Shown one piece after another: positions 1 to 64,000 of a stretch of 64,000 nucleotides of DNA. The DNA comes from Phytoseiulus persimilis (taxonomy: Eukaryota; Arthropoda; Arachnida; Mesostigmata; Phytoseiidae): contig CM075102.1 of the NCBI GenBank assembly GCA_037576195.1, forward strand, positions 12,520,745 through 12,584,744, read 5' to 3'. Made by a program: the position numbers and the translations under genes. The notes beneath the pieces were generated by a model. The model was not told the origin of the DNA. It searched no databases and saw nothing but the letters and a program-made list of their open reading frames with translations. Every line of letters begins with the position of its first letter. The stretch's first letter is position 1.

Positions 1-413
1 GGAAACATTGTTGAGACATCCCCCTGTCACAGTGACTGGAACGAATCAGGAGTTTGGGGAGGTGTCCAGAGCTCTCCCGATCTGCGGTTCGCACGAGTCT
101 GGCTCGAATTTTCTGCACTGGCGCCTCTAGGTGGTATAGGGTTGGGTTGATTCGTTCGGTTCGCACCCGTGCATTCCATCGACGACTTACCTCTTGGAAC
201 CTTCATCGCCCGTCTGCTAGCTTTCGTTTTCGTTGGCCTTTGCAATGCCTGCGGGCTGGGACGTGACGTGGAGCCAGCTCTGATGGAACGCGAGTCCGTT
301 ACAGGACTTTCGTTCAAGATATCATTGTAGATGACTGACGTGGACCATTCCCTTTCAACGGAGCTTTCTCGCAGAGCTCTGTCCCGAGGGCCTGTCCTGA
401 GAGGCAAATGGTA
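1..413. other. intergenic, no gene seen
   Basis: Only short open frames on both strands, without family motifs or splice-consistent chains. The stretch ends at the TA target duplication of the inverted-repeat element that starts at 414. Confidence 0.5.
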
Positions 414-751
414 CAGTACAACCTCGATTATTTCAACCCCGATTATTTCAATTTTGATTATTTCAACCTTTCGCATTTCAACCTCGATTATTTCAACTCT
501 GCGGAACAGGCCGAAGGATGTCGACCGGAAGCGTATTTTTATGTGGAAGATGAATCCATCGTTCAGAATCTTCCATCGTCAATATATCTCGTATCATTCT
601 GGATCGGTTAGCTTTCGAACTCGGACTCTCATTCCCGAATCGGTTACGAAGTCCAAGAATGTGGGTGATTTTGTCATCTCTCGATTATTTCAACTTTCGA
701 TTATTTCAACTTTTTTTGCATCAATTAGTTGAAATAATCGAGGTTGTACTG
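414..751. mobile_element. pogo/Tc1-mariner-like MITE with perfect 24-bp TIRs
   Basis: The 24 bases at 414-437, beginning CAGTACAACC, recur as an exact reverse complement at 728-751. The element is flanked by TA on both sides (412-413 and 752-753), the target duplication of the Tc1/mariner-pogo superfamily. CAG...CTG ends with an AACCTCGATTAT-like TIR are typical of pogo-like elements. The left arm carries about five imperfect direct copies of a 15-bp unit containing GATTATTTCAA (423-497). The right arm has two more direct copies (about 683-712) before the inverted terminal copy. No transposase is encoded, so it is non-autonomous. Exact TIRs suggest fairly recent insertion. Confidence 0.88.
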
Positions 752-753
752 TA

Positions 754-3700
754 CCTCCTTCGACGACAACTGCGGTGGTTAATACCTGGGAGAGTAACTC
801 TTCACGACGTTTTGAACTCCTTGTTCGCTCTCCGAACTCCCCTTGCGACGTTTGAAGTGCTTGTCGTCCAAGCACCGGCCTGGGAGCATAGGCCCCTCCT
901 TTGAAAAACGATGTTTTCTGGTTTTCGCCCTCAGCTACACTCAGACTTGATGATGACGATGAGGAGATGTCGAGGATCTATGCGCGGTTTCGAGTCGTCA
1001 TGTCATCAGAACCTCGACAGAGCTTGATCAAATCTTCAGCAGGGCATCTCAGCGCAGTGTTCTCAACCGGAGCAGCCCTTGTTCTCACAGTTCTCGTGCA
1101 CTCTTGCTTCCGCTCTCTTGGTCCGGAAATGACCGAGAGGCGGTCTACTCCAAACTGGGAATAGGGCAAGTGTCTCTCCCACAATTCCTCTCGAGTCTCC
1201 ACTCACCAATTCGATTCGCAGCAGCCCGTGGTCTCCATTTCCCTCAGTGCTCGTGGAACCCTTCGCGATAAATGAATAATAAAAGAAGAGACAGTGTGAA
1301 GATCCCTCCTGTGGATGATCGGATTCGCGACATTTCCCGCGCGTGTTTCGGCTTTTTGATCTCGGTCGGTTGCGAACTGCGTTTCGTGAGGCAGCTCGGA
1401 ATTCAGCCCTCCATTTTTTAGATTCGTTCAACTCAACAAGGCGAGAAACGGAACACTCAACCGATCGAATTGCTATCGGGATGATTCGCTGCGTGGAAGC
1501 ATCGCACTCATTCGCCGTAATTAACGGAAGAAGGAAGAGCCAAGGAATCTCCGACTCACGGCGTCCACCCTGTCCCATTATCTGCAAGATGATCCCAACT
1601 GGGTAGCAATCCGTCTTACTCATTACGGGGAATATTCTCTGCGTTCTCCTGGATATGAGTTTGAGAACATTTCTCCGGGGAAGGAAAGGGCTCCAGGTTG
1701 TTCCACAGAGTTAGTCTCGCCCGAGACGTTTTGGTCGGCCTCCGGAACAAGCAACATCGCTGAGACCCGCTGTTCTCTCGTGGGGCGACACTCGATCCCA
1801 GTTGTTGTTTGGGAACGGTATCCCCGGACCATGTCCCTCGGCGGAAATTGAGTGGATCAATCAGGAAATTGCGAAGTGCTTTGATATCTCGAAGAGTTGA
1901 ATTCGTTGCAAGTTCTGACCGGCAGAAATGAAGCTCGTGAGTAGAAAACGCCCAACCGTGAAGCCGCTGAGAACTCAAGGCACTAGAGCGGTGTTGGAAA
2001 CCCCCTGAATGTTAACGTCAGTCTCAGAAAGCCTTGGGATCTGGAGGTAGAAGTGGCACGAGCCGCGATAACTACCTGATACGAGAGGAACGACCACCTG
2101 GCCACAGGTGCTTGTCAAATGCCGGCAATACCTCCGATCATCAACAGGAGCTGCCCTGTGGGTACAGATACCCACGTCGCTAATTTGGTCGGCCCAGCCG
2201 AACCGAGTTATTCTGCTTGCGTGATTATCCAGGTCCTGCTTCGACTTGGTTGCCATCAGCCGCTACTTTTGCTGCCACTCAGCCGCGGCCAAGTCCGGCC
2301 CAGTTCAGCAGTCCGATTTTGTAAATAGATCACTAAGGGAACATTGAGAGTATGAGGAGAAAATCAGCTCCCGTTGGCTGCCTCGACTAGGAAGATGAAT
2401 TCGATTAGTTCCGGAGTTTCTCTTGTTGACCGTTATCCATCGGGCGCTCTCCTGAAGAGATCCGGCGACTCTGTGACGGAGCCATGTGTCCCGTCTCGTA
2501 TAGGGGTTCCTGAGTCCTCGACCTCGGACAATGAGCTCGTATCCAGGTACTAGATCATCTTCTCGAATGCTGCCGGCGAATTCGGAGGGTTGAGCTTTCG
2601 TTCCTACAGCTCGTCAAGGTGGAAGTTGACGACTCAGAGGACCTGCGTTTTGGGTTTCGATCTGCCAATGTTCGCTCATCTTGAGGAGGAACAGCGGGAG
2701 AAGGCCCCTCTTTCGGAGAAGCGTTCGTTTCCGTACGTATTTCCTCTCATCTATGAGGTGAGCGCGAACCGTTGAGTGGCAGCGTGAGCAACGGTTCCCG
2801 CTCGCAGCCGCCTGGTTAATTGAGCGACAAGAGGTCAACTCATCCGAATGCGCGGGGCGTGATTATGCCGAAACGAATCCAGCCGATGGTGATTCCGATA
2901 TTCAATGGCTTTCCGCGCAGCGAATCGCTCGGATGTCAGCACCAAAACGAAGCGGAGAGAGGATACAGTAGAACCTAGCGGCATGAGGCAACAAGCGATC
3001 GTACACAGCGCTCTCTGCTCAACGTCGCCGAGTCGCGCTTTATCTAGACTCGACTCGTTTCCCAGATAGACCACAAACTTCCAGACCAAGTTTTCGGATG
3101 TCCCCCCGGGAAAATAGCTTTCCTCGAATCGACGCCACAACGCGGAGTAGAGAACGCATTCCATGGTCGAGCGAGAATCTCGAGAAAGTTCGGAATTCCA
3201 AGCTCGTCACATGCCAGCCGAGCGAGGAGTTCGACCACGGACCGTGATTGGAATCGAGCCGAAGTCTGGAACCCTACATCATCGCTCGCTTCGCAGCTGT
3301 CGTCTGAATGTAGGCACTGGGAACACCCCGAGAACCAGAAACCGAGAGCACACATCACGGCGCCGACTTTCAGACGGGAAGCGGACGTGTTCTGAGCATG
3401 GGCGAACTGTTGCTCGTGGCCGCAGGGCCCGCTGAGCGTTTGGAGCCGAGCTAGAATCGCTTCCAAGCCACTGGCAAGGGAGTTCATTCAGTCAGGAGAC
3501 GTCATTCAATGACGGTTATGATCCTGAGCTCGACTTTGGGAGCTGCACTGTTTTGACGAGTTCGTGTGACCTCGCCCTGAATCGCTCGTTTGAAATTTAG
3601 TTTGTCATAGGCAATGATTCATGTGTTGAATCAGTTGACCAAGACAGGAGAAACGACGCCGAACGACGGGAAACTTGCCGCGAAAATCTCGTCATCGGTG

Positions 3701-6700
3701 ACACCACGATCTTCTCGCAGCACTCTGCTATTTCACGGTGCCCCCCTACTTCAAACTGACATTCTGACATTTCGGGTCGGAGCACACCCACAACTACTTC
3801 ATGAGGGCTCTTTCCATGGATTCGAGCGGGTCACTTGAGCTTCATCGACTCACGACGGGCAACGCTTCAAGGTTCACGCGTTCAATCGTGGAACCCATGG
3901 CCGGCAGCGGGAACATTCGTAGAGTGGAATTCGAGATTCCGACCAGGAGGCGTCCAGATCTCTTCTGCCCCGCTCCCCCAACGTTGTGCGTGTCTCTCCC
4001 GAAGTCATTTTACCTCTCACAGCGGCCGCGTGTCTACCTCGGCTAGCTCGCATAAATCAACTTACTCAGCATACTCCAGCAGCGACTCGAAATTCTATCC
4101 ATGAGGCATGTGGAGGATTCTGCACCGGAGGGTTCTTCGCGATCCTGGCTTCATCTGGAAGCTCGCCGGGGTGCGGGAAGGACCCACACGAGTAACTGAT
4201 GCGCGGCATAGAGTCACGTCCGTCGTCGGGGGCCGGGCGGCGAGACGGCGGGGAGCGTTGTTCCAGGGTCGTCTCTTCTCTGTCGAGTCGAGATAGGGAA
4301 GTTTAGGGAAAGAGGGAATCCATCCCGACCGACTGTTATTCCTGGTTGAGCCCCCCCCCCCCCCTGTCCACGTGGCCTTTTCTCGAAGGGAGGCATCCTC
4401 ACAAATCTTTCATATCACGTCGGAAATCAGAGATTCAGAGAGGGAAAATCTGTGTTTCCCTCTGGGTCTGCGGTGGGTCTCAGTCGGAGCCCTGATCCAC
4501 CCGTGGCAAGGCCAGGTCGCCTACGCCGATCGCTTTGATGAATGAGAAGGATCGAAAATTCTTCCTGAGAGGAAGCCAAGGGAGGAATGTTTCACGGTGC
4601 GATGCTTCAAGGGAGCTCACGAAGATCCTCAAACACCTCGAGAACTCGTTGCGGGCAGAGGCGAATGCGTGGCATTCCAGGCAACTCTCGAGTCGTATGC
4701 GAATGTCGTGGAAGCGAAGGTGAGGAGGCATTTCAAGTGGACTTTCGCGCTGGACAGCTCCGGAGATTGACTCGGAACGTGCGCAATGGAGTCGCCGACA
4801 TACCGTTCGGAGAAACCGAGTCCCCTCCGAGTTGGGAGAGGAATGAATCTGCGTCTATTCGGAAACGTCATGATGTCACAGCTCCCTAGTATTCAGATAC
4901 AACTCGCCTCCCGCATTTCACTTGCTCCATCCCTGACAGCTGCGGCTCGGATGTCGAAAGTCTAGTTCGACAAGTTCGTCGCGCAGAGAGACTGGAGCTC
5001 CTTTCCTTAACTTGGAGCGAGTCCCGGACGATGTTGCGATGCCAAAGGCGGCGGCGAACGGATTCTCAGCGCAGTTTCTCGTTGAGTTCCCGCACAGACT
5101 TTGTTCAATGGAGAAGCTCCGGGGAGAACGCAGACCTGTGCTCATTATGTTCGGCATCTTGCCGCGGAGTTTCGCTGACACGCTCACGAGTTCTCTGAGC
5201 GCTTGTTTCTGGTAACGAAGTTGCCGGAATTGTGAAAGCTTCCACGTCAGCTCTGTTCAATTTTTATGCGTGGCGGCCTGTTAGCGCTCGTGGCCTCCTA
5301 GCAATTAGGAATTCCGCATGCAGGAGAACATTAGGAACGACGATTGAGGATATTTATGCCAAGCACAGTTACGCTCCACTTCGTGCCGGCGTGTCAACCC
5401 ATCGCTTGCGATCCAAGCCGACTGGAGGTTATCGGGTTACACTTTCGTGGGTTGAACGATGTCAGACTCAGTTTCACCGCGGGAGTTACTTGCCTCGGTT
5501 TCCATCTTTGAAATCTTACCCAAGGATCCCCGAGCTGAGTTTCCGCGTCACGGAGCACCGCTAGCAGGACGGCTCGTTTCGCGGGCTCTGGAGAACTGTC
5601 TTCCTCCTTGTACCTGCTGGTTCCAAAAAAGGACTGAGCCGCCGCTCTTCGGTGCTGACCCTGCAACCGCGACCCGACGTCAAAGGGAAAGTTGCAACAC
5701 GTGGTGTGCGTCGGGCCGGCTGCCCTGCTCGTTGTGGAAACTCGCTCGTTCGCTTGTAGGAAGCTCACCAGTCGCGCCCACTGGACAAAAACATAACTCA
5801 ACGATGAAGATGACTCACAACCTGCTACTTGAGCTTGATTGGAATGAAAACAATGCGAACAACGAGCTCCAGAGGATCGGGCCCGCGGGGCCAGGGTCGC
5901 CACGGTGGAAGTGACGCTCACACTTCGCGACGAATTATCCTTATCAAACATCTTCGCGCTCCTCCGGTCTTCCTCGTCGTCGTCCTCTCAGACCGTGTTA
6001 GCTGCACCCAGTTCTCTCCGATAATGGCCAAAGGTGCTCGATTGCACTCGCCGACGCAAATTGCGATGTCCGAACACGTTCCACAGCCTGGTTTGGAAGG
6101 CGGCCATGGAAGCGTTCTTTCCTCGTTGTTGTCCTGGAACGAGACGGGTTCGAGGGGGATTTGCGTCGATCAAGGATGGCTCGCATTCGATTCAATGCAC
6201 GAACCGATTTTCCGAGGGGACTCCCGCGACTGAACATGAGCTTGAGAAAAAAATCATTACCTTCTTCGAGAACTTGCGATTTGCGCCACGGATGGAGAAA
6301 CAGCTACTCGATACCGCTATCCTTAAAGCAACGGGAGGAACGCGTCCGCTGGCTCTTCCGCCTAGCGGGAATGGAGCCAGAGGAACGATTCGAACGGTGT
6401 TCGGCTAACCACGAGCACCGTTCGAGCGCTTCAAATCCATCTCGCGGCTCATATTCATTCTCGGAAGGAGGAATCCATCAAAGCCTCCTAAGTGGTAGAT
6501 GAGCCTCTAAACGATGGGCATGAATTGTTACTCTCTCTTACATGCATCGAGAGGGATCGCACCGCGATCTTGAAGTGGTCGTCTGAGAAGTGAGCCCCGC
6601 CATCGGTTTCCTGAATATTGGCTGGATTTTAACGTCACGATTCGCCCATTACCACGGAATCAGAGATCCGAGCTCTCGGAATGAGGGAGCGGACCGGATT

Positions 6701-9700
6701 ACATGCATGATTTTCTTCGAGGAAATAGAGGAGACTGTTGTGCCAGACGCATCGGAGGAATAAATCGCCGAATGAATTCCTCCCGGTCCAATCTCATGAT
6801 CTGGAACCGACAGGAACGATTCGAACGTTTGCAGACCGGGGAGGTACTCTTTACCACCGCTGGCTCACCGTGCGGCTGGTACTGTCTGACTTGCGGCAGC
6901 TGAGAACAAGAATCGGTGATTGGAGCTTGACTGTTCCAGCGCGATTTCGGAGACCGAGTCTGCATGTCGCTCGGCATCGACTGTCTTCGCTTGTGATGTT
7001 GAATTCATTCTCGCTAGACGGCAAGCTGGCACTAGTTGAATAAACCATTCAAAATGGAAACGATTCAGGATGGGGAGCAGTCTCAGACACGACCGGAGCA
7101 GTGCGCTGGTTGTTGGAGCTACGTTTGGCGCCGGAGTCTCAACTTCACGCTTTCAACGACCGGCTTCGGATGAAATTTCCTGTCGCCGTGATGTCTTGAC
7201 TAAGGCTCCGTCTTCGTCGTCGCTTCCCCTATTCCTCGGCGACTGGATTCGATCTCAATCGAGTCGCCGACGGACTCGAGCAAGATGGCAAACAAACTTG
7301 CGCGAGATTGTGGGGACAAACTCTCCCTCATCACGAACACACTTGAAACGTATGCTGCGTGGAGATACTCGCGGTCGTTGCGAGTCACGGTCTTGACCTC
7401 CTTATCCAGTCTCTGTCAGATCGAATGTTTGATCACCGACGGAGCTCGGGCTGCCCGACACACCTCTCCGCCCTCCCTCTTCCCGTCAGCATCCGTTATT
7501 CACGTGACCGAGTACATCAAGGGAAGCTCCCTCACCATCACTCTCCCGATTTTTGTCCGAGTCGGAAACTATCTATAGGTATTGTTATCACTACTTGTGG
7601 CTTGTGTCGGGTCCATTAACTCGAAGTCTTTATTCGGTGCAGCGGAGCACCCAGATGTTTCGACATTGTTGTGATGCTGGAGCTTCAACACAATTCCGCA
7701 GCCGGGTGACACTGAGGGGAATAGCCGCGTCGTTAGTGATTTCCGCCAGCGAATTTGCTCAAAGCTATTCAAAACATATAGTTTGCTCAGCCATCACGAG
7801 TCGTCGCGGCACACCGTGCGCCGGACTTTCTCACACGCGTCGTTTACAAAACCATGTCCGAAGAGCTCAGCGCTCGTCACCGGCAATTCAAGTGTTCGCA
7901 CGGCAGCCTGAAAGAGAGCTTCCTCCGTTCTGAGGTCAGTTTGAGAATGCAGCGAAAAGAGGTCGGTGATGTGGTGCAGAAATGATTCTTCCTGGACCCT
8001 CCATTTTTCATACTGTGCGAGTAGCGTGATCTAGGATTTGTCCGAACAAGACATGAAAATGTTCGGAAATCTATGTGTGGATCGATCCAAGGGTGAATCG
8101 GGTCATCTCGAAAGAGTTCTAAGCAGAGGTGTGTGGGAAGCTAGGAAGCTTCAGAGACAAAACGACGGGAAGTTCCTGAGGGCTCAGTTGGTAAGTGCTC
8201 CAGATGACGCGGCGGTTCCCGTTGCGAACCCCCGTACTTCCAGAGTCATCCGAGCTCACACCAAGAACTAGCACAACACTTTTCGAGAATCCATGTTAAG
8301 ACGTTAGATCGACAGCGTCGGCTCTCGAACAAGATAGTCAAACCGCTTGCGTGTTCTCGTGTGAAAAATGCCGACACGGCTTGCATGTCCATGGAAGAAT
8401 ATCTTCGCGGAAAGCTCTACCAGTGTACATTGTATATATGCTCGAGAAATCGTGTCTCCTTTCATCTAGGTAGCTCCGATCGCGTGCTGCGCTCCGTTTC
8501 CGATTGGGTACCACAGAGCCAAGGTTAAACTTGGATTTTCACACCGGAATAACTACCAGGATCTCTTACCCTGGAACTCGTTCAGAGCGAGAGGGAAGGA
8601 TTCGTTCATGAGTTGTCCCGAGTGCTCTGGGTGTGAACTCCCTCTTTCGCGAAGAAGAGAAGGTGATCAGAGGAGGCATGAGGAGGTGCAAAACCGCTCT
8701 TTAATGGACATGTTAGGCTCCTCGAGATCTCCACGCGATGGGCGGAGAAGGCGGTTCAGTTGGGGATCGAGCTGTTTTGGCAAGAATCTCATGAGAGTCG
8801 GTCATTTCAAAGTAGAACAGAAGGGAGGTGATCGATTCGAGCAGTTGACGATCGGCTCGCTTCAGAAGTGCTCGAATGAGTTGCCTGACAATCTCAGATT
8901 CGGAGAGATCTGGCAGCGGAACGTTTCTTGATACACATGGAGCAGTGCCGAGCTGTATCGAACCATCTGGAAAACGTACGAGAGGAGTTTTTGGACCTTT
9001 GTGGAGACAAAATCCTAGCACTTCCCAAAAGAGCCGCTTGGGTGAACACCTGTTTCTGAGCCGATTCGATAAGATGATGCTCAAACCAAAACCGCTCACC
9101 GAAATCCGTCTTTCCACAGCGAACGGGTCATCCACTACAAACACTTTTCTCCCGTCGCAACGGGTGCTTGGTCGGCCTCATAGCCCTCTGTTCGACATTG
9201 ATCATTCTAGTTCAAGTCGCGTCTTACAATGACAGAGGGTCGTTATACCAAACAATCGTCAAAGGCGATTCCTCCTTACAGGGTGAGTATCGTAGGCAGA
9301 GGAAAAGTGAGATTATGGATAGTCAGTCAGGTTCTGAGCTTTCACTCAACGGAAGCCGAGATCCCTGAGAGCGAAAAAAGTAGGGGAGTCGCGCCCTTCA
9401 CTGGAAATGACTTTGTGGTTGCAAAGAGGATGCATCTTGCCTGTGGACATTCCGTTCCTTACTAAGTCCGTCACGAACCTTCCTGGAATCGAGCAGCCAG
9501 ATTTTATAGTGGGTCTCTCTCTGCTTTTCGCAGCCTGTCCCTATATGGTAGGAAAGAGAATCACACAGGGAACTCGATGCACTGTGGATTCGTGGTGTCC
9601 ATACCGAATGAAGTCTGTCTTTTCTCCCGGAATCCGAAACATACCATTCGTTGTCAGCTTCGATGGCAGCGCGCAATCCCCAAAGAGGGTTGTAATCCTC

Positions 9701-11276
9701 TTTGTGTGTTGGCGAGATCGAATCTCTGAGACTTTCTCTCTTCACTTATTTCCCTTCGCACACCGATTGCGGAACTGTGAGGCTTCCGTCTGGCCTCCGT
9801 CGGCTACAGTGGCCGACCCAACGCGGAAAAACGGAGTGGTGAGAAGTTTCCGCTCCTCTTGAGTCTCCGTTTCTTGACAACATTTCCATTCATGCGGTCG
9901 CAAAGGAACAACCGAGAAACGTCTGAATGTTTGGAAGATGGACTCCAACCGGCTGATCAAGAATTCGGGGGACGGTGGGAGACCGCTTTTCGACCGCCCT
10001 CCTGAGCACTCGGCGAGAGCTGACATTCGACGCGAAAAGTTAACTCCTGAAACGAGTGGTGCTGCGTGTGGAGAAGTTATGCTGGGTGGGTTTCCGGACC
10101 CACCACCTCTCTTGCTTCTCGCGACCCATAGAGCCTGAGAGTACAAGCATCATTCTTTAATGAAACGTTATTATTCCGGTGTTATACAAGAGTACTAGCG
10201 GGCCCTCAGCCGACTACGCTGGTCGCCCCCTGCTTTGGAAGTCTACTGATGACGGACAGACCTTGCCCCCTATGTTGTGTCATAAGACCTCGAGAGGCCA
10301 CGGAATCTCGCTCGCATCATCTCGGGGCGGTGCGGCTCATGGTTAAAATACGTATACCGGTCATAACTGTGAGCAAACACAAACCGGAAGTTTCAGGCAT
10401 CTAGGTACTTTTCTCTCTCTTCATTGGGTCAGCACCATTTCAGAACTATCTCCTAATTCAGCTAATAAGTGCATGATGTTTCTCAAAAGTATGTTAGATT
10501 GAAACCAGAACCATCCCCTTAGACTCTTACAAGTATGGTCAGATCGTCCCCGGAATCAACTTCAAAGTCCCTAAAAAGGGGGTTCTAAGGAGGTGAGGAG
10601 TCTAGCCGGCATCATATTGGGACGGTACACCTTATCGTTGCGATGCGCCTACCGGTAATGGTATGGAAGGGGGTTACAGAGGGATGCAAACAAAGAGGCA
10701 AGTCAATGGGGACAGCCGTTTCTTCGACAACATCGTGGGGGATTTGTCGATCTTCATTGCAGCTGCCGAGATACGATCCTGTATCACCTAATTGTCCGCT
10801 TACTCAATGTGAATGTTGGCAATTTCGACAGTTATTCTCCGGCACAGATTTAGCTAGTGTGCTCTCATGGCTTCGACGATGGTCCGGTTCCAAGTGGATG
10901 AAGTTCCACAGCGCCTGCGTGGAGGTTTCATGGAATTTCAAGATCCATAGATCTTTCGACTTCGGACAAGATCGGTGACCGTGAATGCTCTAGCGATCCC
11001 CAGCACCCATCCAGGATTCTCGAGGCTGTCCAATACAAGGCCGATCGCGAGAAATATTCCTCTGCCCTGGTTCGGAACCGAGAAAATGCGCCTTCGCCGT
11101 TGTGCGATGATACAGCCGACTGCACGCGTTAACCGGCGTGCCCTTTAGAACAAAGCAGTATTGACTTCCTAACGCACTCTCTACTCTTTCGTCTCCGAGA
11201 GCGCTGGGCTGTGTCTCGATTCCGACCGACCCTCTGGATTCCCGATGTATTCAGCAACCGAAGTTAGCAAACTCGA
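754..11276. other. gene-poor stretch
   Basis: About 10.5 kb of many short open frames on both strands. None carries a recognisable motif or chains into a phase-consistent multi-exon gene. Features noted are a run of about 16 C at 4350-4366 and short recurrences of an AGGAACGATTCGAACG-like word near 6375 and 6810. No tRNA, long inverted repeat or transposase was found. Unrecognised lineage-specific exons cannot be excluded. Confidence 0.45.
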
Positions 11277-14200
11277 ATGGAGAAATTTCGTATACTTCAA
11301 CAAAGAAACTCATCCACAGGTGAACGGGTCGTATCGACCAGAGAAGCGTCGCAAGGTTCGACAGCGAAAAACGCTCAGCTGGTCATATCGAATGTCGATC
11401 ACGCCGCGGATGGCTCTTCGCGATCTCAAGCTACGGTGAATGCTGTTGGTGGCAAGATTCCACTGCTGCCTTTGATGCAGGTATGACGCTCAAAAAAGCA
11501 TTAGAGTTCCCTCCAACTTGAACTATTTCTTGGAATCTTCTCGACATCATCGAATTTCATTCTCCTCCGGAAATGGCGGCGAGGGGTCGCCTTTTGACAC
11601 CGATACATTCTCTCTGATTGCGGGTTTCCAGAACGCAGGCCGCCTAGCTCAAGCGATGCTTAAATTGTACAAAGTCGTTCCCCCGGCCGAGGTGAAACGG
11701 ATACTCATCGTGTCGTACTTCCGTTCTGGCAGTACTTTCCTAGGCGACATTCTTCAAACGCCGCTCAAGACGTTTTATCACTTTGAACCATTCCATATCA
11801 CCCGCAGCACCCGGCTCCGCTTCGGTGAGTAGTCCACGACGCTTCTGTGTGCCGCACCAGGAAAGCGAATAGTCCGACCAATTCCTCCCCTACCTTGCAG
11901 GCGATATAAATGAATTAGAATGCGCCAAAATGTTCAGTCAACTCCTCCAATGCGACTTCGAACATCTACCAGAGTACATGGCTTGGGTGTCTCAGCATAG
12001 GAACCAATTTTTGATGCGACATAATCAGTTCCTTTGGAGACACTGCGCTCTCAAGAATAACATCTGCTTCAATGCGACGTATGTTGAAGGCATGTGCCGC
12101 CGCAGCCCGCTTCAGGTAAGTCTCGCATATTGGCCATGCGGAGCCCCCCTTACAGCTAACGCCGCAGTCTGCTCTCCCTGGTGGACAGCTCTCCTTGCTC
12201 CAGCTCTCGTGTCTCTTTGCATCAATCTGCGAGCGGAACTGCTCTGATATTGCTTTCAAGACTACCTTGATATCTTGACCTTTGAGCCCAAATGAGCCCT
12301 CTCGGAGTATTCAATCATTCCGAGAGAAAAGACCATAGCTGAAGCCCATCGGAGGAGCTCGAAAAAGAGTTGGAAGATGGCCTACTCCTGCGCCCAGCGA
12401 GAGCATCCACGACACCATCCATCCGAAACACGAGTTTGGAGAGAAAATGTTTCCACCTTTTCTCCTGGCTATCGTCGTTGTTTCGACTCGGAACCTCGCC
12501 GAGGTTTGGACGAAGAATTTGATCGGCAAGACTCGATGCTTTGTGCTCAGATCAGAATACAGAGTGGAACTTGACTCAGGCTGAGGGAACAGTGCATCGA
12601 TTCCACTACCCGAGAGTTCGCAGGTCTCTCAGGTCAGACGAGCCATATCGAAACGGGAACATTGATTCGGCCTGTGGGGGAAGAGGGGAGTCCTCTCTGA
12701 AGATCCTCCAAATGCACTCATCGAAGGGCAGGGGGATACAGGGGAGGGATACTGAATCTTCGCAGGCCGTAACGCAAGTGAATTCTGAGTTCGAACGGAG
12801 ATTTATTCGCTCATCGGGAATCCGGGAGGAGCAGGTTTCTCGCTCGAGCGAGAGCAATTCGAACTCAAAATGCGGGAAGATGCGATTCCCAGGGCAGAAC
12901 GGAATCTGATCAGCCTCATTTTCCAGGTGGTCAAACTTGTTCGGATCCCCCTCCGGTACGCGGTCAAATTCGTGACAGAAGAGCCTGCCTTCTCTTCGAA
13001 CACAGCAATAGTTCATCTCATCCGGGATCCAAGAGCCATTTTAGCGTCCAGGTTCGTGTTTCCCTTTCGGATAACCTTTTGAGCTGGGTTTCTGGCTACT
13101 CCCGTGGCTTGAGAGGCCTGCAAATCGTCTTTCCCTGCTCTCATCGATCGCCAGTTCAATATGAAAATTCCTCGCGGAGCGGGCTCGCCGTCCGATTCGA
13201 AACCTGGGCATTTCGCAAAATATCTTGAAGGAGTGCCCGCTTCATTCGAAGATTCTCCAACAGTTCTAGCTTGTCTGGGCTTTCGGGGCCTACGACGATG
13301 AAGGGGACCGCCGAGGCTAACAATATCAACACCACTACCAGTTCCTGTCGACGAAAACCACTGGAGCGGTGACGGAGGTGTTGGGTTACTTCGGGTCCGT
13401 GCGAGCGTCTCTGGCATATCTCGTTGCCATGGCGGCTGAAAGCACCATGTAGGCTTCATGCTCTGTGCCTCCCTGCCCATTAATACGGCCTCTGTCCTGT
13501 CATATGCAAATCGAAGAGCACTAGATATTGGCAGGGCAACGTGATATTTGCTCACGCTTGGATACAATGCGCGAAGACTCTATATGCTCATGATTCCATC
13601 TGCCACGCTCGCGATTCTCCTGTGGCCACAGTTCGCGCTCCGCATTAATCTGGGGACCGTTGATGATTCCCATTTCGGCATCGATATGGACCTCGAGGCA
13701 GTGGGAATGCACGGTCTGGCTTCCCAAGGGAGTCCCGACCTGTGGGAGTCCCGCTCGCATCTCAGCTCGGAATGGCGGCGCAAATCAAACTGGGAGGCAC
13801 TGCCAAGAAAGCCTGTTCCCAGCTCCAGCGTTCCCAAACTGTTTTTGTCGGTACGTTTCGGCAGAGCATATCTTTTGACCACGGACCGTCCGATGTATCG
13901 CTGCAGTCAAGGTTGAATCCGGACAGACCTCCCACCACAAGCGGAGAAGTATGCAAAACGAGCGCAACCCGAGAATCATTCTAGTCCAATGAGGAATTGA
14001 GGAGAATCCGGACTCATGGAGGGAAACTTTCGTTCAGAGTTCACACTCTCGAGAGCATGGATCTTCAGTTTCGTCGAAATTTACGTTGTTCCTGGAGGGC
14101 GTCGGAAAAGTTGGTTCTCGTAACGACATTGAGGAAATAAGCAAAGCGAGGAGCTCCAAAGTTGACACAGAGATCGAGCCCGTGCACGATTTCGGGTGCA

Positions 14201-14890
14201 ATCTCGATTTGGCGCACCTTGAAGTCAGCAGCGTCATCTTCCAAATGAAAATCAGCGAAATTCGCCTTTCCCCTTCTTCAGACGTCGGCTGGATTGGTGC
14301 AAAGACGAATGCTCCAGGGCTGACGCCCTCTGCTCCCAGATGGGGGAGGACTTGAATGCCTTTGAAGAGCTCCAAAAGTTGCATCCGGGAATTCGAATGG
14401 TGCAAATCAAACTGGAGGATCTCGCAACGGATCCTTTCGTGCAGACGAGAGCGCTTTTCGCCGCACTAGGTGGGTCATCTAGGGATGAAATTGTGTCCGC
14501 CCTCCCGAATACAACCTCACTGGAGTGGTGATCTGAGCTCCAAATTCTCTTCACGGGTCACTGATCCTCTGCGCATCATATAAATGACATTCCTCTCTTC
14601 CAGGCCTCAAGTTCGACGCACTGACCGAAGCTTTCCTGCGAACTCACACTCACCATGGCTCTTCTGATCCTTACTCGACCAGGAGAAACTCAGCGGCTGT
14701 TGCGTACGATTGGCAGCAGAAACTTTCACTTAAAGAAACTCTAGACATCCAAGTGTACTGCGAGCCAATCATCACCAAAGCTAGCTACGACAATGTGCAA
14801 ATAAATCGTCATGGTCACGGCGAGAGAAACTCTCGAAACTACACACAATGGGTCGTGGATAATGCAGAGGAGTACCAAAGCGAAACATGA
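11277..14890 (+). CDS. carbohydrate (GlcNAc/Gal/GalNAc-6-O) sulfotransferase, 5' end unresolved
   Basis: A Golgi enzyme that transfers sulfate from PAPS to sugar hydroxyls of glycans. Firm exons are 11632-11824, 11901-12115, 12927-13051, 14282-14469 and 14604-14890; phases 1, 0, 2, 1 agree, giving about 335 residues to TGA. Exon 1 has the 5'-PAPS-binding loop (ILIVSYFRSGSTFLGDIL). Exon 3 has the 3'-phosphate motif (IVHLIRDPRAILASR). Exon 4 has the later Cys-rich CKDECSRADALC segment and a LEDLATDP box. The last exon has RNSAAVAYDW followed by a C-terminal helix. This order matches the CHST1-7 family. An upstream open segment, 11277-11480, ends at a gtatga donor and joins in phase 0; it would supply a stem region. 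The N-terminal signal anchor expected of a type II Golgi enzyme was not found, so the true start lies upstream or is missed. The exact CHST subtype is not resolvable. Introns 3 and 4 (811 and 1230 bp) hold nothing recognised. Confidence 0.88.
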
Positions 14891-15000
14891 CATACACCCA
14901 AACCGCTCCAGCATCGTGATAAATGTAAAAATGATGTATTTCTTGTTATGTTCGGTAACTTCCCGAGAGTATGTACAATGAATACAATGAGTGAGTCATG

Positions 15001-15006
15001 AATAAA
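15001..15006 (+). promoter_or_regulatory. poly(A) signal of the sulfotransferase gene
   Basis: An AATAAA hexamer 111 bases after the TGA stop of the sulfotransferase, on the same strand, fits its 3' UTR end. Confidence 0.6.
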
Positions 15007-18000
15007 CACTTTTTCGACGCCTCGTGCGCTCCAGTGAACGGTGTGCGAACATGAGCTCCTCATTCATTCTCGCAGAAAACTGCTCGCTATCAGCTCCATC
15101 CAGCATCCATCGGTTGCAGTTCGAATCAATCGACTGACTCAAATGATTGCGTGATTTGCCTCGCAAACTCCTCGGTGCACAGTCTAGAACCGGATATTCG
15201 ACTCAGCCTGAACCGATTGTAAGTGCTACGAGCCATTACGAAACAGAAAGCCTCCCTCTCAAGTCGAAAACATTGCAAAAGGGAATATAGCGTCGTTGGT
15301 AGCATATCCGTTTTCCATCCGAACTCAGTTTGTGATCTTCCCTGCTCGTCAGACGCCCGGCGAGTCTTGCCGATATCCTCAATAGTAGACTTCATTGTTG
15401 CCACCTTCGGGTATTAAATTCGTGTCGCAAGTTCGAAGTTGTTGCGCCAGTTATTGAGCTTCCCCTCTCGATGGATCGAGATGCGCTCCCGTAGTCGCGT
15501 CTGAACTCCGCCAGAGTCGAAAAAGTTACCACGCGAACATGAATGATGAAAGAATGGTCTCAATATATTAACAGCCCTTGGGGTCACAGACATCTCTTGG
15601 TGGTGGAACGATCGCAGCGACGCCGACGATCAGGCCTGCGCTGGGCCAACTCCCGGCCTCCGAGCACGAATTTAAGCGAATCAATTATGCTCTCTCGCCT
15701 CTGGTACTCCTCTCGGATCTTGGCAGCCCGCGTGCTTGTTCGGTGCTCCTACACCTTGATTAGAGGGAGCTCGACGAGTTCCCGAACGTGCAATTTTAAG
15801 TCGCATCGGAACATCGCCAAAACTGGAAATGACTCAATCATTGGATGAAGGATGCCTGTATTCCGGTTTTCGTCGTAACTCGTTCGCTTGATCCGCTCGC
15901 GTGGTTCCTACCTTGGTCTGAGGGCTCCAAGGACCATTGCACACATGACATCCGCGCGGCTCATTTCAGCGCGCATTTTATCAAAGAGCGGTTGTTGTCT
16001 TCAACTCGAGTCGTATCCTGGTGCGACCTTCGGCCAGCTATCGCAACTTGGGGCTTTGCTTGTTTCGAACTTCGCGGAATGCATCCACATGGTCAGCTAT
16101 CATATCAGCTCGCATATTTTCCGCACGAACTCCGTAGGGATGTAGGCTTCGCACAACAATCGATTACGTGGTAATAGGTCGAAAAGAATCAGCGCAAGAT
16201 CCAATTGTCCTGATCTGAACCCTCTTTGAAGCCACTCAGCTCGGAGACTCTTCTGCGATGGTTCTGCAAACACGCACGCAAACTCAACGCGCCACGCAAG
16301 CGAGGGCGCTCAAGCATGGGTGAGGCCAATCATTCCAACCTCCAGGTGGCAAGATTCAGTTGTCTGCATCTCATCCCACCGTGGACCAGGAGAGCAGGCT
16401 CCTTGACCAAAACCGTAGAGAGCTCACTTGAATTCGAAGAATGAGGTCGGCTCGATGGATACTCGATCGCTCTTTTGGCTCCTCCGACGAACATGACTCC
16501 TAGCAACGGAACAGCATTCTTCTGACCGCGGAGCCAATCGTCATTCCGCAATGCTCACACCATGTCACTTTCTCCAATCGTGCGAAACGGAGCGTTCCAC
16601 TCGAGTCAAGAGGAAAGCAAAAGAGAAGCCTTGACTGTTCGCGGCGACTCCGAACTTTTAGTACATGCCTCCGATAGGGCCGAAAATAAATTAATCTCTT
16701 TGCGCTAGGTCGCTGAATGGTTGCGCATCTTTGGACTCGCATGATGACTCGACTAATTGTGTCGATTACGCACCTCTCCTACCTGGCGCCAAGGACGCAA
16801 CACTACCCCTCGCCGATGCTCCTATCGGGAAGATTGGAAAATAACGAAATGTAATGAAAGCTTCCACAGCCATCGCGTGAGTTTAGCTAATTCGTTTCGG
16901 AATCCGTCCATTCTGGATGAAGCCATGGGGAACTGAGCACGTGGATACGACTGCTCTTGAAACAATTAACATATGCTTGATCATAGTCTGCTCCCAGTTC
17001 AACAAACACATGATCACACGAGGCGCGGGAAGTGGGGGCGAGAGAATTTCGCTCACAACACTCCGAAACCACCCTTGAATGTTCGCCCGGTGAGCAGAGG
17101 AGGGAGCTCAACTCGGAACTGGATGTTTGACTCAACTCTATCAGCTCGATCTACTGGATGAGACACAGAAGCTGGGAACGGCGGGAGATCGGAGGTCGAT
17201 GATGGAATCCATTTACTTCTCGCGCAAGTCGGGTACAGTTCTGGCTTGCAAAGTCACAAGGCTTCGTGGAACCACTCCCAAGCTCCTCTGCTGAGGCATG
17301 GGCTCCTGGATTTCTTTTGTGCTGCGACACCCTCTGCGGCGGGAACATGGGGTAGCATCCTACACCACATAATGAGCGAAGTGTGCTTCGGAATTCTTCT
17401 CCCAGGTTTCCTCCATGTTTGTTCTGGGATAGCTCGTTTTTTCTCCATAATTCATCACAGTAGTCTCTGTTGCCTCATGGTGGGGAATTGAGCAGCTTCA
17501 CCGCCTGTTTTTTCTCCACCATCCGCGAGATGATAGCTGAATGAGCGGATCACCTTTGACAGAGAACAGGTCAGCCTACCAACCCGAAGGTAGCATTTCA
17601 GCTTGATGTTGAATTGATGTTGCTCAGGTTGTGATGGAGTCCAAGAAAAACCTGTTGAGTCGGGCTGTAAACAGCTCATGGAGGCGTCATCCGAGAAAAG
17701 CGGCATCCTCAATCCTCCTGAGCGAAGACAGTGTTTTATTCACAACCAGGCTCAGAGGGCGCCACGATGGTCATTTACGTTCCTACGTCCTCCCGCAGTA
17801 GAGGATCGAAAGCGGTGTGATCAAAAATGATATCTGAGGTAGGAACGAACAGGTGGACCCAACCCCACCCGACATTTTATTTCGACGGTCAGGTTGTTTC
17901 CTCGAGGCTTCACGATAAACTCAGGAAGCTAGATGTGTACTCCGTGCATCATTTGGTTTCGTCCATGCGTGGTTCCTTCCTCCTCAAACCCGTCTCACGG

Positions 18001-21000
18001 AGGAGGGTGAGGACTGAGACATTCCCGACCACACGGGTTTTGTTTCGCGTGCCGACGTTAGGACACACTGATCCTCCTTCGCCGATGAACTCTCTGACTC
18101 TGGCGCCGCTGCCGTTGTTCTCCCGTGACGCGCCGACTGCTTTCATCTAGGATCACGGTTCCTTCTCCGGGTGATCCTTATAGAGCTCGACGGGGTGCCG
18201 CGAACCCGTGGGGACCGTGGAAGTACGTTCGTTTCAGGGGATACCTGGGGATTGCGAATCCGAAATAACAACGATGATTGATCCGCCAAACAGCGGTCGG
18301 GGATGCACAGTGGTTTGAGATGAACGACGGAGTCTGGACGTCGGTGACTTCGTGCGGATCGAATTGCCGGACAACTGCAATCGGATCCTCGAGGGGCTTT
18401 AGACAGAGAGAGCGTGTGCGCGAAGGTGACGCATCCGTCCCATGGAACCACAGAGCGTTGGAGATCCCAAAAGAAGCCCAGAGAAAATGGACGAGTATGA
18501 TTCCTGTGCGTCACAGCAAAGTGCTCTGAACGGAGTCTACCTTGCACTTTCTTCTCTCGAATGACAGAGAAACGGATGACGCGGTGGTGATTTGTGCTGA
18601 AAGTTAATACCCAGAATTCTAAATACCCGAAATTTCATAAAGCAAGAATACCGAATCACTCTTAAAGTCGGAGTTTCGAATACCCAGAATTCCTACAACC
18701 CCCCTCCCTCGAATCAATCCTTGCCAAAAGTCCACGAGACTTCCACGCAGAGTCCCGGGATACGACTTGAGAAAGCTTCGGGAGACAGCTGAGGGCTCAA
18801 AGAGAACGGTACAAACCGCGGGCGCAGCTTGAAGCATGTATTTCAGCTGTCTGAGAATTCTCCCATTCTCCTAGCTCTCTCGATCCGAAACACTAGAAGC
18901 AGGAATTTACATGACTGAATCCTGCTGCTTTCGATCTGGACCTATCAACAGTCGCAGTGCCGGTATCTCATCATCTCGGCATGATAACGTGGTATCAATC
19001 ATGTGCTTTTCCTTTCAGCGTGGCCAACGCTGATCCTGATCCTCTTTGTGATTTCTCAGCTCGGCTTTACCTTTGATCAGAATGTAAGGCTTGTACTCGC
19101 TCAGGTCCCCGAGAGCTGAGTCTACTCATGGAAAGGAATGTGTAAGTCCGCGAACCGGCACTAGTTCCGTACGGAAGGCGCTGTGCTCCTCCATCAGCGT
19201 GGAGTCGCGAACTGGCTCCATTCACATGTAGAGTTGATTCATTCATATGCATGTATTTCATAAGCATTGTTGACTTGCTGAGCAGCTCAGAGGGCTTGAT
19301 AAGCCCTGAGTGAGCCCATTTTTGAGGGCCTCTGCTCGCCTCATCCATGGCTCCTGAAGCTTTGCCTGAAACGTCAGCCGCCTCGAATACTTCCCAAGAC
19401 CCCTTACGGGGACTGCTCGCTGCACACAAGTCTCACTTTGACGATCGGCAAGACTCGACTTGGGGGAGAGGGATTGTTGGGATACCGGGCATTCCGGAAA
19501 GTGGGTCCTAATCTTCATGGATGCCAGATCACCTCCCAGAATACGATGTGAGCGCAACTTGAACGGTCAATCAGGTCATGCCCGAGGGTCAAATACAGCG
19601 GGGTAGAGCTATTCGATCGAGAAACATCGAGGAACGCTTCCTCAGGGCTTCCAGCAGCAGATTCCTCCGACGTTCAAACGCTGTTCGAGCGACCCGAACG
19701 TCAGAATAAACGAAATCTCTTCTCTGGTGCAAGTGAGAGTGGTTCCGGATTCCCCGTCGCCAGGGACCTTAACTTCGGAATAGGCTCACGATTCCTCCTG
19801 ACCTCTGTGTTCCTCTGGAGTTGCATCCCCGGCCCTCGTGGGATGACTAGACTTGCACTAGATTGCTGATTTTCTGACCCAGTTGTTGAGTACAGATAGA
19901 CTGCTCTATCATGATGGACATTTCCGACCGATGGTTCACCCAAATCTCTGAAGATGAACTTGACATAACGATCTCCCCGATCTCTGGCATTCCGTTCGAC
20001 TGAGTGAGCAATCGACGTCTGACCGGTTCTCGTGATAAAGGAGCCAAGAGACCTGTTTTAATGGAGAGGTCGGATGGCTATCTCCGATTCGAACCGAGGC
20101 GTTGGTAGACGATCTCTGATGAATGAGGGACTGGAGTCCTTGGAAACATATCAGAGAGTGACAATCACGAATATCCGTATGCATCAATACTTGCCAAAAA
20201 TTGTGGACATGTTGTGAGGCAAGGGGTTCCTCCCTTTCTGACTCCGAAACGGGTCGAGAAATTGCACCAAAAGCCGCATCCACCCAGGAGTTCCTGTGTT
20301 CGTCGCCTTTGCCGAAACTTGAGGCGCTGAGAACGATCCATCAACGGTTCAAGTCCGGCTCTCACGGATTCATTCTCATGACGGCCGAGACTACAGGAAT
20401 TCCTGGATAACATTGACAAAACGGAGCCTCTGTCATTTCCTGCGCTGCGCCCGTGGTACAAAATCAGTGGCCTCTGAACGCCGGAGCCTTCGGCATGTTT
20501 GTCTGAGGCACCCTGAGACTCAGAAAACGAATTATCGAGGCCGTTCTCAAGGACTATGATACACGAGGCGACTTCTCCTGTCGCGAATCTGCACGATGCG
20601 ATAGTGGAAGGAGACTCAATTTCGCGTAGGAGCAACGGATCAACGAGGGCACTTACGATCCTTTCGGTGATCCGTTGGATGTCGCGAACCTGATGGTGGT
20701 CATCTACGTGGCTCGGGTGACGAGTTCAGCGATCTCGATCATCGATGGCGGGAGTGTGGCTATGTATTTTGTGGAAAAAAAACCTGTCGAGCACTGGGCG
20801 AACTTATTCTCTCCGCTTTGGAACCCCGCTCAAGCGCCCTGTCGAACTCGTGCAGAACACTCTATCGACAGATCGGCAGCATCAATAGCATACGCCGTAC
20901 CAAATGAGCTGTGGGAGCAAACAAGCAATTCTTGTCGCTATGTCTTTACTTCAGACCTGTTGCACGTCGCAGACCACACCGAATTCACCAAAGCGACCAG

Positions 21001-22831
21001 TTTCGGCCCCGTGTCGCTTACGACGTTTCCAGGCGAGTGTATAAACTTCAAGAGCGTATAGGGCTGTCTGTGGTATTATGCAGACGGAGTGCAGTTGCCC
21101 AGCCAAACAGCTTCGTAGAATTTGGTGTGGATGGAACTCAAGTAGATTGCTCCGTGGCTTCCGTCGTCCGGATAGCGTCCACGAATGTCCGTATCGGAAG
21201 ATTGTCTTCCACTTAAAGTTGGACTCCGAAACATCGAAAACGCCGGGGAAATTAAACTGCACTCCCATCCATAAATTTTATTGAAAACGCTTGTTGCTGA
21301 GTTGGACTTATACATCGAGATGAAAAATATTTCGTCCGAAACCGACCCTGAACAGGCAAGGCGCGGAATGGTGACTGTGCGTTACCACGCTGAATTCCTG
21401 AAGTCACTTTCTTTTTGGAGTTATTTTGACCGGTTGTTAGCTTGGGGTTCGCTTACAAATCTTTCAGGAACGAGATCGCGTCCTGCTCCCAGATGTCTCA
21501 ATTACGAACGGAAGCAATGGCAATCATTCGCAAAAGTTCTGTAACGCACGAGTTGATCCTGCTCGTGGACATATCGTGCACTCCAAGTTTCTCTCGAGTC
21601 TAACGATAGGAAATCTATCCATCGCGCTCATACAGGTTCTGAGGTGAGTAGTACTAGTTTGCTTGCCACAAGTAGAGATCATCAGCACCAGCTGTGTCTA
21701 TGCATTCGTCTGCTCCTTGCATCTGGAACCATTTCCAATTCTTTTCCTGATTCCGTTTCTCCCGCTCCCTCGGAGCGTGGAGTGGAGATGAAATTCGGAA
21801 GCAGTCGCTCCATCCTTGGCTCCGTTCTGCAGAGAATCCATATCTGCCCCGTTCGGGGTCGAGGCGGACATCATACCCGGGTCCACACGAATGAATGCAT
21901 GTTCTTGGAGAATCCCAACTTCAAGAACTGCCAATAAATGTTCGAAACATCGAACCATAAACCGGAATCACTCTATCGAACGAATACCCGAGCTATTAGC
22001 GCCGACGGGAGAGTGGTTTTGACTGTTTGTCGGCGCGAAGTATTCGGAGAATGCATTCATTCTGGCGCGTGTGAGAGGGTGAAGCAAGCGTTGTTGTGTG
22101 TGGTCTGTGAATGCTGCGCTGGGTGTTATTCGGCAGATTCAAATCAAGCCAGTAAGGTGAAACACGCTTGTCGTTACACCGCTCGTTGGCTTGCTCGTCA
22201 TTTACTCGTTTCACAAGTGACTGCTGAAACCTCACAGAGATTTGCGAGGTAATTTGCTTCACATACGGCTGATAGGTAACGAGAAGTCGGCCACGCTGCC
22301 AAGGCAACGTAGCTCGGTATCGAGTGTTCGGAGTCAAAAGGTAACCCGGATCTTGGATCGGTACCTGCGTGATTCGCGGCTGTCGAGCATAATGAGGATG
22401 CACATGTAGCTGTCTGGCATCGCAAGCTTCAACGAGCGTCCTTATCATCGGATATTTATTCGGTCGATCCGCCGCAGGAACGACGCTGTTGCCTCTTCTG
22501 TGCGGTCGTCGTTGCCGCTCGATGTAGGCGGCATGAGTAAATCTCAGTTCAATGAATGTGGAGCACCAGCTGTACCTCTAACCATGGCTCCAGTTGTCGT
22601 GGGTGACAGTTCGTGATCGGCTCATCTCTCACTCTTTACCGAACGGTACACGCAATCGGGACGCGGCTTGGAAAATATTCGGTCGTGGTCGATCAGTATC
22701 GATCTCTGAGCCTATGGCGTGAAGCTACTCTCGAGGCCTTGGATCGAATCCGATGAAAATAGCCCCCTGAATCCAGAACTCTGTGAGATCCGGTCCTGAT
22801 TGAGGGCTACAACTTTGTGCCTCCTCAACGA
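15007..22831. other. gene-poor stretch with unassigned open frames
   Basis: About 7.8 kb with no recognised gene. The best open segments are 20642-21061 (+), about 140 residues and rich in hydrophobic runs, and 20165-20635 (-), 156 residues. Neither chains cleanly to neighbours or shows a motif I know, so they may be decayed retroelement or lineage-specific sequence. At 22290-22310 there is an imperfect palindrome around GCTGCCAAGGCAAC, about 530 bases upstream of the PRPF39 start. It resembles an RFX X-box but is unproven. Confidence 0.4.
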
Positions 22832-25800
22832 ATGTCCTCCGAATTTCAGATGACTACGGAGAAAAAAGAAGAGAAGAAGTCGTTTGAGGAGATGTGGGCC
22901 GATGTCAAGAAGAATTCGGGAGATTTCAACGCCTGGACATCATTGCTGACACATGTCGAACAGAATGTTCTTCTCATCGGTGGGTAGAAACGGCAAGCAT
23001 CCGTATGTCGTGATCCGGATTCCACAGTGAAGAGTTCTCACAATTGTTTTCTGATTTGAAGGCATCCAGAGCGCGCGCGACGTATTTTTGTCGTTCTTCG
23101 AGCATTACCCCTACTGCTATGGGTATTGGAAGAAGCTGGCCGACTTGGAGCGGAAAAACGTCCAGGAAGGAGAAGAACTTGCCATGGAGAAATGTCAAGA
23201 GATCTTCGAGAAAGGCCTCCAGGCCATCCCCCTGTCGGTTGACCTATGGTTGCAGTACATCACTTTCACCAAGTCGAAGCTCAAAGATCGCGAAGACGAA
23301 GTGGAGCAACTGCGGGCTCTGTACAAGCGAGCCGTCGAGGTAAGCTATTTTGTGGAGGAAAACTCACGCGCCTGCTCACCGCGGAGAGTTATGACGGAGA
23401 GCGAATCCTCGTGATCCTCTGAAATATATTTCGCTCGCCAGGTCGCTGGGTTGGAGTTCCGATCGGACAGACTTTGGGATTCGTGGATCGCATGGGAAAC
23501 TGAACAACAGCAGCTCGTGAACGTCACTGCTATCTACGACAAACTGATCTCAACGCCGACCCAACTTTACAGTCAACATTTTGAGAAGTGAGCAATCTTT
23601 CAGCTGTGTATGAACGGCGCAGGCATCGGAGATCGCGGTGCTGGAAGAGTTATTCCATGCTCCTAGAAGCTTTGGATGATCGCAGTGGAATAATTATCCG
23701 ATCCGAAACCAGGTTCCAAGGCTTGCTGGAGAAATACCCCTACCATGAAACGCTTGGCGAAGAGGAGATCGAGGAGTGGAAGCAGTTATATGAACAGAGG
23801 AAAGGCGAAGGTGCAACCGACGAGGTGAGTGAATCGCCGAGGGGGAGGGTGAGCGAGACCGAAGGGAACAACGGAGCTCCCACTTCGTGTCTCTTGGTTC
23901 GCTCTCATTCTTCTCAGATTCCTTCCCCGAAAGTCGTCCCCAGACTTCCATTTTTTCGAGTTTTGTTGCTCTCTCCGACGTGTCTGGTCCGTCCGGCTCC
24001 GTCTATCATGATTCTCAGGATGCAAGTCGTCGGTTCGAGCCGCGAGATGTATGACACACTTTTGTGTTGTCATCGAATGGGTGTCGCGATCACGGAGGCG
24101 AGAAGAATATCATCTCAATAATAGTTTCGGCCTGCAGGACGAACCCACGTTCATCAAAGGCGAAGCAATCCAGCGTCGGAAGAACATTTACAAGAAAAAC
24201 GAAGAGGCTTGTACCACACGCTGGACATTTGAAGAAGGCGTAAGTTAGATATGCTACCGATACTTGATTGCTTTCGTTTCCTTAGAGTAGCTCGAGAAGG
24301 AAGAATCGTTGTCGGCTCTCTTAGAGACTCATTGGGCTTCGCGTTTCCGCTCACTGCTCTCTTGAGTCGTGATTGAGTTGTGTTGAGGCCTGAGTTCGTT
24401 GTTTGGTTGCTCGGTTGATCGGGCCATCAGGTCAATGATTTACCGCCGATCGTTCCGTTGAATCGATTCGTTTCGTTGCCGGACTTTCCGCCACGGCTGA
24501 ACATGACTTCGAGTCGATGTTAGCTCGACGATGATGACGGCGTTGACGATAATATGAATATAGTGATGTCTGATTGACTGCTTGGATGATTGTTGAAGGG
24601 AGTATTTCAGTGGCATATTTCCGTTGTTTTATATGGTTAACGATCTCCCCACAGTTCAGAGTCGTCATTCGGCATAACCAATGCTCTTTCAGCCGATCGA
24701 ATCCTACGACTCATTGGTAGAAGGTCACCAAAATCTCGATAAATTGCCGCTCAGAAATTGGTCATGTCAGTTCTTGCAAAACGACAAAGGGTTCACGATT
24801 AGTTTGCAACTGTACATTATGATGATAATAATGCTCGAGCTGTATATCGTAGGGTTACTTGTGCAAGTGTATCATTTTGTCACGTACGGTTGTCTATATG
24901 CATTAGGTAGAAATGTGGTCGCTAGGCTGTCATGGCTAGAGGAGCTTCGGGAGTCTCAGCAGGCCTGAGAGAATCCGACCCAGAAGGGTGAGTCGGTCGC
25001 AAGTCGATCTGTATCAATCATGTGTATCTACGACTTGTATATATTGTGGCCCTGTGCCCCGTTGCCACGCGCGATAGAGAGTGTTATGCAGGGAACACCG
25101 GCTGCGATCTCACTCCACGGAATCGATACTTGGGGAAAACGCCGCCACTCGGCTCACAACCTTTTCTTCCAGATCAAACGCCCGTACTTCCACGTGAAAC
25201 CGTTGGAGAAAACGCAGATCAAGAACTGGAAGGACTACCTTGATCTCGAAATCGAAATGGGCGATGAACAGCGCATCAGACTTCTTTTCGAGCGATGCTT
25301 GATCGCCTGTGCTCTATATGAAGACATGTGGATCAAGGTGAGCGAGCATGAGCTCTTTCGCACCAGCTCAGTCTTCATTGAACTGATGGCAGTCTTTACC
25401 GTCAGTTATTAACCTATCGAAACGGAATGCGGTCGTTGAGAACTCGGGCTCCCTTTTCCAGTATATCAATTGGGCTGAATCAGCTGGAGATTCAATCGAG
25501 GCCGTAATGGCTCTGTACAAGAGAGCTTGCGAGGTCCATCTCCCTAGAAAACCCATCATCAACATGTCTTGGCTATCGTTTGTCGAGAAGAAAGGTAAGA
25601 CTCCCTCGCACCAATCACTGACGGGGGAAGAATGTCGAATCTGGGCCGAGTTAGGCTCCCCTGAGTTTTCCTAAGTTCAGCATTCATTTGCAGAACGAGA
25701 AGGCGCGCTCGCCGAAGGTTCGGTGGAAGATCTCCTGCAGCCCATGGAAGAACGGCTCGGCAGCTGCGTCGTTTTCGCGATGCGCCGCCTAAACATTCAT

Positions 25801-26834
25801 CGTCGATTCGGAAGAACCGATAAAGTCGAGGAATTGTACAAGACCTATGCAGCATCTGCGGAAACACCAAAAGTGGCGAATCATTTCGCCATCAAATACG
25901 CGAGGTTCCTTGTACAGACGAGAGGCGATATCCACACAGCGATTGAGATTCTCAAGGAAGCCAGCCAAAGAGAGCCCGTGAGTGATTCATCCGTTCCGCT
26001 CCTGAGCTGCCAGGATCAGCCTATCATGGAAATCATGAGAATATATTGTGACCCATGCTAATTTATCTTGAATCGCTGTAGGAGAACTGTCGCGTATACC
26101 TAACCATGATCGACCTGGCGGTGAAGTCCGAGAATACTGTGCTCATCAGCGAAACCTTCAAAACCGCTCTCAAAGCGACGGAAATACCCCAATCGAAGAA
26201 GCTGGAATTGCTCCAAAGACGACTCGAGTATTACGAAGAAATGACAGACGAAGTGGATCTGGCTCAACAGGCTCTCGAAGAGTACTCAAAAATGTTGAAG
26301 GTAGGTCGACGACCCGAATCAGCATCATGGTGGAATTTCCGTGTTGATGCGATTAGTGCTTCAGAAGGTTCCTTGAACAGACATGATCCCATTTTATTTA
26401 TCTCGCACAGACGATGCTAATAGTGATTGGCAGAATTGATGGTGACCCCTCGACTCCATCTCACGTGCGTGGCGTTCATTCCAGGTCGTTGAAAAGGAGA
26501 GGGATAGAAAACGCCCCACGGACGAGAACGGCTCTGGACCTGACGCGAAGAAGAAAGTCGATGATTATTCCCAGATGAGCTATTACGACAGAAATGGGCA
26601 GACTGCGTACAGTGCACAAGCCTATGGGCAACAACAGTGGGGGACGCAGGCAAGTTATTCAGTATTTCGCGTCGGGCTCAGAGAGATTGGAATCAGAGAC
26701 CCTATCCGAAAATCCAATAATGCGTCGAATAACGTTCTGTCTCGTCCTGATTTCAGGGCTATGGGCAGGCTTACAATAGTCAAGCCTGGAATGGGCAGCA
26801 GCAAGCTTATGGAGCAGCGAGCTACCATTATTAG
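22832..26834 (+). CDS. Prpf39: pre-mRNA-processing factor 39 (U1 snRNP-associated HAT-repeat protein)
   Basis: A scaffold of the U1 snRNP that supports 5' splice-site recognition. Eleven exons: 22832-22979, 23062-23339, 23442-23587, 23713-23824, 24138-24239, 25173-25337, 25462-25594, 25694-25977, 26082-26300, 26485-26649, 26757-26834. All phases agree, totalling 1830 nt (609 aa), close to human PRPF39 (669 aa). Half-a-TPR repeats run through the protein. Diagnostic stretches are [16 protein letters not shown] in exon 2, WTFEEG joined to [13 protein letters not shown] across the 933-bp intron 5, and [18 protein letters not shown] in exon 6. The last intron (26650-26756) uses a GC donor (CAG/GCAAGT). 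Splicing it gives a Tyr/Gly/Gln-rich tail ending ASYHY, whereas read-through gives an unrelated tail. Start: ATG at 22832, or in-frame ATG at 22850 just after an AG; the first is preferred only because it is upstream. Confidence 0.95.
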
Positions 26835-27002
26835 TCAGACTTTTACTACTTTTCCATTCGGGAGCACACGTACATGTATATTCACAGAAAATTCGCAGTG
26901 AAAGACAGACCTTGTTGGTTTTTGCTGGCTCGTCATCTCCATGTTCCCTGCAATCATCTTTGCAAATACTTATATGGCCTATAATCCGTTTTCGCTCTCA
27001 GG

Positions 27003-27008
27003 AATAAA
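27003..27008 (+). promoter_or_regulatory. poly(A) signal of PRPF39
   Basis: AATAAA on the coding strand 169 bases after the PRPF39 stop, with no competing gene between them. Confidence 0.55.
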
Positions 27009-27722
27009 TTCACTGGCAGTCGCCACCGAGCTAACTCCGTTTCGTTTTCCCGCAACCTAAACCAGTCTCGTCCCAACTTCCTGCCTGCCTTCAATCATTG
27101 TTTTTGTCGTTCATAGATTCTCTCAGGTGCTTTCAAGGCTTGGCAAACTATCATGATACTTCAGCAACTCTCTCAGAATATGTGACCAATCCGTGAAGAA
27201 ATCGTTTGGATCCACAAAACCAGTTTAGTTTGCTCACCCTGTGTGCATTTCTTCCTTCCTTGTGGCGATAAGTGTGAGCGATCGAACGGTCGGAGATCGT
27301 CCATTTCCGGACGATGCTCATTCTCCGCAGGCTTCAATGTCGCATTTCATTCGGGCGCTTGGCTTCGGTGTCTCCGTAGGAGTCAGGGGATCAGGGACAG
27401 TGCATGACTCCGAACTCATCAGAGGAGGATCGTCATCCAGAGCCATAACATGCCCCGCGATGAGGAAATGCGCCGCAAACTCCGGGGAGTGCGAGCATCG
27501 TTAATCGGTTCCACCGAACTAAGAGCTGCACAATTCTCTGCGGGCTGGAGGTTGGGGTTATCAAATGCTGGGGTCGAAGGTCACAAAATATACGCATCAT
27601 TTCCTGATGCCGTTCGGATATTTTAATTGGTGACAACGAAGTCTGTCACTTTAACACTAGGCGGCGCTCATCTGGACAAGTCCAGAGCTTTCCGAGTTGT
27701 TGGGTGTCGCAAGAACAGCGCT
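27009..27722. other. spacer between PRPF39 and the tail-anchored ORF
   Basis: No coding signal recognised. It must contain the 5' UTR and promoter of the downstream unspliced gene, but no clear TATA box was seen; there is an AT-rich patch at 27618-27628. Confidence 0.4.
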
Positions 27723-29084
27723 ATGGTCGAAGCTTTTCCCACTCTCGATTTGAGTGGAAGAACAGGCTGCATCAGGGAAGTGAATCTTCCTCGAACCCTC
27801 AATCAAAGATTCATTCCATCTCCTTTCGTCACGATGTGGGTTCCCAGAATACCGCGGTCCCGCCACGAGGGTTCCGACGCATCAGACTCAAGGAACAGTC
27901 GACGCCGGGTCTCGGGCAGGGATGCTCGTGTAAGTCCAGCAAGTGTCCGGCACCTCAGCAACCCCGCGTGTCTTTCCGGCGGAGGAGTCCCCGCGGCATC
28001 GAATTCGAAAGTGAAGAAGAGCTCGAGGCGTAGTTCGACGTTTGTTGATTTTTTTTCCGACATCCCCGAAGTCGCTCGTCAGGAGAGTCTTTTCAAAAAG
28101 AGACGGCTGTCGAGCATGATAAAGCCGATTCGCAGCATATTCTCGGCACCGCAGTCCAGTGACGACAACAGGGCACACAGGATCAGGAAGTCCAAGTCTT
28201 CTGTGGGAGCGGATGAGGAGTCGAGAGTTAAGCAACCTTTCTTCGAGGACGCGGCGGAATACTCCGGCTCCTCCTATAGGCCGGTCTCTCAAATCCAGAA
28301 ATGGGACTCCTTGATTGACACTGCCCCGCTGGCTTCCAAGAACGGCAGCGAAGGAAGCTTCCGATCATCGAGGGACTTGCCCTATGAACGGGAAACGCTC
28401 TCCGAGTCGGAATATTTCGGAGCCGCAACCACATTCGAGTTATCTCCAGGAAGCCTCAAGCGCGGGACTCTTGAAACGGTCGAGAGCAAGACTCGCTTGG
28501 TAGCCGCTCCTGTTACCGCTAATCGGGATTCTGGGCACGAGAGGCAGCGAATTTACAGTGAAGAGCATCCAGGAGTCAGCAACGTCTTACTCACAACATC
28601 CGTTCTGGACTTCGATCAGCCAAGCGTCGGGCCCGTTCAAGAACAAGCCAGTGGCGATTTCGTAGAGAATACGCAGTTGTCGTTGCGCTCGTCATCGACT
28701 GTTTCAGCTAATCCAAACAGGGTTCCCAACGGAACGATGCAGAGGGTTGCTCGCTGGTTGAATAACAATCATCTCGGTCCGATGATGCCAGTAGATTCCG
28801 CTGTGGCTGCCGCAGATCCTCAGTCAACGGACCACGTGTCTAGTGGGCTCGCGCCGACTCCAACCCAGGATGCGGTGCCTGGTGAGCCAGCGAGCGGCGG
28901 GAATGTTCCTCGTGCTTCTCGAAATTCGGCATACGCGAACTCCGCAACGCAGACCGGCGCTGAAACCGTGACCGGAGCGGGCCCCCTCGTGGAGACTGTT
29001 GGCTTGGTTGCCGTTGCCGTTCTAATCTCCGCCTGCATTCATTATATTTCCCAGCTCCTACCAAGGAGCTTTGATCTTTTCTGA
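27723..29084 (+). CDS. uncharacterised Ser/Arg-rich protein with C-terminal membrane anchor
   Basis: The longest unbroken frame in the window: 453 residues from the first ATG to a TGA-equivalent stop. The frame is open back to a stop just before 27627, but without an earlier ATG; an ATG at 27834 is an alternative start. The first 420 residues are low in hydrophobics, rich in Ser, Arg, Pro and Glu, and contain several basic Ser clusters (for example KKSSRRSST and RKSKSSVG), so they are probably disordered and phosphorylated. The only strong hydrophobic segment lies 10-30 residues from the end (VGLVAVAVLISACIHYIS) and is followed by a short polar tail. That is the architecture of a tail-anchored protein facing the cytosol. 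No family is recognised. Being intronless in an intron-dense neighbourhood is unusual. An upstream coding exon is possible. Confidence 0.65.
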   Translation: MVEAFPTLDLSGRTGCIREVNLPRTLNQRFIPSPFVTMWVPRIPRSRHEGSDASDSRNSRRRVSGRDARVSPASVRHLSNPACLSGGGVPAASNSKVKKSSRRSSTFVDFFSDIPEVARQESLFKKRRLSSMIKPIRSIFSAPQSSDDNRAHRIRKSKSSVGADEESRVKQPFFEDAAEYSGSSYRPVSQIQKWDSLIDTAPLASKNGSEGSFRSSRDLPYERETLSESEYFGAATTFELSPGSLKRGTLETVESKTRLVAAPVTANRDSGHERQRIYSEEHPGVSNVLLTTSVLDFDQPSVGPVQEQASGDFVENTQLSLRSSSTVSANPNRVPNGTMQRVARWLNNNHLGPMMPVDSAVAAADPQSTDHVSSGLAPTPTQDAVPGEPASGGNVPRASRNSAYANSATQTGAETVTGAGPLVETVGLVAVAVLISACIHYISQLLPRSFDLF

Positions 29085-29548
29085 CTTTGAAAATACACTC
29101 GATTCCTATTCCCCCCCTTGATTTTCTATTGTGTGGTCTCTCGTTTTATGCGGGAGAAGATAATCCGAAGGCTTGCTAGGGTAGTGATTTCGAGTGATAT
29201 GGTTGTTGAGGCCGATGTTCCACAAACTCAGAAGTATATTGTAGGCTCGTCATACTCGGTTGGTATGAAAATTGCTTGGGCCTGGAAGTTCATGCACTCT
29301 TTCGAAGTCGTTCTATCGATTGCATGAGATCAATCGATAGCAATCAAGCGCATAATTTAGAAAAAAAAGCATCAACTTCCGGGCCCCAGAAACTACTAAT
29401 CGAATGGTAACATTGAAGGAATCGCAGAACATCTCGAAACGACGAACGGGTTGAAGTTGAGTTTTATAGCAGGGAACAAATGAAATCGGAGTTCCTTCCT
29501 TGGACAGGTGAGATCTCTGATGGTTCGCTCAGTATTAGTAGCCGAACG
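29085..29548. other. convergent spacer
   Basis: About 460 bases between the stop of the tail-anchored ORF (+) and the stop of membrane-protein paralogue A (-). It contains a C-run near 29110, an imperfect repeat of ATCGATTGCATGAGATCAATCGAT at 29314-29339, and no gene. Confidence 0.45.
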
Positions 29549-31357
29549 TCACGACGACTGCGTCATCTCTCTCAAAGCCGCTCCATGGAGCCAGTCGACC
29601 GGATAGCCTTTGATTTGTTCGATAATCTGCGGGATTCGATCGAATAAGTTCCCGGATGAACAATGATTCGATTCCATCAGAATCATACATTCACCTCCTG
29701 CATTTTGACTCACATGAAACCGAATCTTATCTCGCTGAACTCCATGAACGCCTAGAGCCAATGTCAAGAGTGAGATCTCGGCGCAGTACAGTTCTCCTCG
29801 GCGTTGGGGGTAGTCGCAGACTGTAGAGAAAAAACGCATCAGCACTTCACACGCAACACGCGAGGAAGTGAACAGAAATGCACCAACCGCGATTCCCGAG
29901 TGCCGTCAGAGCAAAGAGGTCCAAAGCTCTCTTGATCTTCATGAGCTCCCTTCCAATGCTGAATCCCTGCTCGTTGTGGACAAAATAGATATCCTTGACC
30001 CCTTCGGGAAGATCGAAGTCGGCGTAGTTGGTCATCAGGGAACCAGTGACACGGTAACAGTCCAAGAATGTTGGCTCCCGTTTTCCAGGATTGATTTTCA
30101 GTTGCCAGTTTCCATGTTCGAGTTCAAGCTTTGTATCTTCATGGAAACATGCATTAATCCATTTCCTGCGAGTCTTTGCACGTTGAAGTCGCAGCAAGGC
30201 TTCCCAGGACAAGGGGATCGCCTTAGTTGCGAAACAAACTTCCCCGTGCGGCGACTTCAACGGCTCCTTGCAATCTTTTGTGACATGAGCTTTGTGAAGG
30301 TTTTCTCGATCATATTCGACCAAAGCCACTGTGGGCATGGTTTTCTCGTTGGCGTTCAAAAGACTCACCAAACTCAGCCATTTTGAGAATGCTAGCAATC
30401 AAGAGCATATTTTCAACTCAAACAGGAATAGACATCATGTACCTATTTAGCTGACAATCTGCCTGGTACTCACTCCGAAACGGCGTCTTGACCCTGATCA
30501 CGGGCTCTGCACCTATCCTGAATGGGTATTTCCTGAGCAAGTTTCCGATGAGCGTTGGATCAGTCTCGTCGGAGGTATAAAATCTTATCGTAGTGCTCTC
30601 ATGGAAGGATCTCGGAATGGTTCTAAGAGCTTCCTGCAGAGCCTGTCTGGAGAATTCGGAATGGGAGGATTGAGCCACCTTTCCAATGAGACGCCTAAGG
30701 GTAGCTGGCTTCCCGCTGTTTCGGCCCTGAGGAGCCGTAGTTTATAATCTTCTCTCGGCGCCAGGGACCAATGGAATCACAGGAAAATTGTTCAAACAGA
30801 AGCTCGGCTCCTCGGAGCTTATTGTAGGGCTCCTCGGAATCTTTAAATCCATCCCAATCTCGGAACATGAAACCGCTTAGAAACGAGCTGGACCCGAGTT
30901 CTCAGAGCAAATGCGAGACGACTCCTCGAGTTTTCCGCTCAGATTCAGTGCGTCACCTGACGCAGCAATTTCGAGGAAAAACCGTCCACTTACTTGAGCT
31001 TACAAACATCATCTCCATTCACGCACCCCGCATCAGAGATATTTACGCTGGTGTATCCCGAAAGTCTTAACTTCTTCAAAGAATTGGAGAAGCTGAGTAA
31101 GAGAACTCTCAAGGGGGTCTCGATATCTTGCTTCGCAATCATAATTGCGTAGCATCTGTTGAGAAATGAAAGTTCAGTCTCTCCGGAGTCTCAATTCGGA
31201 TCGAACTGATAATTCGTCTCTTCCTGAATAACTTGCTTGTTGTGCTTTCCTCCACGAGAACGTATGGAGCCCAGAACCATGAATCCGATGACCAGTATTG
31301 CCGCGGTTGAGAGAACCAATAGATATAAGTGTTGATTGACCTCGTCGGAGCCCGATT
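29549..31357 (-). CDS. uncharacterised type II membrane protein, paralogue A (5' end unresolved)
   Basis: Reconstructed on the minus strand. Exons: 31357-31207 (transmembrane), 31155-30994, 30646-30474, 30328-29888, 29820-29714, 29626-29549. Phases 2, 2, 1, 1, 0 agree, giving about 369 residues to the TGA at 29549. The first exon holds one hydrophobic segment (LLVLSTAAILVIGFMVLGSI) followed by a basic stretch, so the rest is predicted lumenal or extracellular. The ectodomain has scattered Cys, a stretch FDLPEGVKDIYFVHNEQGF, a CAEISLL motif in exon 5 and ends near VDWLHGAAL. No ATG is in frame before the transmembrane segment, so a 5' exon is missing. It is homologous exon by exon to the gene at 35061-36880. 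Function is not recognised. Confidence 0.7.
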
Positions 31358-34300
31358 CTAGCTTCAATTATAAAATCGATTTGAGGATTGATACATAGCG
31401 AAATCGACCAAATTTTCTTTCTTAAATCCGCTCGAGCCACCTTGCTCTAAGACTTCCTTTCCGAGCTTCTCGCCCGCGACCAGGAGTTGAGAAGGCTTCT
31501 GCTCCGCTTCTACCATCTTTCTGCGAATAGTTCCAGTGTCAAGCTACTCGGATCTCGGAGCTCACGCTCCCGTCAATATCGTTGTCCTCTCGCAGCGAGG
31601 GAGGGTGAAGCAGCTCAGACTAAATCGCCTATTCGCTCCTGATCATCCAGCGACTGCGCTGAAAATAGGTGACGGCGCTCGGCGACCCGAGTGCTCTGAA
31701 CAGGAACAGTAATGGATGATGGCTGCCGGATAGGCTGCGCTTCCTACGCGCAACAATAACGAATCGTCTGTCGGGGCTCGGAGAACCAGAAGGGTGAACT
31801 CAAACATTTCGGAAACAAGTCAAGGGAATCAGATTAGCATGATCATGGCTCAATCTTTTCTAGTGTTCCTTCGAAACTGTCCCATCAATTGCATGAGATT
31901 GATACATTGCCGTAAGAGGGTGTTGTCAGCGAAATCAGAGGATTCATCGATTCCGAATCCGCTCGTCAGCCCTGGAGCACAGGGGCTCCGGTCTCGGAGG
32001 TGGCGGAAACGGCGTCGGGTCTAATGACACCCCGGGCGGGACTTACAGCTGCCCAAGCGCGACACGCTCCTTTCAACGACCCCGCGGACTCCTGCGGAGA
32101 ATACTGGTCGCCAAGAATGGTTCTCACATTGACCCATCGGACCAGGCCCGGGTATTCCGAGCCTGATCTTCCTACAGGGAGCGGAATCCGGGAGCGATAA
32201 ATAACTTCGGAGTCTTTCACTCACGAAAATTGAATCGCGCGGTGTCAATTGCAGTCATGGAACCGACTATTACGAAGCAAGGTCTCAAGACCTTCGGTCG
32301 CACCGAACTCGGACATCACAGCGGATCTACAGTCGAGGCTTTCGAATGACCGTTAAATTGTGAACATTCACTGAGGGTGTCAACGGTGAACCTCCGTTTT
32401 GGAGCGCAGATATGCTCTGAGAAGTTTTAAGAAGCTCCCGGCTCTCCTTGCCACGCTAACCGACGAATGAATAGGACATTGAGAGCCACCCGGACGTTGT
32501 TAAAGCCACGAGTCACACCTCTCAGAAGGGAACGTAGTCCGAAAGAGTTTCTGGTTTCAGAAACCCCCCTCCCCTTGAATTTACCAGTTTCGATGATATG
32601 GTGACACCCTTTCCAGTCTTCACGCCGGGGAGGCATACTGTCGCGTTGTTTCCTTCCATCCCCTCATCACGTACATGAGAGGAGACTCTCCAATGGGAGA
32701 GCGCCTGTTGCAGGAGTGACATCGCAGACGGCTCCATCCAGTTGAGAAAAAGACGGTTCTCCAAATCTCGTTTACAGATTGGCCCTGGAGCTCAAAGCGT
32801 GGATCGAATTCGAGCATTCCGAGCTGTGGAATGTCGCTCCCTCAATCTCTGATTCTGGACCCGTTTTGACAGCAGAGGTGCGAGAAATCTTCCAGGTGGA
32901 TTTGACACTCACTTCTTTCATCAGATTGGTTTCGCATCCCAAAAGTCATTCATCCTCTTCTGGAAGAGAACTGCCGAAGCCCGCTTGGGGCCCCGAGGCT
33001 CCCATATGGGAGCATCTTTTGGATGTTTATGTCTGATGGCACTGCTGTATCAGATCACTACCATGAACCATGAATCGCGTCTCCAAACTCCAGTGGTCTG
33101 CGTCACCTCTGCTGCGGGGGGAAACCTTCCATTCAAGACCGAGATCGCCCCGAGACACGAGCTCCGAAAATCTTTTTGGAAGATCCATGTGGTACCAGGT
33201 ACTTCATACGCGGGAAGAATGCGAGAGCATCCTGAATAAGATGTTGGGGTCTTTTCCAAAACTGGTATCCGGGTATCAGTGGCGTATCTGAATCAAGCGG
33301 CGCCCGGGGCAAAAGGACGAGAATGCGCCTTCCCCCCCCTCCTTTGAGCCGGCACGGGAATTCGGTGAGCCATCGCACGAGATTCTTCTCGTTGGAAACA
33401 AAGTCATGCTCACGCAATGTTACCACGATACAATGATGATCTGAATCGTTCTCGTTGAGCCCTGACTGCGGCGAGATTTTCTATCATTTAACAGCGCCAA
33501 AGTCCGTTTTTTTCCTTTTCGTCTCTCAATGCTTGAAAGTGCTAATCTCCTACTCGCTGGAAGATCTCTCTCAGCTGGCCGCCGTAACGGCGATGGTAGG
33601 AATCTACGTGGCGACAACCAGGTCCAGAAACACGCTCTCATCATCGTATTGGATGATGAGGCTGAGGATTCCCACTGAAATCGCCATACGCGCATGCTCA
33701 CTGGCAGGGGCCAACATTTCACAGTCATTCATCACTTCACGGAGTTTCTCCCATAGATTGAACCGGAACTCTGATTCTGCGCCCCTCCCTCAGCCCTCTG
33801 GTGCATGTGTCTGTGTCTGAGAAGAGGCGAGTCTTCACTGCAGTCGAAGACATTTATAGAACTTCATCTCTTCCGCGCCCTTCAGCTTTGCGCCCCCAAG
33901 TCCTCTAGGGCGAGGAACCAATGCAGAAACGGCAATAGATGAAGTTCAAATCCGACATAGCGCCCCTCAGATCTCTGCGGCGTTTATCCGTTTGGAAGCT
34001 GAATCAAGTTGATCCTGCGGTTACGGCTACGGGGGAGAAATCAACTACGGTTTTACGAACCGTAACTGCGTGCCCTTTCAGTTTTGCGCCCACTTACTGA
34101 GCGCCCAGTAGTCTTCGGTCCCCGGTCTTCGCTGAGTTTCAACGCGGTGAAATTTTGATGTTACCCATTGACACCTGCGCTTCCTGTAGTATGTTTCCCA
34201 CCAGGTTCGATCTGATCAAGAGAGCTCGGTTCATGAGTTTGTGGGACGGACAGTTTTTCGATACTGCTCCACAATATTGTGTAGAAATTCCTATGTAGGA

Positions 34301-34500
34301 ATCTGATGCGTTCCGACTCGAGAGCTGATTTCGACTCGCGAATGCTCCGATCAGACCAACGACATGAGGCCGTAATGTGTCCGTGTCCTAGCAACTATGG
34401 TGTTACGTATCGCTGAGGAAAGAGTTTTCGATTCAAAACCGCCGAAGATGATCGCTCGGAAGACAGTGAGCCCCTCGCTAAGATGGAAAGTTCGGTGAAA
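31358..34500. other. region between paralogues, no firm gene
   Basis: About 3.1 kb without a gene I can support. It presumably contains the missing 5' exon and promoter of paralogue A. At 33277-33315 a CAGTGGCGTA... start followed by a GCGCCCGGGGCAAAA-like run resembles a DNA-transposon terminus. GCGCCC-rich patches recur at 33870-34110, but no matching inverted end was found. There is a C-run at 33330-33338. Confidence 0.4.
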
Positions 34501-34829
34501 TGAGCCAGAAATCACGGATGCTCGGAACTGAGCTATGTTAGTAAAGCGGAGTTGGAATCCTGCGGTAATCATCCTCGTGTCATCTTCCGGGTCCCGCGTT
34601 GTTCGGGAAACCGATCCAAAATCAATCACCAGCTCTAAAGCGAGACAGGCCTGTCCCTACTCACGGCGGAACGATTTGGTACAGCACAGAAATAATGAAC
34701 GGAGCCACTGCCATGGAGACCACTGCCACAGCCTCCGCCGAGTTCGCCGGAAGCCTGCTGGGCTCATAATCCGGGATACCGAGACTTACATTTGACGCAG
34801 AAATATTCGAAAACGACGTTGCTATGCTA
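34379..34829 (-). pseudogene. possible remnant of a third paralogue (transmembrane exon plus following exon)
   Basis: On the minus strand, an AG acceptor after a T-run precedes 34829. An open segment to about 34664 carries one hydrophobic helix (VAVVSMAVAPFIISVLYQI) and ends at a gtgagt donor in phase 2, the same phase as after the transmembrane exon in paralogues A and B. A good acceptor about 195 bases on (tttccatcttag) opens in phase 2 into a segment with FRAIIFGG, which loosely resembles FFVVIFGN of paralogue B exon 2. The remaining exons were not found, so this is either a decayed copy or coincidence. Confidence 0.25.
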
Positions 34830-35060
34830 AAAAAACACACACTTTACTCCGAAGGATCGTCTCCCTCTTCCGACAGTGCTTGCAAAACCATATAAGCATT
34901 AAGAGAAGAAAATAACCATTTGAACCGAAGATCGAGGAGTCTCGCTTCCATTATATGAAGCTCCTCGTGCACGTAAATCCATAGGTTTCCCTCTCGTGGC
35001 CGGGTGTGCTCCCCTTCACTCAGGAGAGCATGCGCTGCCCAATCCACTGGCGAGCATGCC

Positions 35061-36880
35061 TCAGATTTTTTGCCAGATTTCTGACCACGCAAGTCCGTGA
35101 ACCCAATTGATTTTCCGGTGCTCAAAGTCCTGAATAAGCTTCAAAGAGTGATTCCGGTGAGAAGATTCGTTCCCAAATCCGAGCCGAGGAAGGATCCGGT
35201 CAGGTTAGCGAGGACTGAATCTACATTGCATGGTACATGGAAGTTTGCGGCGGTTAGACTCACTCGCAATTTGATTGGCCTTTTCCAGAAGTTCAAAACG
35301 TAGTACAGGAATGAGAATTCAGCGCAGAGCGCTTCTTTGTCGCATGAGGCGGCGCGACACGCTGCGAATGGGCAAAGGAACTATCAGAATCCGCGGAATT
35401 CTATTCTGCTTCAGGTCCTGATCACACGTCAGCCCTCAAGGAGTTTGGATAAGGGCCGGAGCGAGCTAAGATGAACCGGGACAAACCGACCTGCAAGAGC
35501 CGCTTTCTCGAAAGTCTCCTGAGTATGGCTCCAGCCTTCCTCTCCCAGTTTCGATATTGCGCGGAAACCTTTCTCTCGTTGGATGAGATACGTCGTCTCG
35601 ATGTGCGTTGGGAGGTCGAATTCGTTTAGCATCTTTTCCGAGAGCAGGGTCTTGGTGAATGTGTGGCACCTCGTGAACGTATGCCACCCATTAACGGGCT
35701 CGGCTTCGGATTCGCAACGGGAGCATTTCCGGAGCCAGGTTTTGAAACGTTCCGGAAATCCTGAGAGCAAGTTCGCGAGATTGAGCGGTTCCGACTTGGC
35801 GAACATGCAGAGCAGCTTGTACGGAGAGGGGCGATTGGCAGTCCACGCGAGTCCTTCGATGCACTCAGGGCCGACGGGAAGCATTCTCCTATGTGCCAAA
35901 TGCATGTTTATGCCATCGAAGTCGATCACGGATACTTCCTGTGTAGACTTTTCCTCCCATTTGAGAAAAACCGCCGCGCCAAGCCATGTGAAGAACGCTG
36001 TTGATTTCGTGGAGAATCTCGCAGAGAATAGCAGCTTGAGTCAAGAACCCAAGGGTTCCGGAAATCCGAAGAGGAATGATTCTCGACCAACCTTTATCTC
36101 CTTCGTACAACCGTGACACCGGTTGCCTCGCCGACTGGAAGCGGGAATCAGTCAACAATCGCTGGATATTTTTCAACAGACGCGAATCGGTCCGCTGGTA
36201 AGTAACGAACTTCGCAATCGTGTCTCGGTGTCTGCGCTTGGGTATCAGCGTATAGGCTTTCTCCAACAGTGGCCTAGAACGAGGCATTCATTGCAAGTTC
36301 AGGCCTCATTTCAAAGTTCGAGAACCGCCCATCGCGCTCGGCTCGCGTGGAAAGCACAGGCAATTACCTGAGTTTCTCAGACTCTCCTGGATTCTCCAGT
36401 CTTGTTGTGTTGATACGAGCCTCAATTGTCTTGTCGACGGAGGAATTCCCAAGCGACGTGTTCCCGAAAATCACGACAAAGAAGCACGGTAGACAGTCAT
36501 CGTCCTCCCTCGCGATCACCACCGCATATTCTCTGTAGAAGTAAAAATATGGTTCGCTTCCAGTCGGATGGAGTGGAGCGAGAATCGATCGATGCAACTC
36601 ACTCTGTTGCTGGAGCTTCGGGGGTGATCATCCAGAGCACGAAGGCACCGAATGATGTAACTGCCAAGCCGACGACCAGCGCACAACAGGCTACGCGCGA
36701 AGCTCGAGGCCTGGCACTCTGCGAAGCAGCGAATGAGTCTCCTCCGAATTCAGAGGAATCGAGAACCTGGAGACTGTCTTGCAGAGCTCCGTTCGTATGC
36801 GACTCGATATCGGGCTCGCTGAGTTCTGAGTTTTCCATATTCGTCCCCACAACTGCACCGACAGGAGCTTCGTCCAACAT
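35061..36880 (-). CDS. uncharacterised type II membrane protein, paralogue B
   Basis: Complete on the minus strand. Exons: 36880-36603, 36532-36368, 36273-36092, 35934-35491, 35361-35264, 35129-35061. Phases 2, 2, 1, 1, 0 agree; 1236 nt, 411 residues. An acidic N-terminus of about 62 residues is followed by one transmembrane helix (residues about 63-85, CCALVVGLAVTSFGAFVLW) and a Cys-containing ectodomain. N-glycosylation sequons occur in exon 2 (NTS, NSS, NTT). Exon 4 contains FDLPTHIETTYLIQREKGF, matching paralogue A's FDLPEGVKDIYFVHNEQGF. Exon 5 has CAEFSFL and exon 6 has INWVHGLAW, matching CAEISLL and VDWLHGAAL of A. The start is the ATG at 36880, an open exon with no acceptor needed. 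The exon 3/4 junction is the weakest: donor aaag/gttggt, acceptor ggaag/TATCC, chosen because the spliced junction aligns with A without gaps. Function is not recognised. Confidence 0.75.
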
Positions 36881-38408
36881 TCGCTTCGTTGCATTTCAAT
36901 GAATGGAGAGGTAACTCGCACGTTCCCGCCACAACTGTCCTCCGTGAATAGAAACAAATGATTCTGTTGACTGAAATCGGATGCTCAGTATCCATTCTAT
37001 CAGATGGGTTCCAGAATGGATGAAATTCTCAAGTGGGTGATTGTGTCTCTGGAAGCGACTGGTGTAGAGAGAGCGGCACCTGTTCCAGCCTGGCTCGTGA
37101 GTATGTTCCGATGTTCAATCTTGCGGTCCCGATTGTACCATGTTCTTTCCTGGAAGACCCGGTCTACCCGAGGTTTGGGGGTCAACCTGACGAAGAGAAT
37201 TCCGCCATCGGTCTCGTAGCATTTCAGAACTACAGAGCTTTTAGCACGAAGAAATTCTCTTCGAAACTCCTCGCATTCGAGAGTAGAATCGGCAAGCTGC
37301 AAGGATCAGGGCAGTAGAAGCACCGGATACAACAATCGATAAAACTGAATACCGATGGTTGCTCTAAAAGCTCTAGAGGGCCTTCTTGGGCTGTCTTCAG
37401 TTATCAGATCGACGAAAATAAATTGGCTCTAATCCCGACGACACCGTGAACCCCATCGAATATTCTGCGCACTTGGAGACGTCAGATTCAGACGCTTCAG
37501 GAAGAAAGCCGTCCGTCGGACCGACAAGATCTGTTTGCTCCACCGGAGAGCCTGAGGAGCGCTTCAGAAGAAAGACCTGTCACAAAGGGAATAATATTTT
37601 GGACTCGTTGAATATGCGCATTTCCAGGAGGAAGCAGCAAACTTGATTTGGTCTCACAAGAAATCGAATATCTCTCAAAATGGCCCAAAGGAGCCATATA
37701 TTTTGGGTGATTCCGGAGGTTCGGCGTTCTCGATTCCGCTCGCTCATGACTCCGCTTGGACGCATTTGGCCGACCTCCGACCAGAATGTTGCTCGGCTAG
37801 AAAGCGAAAACCTGACTCCGTTTCGGCCGGATTGGCTGAGCGGTTCTCGTTCGGCAGAGAAATCAAAATGATTCAGAGCAGAAACTTCAGAAGCCGATGT
37901 CTCTGGTTTCCGGCCACCGATCCCCTCCATCCTCTTTTTCTCCACCAGCTTATTCCTTGACGAACTTAACGACTTTCGAGAAAAAAAGGGGGTCATTCCG
38001 CAATTTTTGGATATTTTATGATCTCCACCTGCCCCCCTCAAATATTAAATCCTTAAATACCTTGATTCCGGTCGACTACAGCGCTGAAACACTCTTACGC
38101 CCAGGGAACGACCTCCAAGTCATCGTGTGTCCAAACTGGGAACGCTCGAATTAAACGAAATCACTGTCCAGAATCGCCAGCAGCCAAGTGAAACCATTGC
38201 AGCCCGACGTCGAGAGAGCGAGTCATCGTTCGCCTCGGAGGAAAGTCTCGAAAGTCGCGTGGGAAAAACACGATGCTGGAAACCCTTTTTTGTCCGAACT
38301 GTGAGTTTCTAGAACCCGAGCGCTTCCAGTCCTGTCGCTCCTCCCTCGATGTAGTTTCACGCGGTTCTATTCGCTCACTGATGAAGAATGTTCGGTTATT
38401 CTTAACGA
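36881..38408. other. spacer, no firm gene
   Basis: About 1.5 kb. An open + strand segment at 37090-37319, with a Pro/Phe-rich stretch VPMFNLAVPIVPCSFLEDP, looks protein-like. I could not join it in phase to an upstream exon with a start. Nothing else is recognised. Confidence 0.4.
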
Positions 38409-38414
38409 TTTATT
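38409..38414 (-). promoter_or_regulatory. poly(A) signal of the small heat-shock protein gene
   Basis: TTTATT on the plus strand reads AATAAA on the minus strand, 114 bases past the small heat-shock protein stop. Confidence 0.55.
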
Positions 38415-38527
38415 CGAGGTTTGCAACATGTACATATCGTCTGATACAACATTTCCGTCCGTTTCCCGAGACGCAGATAGTTGGGTCAGCTGGAGTGGAA
38501 TAAGACTGTCCGGATGAACGCGCATTC

Positions 38528-39142
38528 TTACTTTATCACGATATCTGGAGTTTTCGGATATAGCTTCAGTGTGACGTGTTGCTCTACCTCATCTTCACAG
38601 ATGGTGCTGTCGACTTCTTTCTCCAAAGTACCTGTCCTCGACTCTTTCTCTTTAGCGTTCTCCTTGTTATCGGCGATTCTCACAACCCTGATCATCACAT
38701 CGTCATTCCGTTTCTCCACGGGCGCTCTTACGAGTATCCTCGAATCTGTGAGTTGCGCTTGAAGTTTTTCGAGGGCAAACCCTTGGGGGACTTTGAAGCT
38801 CTTCTTGATCTCTCGCAGAGAGTATCCGTCTTCTAATGGTACTTCTTTCCTGGCAAGTACTGTAACTTCACGGTTCTTCAAAGTCACAGAAACATCTTCG
38901 GGTGCAAATCGCTCCGGAACAGTGAGAAGCTCGCAGAGCACCTGAACTTCGTCTGTGCGCTGCTGTGGATGCGGCGCTGCTGATCTTGGACCGGAACTCA
39001 TAAAAATTTCCTCAAACACACGTTGGCTCCGTTGAGGGTCAACATTAACGCAGCAGTTCCGAGACCGGAGCTCGTCTTCCATCCGCTGGATGTGTTTCTC
39101 GAACCACGATTTCATGTCGTTCTGACAACACTCTTCGAACAT
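38528..39142 (-). CDS. small heat-shock protein (alpha-crystallin domain)
   Basis: Single-exon minus-strand gene, 204 residues from the ATG at 39142. It is an ATP-independent chaperone that binds unfolding proteins. The alpha-crystallin domain spans about residues 65-145: a VLCELLTVPERFAPEDVSV start, a VTLKNREVTVLARKE beta4-beta5 pair, SFKVPQGFALEKLQAQLTD, and the late strand with SRILVRAP where many family members have an L-x-I/V-like hairpin. The N-terminal region has paired Cys and charged helices. The C-terminal extension of about 55 residues is acidic and longer than in most small HSPs. Lack of introns is common for heat-inducible genes. Upstream (about 39200-39215) is a TTTTAA patch; no clean heat-shock element array was seen. 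Confidence 0.92.
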   Translation of the reverse strand: MFEECCQNDMKSWFEKHIQRMEDELRSRNCCVNVDPQRSQRVFEEIFMSSGPRSAAPHPQQRTDEVQVLCELLTVPERFAPEDVSVTLKNREVTVLARKEVPLEDGYSLREIKKSFKVPQGFALEKLQAQLTDSRILVRAPVEKRNDDVMIRVVRIADNKENAKEKESRTGTLEKEVDSTICEDEVEQHVTLKLYPKTPDIVIK

Positions 39143-41591
39143 CTCGTCGGTGTCCAGGCAACTCGCAGGACTCAGCAGCTTTGAGAGGCTCTCCTCTGAG
39201 CGCTTCGCTTAAAAGAGTTCGAGTCGCGCGAGCATGAGTCAGAGACCCTACGACGACCAGATGGTGACATCACGTGTGGGCAACACCGCATTTACTGCAT
39301 TCCGATGTTCGTGTGTCACTTCAGCGATGTCTGTTTTCCAAGGAATTTCCTCCATTGTTGTTTCCTTCCATTGAATTCAACAGAAACGGAGCCTCCCGAG
39401 TCGAGGTCTAATCCGATTCGACGAGTCTCAGTTGTGAGACTGTGCTGGAGGAATCTTCGGAGTGCAAAATAAGTACAACAAAGAGTATTGTTTGAAAAGT
39501 CTCGTGGAACGAGCTCAATGCAAAATTAACCGTCACGTTCAAGCCACCGGAAACGGAGTGAAGGTTCCTCAACGGCATGGCGGAAATCCTCGTGGCGCTT
39601 CAGGCTGATCTGATTTGTCAACTTGACAAAGTGACGAGATGCTTGGAGGGAAGTTCGACAGATGCGGTGTACGCGAGAAAAAGAATCTGCGAATTCGAAA
39701 GCTGCCAGTAAGCCTCTCATGCAGAAAAAGCTGTGATCTTAGACGATATCCAGTGCTGAGGCATAAACTCAGTGTTCTGGAGAGCATTTCTTCGGAGAGG
39801 CCGCGAGACGGAACCGTCAACGGCCCGGCATGATTCGCGGTAAGAGTCACGCTTTCTGGGCTCTCTCCGAACATGTGGCAATCATCGAACTCGATTGTTT
39901 GCTACTGATCCCGTCGCGGACCCAAGTGCCACGAACACGTTAGGGAATTCCAGGGTCTCGAGTCACCAGCTCTGCTCGAACGACAAGAACAGCCACCTCG
40001 CTGTCGCTTATTCCAGCTGAAAAGAATGTAGAGCCGCAATCGAGCCCAGAGTTGCATTGTGAAAACTCTCCCACAGTCCGGGATTGGATCAGGAGGGGGG
40101 CAGCAAAGTTTGAGCTAGGCCCCGGCACATGACCGCTCCTGGATGTTGCCGACAGGCTGGATGATTTCAATAACTTCTCGAGATTGAATCGCCGTCTACA
40201 TTTCGGGCTCGTGCCTTCGGCCAGTTTATTCGTCGAGAGCTGGGAGGCCCCTCACGACCGCCAGAACTGGAGCTCCTTCATCTCTACATTCCAGCGTTAA
40301 CGCGGCGAAGTGTGACCGGTGAGGAATAGAGGGCGAACGCCACCGGGACTCCGCGGATTCAGGGAATGGTCACCTCGCCAAGTTCCGTCTTCCCGGAGCG
40401 ACATTCGGAGCTGGGGAGGAAAAGCCCAACGATCGACGTCAACATCGCGGAACCCCAGGTCCGCTCTCTGCGGATATTCCCTGAGACGCCTGTCGCTGGC
40501 CAGATTTTGGCCTTCCTTATTAAAAGCTGCTCCCTCACATGCGGGAATCTCTCTGTGTCTTCAGAGAAAGCGGAGCTCTTCAGGGCAAGTCTCGCTAACT
40601 AGGACAATTTGATGGTAGTGTTTCGAATTTTTCTTCAGGTTATGAAATAGAGAGGGAGAAGCATGAAGAGACTGCTTGCCGTCTAAGAGGAGCGAAATAG
40701 GGAGGCTGGATCCGAATGCGTGTTCCTTCATTATATCCGGGAGAGAAATGTTCGAATAGATAAATGAAAACACCTGCATGTTATCGTGGCCAGGGCACTC
40801 AAACGGATGCAGGTTCCAACTCATCAACGGATAATCAGTCAGAAGAGATCATTTCTGGGTTGCCACGAAATATGAACGGATGCCCGAGGTTCAACGATTA
40901 CCTTGTCTCTATATTGTTAGAGGTTTTGCTTCGATTGATGTCGATCTCTGCCCGTTGAGAACAATGATCGATCAACGTCGCGAGACCTCAGTATCGGTTC
41001 CAGGCTCATCGATCTCATTTTCAACCTCGTCTTCAGACATAAACGTCTCATCATCATCGCTTTCGTTCTTTTGCGTTCGACAAGGTTCGGCAAGCTTTCC
41101 CTCCTGAAGCTTGTTGGGGGTACGTGTAATCCCTCGATCCAACGGCTGTATTCTCGATCATGTCTTTGGTGGGAGAGAAAGGATTCAAATTCAGGTGAGA
41201 TCAAGATCTAAATCATGACACCTGGAACTATCCGAGGGTAGGATCATCCGACACTTCTTCTCCCTAAAGTTCTTATCATATTCCAGGAGCCATTCGCAAA
41301 GGATGGGAGCTGTCGCGGATTTAAAGTCAGAGGGAACAATGGCGTCAAATGTATAGGATAGCGAAGGTTTCCGAGTTACGGGATGAAGTTAACTCTACTC
41401 ATACAATACAAGTCTCCGAGGCAATCGTGGGATCGGATCTGAGTTCTAAGTCATGGAAGGTTTTCAAGTCAGTGATGCCCAAGTCGGCGAGACTCCACCG
41501 TAATTCGATTATGCGACAGTGTTCCGCTCTCAGGGAGCCACCGGAAATCGGATCCATCACCGCTTCTCGCCTCATGGGCTAAGTCGTCGGC
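39143..41591. other. spacer, no firm gene
   Basis: About 2.4 kb of short open frames on both strands without motifs. It holds the promoter side of the small heat-shock protein gene. Nothing else is supported. Confidence 0.4.
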
Positions 41592-41775
41592 TACATGCTC
41601 GCAAGTGGCCTAACGGGACCCAATATTGGGCTGGATCTCGGTCTGACGTTCCGAATGCGCCAACTCTCTAGTGATTGAGATTCGTTTCGGTCGCTTCCAT
41701 CAGCTATTGATCCAGCCGTCCCTCGTTCCGAGCTGTGCTCGACTAGAGCGCGAATCGAGAAGATTGATGCGTTCG
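41550..41775 (+). pseudogene. lipase pseudogene fragment (duplicated with its intron)
   Basis: Two blocks match the intact lipase at 45.8-46.1 kb in order and orientation. Block 1 (about 41585-41625) reads GTCGTCGGCTA...GCAAGTGGC and corresponds to the HVVGYAGKWLNGT segment after the catalytic Ser, but carries a 2-base insertion. Block 2 (about 41705-41770) encodes AIDPAVPRSELCSTRARIEK, corresponding to ALDPAEPLFEFCPPNARLTK with the catalytic Asp. The sequence between the blocks resembles the lipase intron. The GHSLGG serine region is degraded and stops interrupt the frame, so no product is expected. An intron-containing copy implies a DNA-level duplication rather than a retrocopy. Confidence 0.65.
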
Positions 41776-42025
41776 TTGATTGTTGGTGGCAAGAGTACCA
41801 GTACGTGGCATCTGAAAATGCGCCTTGTTAGTGGCCCAGCAAGCATATCTTTTCAATTCGAACTGCAAGCACGCGCTCAAATCCGAATTCTGCCATCAAC
41901 TGATTCTGGGGACTGCGGCGGTAAACTCTACCTCGGCGATCACTTCAGCAACGTTTGCTAATGAATTTCTCTGTCAGCGGGATTGGAACATGATTCGCAC
42001 GATTACAAGTTGTTACTCTCAGGGA

Positions 42026-42740
42026 CAGTGGTTCCCAACCGGTTGTCCGTGGAGCTGTTTTGGGAACTACGAGGGTCCGCAGAGTTGATTGAGGGTCCGC
42101 GATGCTATCAAGTGATCCCCGATACATCGTCGCAACAGACGCGAAGCACTCGGCAGGCCGATTATTGACACAGCATCAAAAATTTGCCGAACTCTCACTC
42201 CCGGACGTTCAGAGTCTCCATTTTTCCCGTAGATCAGTGGTTCATCGATTCCAACTAACCCCTTGTTCTATTTGTTCTCGTCACGCAGTCGCCCGAGGGT
42301 GAAAACTTATGGCCTTTCCGCATTGGAATTGAATTGAACAGTTCGACCGAGAAACGTCTACATGAACGGGAGCATATCGCCAGCGCACCGATTCCGAGTT
42401 CCGCCGGGTTCGGACTGTGCTACCTGCTCAGGAGACTCATAGTGAAAAGCCCAGATTATACGGGTCACAAACGGCGCTACGCTTCGCCCAAAGATCACTG
42501 GCGGACTTCTGGGCTTCGCTTCTCGGTATGAACCCTGGACTGGCAAATTCGGCTCTGATGGCGGTCTTTGTTAGCACTTATCTCTGCGAAACAGGATTCT
42601 CGCTTCACACCTCAACGAAACCCAAATACCGGAATCGTCTCAACGCGGAGCCTGATATGCGCCTGGAGATCTCGAGAAAAAAATCCGATTTCATATGCAC
42701 AGACTCCGAGGACAGAGAGCCGGGTCCGGGGAATTAGAAA
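42026..42740 (+). mobile_element. hAT transposon remnant with C-terminal transposase dimerisation domain
   Basis: CAGTGGTTCCCAACC at 42026-42040 is a classic hAT-superfamily terminal repeat. Downstream, an open frame (about 42440-42737) encodes DFWASLLGMNPGLANSAL, then STYLCETGFSLHTSTKPKYR and NRLNAEPDMRLEIS. This is the hATC dimerisation domain of ZBED5/FAM200-like transposases. The catalytic and BED-finger parts are absent or decayed and the matching right terminus (GGTTGGGAACCACTG) was not found, so the element is broken. It lies just downstream of the lipase pseudogene fragment. Confidence 0.8.
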
Positions 42741-42796
42741 TGAGTTGTGACACTTTTGCAGTCGCCACCGCATTGTCCTCTTTCCATTGGCTAGAC

Positions 42797-43086
42797 CAAA
42801 GGTCGTCAAACTGTGTGTCGCGACTCACCAGGGTGCCAAGGGTGTCGCGGCGTGCCGTGGGGCAAAGAGTGTTGAGCGGTGCCGAGGGGTGACAAGGGAC
42901 GTCGAACGAGGCCGAACAACGTCTTCCTTCATTCTGAAAATACTTCGGTGATGATTTCGCCATACTTTTCGGGATTCCATCCGGGTGATCTCGAGAACGA
43001 TCTGACCATACTTTAAAGGTGCCAAAGAGCTGCGGCACCCCTCGACACCCTGGGGTGTCGATGTCGGAAAAGTTTGACGACCTCTG
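42797..43086. mobile_element. hAT MITE with perfect 8-bp target-site duplication
   Basis: A 290-bp element bounded by inverted ends CAAAGGTCGTCAAACT (42797-42812) and, on the opposite strand, CAGAGGTCGTCAAACT (43071-43086). It is flanked by identical 8-bp direct repeats GGCTAGAC at 42789-42796 and 43087-43094. An 8-bp duplication is the hAT hallmark. The interior is rich in GTGCC/GTGTCG words with partial inverted symmetry and has no coding capacity. The exact duplication indicates recent insertion. Confidence 0.9.
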
Positions 43087-43094
43087 GGCTAGAC

Positions 43095-45078
43095 ACTTTG
43101 GATAGGAATAGTCATGTTATATTCGGGTATGAGGATTAGTAGATAAGCTTGGAAGTAGGGGTCGATCCGAGGTTTTTCATACGGCATACACAGATAGAGG
43201 CGCATTCGAAAACTACAGATGAGACAATCCTCCGTTGCGTCAGCTTCAGCTAATCAGTGCAAAGAGGATATTACGAGCGATTCTTCATGCTCGATACCTC
43301 TGGGTATTCACTGTTCGACCTGGGATAACTGAGCATTCTCTTCGAGAGCGAAACCCTATGGTATGAACGAACCTGTCCAGAGCCGTTTTGGCTCTGATTG
43401 CAATCTGCACGGGTCGCAATACTACATATATTGATGATGCGTGATCAAGTTTTAGAAGTGGATCACGATGAAAAACCACGTGAATGTCTCGATGTTTATC
43501 CGACGAGTTGAATGAATGTCATAAGTCTCTCAAAGGTTTTACTCTGTTCGCTGATGAGTGCTCTGTCTCCAAGTATCCCTCCCCTCCCCCAAAATTACTC
43601 ATAAAGCCAAGATTCGCAAGGATTCCGCTCGTTGAAAGTTTCGGGCGTTGCACGTCAATTGGGCTCCGGCGTCGATTGGGCTCCGCCGTCAGTTGGGCGC
43701 CAGCGTCAATTGGGCCCCAGCGCAGGGTCGTCCCTGTGTGCTTTCATCATACCCACAATACACTCAGCTGCGTCCGCGGAGAGCCCACTCATACAATGTG
43801 GAAGCGTGTCCTTCTAGGTCATTGAAGGGACGATCTCTCGGTTTCGTCAAACATGGAAATTCGCTGAAAATGCGTCGATGGTCTCCGCTGGCTGGAGGGT
43901 TCCGCGGAAGGAATTGACCCTCATCGGAAGTACGCGAATGGAGAGAAAACGCCCGTTGAGCATGGATTCGAATACAAGTCCGCTCAATATTGGAACCACG
44001 GAGATCATTTCCAAACAATTTCACTCATTGATTGCAGTGTACGATCATTTTCCGCTTTCGATGCGTTGATGATGATGAAATCTGGATTTTTGCTAGTCTT
44101 TCGGGTTTCATTGAACGGGCCAGCCGCTCAGCTCAGCGAATTATCTCCTTTCCGTGGATATCCTTATACATTCATCAAATTTCGAACGCGATGAATCATA
44201 GCGAGACCGGACATAGACAAACCGGATAGAAATTACCGGAAACCGCTTCCCGACTGACCATGAGTGAAGATCTGCTTGTTAGGGGTCCGTCATGTTATAT
44301 TAGCGGGATTTCAGGATATAGAGATACATTGAAGATCACAACGTCGCAGCCTGACCAGCCGGCCTCCGCAAAGAGAGGATTGAAAGATTTACGATCGAAA
44401 AACGCCGCAGCTACGCCGACTTGCGCACAGCCGGCACTTGAGCGCCGCCGAAAAGGCTCGATTTGCATTTTCAAAGAACCCATCAGATGAAGTTTCTCCT
44501 CTCAGAGCTCTTGGAGTTCAGCCCCGGTAGAATATTCTTCAACGTAGCTCAGCAGCCTCGAAATCACTGGCGGTGAAGCCGTTCGAGATCAGCCATGAAG
44601 GATCAGAACGAGCGCGTACTCTTTGATTAGGCCTCTGGGAAGTCTACATGATACACAACTACACAATCAACATTCACGAAGGCAGGAGCGTCACGAGTCG
44701 CAGCTACGTTTGGAGACGTTCGAAAAGAACCAACTCGATCGATTGAAAGCGGAAGTGCGCGTGTAACGTTTCTGAAGCTCGTAATTCAACACCAGGGTAT
44801 TTATGCGTTTTCATGGATTTATTGGACCGGACGCGATCGAAGTCATCTCTTGTCATGGTGGGGGAACGGGATAGATTTGCGAGTTGCTCGGAGCTTATCC
44901 CGAAAGAAACACGAGAAGCCCGAGCTGTTGGGGCCCTTGAATTGAAATCTGCAGATTTAGCGAGATATCTCTAGTTTAGTCTAGCGTAAACTCTTTAAAT
45001 CCGTCGATAATGCGCCCTGGTTAGATACGGTGCCCTAAGGGATCGCCGCAAAATGTTTCTCACTCGACTGCGACTGCA
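43095..45078. other. spacer upstream of the lipase gene
   Basis: Short open frames only, apart from the 17-bp tandem array at 43653-43720. No transposase or conserved motif was recognised. Confidence 0.4.
43653..43720 (+). repeat. 17-bp minisatellite, four copies
   Basis: Four consecutive 17-bp units of the form CGTCRRTTGGGCNCCRS: 43653-43669, 43670-43686, 43687-43703 and 43704-43720. Units differ at a few positions. No flanking array was seen beyond this. Confidence 0.85.
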
Positions 45079-46878
45079 ATGACCAAGCAAGTTGTCCTGC
45101 TAGCGGTTCTCTTCGCCGAGGTGTTCAGCTTTCCAGGACAAACGAACGGTACGTGAGGCGCACGATTCTTTCCGATGCCGATGATCCGACCCTTCAAGTC
45201 TTTTTGATGAAGTTTCGTGTCCGCAGAGGCATGTTTCGGGGAACTGGGATGTATTCCACTGAAAGACTGCCCCAAGAGGCCCTTGAATCCAAGACCGGAT
45301 CCTCGTGAAGCCATCAACACGCAGTTTCTGTTCTATTCCCGAGAGTCTCCTGAAGAAGTACCGAAAGTGCCGGGTTACAGGATCAAACCCGATGTCCTGC
45401 GCAAAACAAAGTTCAGTCCCACGAGACGTACTATGGTGAGACACGGTGTTGCATTCTATGTGCGAATACGTGGCGCGAGCATTCCTAGTGACTTTGAACG
45501 CTGGGTTCAGGTCGTCGTGCACGGTTGGATCGACAACGTGTTCCTTGGGAGATGGATGAACGAACTCAAGGACGCTCTCCTTCGCAAAGGCGACTTCAAC
45601 GTCATCCTCGTCGACTGGAGCGGCGGGAATGGTTTGCCGTACACGCAAGCCTCTGTGAACACTCGACTCGTCGGTGCTGAAATCGGGCTTCTTATCAAGA
45701 AGTTGGGGGTAAAGAAGCTGAACCACTCCGAAAACATCTGATCTTCCCCTGTCCTGTCACCTCCTATCCGCTCTCTTCCTTAGGAAACCTTCGGCATCTC
45801 TCCCTGCAGCGTGCACGCCTACGGTCACAGTCTCGGAGGACACGTTGTCGGCTATGCTGGCAAGTGGCTCAATGGTACTCTCGGTAGGATAACGGGTAAG
45901 TGGCGCTTCGGGGATCTAGCCATTCGTCCGATCTCAGATGATTGAAAACAGCTTCGCCCGATTCTCCCAGCTCTGGATCCGGCTGAGCCTCTCTTCGAGT
46001 TCTGCCCGCCGAACGCGCGTCTCACGAAGACCGACGCACAGTTTGTGGAAGTTATTCACACGGACTCGACCTCATTCGTGCCCCGATTAGGCCTTGGAAT
46101 GGATCTGGCAGTGGGTGACGTGGACTTCTATCCCAACGGTGGCAAACAGATGCCAGGCTGCGACATGAAGGGTCGTTTCGTGGAACTGAGGGATAAAAAC
46201 ATCTTCGATGGCGTGCGGGTTGTCGTTGGGTGCAACCACATGCGCGCCATAGACTACACGCGCGCTTTCCTCGACAACTCGGCCAGGAACTCAACTTGCC
46301 TTCCGATCGCATTCGCCTGTCGGGACTACGACATTTTCGAGGGCGGATACTGCTCCGACTGTGGGCTCGACGGATCACGCTGCGCAGTGATGACGTTGGA
46401 CGGGGCGGAGTATGCCCAAAAACTGAGAGGGAAATCCGACGGTACAGTTCGGATGTACTTCAAAACGGGACCTCGCCCGCCGTTCTGCTTATACCATTAC
46501 AGCATCGAGATGAAACTCCTCAGGAGCGTCAAAAACAAGAATGTCAAATCGGTCGCGGGAAGTTTATCTGTTGTCTTCAACGTGGTGAATGGAAAGACCT
46601 TCAAGTTTGACTTGAAGCACCGGAGGTTCGTTCCCCAGTTGTCATTGCTGTTGGTTGTTGCTCCACGATGCGGGTCACGTAACGTTTCTCTTTGCAGCAG
46701 CGGAGATGACTTCACCCCCGGCGCAACATATCGATACTTGATCACATCCGAAGCGCCGATCGAGCACGTCGAGTCGATAACATTCAGCTATTCGAATAAG
46801 AGATGGTTTCTCGCTCCAAAACTCTATTTGAAATCCATGAAATTCATCCCCATGACAACGACGACTTCGAGAATGTGA
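45079..46878 (+). CDS. secreted pancreatic-lipase-family triacylglycerol lipase
   Basis: A secreted alpha/beta hydrolase of neutral or phospholipids. Exons: 45079-45148, 45227-45708, 45784-45895, 45971-46625, 46698-46878; phases 1, 0, 1, 2 agree; 499 residues. Exon 1 is a signal peptide (MTKQVVLLAVLFAEVFSF). The N-terminal ECFG..GC.P-like start (EACFGELGCIPL), the oxyanion strand VVVHGWIDN and VILVDWSGG are typical. The catalytic triad is visible: Ser about 200 in GHSLGG, Asp about 224 in ALDPAEP, and His about 311 in GCNHMRA. Two Cys flank the lid region (PGCDMKG to VGCNH). The C-terminal 160 residues fit a PLAT-like domain. The last intron (72 bp) has good GT and AG sites but is also fully open, so a retained form 24 residues longer is possible. 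It is convergent with the UCH gene. Confidence 0.94.
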
Positions 46879-47150
46879 GAATGGTTTTGAGCGACTAACA
46901 GCGACTCATTCTCGAAACCTACCGACGTACGTTTCAACGATGAATCTTGAGACTCAGCCTTTTCCCCTTTCCAGAGATCTGAAGAAGCTGAGCAAGACAT
47001 TTTGTCCCCGAGACAACGCTATTGAGAGCCGGAGCGCGAGCAACTTGGCAGAGAAGTTCTGTTAGTTGAACCCTCCGGGGAAAGGTTTCGATTGACCTGA
47101 GGTCGGAAAGGAATTGGGAACGTGAGGGGATTTCTTCCGAATAACAGGAT

Positions 47151-47156
47151 TTTATT
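47151..47156 (-). promoter_or_regulatory. poly(A) signal of the UCH gene
   Basis: TTTATT on the plus strand is AATAAA on the minus strand, 214 bases beyond the UCH stop. Confidence 0.5.
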
Positions 47157-47185
47157 CAACATCCTATCAATCGGGCTTTGTCCAA

Positions 47186-47191
47186 AATAAA
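47186..47191 (+). promoter_or_regulatory. candidate poly(A) signal of the lipase gene
   Basis: AATAAA on the plus strand about 310 bases after the lipase stop. No closer hexamer was noticed. Confidence 0.4.
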
Positions 47192-47369
47192 TTGCCTGGA
47201 AACGCTGGCACTGAAAGCTTTTTGGAGTAATTCTGGACGCATGTGCCGCCGATTGGAAGAAGCCGATGATGCGTTGAGTCAAGGGGCTTTCCTCAATCGC
47301 ATCCACTTCACGTCTTGGGTTTTAAAGGATATCACGAATGATTTGTCATGCTTGATGCGCTGAAGGTGT

Positions 47370-48195
47370 TCATTGTCCAACGAGAGCGGTCAGCGAGAAA
47401 CTCAGCGCATCAGGAATTCTCTCCATATAGGTTTTGCAGACGGCAGCCGCATCCTTCAAGAAGTTGGCCTCATCGGATGCGCCGTGTTTGGTTGGGCCGT
47501 TTTTCCGTCCATCCAGTTCGTAAATATGGCCATCAACTAGGACGAGAGCGACGAAATGCAGATCAACGTTCTCTTCGAGGCTTGGCGTTGAAGTCTGTCC
47601 TTCCTGCGCAACACTGGCATGGATCTGCGGAGGGAAGTTAGGAACGAATCATTTGTCGGTTCTCTGCTTCCGGCGGGGCAACCGACCACCTCTGAAGATC
47701 GTTGGCACAGATTGCTCTTTTCCTTCTGGAGACTCTTCCGCGGGTGGACGACGACCGCGGCCGATCTGGGTCCCCGTTAAAGCTGTCAACCTAGAGACCT
47801 ACCTCACAAATATCCTCGTCGGTTTCCAGGAGTCTCGCAATTTCCTCCGGAGATTTGCCTTTCGCATTCTTCATGAACTTGTCCAATGCACTGTTCTCCC
47901 TGAAGGTCGCCTTGGAGTTCCCGAGCGCGTGCAAGAGACCCACGGTTCCGCACGCGTTTTCTATGGTTTGCTTCATGAAGAAAACCTTCGGATCGCGTTC
48001 ACCTGAGGTTGCGTCGTTCGCTTTGATTGGATATACCAACAACAGCGCTCCCACGGGTTGCGGAACCATGGCCAGCATGTCATCGTCAAGTCCGAAAACG
48101 TCGACAAGCCCCCACTTGTCGTCGACACCGAGCTCGTGAATATACTTCGTCAAGACTTCGGGACTGCTCTCGAGAGCTAACCAGCGTAGAGCCAT
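47370..48195 (-). CDS. Uchl3: ubiquitin carboxyl-terminal hydrolase, UCHL3/UCHL1 type
   Basis: A cytosolic cysteine protease that removes small adducts from the ubiquitin C-terminus. Two exons: 48195-47803 and 47624-47370, phase 0, 215 residues (human UCHL3 has 230). It starts MALRWLALESSPEVL, matching the family's MEGQRWLPLEANPEV start. Oxyanion Gln about 76 and nucleophile Cys about 82 lie in KQTIENACGTVGLLHA. The catalytic His about 154 is in VDLHFVAL and Asp about 169 in YELDGR, so the active site is complete. The crossover loop is short. An AG two bases before the ATG (ccagttgcag/AGATGG) suggests a 5' UTR intron. UCHL1 versus UCHL3 cannot be separated with certainty; arthropods usually have a UCHL3-like gene. 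Confidence 0.94.
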
Positions 48196-48923
48196 CTCTG
48201 CAACTGGATTCCACGATTGAGGAGGACAAAATGGCATTGACGTACATTGTTCAATACTCTGATTGTTGCATAACTAGGGTCAACGTATACATGAGGAATC
48301 ATGGAGAAAACTGCAAAAGATCCTACCGAAAAAGCGAAGAACGTAGACCGATTTCTGCCCTGCCAACTGAGCCGGCAACTGAGTAATCAGCAGGAGAGGC
48401 GCTGCCGCCGGATACGGTAGCAGACGACGCAGAGCTGAGAGCGATGAACGTGTAAGGGTGACAACTCAGAAATCAGGTCTCGATTCAAGTCTGTTCGTGT
48501 ATGGTCCCAGCAAGGTATATGATACCGTGAGCCCCATGGTTCCATGAGAGCAAACACTGACGAACGAATGTGGCGAACGCGTTAATAAATTGCAGTGTGA
48601 GGGCGTGGCTCGGAATCAGAGATGACGTTAATTCAAGCTCCATATTTGGGGAATTCGAAACATCTCGCTCCGAAGGATGACGCTTCGTGGCATAGGATAC
48701 TGCACATCGAGAATTTCGAAGTCTCGAATTCCATGGGACGATGTCAGATAAGTTCCTCGAACGCGCCCAGAGTCAAGTTGGTTTGCGCGTCGCATCCAAC
48801 CTAGTAGACAGAGTTGGACACCGGCTGGAGAAAACAAAGGTCCGTGAGCGAAGTCGATTCCCGCGCGGTCAGAAACTCTCCACCTAGATTGATTGCGGAA
48901 AAATCAGAAGACCCCGAGAAGGA
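48196..48923. other. divergent spacer between UCH and COX20
   Basis: About 730 bases separate the starts of a minus-strand and a plus-strand gene, so it should contain both promoters. No TATA box, riboswitch-like or repeat structure was recognised. Confidence 0.4.
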
Positions 48924-49637
48924 TGAAAATCCGTGACGTCGGAGAGGTAGTTGCTCGATGGAGAGCTCGAGGAGCTTTCGACAACATGAAGCTATGATCG
49001 AAAGGCTGATCAGAAATCATGATCCATTTCCGAGACCAATGTCTTCAAAGACTTTTTCATGATGTTGATCTAGCGTGTTTCGACAGGTGGATCCAGATAG
49101 CTTCCAGCCGGTTAATGAGGATAGCGATAAACAGGTCCGCGTAGAATGGATACCGTGCATGAGGACGTCATTTTTGACTGGCATTTCAAGTGGACTCGGC
49201 GTCGGACTTCTGCATTTCCTCTTCACAAGTGAGGCAAACTTCTTCCTTATGGTTATATTCACACTTCAGGGCTGTGGTAGTTCCTGGGTCGGTCCTATGA
49301 GAGCGACGGTTCGAGCAGACGCTAATGAGGAAGCTACTGGACGATTATATTACAGGCCGGGTCAACCGTTCCTATAATGTTTCTCTGAGTGTGTATCTCG
49401 TGGTCACTCTCGGCCGATATTTTCAATGCAGGTGAGTCTCTGTTCACGATCACTCTTAATCCTATCAGAGAACCTACTCCGTTAGGAGAATACGTTACCT
49501 CCTCCCATAGGTGGAACCTGTCTACGCAAAAATTCGAAGCTCAAAAACTGAAGTACGCAATGGAAAAGCTGCGGTCCGCCCGCGGAACGGAAGAAGATCC
49601 AGCTTTGATGTCAGGAGAAAAAAAAACGATGATCTAG
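48924..49637 (+). CDS. Cox20: cytochrome c oxidase assembly protein COX20 (FAM36A)
   Basis: A mitochondrial inner-membrane chaperone that stabilises newly made COX2. Exons: 48924-48947 (inferred), 49087-49228, 49356-49431, 49511-49637; phases 0, 1, 2 agree; 122 residues (human COX20 has 118). Exon 2 contains IPCMRTSFLTGISSGLGVGL followed by HFLFTS, matching human ENTPCARHSILYG...FGHFLFTS and forming the first helix. Exon 3 has the second helix ending VVTLGRYFQCR (human LVTLGCWFHCR). The last exon has the basic coiled tail QKLKYAMEKLRSA. The family fold was visible only after splicing, because two exons are under 80 bp of open sequence. The first exon is chosen because ATG-8 codons-GAG/gtagtt joins in phase 0. 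It has no homology support. Confidence 0.85.
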
Positions 49638-51804
49638 GAGATCTCTAGGAGGATTGAAATATTGTTTCCAATGATGTGAATAGAACAGGATCTTTTGATG
49701 TATCAGCAGCCCCAGTTTTTCCCGACTTCGTTTCGGGAAAAATCCACCCTCATCGAGTCCAAGGGCCTCGTACTGAGGATTCTCGGCGCTCAGTGTCATG
49801 GCACTGTCATGTTCGGTTTTTCGACACTTCCTCGAGGGGAGTATAGATATAAAGGGTGGGCACACGATCGAGAATTTCTGCGCTCTCCATGAGAATTAGA
49901 GAGAATGCGCGATGGATCACTGGCTCTGCGTTTCATTTCACAATCAGAAGAATAACACACTCCCGAAGCCGTCGTTTTAGCGGGCTGCAGCATCGTTCTC
50001 ACATTTCTCCATCGGGGCTCTCCTACCTTGGAGCCTTTCGATCGAATTCTTCGTGATCAGAAAAATAGAAAATATTCGGACCTATCCCTCCCAACGCCAT
50101 AGTCCTGGAGGAGGTTGAGCCGGAAAATCATGATCCCGACGTTTGGTGTTCTATACTCTCGATTCGTTCACACCGGCCCAGGTGAACGAAGCCGTTGGGT
50201 ATATTCTCCGTGAGAGGAATGAGAAAATCAGCGAACCGGATCGAGGAATCTCGGTGCCCCGTCCTCATCATGTCGGGTTATCCTCGGAACAGAAGCGAGA
50301 TCGGATCGTCTCGTTACCCTCGCAATTGTCCCGACATTCAAGTTTCCTGATTTCACTATCAGTCGTGTCCTCAGTCTCCGAGGGTTGCATCTTGCCACTA
50401 GCGTACCCTGCGGAGTAGCGGTGGGGCGGTCCGCTCCGGGCATCAAGGCTGCAGGGGCATCAGGATGCCACTGACAGTGGGAGAAACGCGCTCGCACACT
50501 CAGTGAGATAATCCGTCTGATCACTCACGAAATTAGCGTTCTGAATGACGTCTGCGCTGTCAAATAACTTCAATCGTCTCCTGAGGAGTCTGGAAGGGGA
50601 AGCTCGAGAGCCATTTTCTCTTCTTCGCAAACCGGTGGTCAGAGAACAGCGAGCGCATGCGCGCACCGAATCACGATCTTCCGTACGCAACATCGAAGAA
50701 CTCATCTTGTTACACCTGCGGATATAATCGCAACAACCGACGGTTTTTCCACGATCTCTCAATACTGTAGTCGTCTCATGAGTACAACAATGATCAGATT
50801 CCGAGGTCTCCCTTGCGTATTGTGGCTTCATCACATCCATACACATGAATATGGAATACATTGGTATCATGCTTTCACATCATCTGAGATAGAAGTTCCG
50901 CGGGAGCCCGCACGGGGCATCATACCGGAGGTCCGCCGCGGGCATCGTCGAAGGTCGGTACGCTACTGCATCTTGCATGTTGAGTTCCTTTGGAGAGTTT
51001 TTCTTCAACAGCAATGCCGAAAATAGCATTCATGCTTCAATTCTCATATCGTCTGTACTCCGCTGTCCGACGGAGTCGGCAACTCTTGTGGGCATCAATT
51101 GAGCGAATGGAATACACCCTCCTCAATTTTCAGTGGGTTGCCGTTCGTAGCGAAGAAAGCGGGGCCTATGTGCGATTCTGATAACTAGCATCTTCCGCTG
51201 CCGGGAGCTTCCATGGAAGCGCTTCCGTACGAGTTGTTCCTCTTGACCGTTGAATCTCCCGCGTTTCGTCCTCTCTTTCGTCCTATGGGACTGACGGACT
51301 TCTTCTTGATAGCCGTAACTTGAGCGGGGAACAGCGATAGCGGGATTTCGCTACGGCGTAGAAGTTTGAGATGCACCTGACTTTTCAAGATCTGACAAGC
51401 CTTCTCCGCAAGCTCACTCATCCTGTGCCCCGGAACCGGCTTTGGGAGAGGGCACCGCGCCGTTCACTGAGATTCAAACTTTCCCGCGCGCGCACTTCGA
51501 ACAGCTGGCGGGCCTTCGCGAATTCACCGAGAGATTCGCTCGACACGAAAGTTGCTTGCTGTTGTGAAGAGATCTCCTATCGTGTGTAGGTCTGACGCGG
51601 AAAGACGGAACAGACGTCAGCGGACCCATTGGAATAAAGCGAGAGTGAGTTCTGTAGAACCTACTTATCAGGAAATTGACTTGTTTTCTATTCGTCAAGT
51701 TCAAAAGCGCGAAACTTCGCCCTTCCGAATTCGGGTGTGGGATGGCCTCCAAAACTTGAAAACGAATGGTCAGCATACTCAGGCTATTTCTCGGCCCCGC
51801 AGAG
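49638..51804. other. spacer between COX20 and ORC1
   Basis: About 2.1 kb. A short minus-strand frame starting at 51421 (MSELAEKACQILKSQ, then a gt donor) could be the first exon of a gene divergent from ORC1, but no continuation was found. A + strand frame at 50545-50727 (60 residues, Arg/Glu-rich) is unassigned. An AG two bases before the ORC1 start (gccccgcag/AGATG) suggests a 5' UTR exon of ORC1 lies here. Confidence 0.4.
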
Positions 51805-54800
51805 ATGACAACCCCCCGTCGGACTCGCCAGACACCATGTCCATCACCTCCAAAAACTGAGAACAGCGACTTCCGCTGGGGCAGCCCCACACAACGACCC
51901 AAGGACGTAGCCACCACCTTGGGCTTGAGGTACTATCGGAGCTTCAAGTGGAAAAACCAGAAGTACAGAGTCGATGATTTTGTGCTGATCGATAACGGCG
52001 GCGAAGACGGCGAAGGACGACCGTTCGTGGGTACGTCGGCGGAATTCTATCTGATCCGTGAGGAGGACCATTGCAGAGCGAAGTTCTGAGATTGAAGCTA
52101 TTTTCCAGCGAGACTGGAAGAGCTCTCCGATATAAGCGATTCGAGGAAAGATGTGAACTACCAAGGCAAAGTGACTTGGTACGCAAGACCTGAGGAGCTC
52201 GATGGCCGGAAGCTGGGTCGCGAGATTGCTCGCGACGAGGTACGCAGCCTCCGATCCTGTGCTATTTTATTGAGAAGCCGAGATTGTTCAGTGCTGCTTC
52301 AGTATTTCCCGTTTCTTGATACTCCAGGTGATTCTTCTGATGATTAAGGGAAAAAGAGCCCATCACCCCTTCGTGGACCTGGAGACTATTTGTGGTCTTT
52401 GCAACGTGGTTTTCGTAGGCGAGCAAGTGAGCTCATGTCCCCCCGAAGACAAAAACGGTCGGCCACAGTATTTCTGTCGGTAAGTCTCATCTGAAATCAA
52501 TCCTTCAAGCTGAACTTCCGGATACATTGTGCTGAGAAACAACCCGGAGTTGACGCTTCCCAGAGGCTACCGAAGTGGCCAGGTCGGTCTAAAGATAGAT
52601 GCTCCTGATTTCCTCAGTTACACGTGGAATGAAAGAACACTGAGACCGCTGCTGTCTCCGGGAACGAAGACGCGGAACACGCCGAAGGAGCGTCCCGTTA
52701 GATGGGATCTAGGTGAATTCAGAGACCCCATCGTCAGAGTTGAGAGACTCGAAGATTGCAAGGTTCGTGCTCTACTCCGCCCTGTCACACTGTTCGTTCT
52801 TGGAATGGCTGAAGGATTGATAAGCTGAGATCGTATGATATTATTCCACACGAACAGGAGTTGGAAACAGGAGCGTCGCCGAAAAAATCGAGGCCGATAA
52901 GACTCAAGAGGACGGATAAAGAAAATTTTGAAATCATTTCGTCGCCCATGAAGACGCCGTCGAAAAAAGTTTTGAAGGCTCCAGATACTGTTGAGAAACT
53001 GGCAAGAAACTTGAAAGGAGTTTCTCTGGCAAATCAGCAAACACCTCTGAAGGCAACCAGGAACGGAGCAACGGAATCAGTTTGCACGCCAAAGAGTTCA
53101 AAGATCGAGAGAACAAGCAACGCGTGAGTTCAGATGCTTGCCTGAGATGAAAATGTCGGATGAAGCGCAAGCGCAGCGATGGAACCAAGGTTCCGGAGGA
53201 GCATCGCGACGTGCGAACCGAATACGGGATGCCAGGAATAACGAGCATTTCTCGTCATCCGATTTCCAGACGCCCCAGACGCTCGGTTCGGACTCTGTTC
53301 TCACCCGAGAAAAATCCAGAACCTCCGAAGAATGAGGGGGAACTTACTGATACTGATCTGATAAGTGAAGAAGACTATTCGGACACATCCACCGAGATCG
53401 AACACAATAGCAGCAGTAGCAGCAGCAGCGAATTTTCGGAAGATAACTGCTCATCTGACGACGAACCAAGGAGTCGCGGGCGAGTCTCGAAAAAATCTGG
53501 TGCGTCTCCTTCTCCTTCACGAGGTGTCGGATCAAGAACCATTCCGCGAGAGCCCTAATTAACCGTGAGCGTCGGGATGCTCTTCTTCTCAAGGCGCTCA
53601 TCCTTCTTTTCGATAGAGGGAATGCTTTAGCGGGTTTGGCAGCTCTGGGTGTCGAGAGCTTCCGACTAATCCGTTACGAGCATTACCAGGATGAGTTCCA
53701 GGACAATTCCTTCCCGTCCCATCGCGATACCTCGTCTGTTGCACACGAGTGGGTGCGAGAGTGTTACCCTGCTCAGATTAGCCCCGTGTGTAATGCGCAG
53801 ATCGGGATTATATTCTCGCGTCTTCGATTTAACTCCTGGTGGATGTTGGTTCATGATGGGAGGGGAATCAGTTTGGAGGTATCGTTCCCAATGTCGAGAC
53901 CAAACTTACAGGTAGAGGACAGAGTTCGAAGAAGACCCCAAAAGCAAAGTCCGTCGCCAAGCAGAGCGCGGCTCCAACCCCTTCAATGCCGACCAGAAAA
54001 GCGAAAACTCGGCTGCCGCAAACGGACATTGAGAGAGCTTTGAGCAAACTCCACGTATGCGCGGTGCCGGATCAGCTGCCTTGCAGAGGGGATCAATTCG
54101 CGGAGGTGATCAAGTTCATTACCGGCTGGGAGATTGCCATCGCTGATGCCCTTTCGGAACAGCCAACTGATGTCTTGATTTCTTGTAGATATATGATTTC
54201 GTCGAGAGCAGACTAATCGACCAAGTCGGATCCTGTATGTACATATCGGGTGTCCCAGGAACAGGCAAAACCGCTACTGTTCGAGAAGTCATCAGGGCTC
54301 TCCAAGATTCAAAGGATGCGGGAGACGTCCCAGAATTCAAATTCATCGAAATCAACGGTGAGTTTCTCGGAGGACACCATTAATGACCGTCGCCCACCGA
54401 TGGGAACGCGGTAGCTCCCGGGTTCGCTCTGATTCAGAGGAGCTTGTTCGTTCCAGGGATGAAACTGTCGGAGCCCAATCAGGCCTACGTTCAGATTTTG
54501 CGGCAACTCAACGGGCAAAAAGCGACAGCTGACAGCGCCGCAGATATATTGACCAGTATTTTCAAGAGCAAAAGAAAATCCTCTGACGCCATGACTGTTC
54601 TCCTCGTTGATGAGCTGGACCTTTTGTGGACTCGGAAACAGCAGGTAACACAGCGACAGACAGGGTCTCTCGGGATCTTAGGAGCTCATCCTCAAAGTCG
54701 GGTCGGGAACTAGCTCAAGGAATAAGGCTCCAATTCGAGGAACCATTAAAACTGGGATGTCGCTCTCCTCAGGTCTTGTACAATATATTCGATTGGCCGA

Positions 54801-55559
54801 CAAACCCGAACTCGCGTCTCGTCGTGGTCGCAATCGCCAACACGATGGATTTGCCGGAGCGTATGGTCATGAACAAGGTCGCCTCCAGGATGGGCTTGAG
54901 CCGGATGACCTTTCAACCGTACACATTCCAAGTAAGTTTCTATTCCGACGCCTGGATCTCCGAGAGTTTCGACTGCGAAAGCTCCTCGACATCAGCTCTT
55001 TTTCGTCTTCCAGGAATTGCAGGAAATAGTCAAGGCTCGGCTGAGCGGCCTCGAACTCATGGATCCAGACGCGGTTCAATTCATTTCGCGTAAAGTCGCG
55101 GCTCTATCGGGTGATGCCCGACGCGCCTTGGACGTGTGCCGTCGTGCGGTGGAACTTTCGGAGAGTCGTGGCGACGTCCAGGTTTCGCCGAGCAAGAGGG
55201 CGAAGAAGTACGCCGTCACGATGGCGCACGTCAATGAGGCTGTGAAAGAAATGTTCACGTCGAGCAAAATCGTTGCGATGCAAGCTTTGAGCTTCCACGA
55301 AAAGCTCGCGCTTCGAGCAATAGTTGCCGAGTTCCGTCGCACTGGGGTCGAGGAATGCGTTTTCCACAGAGTGAGTTCCCAATACTGTACTCTGGCGAGG
55401 CTTGAAGGCGCCGCTCCAGTGAAAGCCACCCTACTCAGCAGACTTCTCGCCAAGATGGCCTCGTCCAGATTGTTGATACTGAGTGATCCACGCCATGATT
55501 TTCAACAAAAAATCAGTTTGAACGCAACTGCTGACGATTGTAAACTTTGCTCTCCGTGA
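51805..55559 (+). CDS. Orc1: origin recognition complex subunit 1
   Basis: The largest ORC subunit: an AAA+ ATPase that marks replication origins and loads CDC6 and MCM in the nucleus. Eleven exons: 51805-52030, 52109-52239, 52328-52479, 52537-52762, 52858-53123, 53177-53499, 53912-54105, 54189-54357, 54457-54644, 54773-54931, 55014-55559. All phases agree; 2580 nt, 859 residues (human 861). Order: a BAH domain (about residues 30-165; [19 protein letters not shown]); a basic disordered linker with many S/T-P sites and a Ser tract; then the AAA+ domain with Walker A GVPGTGKT (about 527-534), Walker [12 protein letters not shown] and sensor 1 [10 protein letters not shown]; sensor 2 in [14 protein letters not shown]; and a winged-helix C-terminus. 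An RTLF cyclin-docking-like motif directly precedes an SP site in the linker. Confidence 0.96.
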
Positions 55560-55682
55560 AACGAATGATAGCGATGAATGAATTAGAAGCTTGAATAAGT
55601 GGTTGTGCAAGCATGGTGACGGAGGGGTCGGTTATGTCGTTCTGGGAGGAAATAAAATTCACCATTCTCGAGAGTCCGAGAG

Positions 55683-56169
55683 ATGTTAAACTTCATTCGC
55701 GGCAATCGGTTTTCCAAAACAAGTTCCTTCCTATTGGTTCGATCCCAGATCACTATCTCGATCGTGTGGGCCTGGATTGTTACCATTGTGATGATAGTGA
55801 GTCAGATCGAATGAATCATTCCGCGAGTCTTCGTGGTTTTCATTCATGGCATTTCAGGTTGTGCTGGAAACGACATTCTCGCACCACGTCCGTCTGATCC
55901 GAGACCGAGATGTCGCTCATCGCGCCTCTATCAGCTCGTCGTTTTCGAATGAATTTTCAGATGACTCAATACCTTGTTCGGAATCAGCGTCAGAGTCAGT
56001 CGCCGCGTTTCTCGGGGGAGCATTCGAACAGTCGAAATTATCATCCCACGGAGTCGCTATTGTCAGACTAAAAGAGAAAGATCTCTTTGTCGCTCCAAGC
56101 TGGGCGGGACTCACGAATCTTATATCTGTCTCCACCGAGCTTGTGGTAGAGGGTAGTAATGACGAGTGA
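55683..56169 (+). CDS. small predicted single-pass membrane protein, unrecognised
   Basis: Two exons, 55683-55796 and 55858-56169, joined in phase 0 across a 61-bp intron (ATA/gtgagt ... atttcag/GTT), give 141 residues. Residues about 20-40 form one hydrophobic helix (ITISIVWAWIVTIVMIVV) after a basic N-terminus. The rest is a Ser/Asp/Glu-rich tail, with no other membrane segment. The start lies only 124 bases past the ORC1 stop, on the same strand. No family is recognised. An alternative frame across the first exon also reaches the same donor (in phase 1), so the assignment depends on the length and openness of the second exon. Confidence 0.45.
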
Positions 56170-58640
56170 TCTAGCGAATAATCATGATATTCAGTCCCGC
56201 AGGAAGTCCTGGACTCGACTCCTGGCTCCTACATTGAAAAGTCCTGCGCCCAACTCTCTGATCTGATTTCGATTGCATCTGGGACCGTTTCATTCCATGT
56301 GTTGTTGCGAATCGCGAGTGTTTTCCCGGGAAATAATCTGTCAAATAGCGAACATGGGTTCTTTCACGATTCGAGAGGAGCATCCCCGAGCTTTCTACAC
56401 GCTGACTCGGTTGGAAGCGTCAGCAGGCTTTCGTTTTTACGCCCGGCCGAATGAACTTGTGCGTCCGCGATCCATTGGATACTCGACAGAATTGACGTCA
56501 CCGTCTGTATGGATTCTCCTCGCTCACGCGTGTCAGATTCTCTCCACTTCTCCATTCCACGCTTCCACCGCCAATCGACCACTTTTGCTTAGTTGCTGTA
56601 GCCAAGAAACGCTGCAGTTTAACGATAGAACAGCCGAAGGAATTTGCGTGCCAATCACTGGGTGAAATGCCGGTCACGCGTGTTCCTAACGCGTGACTCC
56701 CGCTCCGAAGCTAGCTTGGTTATCCGAACTTGTTATTCTCACTGGGTCCGAATATGCATTCGGAGGAGTCCTCTGGGGTTTGCTCGATCTCGCATTGGAA
56801 GGTTATATTCCGCTGTCTCTGGATAGTTTTGAAGAAGTCGTGTCTCGTCCGATGGCTCCTACCCGGTATTTTCCTGATGACGGTGCTCAAAGAGGTGAGA
56901 CGATGCATCCAACATGTTCTTTCTTAGAGATGGAAACTCCGGGGGGTCAGGAATCAACGGCTGTTTGCTCGCCCGTTGGCGGTCACGAAGGATGTATAAC
57001 CAAGAGACGCACTGTGGTGAGCAGCATCAATGCATAAAAATGGCGATAAACGCGATTCCTATGAACTTGAGGAATGCGCTCCGGAAAACTCTATGGAAGA
57101 TTCGCGCAGGTGGACAACATCGTGAGAAAAACTTGGCTAGAGAACAATGGAACCGCATCGACGGGTAGATACAAGCCTGCCAAAGTGCATCTTGCATTGA
57201 CTCTCAGCAAACAGATTATCCTTGATAGTCGAGACGAAAATTACACTTCCCCGGGCAGTGCGGGACGCTTCGACCCGAGGCATCAAACTCTGAATATATC
57301 CCTCAGACTGTTCTGCGGCTTCCCAAGCGCTATTATTCGGACTGAGTCAGAGATCAGAGGTGACTCCTGAACGTCCGGTGGAGAGAACTGCGGGGAGAAA
57401 CGCGTTTCAACGTCCCAGGAAAACAGTATTTTTTCGGACTAAAACTCCATCCGAAATTCCCTGGGCTGATGACGGCTCCAAACATTGTAATAAAAGAGGC
57501 CACTCAGTGCCCACCACGTCCCATGTCGTTCGCCTAACGGTTCGAATGCGAATTTACACGATCAAGTCTGGTTCTTCTATGCTGCGCAGCCCCCCCTCCT
57601 CCTCGCCAACTGGGTGCGTGACGAATTATCGGAAGTTTTTCGAGTGCTAACTCCCCTGTCATCTTCCTCTACTTGAGAATCTCTTCCCTTGATGTCCAAA
57701 TCCGTGACACTCGGCGAGCCGTGATACGCACTCCTGAACAGCGAGAACCTGGGAACGATGCGGTCTTGGAGATGACCGAGTTCAAAATTATAACGATGCT
57801 TCGAATCAGTATCTGAGAATTCCTAGCTAGGCTGGAGCTTGCCTCGCGCGGATCATAAGCTCTCCCAGCCAGCCATCTCCAGAAGAAGCGACTCTGCTTC
57901 GTAAGGACGGCCCAGTTATCCCTTTCCACCGGACTTGAGCTCGGTCTACCCGACGCATACGTCTCCGCCAGAGAACACTCTGCGGTACGGCCTCGACTTA
58001 CGTCGATTTGTGTCGAGTCGAATCATCAACGACGACTTCACCTTCTGTGAAGATTTTTTCTCGCTTCAACATGAAGTTTTCGCGTTCCGGAATCCTTCTC
58101 CTATCTCCGCGGGTCCAGCACCGGTATCGAAGGTTTCTTCGGATTCTCAGAGTGGCAGCTATCATGTCTGCCGCTGCTTTCCAATTCTGAATGTTTCCGA
58201 GCATTAGTGACTGAATTAAAACAAATCCGAACCAGTCTTAAGAGCCAAGCCCACCGCCCGCAATGGGATTTGCGAGGCGATAGGGAGTGTTACTGAAGCA
58301 ATACCGAAAGGTGATCCCGGGACACTTCTGAGGGCTGGCTGAGACGTTTAGCCGGAAAACAAAGAGCATGAGTGACTGAAGGACACAATTCTCCAGTGAA
58401 GGGCCAGAATGAAGAATTGTTCCTTCAAGAGGGTTTTAAAATGTCCTGATCTCGATGGAGGTAATCCTCGTTCCGGAGACTCGCCATTTCGTTTGGCGAT
58501 GCATCAGCATATGCTCCATGGACGGATGCCACGACTGTGTCCTAGCGTTGTGAGGGAAGATGAGCATTTTTCCTGAAAGTTTACACGTGGTTTGGCCCTG
58601 TTTATTCCTTGCTGAACTCCGTGTTCCTCCTCTCAAACAG
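56170..58640. other. spacer upstream of the ABC transporter, 5' exon of it expected here
   Basis: About 2.5 kb. Unassigned + strand open segments occur at 56693-56890 (hydrophobic; ends at a gtgaga donor) and 57074-57370. At 58071-58190 a frame begins MKFSRSGILLLS and includes RRFLRILRV before an AGA/gtggca donor. That resembles the RFLQILKV-type N-terminal elbow of ABCD4 and is the best candidate for the missing first exon, but it is unproven. Confidence 0.35.
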
Positions 58641-61242
58641 GTCATGGCTTACCAGGTCGGCATCCTAACAGCGAAATTCTACCCTGTGCTAGCCAAACAA
58701 CAGCAGGGGGAATTCTTTGAGCTGTTGATAAGCGCTACCGGTATCGTCACCGTCATGGCCCTGGTGATCTCGCTTCTGAGTTATATCGTGACAGCAACCA
58801 GCATCGTATGGAGGAAGGCGTTCACGAGTGAAATCCATAAGAGATACTTCGATGCGGACAACTTCTACAAGGTGATCCAAAGACTTGCAGCCGACGAGCA
58901 CACCAGTTGACCTATGCGCATAAATCGAGATCAATGTGTCGCGTCTTCCTAATGTTGTCCTTGGTTCATTGTACAGTCCCTCAGAACGTCATCTTCGACA
59001 CAAGAATAACCGAAACGAATATTCTCAGGTAAACTGTGTTGAAATCGTCACCAATCCGGATCAGCGAATCACGCAAGACATAAAAGAGTTCTGTGAAAAC
59101 TTCTGCGAAGCGGTGCCGCCTCTACTGATCTCGCCATTCCTCATTCTGTACGATATTGCTCGTTTCCCTCAAAATCGAAAGTGAAAAGCAAATACGGAGC
59201 TCAAACCTGCGGTTCTCTCTCCCAGGTACTATTCTCATCAGTCAGTGACCATCACCGGAAGCTATTTGAGTCCCGTAATCGTTTTGGTCTTCGCGATTAT
59301 GTGTAGCGTGTTGAATAAAGTAAGTTTCAGAGAAGCGATGTCTCAGGCGGTAAATCTCAGCACTTGAACGAGATACGAACCATCGTCAGGTATTCATGGC
59401 ACCGATAGTTGACAAGCTCTGCGAAAATCAGCGAAGAGAAGGAGCGTTCCGGAAGCAGCACTTGGAAGTGGCAACGAATGCTGAAAACATCGCTTTCATA
59501 CGACACGCTGATAGAGCGGAACTCAGGCAGTCGGAGAAACTTCTCAGTGAGCTGATCCATGTGAGAATCGAACTCCAAAGAGACCGCGTTTTCGTTTTTC
59601 TCTGTATCTCCCCATGCTTCGCGATTTCGTTGAGTTCGATAGAGCGTTGGAAATCTCGAAGAGTGTCGACTTCGTATCGACGCGATCGCTCTCTGGTGCT
59701 TGGTCCAATGATTCCTGGAGCTTGGAGGATCCTTTCCCTCGTATAGAGCGGAATGATTTATCAATCATTCGGACTTCAGGCTCAACACGCGGTTGCCATC
59801 CGGAACTTATTGCTCAATCTTGCGCTGAATTGGTCGAGTTATTTCTATGCGATTCTCGCTTTCATTATCGTTGCCATCCCGATATTCGCCGGAGTTTACC
59901 AGGATGTGAAACCAGCCGATCTCTCTGGCATCATTTCTAAAAACACTTTCATCACGATGTACCTCTCCAGTGCCTTCACCAATCTCCTGAACGTTGCGCA
60001 GAAACTTGTGAGTACAGGCATCGCGGGAAACGTTGATTATCAACGCAGGACAGGCCAGCTAACTTGGTATCGGATGATTCAGGTTGCAGTCGAGGCAATG
60101 GTGAGACGTGTCACGATACTCATGGACTCCTTTGATGAATGCGACTTGTCCATTCCGCATGAAGGCAAAGGAGCACCGGTTTTCAAGTTGAGCAATGTGT
60201 CCATAGAGGCTCCATCAGGTACGGCATTCCATACCTCGAAAAGGTTTTCGAGATCCCGGGAATTCGTCTGCATTCGGAAGCATTCAAACTCTATTCCTTT
60301 CTCCCAGGGATGAAATTGGTGGAGCACCTGTCCATGGAAATATCGAGCGCTCGGAACATTCTGATTACCGGCCCGAGCAGCGTGGGCAAGACGTCTCTAT
60401 TCCGAGTCCTGCGCGGTTTCTGGAAGCCTTCCTCGGGCACCGTTTCGTTCGGAGGTGGGAGATTAAAAGTTGGAAATCATCAAAAGTCTATTAGTTGGAA
60501 CCTCGTAGGAATGAGGTTGCACCGTCAACAGGATAAGTAGCTCCTTCCGCACATTCATAGGGGACGGAGATCTCATCGTTTTCGTCACTCCAAGAACGTT
60601 CATCGGGAGTGGTTGTGGCACACTGCGACAAGCTGTCACGTATCCCTTCGATGCTAGCGTTGCATCCGAGGAAGAGGTCGGGCCTAGAATATTTACCATC
60701 TTTGCACGTTTCGCGGATTCTCGACTGATTTCGGACTCCCGATTCAATTTATCGTCTTCGCCGTCATTCAGCGTCCATCTAACTCTTGATCACAGATTCT
60801 CGACTGCCTCGACGTTCTCAACTTGACACATCTGCTGCACATAAACCGCGACCTGGACGCTCCGATGCCCGAGAGCACCGTTGACGCGCTTTCCCCGGGC
60901 GAAAAGCAGAGGCTCGTCCTCTGTAGGATTTTGGTGAAGAAACCCAGGTTCGATCTTCGGTATCAATGAGGAATTTTCGGAAAAATCATCCCGAAGCAAG
61001 TCCTGAAAGCTGATCGAAGGCAGGGCCGTAGAATGACTCTTCTCTCTTCCAGCTTGGCGCTCATCGACGAAGCATTCAATTCCCTGGATCGAGCCGTGGT
61101 CGGAGAGTTCTTCAAGAGATGCAAATCACAGAAAACGGCGCTGGTTACAATATCCCATCAAGTTGATAACCTCTCGGCCTTCCACAGTGAGCTCCTCACG
61201 CTCGAGCACGGGGGTACCTGGCGCCTGGCGTCACTCCTATGA
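58641..61242 (+). CDS. Abcd4: ABC transporter subfamily D member 4 (lysosomal cobalamin exporter type), 5' end missing
   Basis: A half-transporter, one transmembrane domain plus one ATPase domain, that exports vitamin B12 from lysosomes with LMBD1 in vertebrates. Exons: 58641-58871, 59029-59180, 59226-59319, 59390-59560, 59747-60218, 60308-60454, 60561-60676, 60796-60947, 61053-61242. Phases agree; 574 residues from the first exon found (human 606). The membrane part includes NPDQRITQDIKEFC (the EAA-like NPDQR loop of ABCD proteins) and IIVAIPIFAGVYQD. The ATPase has Walker A GPSSVGKTS, signature LSPGEKQR (as in human ABCD4), Walker B LALIDEA and H-loop VTISHQ. The Q-loop region reads VTPRTFIGSG and lacks the usual Gln. 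About 40 N-terminal residues lie in an unresolved upstream exon. Confidence 0.92.
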
Positions 61243-64000
61243 ATAGCGGGTTTTGAAATTTACGGGAAAGGTGTTTTATAGAGTTTTACAATCTAAATCA
61301 ACGGGCTGAAATTATTTCCCGCAAATTCTCAAATACATTGATGCTCGCTACAGTTTATTTCACACTCCCGTTCATGCCGTAGATATGAGCCTTGAATAAG
61401 CTTATTGCACGTCCAAGTTTAACTGACGAACCCAAAAGGGTTTTCACCTACCAGTTGTCGGGTTCACAGGTCTTGAAGATGAATGAGGGTTGAGGATCCG
61501 AGCTCAGTAGAACGGATCTGAGGAATGGGGGCTCTGGAAGCCGAACATCGAATCTCGCTGATCCACTCCGCGAATGAACGAGGAAGCGGCGTTTGGTCTT
61601 ATGATTGGTTTGACATAGAAGATAGTTTCAAACTCATTAACAACTGGTAGGGAGAAACCCATTGGAACGACTATCATCTCCACATAAATTTAGTTGGTAC
61701 TCGCGAGACTTCCAGCAAGAGAGGGGAGTCGGAGCGTGAGGGTAAGATTCGACCTGTATGAATGTCCGATGAATACTCGACATACAGGTGAGAGTCACAT
61801 CAGACGCTTCAGAGTGCTGTTCGTAGTTCCCGACATTTGGGAGTTCTGTTTGCTATGGTTCCAAGGATAGTTTGGCAGGGAGAATCAACCGCCCATCAAA
61901 TCATCACTATTATTCCTCTTCTCGAGAAATCCGAAAGATTTGACAATTTCTCCGGAAGACTTGAGACCGTTGAAAGTTGATACAATCTGTTTCTTGCATT
62001 CGATAATTTCTATCGCTGTCTGATCTCACACGGACAGTCATCGAACTGCGCTTGGGTTCCCAGTTTCCAACTAGCTCATTATCTGAACTGGGGCTCGTGA
62101 TTTGACGACGCCGAGAAACAACGAGGGCATCAAAGAACTCATATCCAAGTAGGTCTTTGTGGGGTATCGTCATCGTTAATTTGACTCGAGGAAGTTCCTC
62201 ATCAGAATATGTTGAGTGAATTCCTGGAACTCTGAAACTGATGTCGACCACGCCTTCAATCACGAACTTGCGCTTACAGCCCCGCCGAACGATCAGATCG
62301 ATCTCAGTGTTTTCCTACAGCATTGCGCCGGCAACGTAGAGAGATGTTTGACTATAATGATTCGCTCGCTTCGGAGCGAGACACTCCCATGCAAAAAAAA
62401 AAAAACGTGGTCCCGACGCTCTGGCCTCTTTTCCTCCATGCTTACCTGAGACTGAGCAGAGAGTTCGGTTTGGCGTTTTTCCACACTCGAATCGTCACCC
62501 CACGATTGGCAAACCCGAGAATCGTCCAGCGCAGAACAGGTATTGGAACAGGAGCTGATTGCAGCGATTGTCATAATTCTCCAAGGACTTCCCCCATTGA
62601 ACGCATAATACACGCGCGTGTTAGTGTACAACGATGTTTAATTCCTCTTTGGATCGTTTCCATGAGACATGAGAAACCCATCCCTGTTTCATAGGAATGA
62701 GCATTCGACGAGCGGAAATAGCTAGCAAACAGCAGAGGCCGTCCGATGCTCGGGAGATCATGGAACACGATCATCTACGAACTCTCGAGCATGTAACATC
62801 GACAGCATCTGTGAAACAGTGGGTTCCGAACCCTCTCTGGCATTGGTTCGACTCCGGGGAGGAGTCTACACAACTTCTCACTCCGTGCCTCATTTGGGGA
62901 GCTTTCGTGTATCGCCGACGGTGCTTTTCTGGCTAACCTTGAGTCAGCCCAGAGAGCCAACATTCAGTTAGTTTTTTTTTTGTTCTCTAGCTCGAGAACG
63001 CTCCGTGGACGAGCTTTCGAGCCGACAGAAGGACTTTGAATAAACACCCAGCTAGAAACTGTCGGCTCTCCCCTCGGTTAGAGGAGCGAAAAATAGTCGA
63101 GTTTCTTCTGGCTCGATTCTCAGACAGTTTCGAATCAAATGATCCCCGGAATTGCTCGAAAATCTCAGACAACATCGATGAATATTCGCTGAGCCCAGTA
63201 ATGAATGTGAAGAGCAGATGGATTAATGATCAAAAACCGAGGAGTCGACAGAACGCAAATCGCGAGATCAGACCCGCTCGTCATTCATTCGTCCATCAGT
63301 TCTCTCACTCACTCGTTCACTCACTCATTCGCTCAGACAGTTAGTAGCACTCAATTTTGATTACATCGACCGTTCGTCGTGGCCGAAACCCGTCCGTCCG
63401 CCTGACTGCTAGCTTCCCGACCAACCAACGCGGCTTGGTTACATCGATGTCCAACTAGTATTTAGAGAGGTCAGCTCCCCTCGAATCCAAAAAGGTCCAC
63501 CTAGCCCGAACGTGATCTGTGTCCCTGCGGCGAGTTCTTGAGGTGCGTCTCGCCGTGTGTCCCAGCATAATTCCAAAAGTCTTGGAGAACGAAACCGTCC
63601 GGAGACTTGTGAGTTGTGATTCATGAAATGAACTCCAGATGAACCGGCGACGGGCGTTAACTCACGGTTGAGTCCGCTCACAGAACAGTGTTCCGTGCCG
63701 GGACCGCTTGTAGCTCTCGTGAATGCAATTATTGCCGATGCCATGGTGACCACGCTGGAAAAAATAGTCGATATTATCTTCCCTGGCTTATTGACGAACT
63801 CTCCGCACTTATTACAGCAAATGAACGAGCGGACGAATAAATTCAGACCGACGGACTGCTTATTGCCGAATCGACTTGTCATAGATATTGATCTGTCAGA
63901 AACGGGAATCAATCAAAATTAACGCGTTCTGCCCGTTCGCGATTCCCGGTTTGTTTCGGATCGATGTCAAGACGACGCTCGGCTTCGACTGAAACTCCCT
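61243..64000. other. unassigned 3' end of window
   Basis: Mostly short frames. It includes an A-run at 62394-62406, a CACTCACTCG-like low-complexity tract at 63305-63335, and unassigned frames on both strands at 63440-63922. The one stretch worth a separate call is on the minus strand at 61910-62310. Confidence 0.4.
61910..62310 (-). CDS. possible exon of an unrecognised protein
   Basis: A minus-strand frame is open from an acceptor-like gctgtag/GAAAAC near 62310 to a stop at 61910, about 133 residues. It starts ENTEIDLIVRRGCKRKF and continues through DISFRVPGIHSTYSDEELP and KDLLGYEFFDALVVS. The mix of alternating hydrophobic and charged residues reads like a folded beta-rich domain rather than random translation. 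No partner exon or family was found, so it may be a real terminal exon or chance. Confidence 0.3.

Follow-up and report, generated by a model that had tools for sequence, protein, structure and literature searches.

Degenerate Apyrase Domains in a Tandem Pair of Membrane-Anchored Proteins and a Third Genomic Copy, Candidate Pseudoenzymes of the GDA1/CD39 Family

The window analyzed here, a 64-kb stretch of DNA (C2:12520745-12584744), carries two tandem genes, A and B, whose predicted products, together with that of a third gene (C) on another contig, almost certainly descend from the GDA1/CD39 (apyrase/NTPDase) family. This descent is supported by a profile search, by a profile-profile comparison with controls and by an intron plan common to canonical genes of the same genome. 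Judging by their motifs, the three proteins very probably lack apyrase catalysis, and the best overall explanation, which we consider moderately likely, is that they form an old pseudoenzyme family that has been retained. The initial annotation had recognized no known domain in A and B and had considered a lineage-specific family; the ectodomain is instead a degenerate GDA1/CD39 domain, and A and B have relatives elsewhere in the genome, namely C and five canonical loci.

Gene Structure and Predicted Proteins

After splicing, the frames of A and B were open, and the intron phases were 2,2,1,1,0 in each gene. The spliced model of B encodes 432 amino acids from ATG to stop, and that of A encodes 390 amino acids counted from the first modelled exon to the stop. 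BLASTP comparison of the spliced products gave 96.3 bits with an E-value of 3e-26, which places the likeness of A and B far above chance, with 105 of 392 positions identical (27%). These results confirmed the homologous tandem pair with an identical exon-phase plan, as well as its low sequence identity, as initially proposed. An unspliced tblastn search of the window with A also picked up exon 4 of B (7.7e-11). The exon lengths first given (162/165, 173/182, 107/98, and 78/69) were reproduced, except for the pair of 441/444, modelled here as 504/507 bp. Inspection of exon 4 in both genes showed that, counted from the same acceptors, base 441 or 444 is not followed by GT; the donors of the 504/507 pair are GTTGGT and GTCGGT, and the donor GTTCGT is used in the canonical gene L017 too.

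The weak point of the models is exon 1 of A, which is a provisional 5' end: its donor (GTTCGA) is weak, and the acceptor list of the window holds no good acceptor for it nearby. Seven candidate first exons were found upstream, and the one with the best donor (GTAAGT, phase 1), running from an ATG at 32137 to 32047 on the minus strand, is possibly the true first exon of A. The anchor exon of canonical L017 is likewise devoid of an ATG from the preceding stop to the anchor.

Hydropathy analysis revealed one strong N-terminal hydrophobic segment in each protein, with Kyte-Doolittle 19-residue means of 2.61 (A) and 2.32 (B), and a single additional borderline segment in B (1.3). The one N-terminal membrane helix per protein described earlier was therefore upheld, and so were the cysteine-containing, sequon-bearing ectodomains of A and B. 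A strong single N-terminal helix was found in A, B, C and L017, and the first exons of B and C both contain MLDE. The three-way alignment of A, B and C showed six invariant cysteines. AlphaFold2 modelling of exon 4 of A alone, with B as second row, reached a pLDDT of 42.5, too low for a usable model to set beside the two-lobed, RNase H-like (ASKHA) fold of NTPDase enzymes.

Table 1. Coordinates and characteristics of the loci and modelled exons. Positions are those of the window, except for the two canonical genes, which are given by contig.
Feature	Coordinates	Strand	Length (bp)	Characteristics
Locus A	29549-31357	-
A exon 1 (as modelled)	31207-31357	-		Membrane anchor LYLLVLSTAAILVIGFMVL; no in-frame ATG, weak splice signals
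A exon 2	30994-31155	-	162	ACR1 relic, CYAIMIAKQDIETPLRV versus YAIMFDAGSTGSRM in canonical L017
A exon 3	30474-30646	-	173	LQEALRTIPRSFHESTTI segment; lacks ACR2 core TAGLR
A exon 4	29888-30391	-	504	ACR3 relic RTFSKW for EGxYxW; ACR4 relic EYDRENLHKAH for DLGGGSVQMAY; Cys-containing
A exon 5	29714-29820	-	107	VCDYPQRRGELYCAEISLL; matches canonical LC.DLTYIYALL region
A exon 6	29549-29626	-	78	IIEQIKGYPVDWLHGAAL, then stop; counterpart is VVRTIHGTDVSWTLGAAL of L018
Locus B	35061-36880	-
B exon 1	36603-36880	-	278	MLDE... cytoplasmic tail and membrane anchor
B exon 2	36368-36532	-	165	EYAVVIAREDDDCLPC, ACR1 relic; three sequons
B exon 3	36092-36273	-	182	LLEKAYTLIPKRRHRDT; lacks ACR2 core
B exon 4	35491-35997	-	507	FFTWL, ACR3 relic; VIDFDGINMHLAH, ACR4 relic; Cys-containing
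B exon 5	35264-35361	-	98	SCDKEALCAEFSFLYYVL
B exon 6	35061-35129	-	69	INWVHGLAWSEI, then stop; counterpart is canonical SWALGAAL
L017	C3:21654500-21660000			Canonical GDA1/CD39 gene; PF01150 8.3e-61
L018	C3:21672000-21677500			Canonical GDA1/CD39 gene; PF01150 5e-55

Relationship to the GDA1/CD39 Family

Annotation based on Pfam would assign A, B and C to no family, since Pfam is blind to them: none of the three had a match above cut-off, PF01150 included, with the same library that recognizes L017 and L018. A Pfam match to Tat (E 0.002-0.007; 17-19 bits, below the cut-off of 22.5) was taken as chance. The NCBIfam search gave nothing above cut-off for A or B, and no apyrase was returned when the PDB was searched with A or B as a single sequence. 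With a two-row profile of A and B, the apyrase 5u7p ranked first in the PDB at 0.01, followed by a lipocalin at 0.6 that was gone once C had been added to the profile. On this apyrase lead alone, three other candidate origins (M13 neprilysin, GH18 chitinase-like and glycosyltransferase) were set aside. As the profile had ranked an apyrase first, canonical GDA1/CD39 genes and further relatives were sought in the genome (181 Mb, 127 contigs).

The search with PF01150 gave 13 exon-level matches, grouped by position into five loci, none of which lies inside the window. Two of these canonical loci, L017 and L018, lie on the same contig at a distance of about 17 kb and have a common intron plan; for the remaining three (L019, L020, and L021), splicing gave crude models of poor quality, and these loci were left out of the intron comparison, the profile and the tree. 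Besides the exons of A itself, the genome search with A hit B (4.5e-4) and one further place, on contig C3 (0.003), which corresponds to C. With B as query, A (6.8e-4) and a weak match on C3 (0.07) came up in addition to the exons of B, and with C as query, A (0.0098) in addition to those of C. The genome therefore holds at least three copies of the family, A, B and C, the counts from these searches being lower bounds.

Gene C (L016) sits on C3, another contig than the one carrying A and B (C2), and was modelled from the tblastn match with A (E 0.003; reverse search 0.0098) and from the gene plan. Its frame is open, with phases 2,2,1,1,0, and its first exon encodes MLDE and a strong anchor, followed by YAVIIRVEQVAELFVYSF, PALLEAREVIPEEMRKLTPLKLYAKPM, GTLSWISL and a C-terminal HGAAI. 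The spliced score of C with A was 199, higher than in nine shuffled runs on another stretch (105-151), and the score with B was 116, within the shuffled range. A candidate fourth copy at C3:31341440 (C3:31338500-31344500), where the C-terminal part of B matched at E 0.07, was dropped because its spliced scores with A (106), B (148) and C (107) fell inside the range of the same nine runs.

When the ectodomains of A, B and C were combined into a profile containing no apyrase, 2 of 177,635 PDB sequences matched at E<=10, and both were plant apyrases of solved structure, 5u7p and 5u7x (3.9e-4 and 5e-4). Comparison of this profile with one of L017, L018, 5u7p and 5u7x by hhalign gave a Prob of 96.5, an E-value of 8.8e-10 and a score of 75, as compared to a maximum Prob of 1.39 and a maximum score of 23.1 in 100 column shuffles and a Prob of 0.16 for the reversed alignment. 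As single rows against the canonical profile, A and B reached Prob values of 88.8 and 89.0, respectively, and C just 43.6. The alignment of A, B and C with L017 and L018 was detectable over the whole domain. A and B trace to GDA1/CD39 alike, and not to two different known families.

For the comparison of gene plans, the introns of A, B, C, L017 and L018 were placed on a protein alignment built without intron information. Two introns coincide in all five genes, one of phase 2 (column 61) and the first of phase 1 (column 130). The second phase-1 intron is located at column 369 (A, C, and L018) or 352 (B and L017), beside a gapped stretch, and the phase-0 intron at column 408 (A, L017, and L018), 411 (B) or 412 (C), so that the canonical genes and A, B and C have phases 2,1,1,0 inside the domain at identical or nearly identical columns. 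Another phase-2 intron lies right before the domain, between it and the anchor exon, in A, B, C and L017; in L018, an acceptor before the domain was spotted by eye, and an anchor exon was not found. All four introns compared between A and L018 fall at exactly the same columns, an agreement that by rough reasoning would be very unlikely if introns were distributed evenly and independently among some 1,020 sites. Common descent, that of the intron plan included, is thus established at the level of sequence, and it was the intron plan and the three-row profile that recovered the origin of A, B and C.

Lost and Retained Motifs

Destruction has reached ACR1, ACR4 and the core of ACR2 in all three proteins; the Glu of ACR3 is R/K/D, the Gln of ACR4 has become His, and the presumed ACR5 (columns 202-212) is replaced too. 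By contrast, L017 and L018 contain DAGSTGSR, TAGLR, the ACR3 Glu and DLGGGSxQ, none of which is present in A, B or C. Scattered letters of the motifs persist: A still has the Arg of ACR1, B the Asp of ACR4 and one Gly, and C the Gly of ACR3. The four canonical rows agree throughout in 71 columns, of which A keeps 19, B 21 and C 19, and 11 are kept in all three. These 11 comprise L, A, P and T in the segment that precedes the core of ACR2, the Trp of ACR3, and L, R, G, C, G and A further on; none of them belongs to the ACR1, ACR2-core or ACR4 motif. A source on plant apyrases describes the ACRs as forming the active site (PMC8004787), and the plant apyrases 5u7p and 5u7x, which the profile of A, B and C matches, differ from these proteins as enzymes with the ACRs in place (PMC8004787). 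Nucleotide binding by A, B and C is possible in view of the scattered motif letters, that is, the ACR3 Trp in all three, the ACR1 Arg in A and the ACR4 Asp in B.

Interpretation and Alternatives

The retained pseudoenzyme family would have started from a GDA1/CD39 gene with an N-terminal anchor, which in this genome would also survive as the canonical L017 and L018; we take the canonical and ancestral genes to be ENTPD5/6-like. The phosphate-binding and catalytic motifs ACR1-4 were destroyed while the gene plan, the anchor and the cysteines were retained, and the proteins would have remained under constraint once these motifs were gone. Tethered by the helix, the dead domain would face the lumen of the secretory pathway or the cell exterior. 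It could not split nucleotides and would act through binding; its most likely role would be that of a non-catalytic partner or regulator, either of the active luminal nucleotidases or of a client of glycosylation. We put forward such a binding function within the secretory pathway tentatively, with slightly less than even confidence. If A, B and C are indeed retained dead NTPDases, a non-catalytic secretory-pathway role for the apyrase fold is suggested.

ENTPD5 and ENTPD6 are luminal, NDP-preferring NTPDases, for which one account gives a preference for UDP/GDP and roles in glycosylation (PMC12890697). They are secretory-pathway nucleotidases of the GDA1/CD39 family, to which A and B trace as well, and differ from A and B in the catalytic motifs, which are missing from A and B, and in the membrane anchor, as the same account gives ENTPD5 no transmembrane domain and ENTPD6 two (PMC12890697), whereas A and B have one N-terminal helix each. 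A precedent for an inactive GDA1/CD39 product is mt-PCPH, a truncated ENTPD5 oncoprotein described as having undetectable NTPDase activity and activity-independent effects (PMC3829800). According to another description, mt-PCPH originated by a single-base deletion that truncated one gene (PMC4090452), unlike A, B and C, which are separate, full-domain and old paralogues. Among the matches listed in searches of the open-licence literature, none described a natural family of NTPDase pseudoenzymes. To our knowledge, inactivity in the NTPDase family is known solely from the truncated oncoprotein.

The single N-terminal anchor, the sequons and the several cysteines would also suit binding proteins exposed at the cell surface or shed from it, which would take a nucleotide, nucleotide-sugar or protein ligand and serve as decoy or receptor with no Golgi role. 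ENTPD5 and ENTPD6 are reportedly released as soluble forms too (PMC12890697), which agrees with this possibility; however, the phosphate-binding letters are gone, and we regard a surface or shed protein as unlikely.

The seven-way alignment contains 17 columns that are invariant in A, B and C yet absent from all four canonical rows, including the columns of Asp (158), His (164), Cys (195) and His (425), and two of these are in the old ACR4 region. Letters common to the three proteins might create a new site for a metal or a substrate, making them enzymes or sensors with a new chemistry, and the substitutions of Asp for Gly and His for Gln at the old ACR4, and of His for Leu in the C-terminal WxLGAA, could be read in this way. 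Nevertheless, the pattern comes from three sequences, the ACR4 alignment is short enough for a one-residue slip to be conceivable, and C is unlike A and B around the candidate residues, so that a re-tooled active site appears quite unlikely. The more specific proposal, in which chemistry was lost once, the scaffold was kept in three genes and the re-tooled pocket became a new luminal enzyme or sensor on the apyrase frame, would be highly unlikely.

The destruction of ACR1-4, the lack of a start codon in the anchor exon of A and the weak splice signals of its exon 1 would be expected of apyrase pseudogenes in decay. A and B are 29.6% identical over 314 codons and match at 9 of 36 fourfold sites (9.4 expected), and B and C are 21.8% identical over 307 codons, with 6 of 24 (6.0 expected); A and C are 28.3% identical over 315 codons, with 15 of 34 (8.6 expected), and hence not clearly saturated. 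No internal stop was found in the spliced models of A, B and C. Identity at such distance, together with the open frames, the conserved phases and the six invariant cysteines, speaks for selection acting on the proteins. In the seven-row tree, A, B and C grouped at 100/100, with a long-branch warning attached, and since they form one group on these long branches, a single catalytic loss preceding the duplications would be the simplest history. Decay is thus confronted with three open copies of equal phases, with about 30% identity between A and B where fourfold sites agree at chance level, with the invariant cysteines, and with a single clade in which the loss seems to predate the split; its probability is very small. 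Most likely the three are functional genes and not relics, with B and C ranking above A. That A, B and C are instead an unrelated lineage-specific family resembling apyrases by chance, as the empty Pfam result above cut-off (with Tat, below it, as the sole listed name) and the apyrase-free single-sequence PDB searches might suggest, has a negligible probability given that both PDB matches of the three-row profile are apyrases, that the hhalign result lies far over 100 shuffles and that the intron plan is common to the canonical genes.

Other Open Frames of the Window

An open frame of 485 amino acids at 27627-29084 on the plus strand ends in a hydrophobic tail, is possibly tail-anchored and had no Pfam match at E 0.1. 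On the minus strand, an HSP20-like open frame at 38531-39208 had a score equal to the Pfam cut-off (20.8 bits). Two open frames at 45211-46875 on the plus strand matched the pancreatic-type lipase family PF00151 (2.7e-17 and 1.1e-38), and another at 58554-58907, also on the plus strand, matched ABC_membrane_2, an ABC transporter membrane region (6.7e-10).
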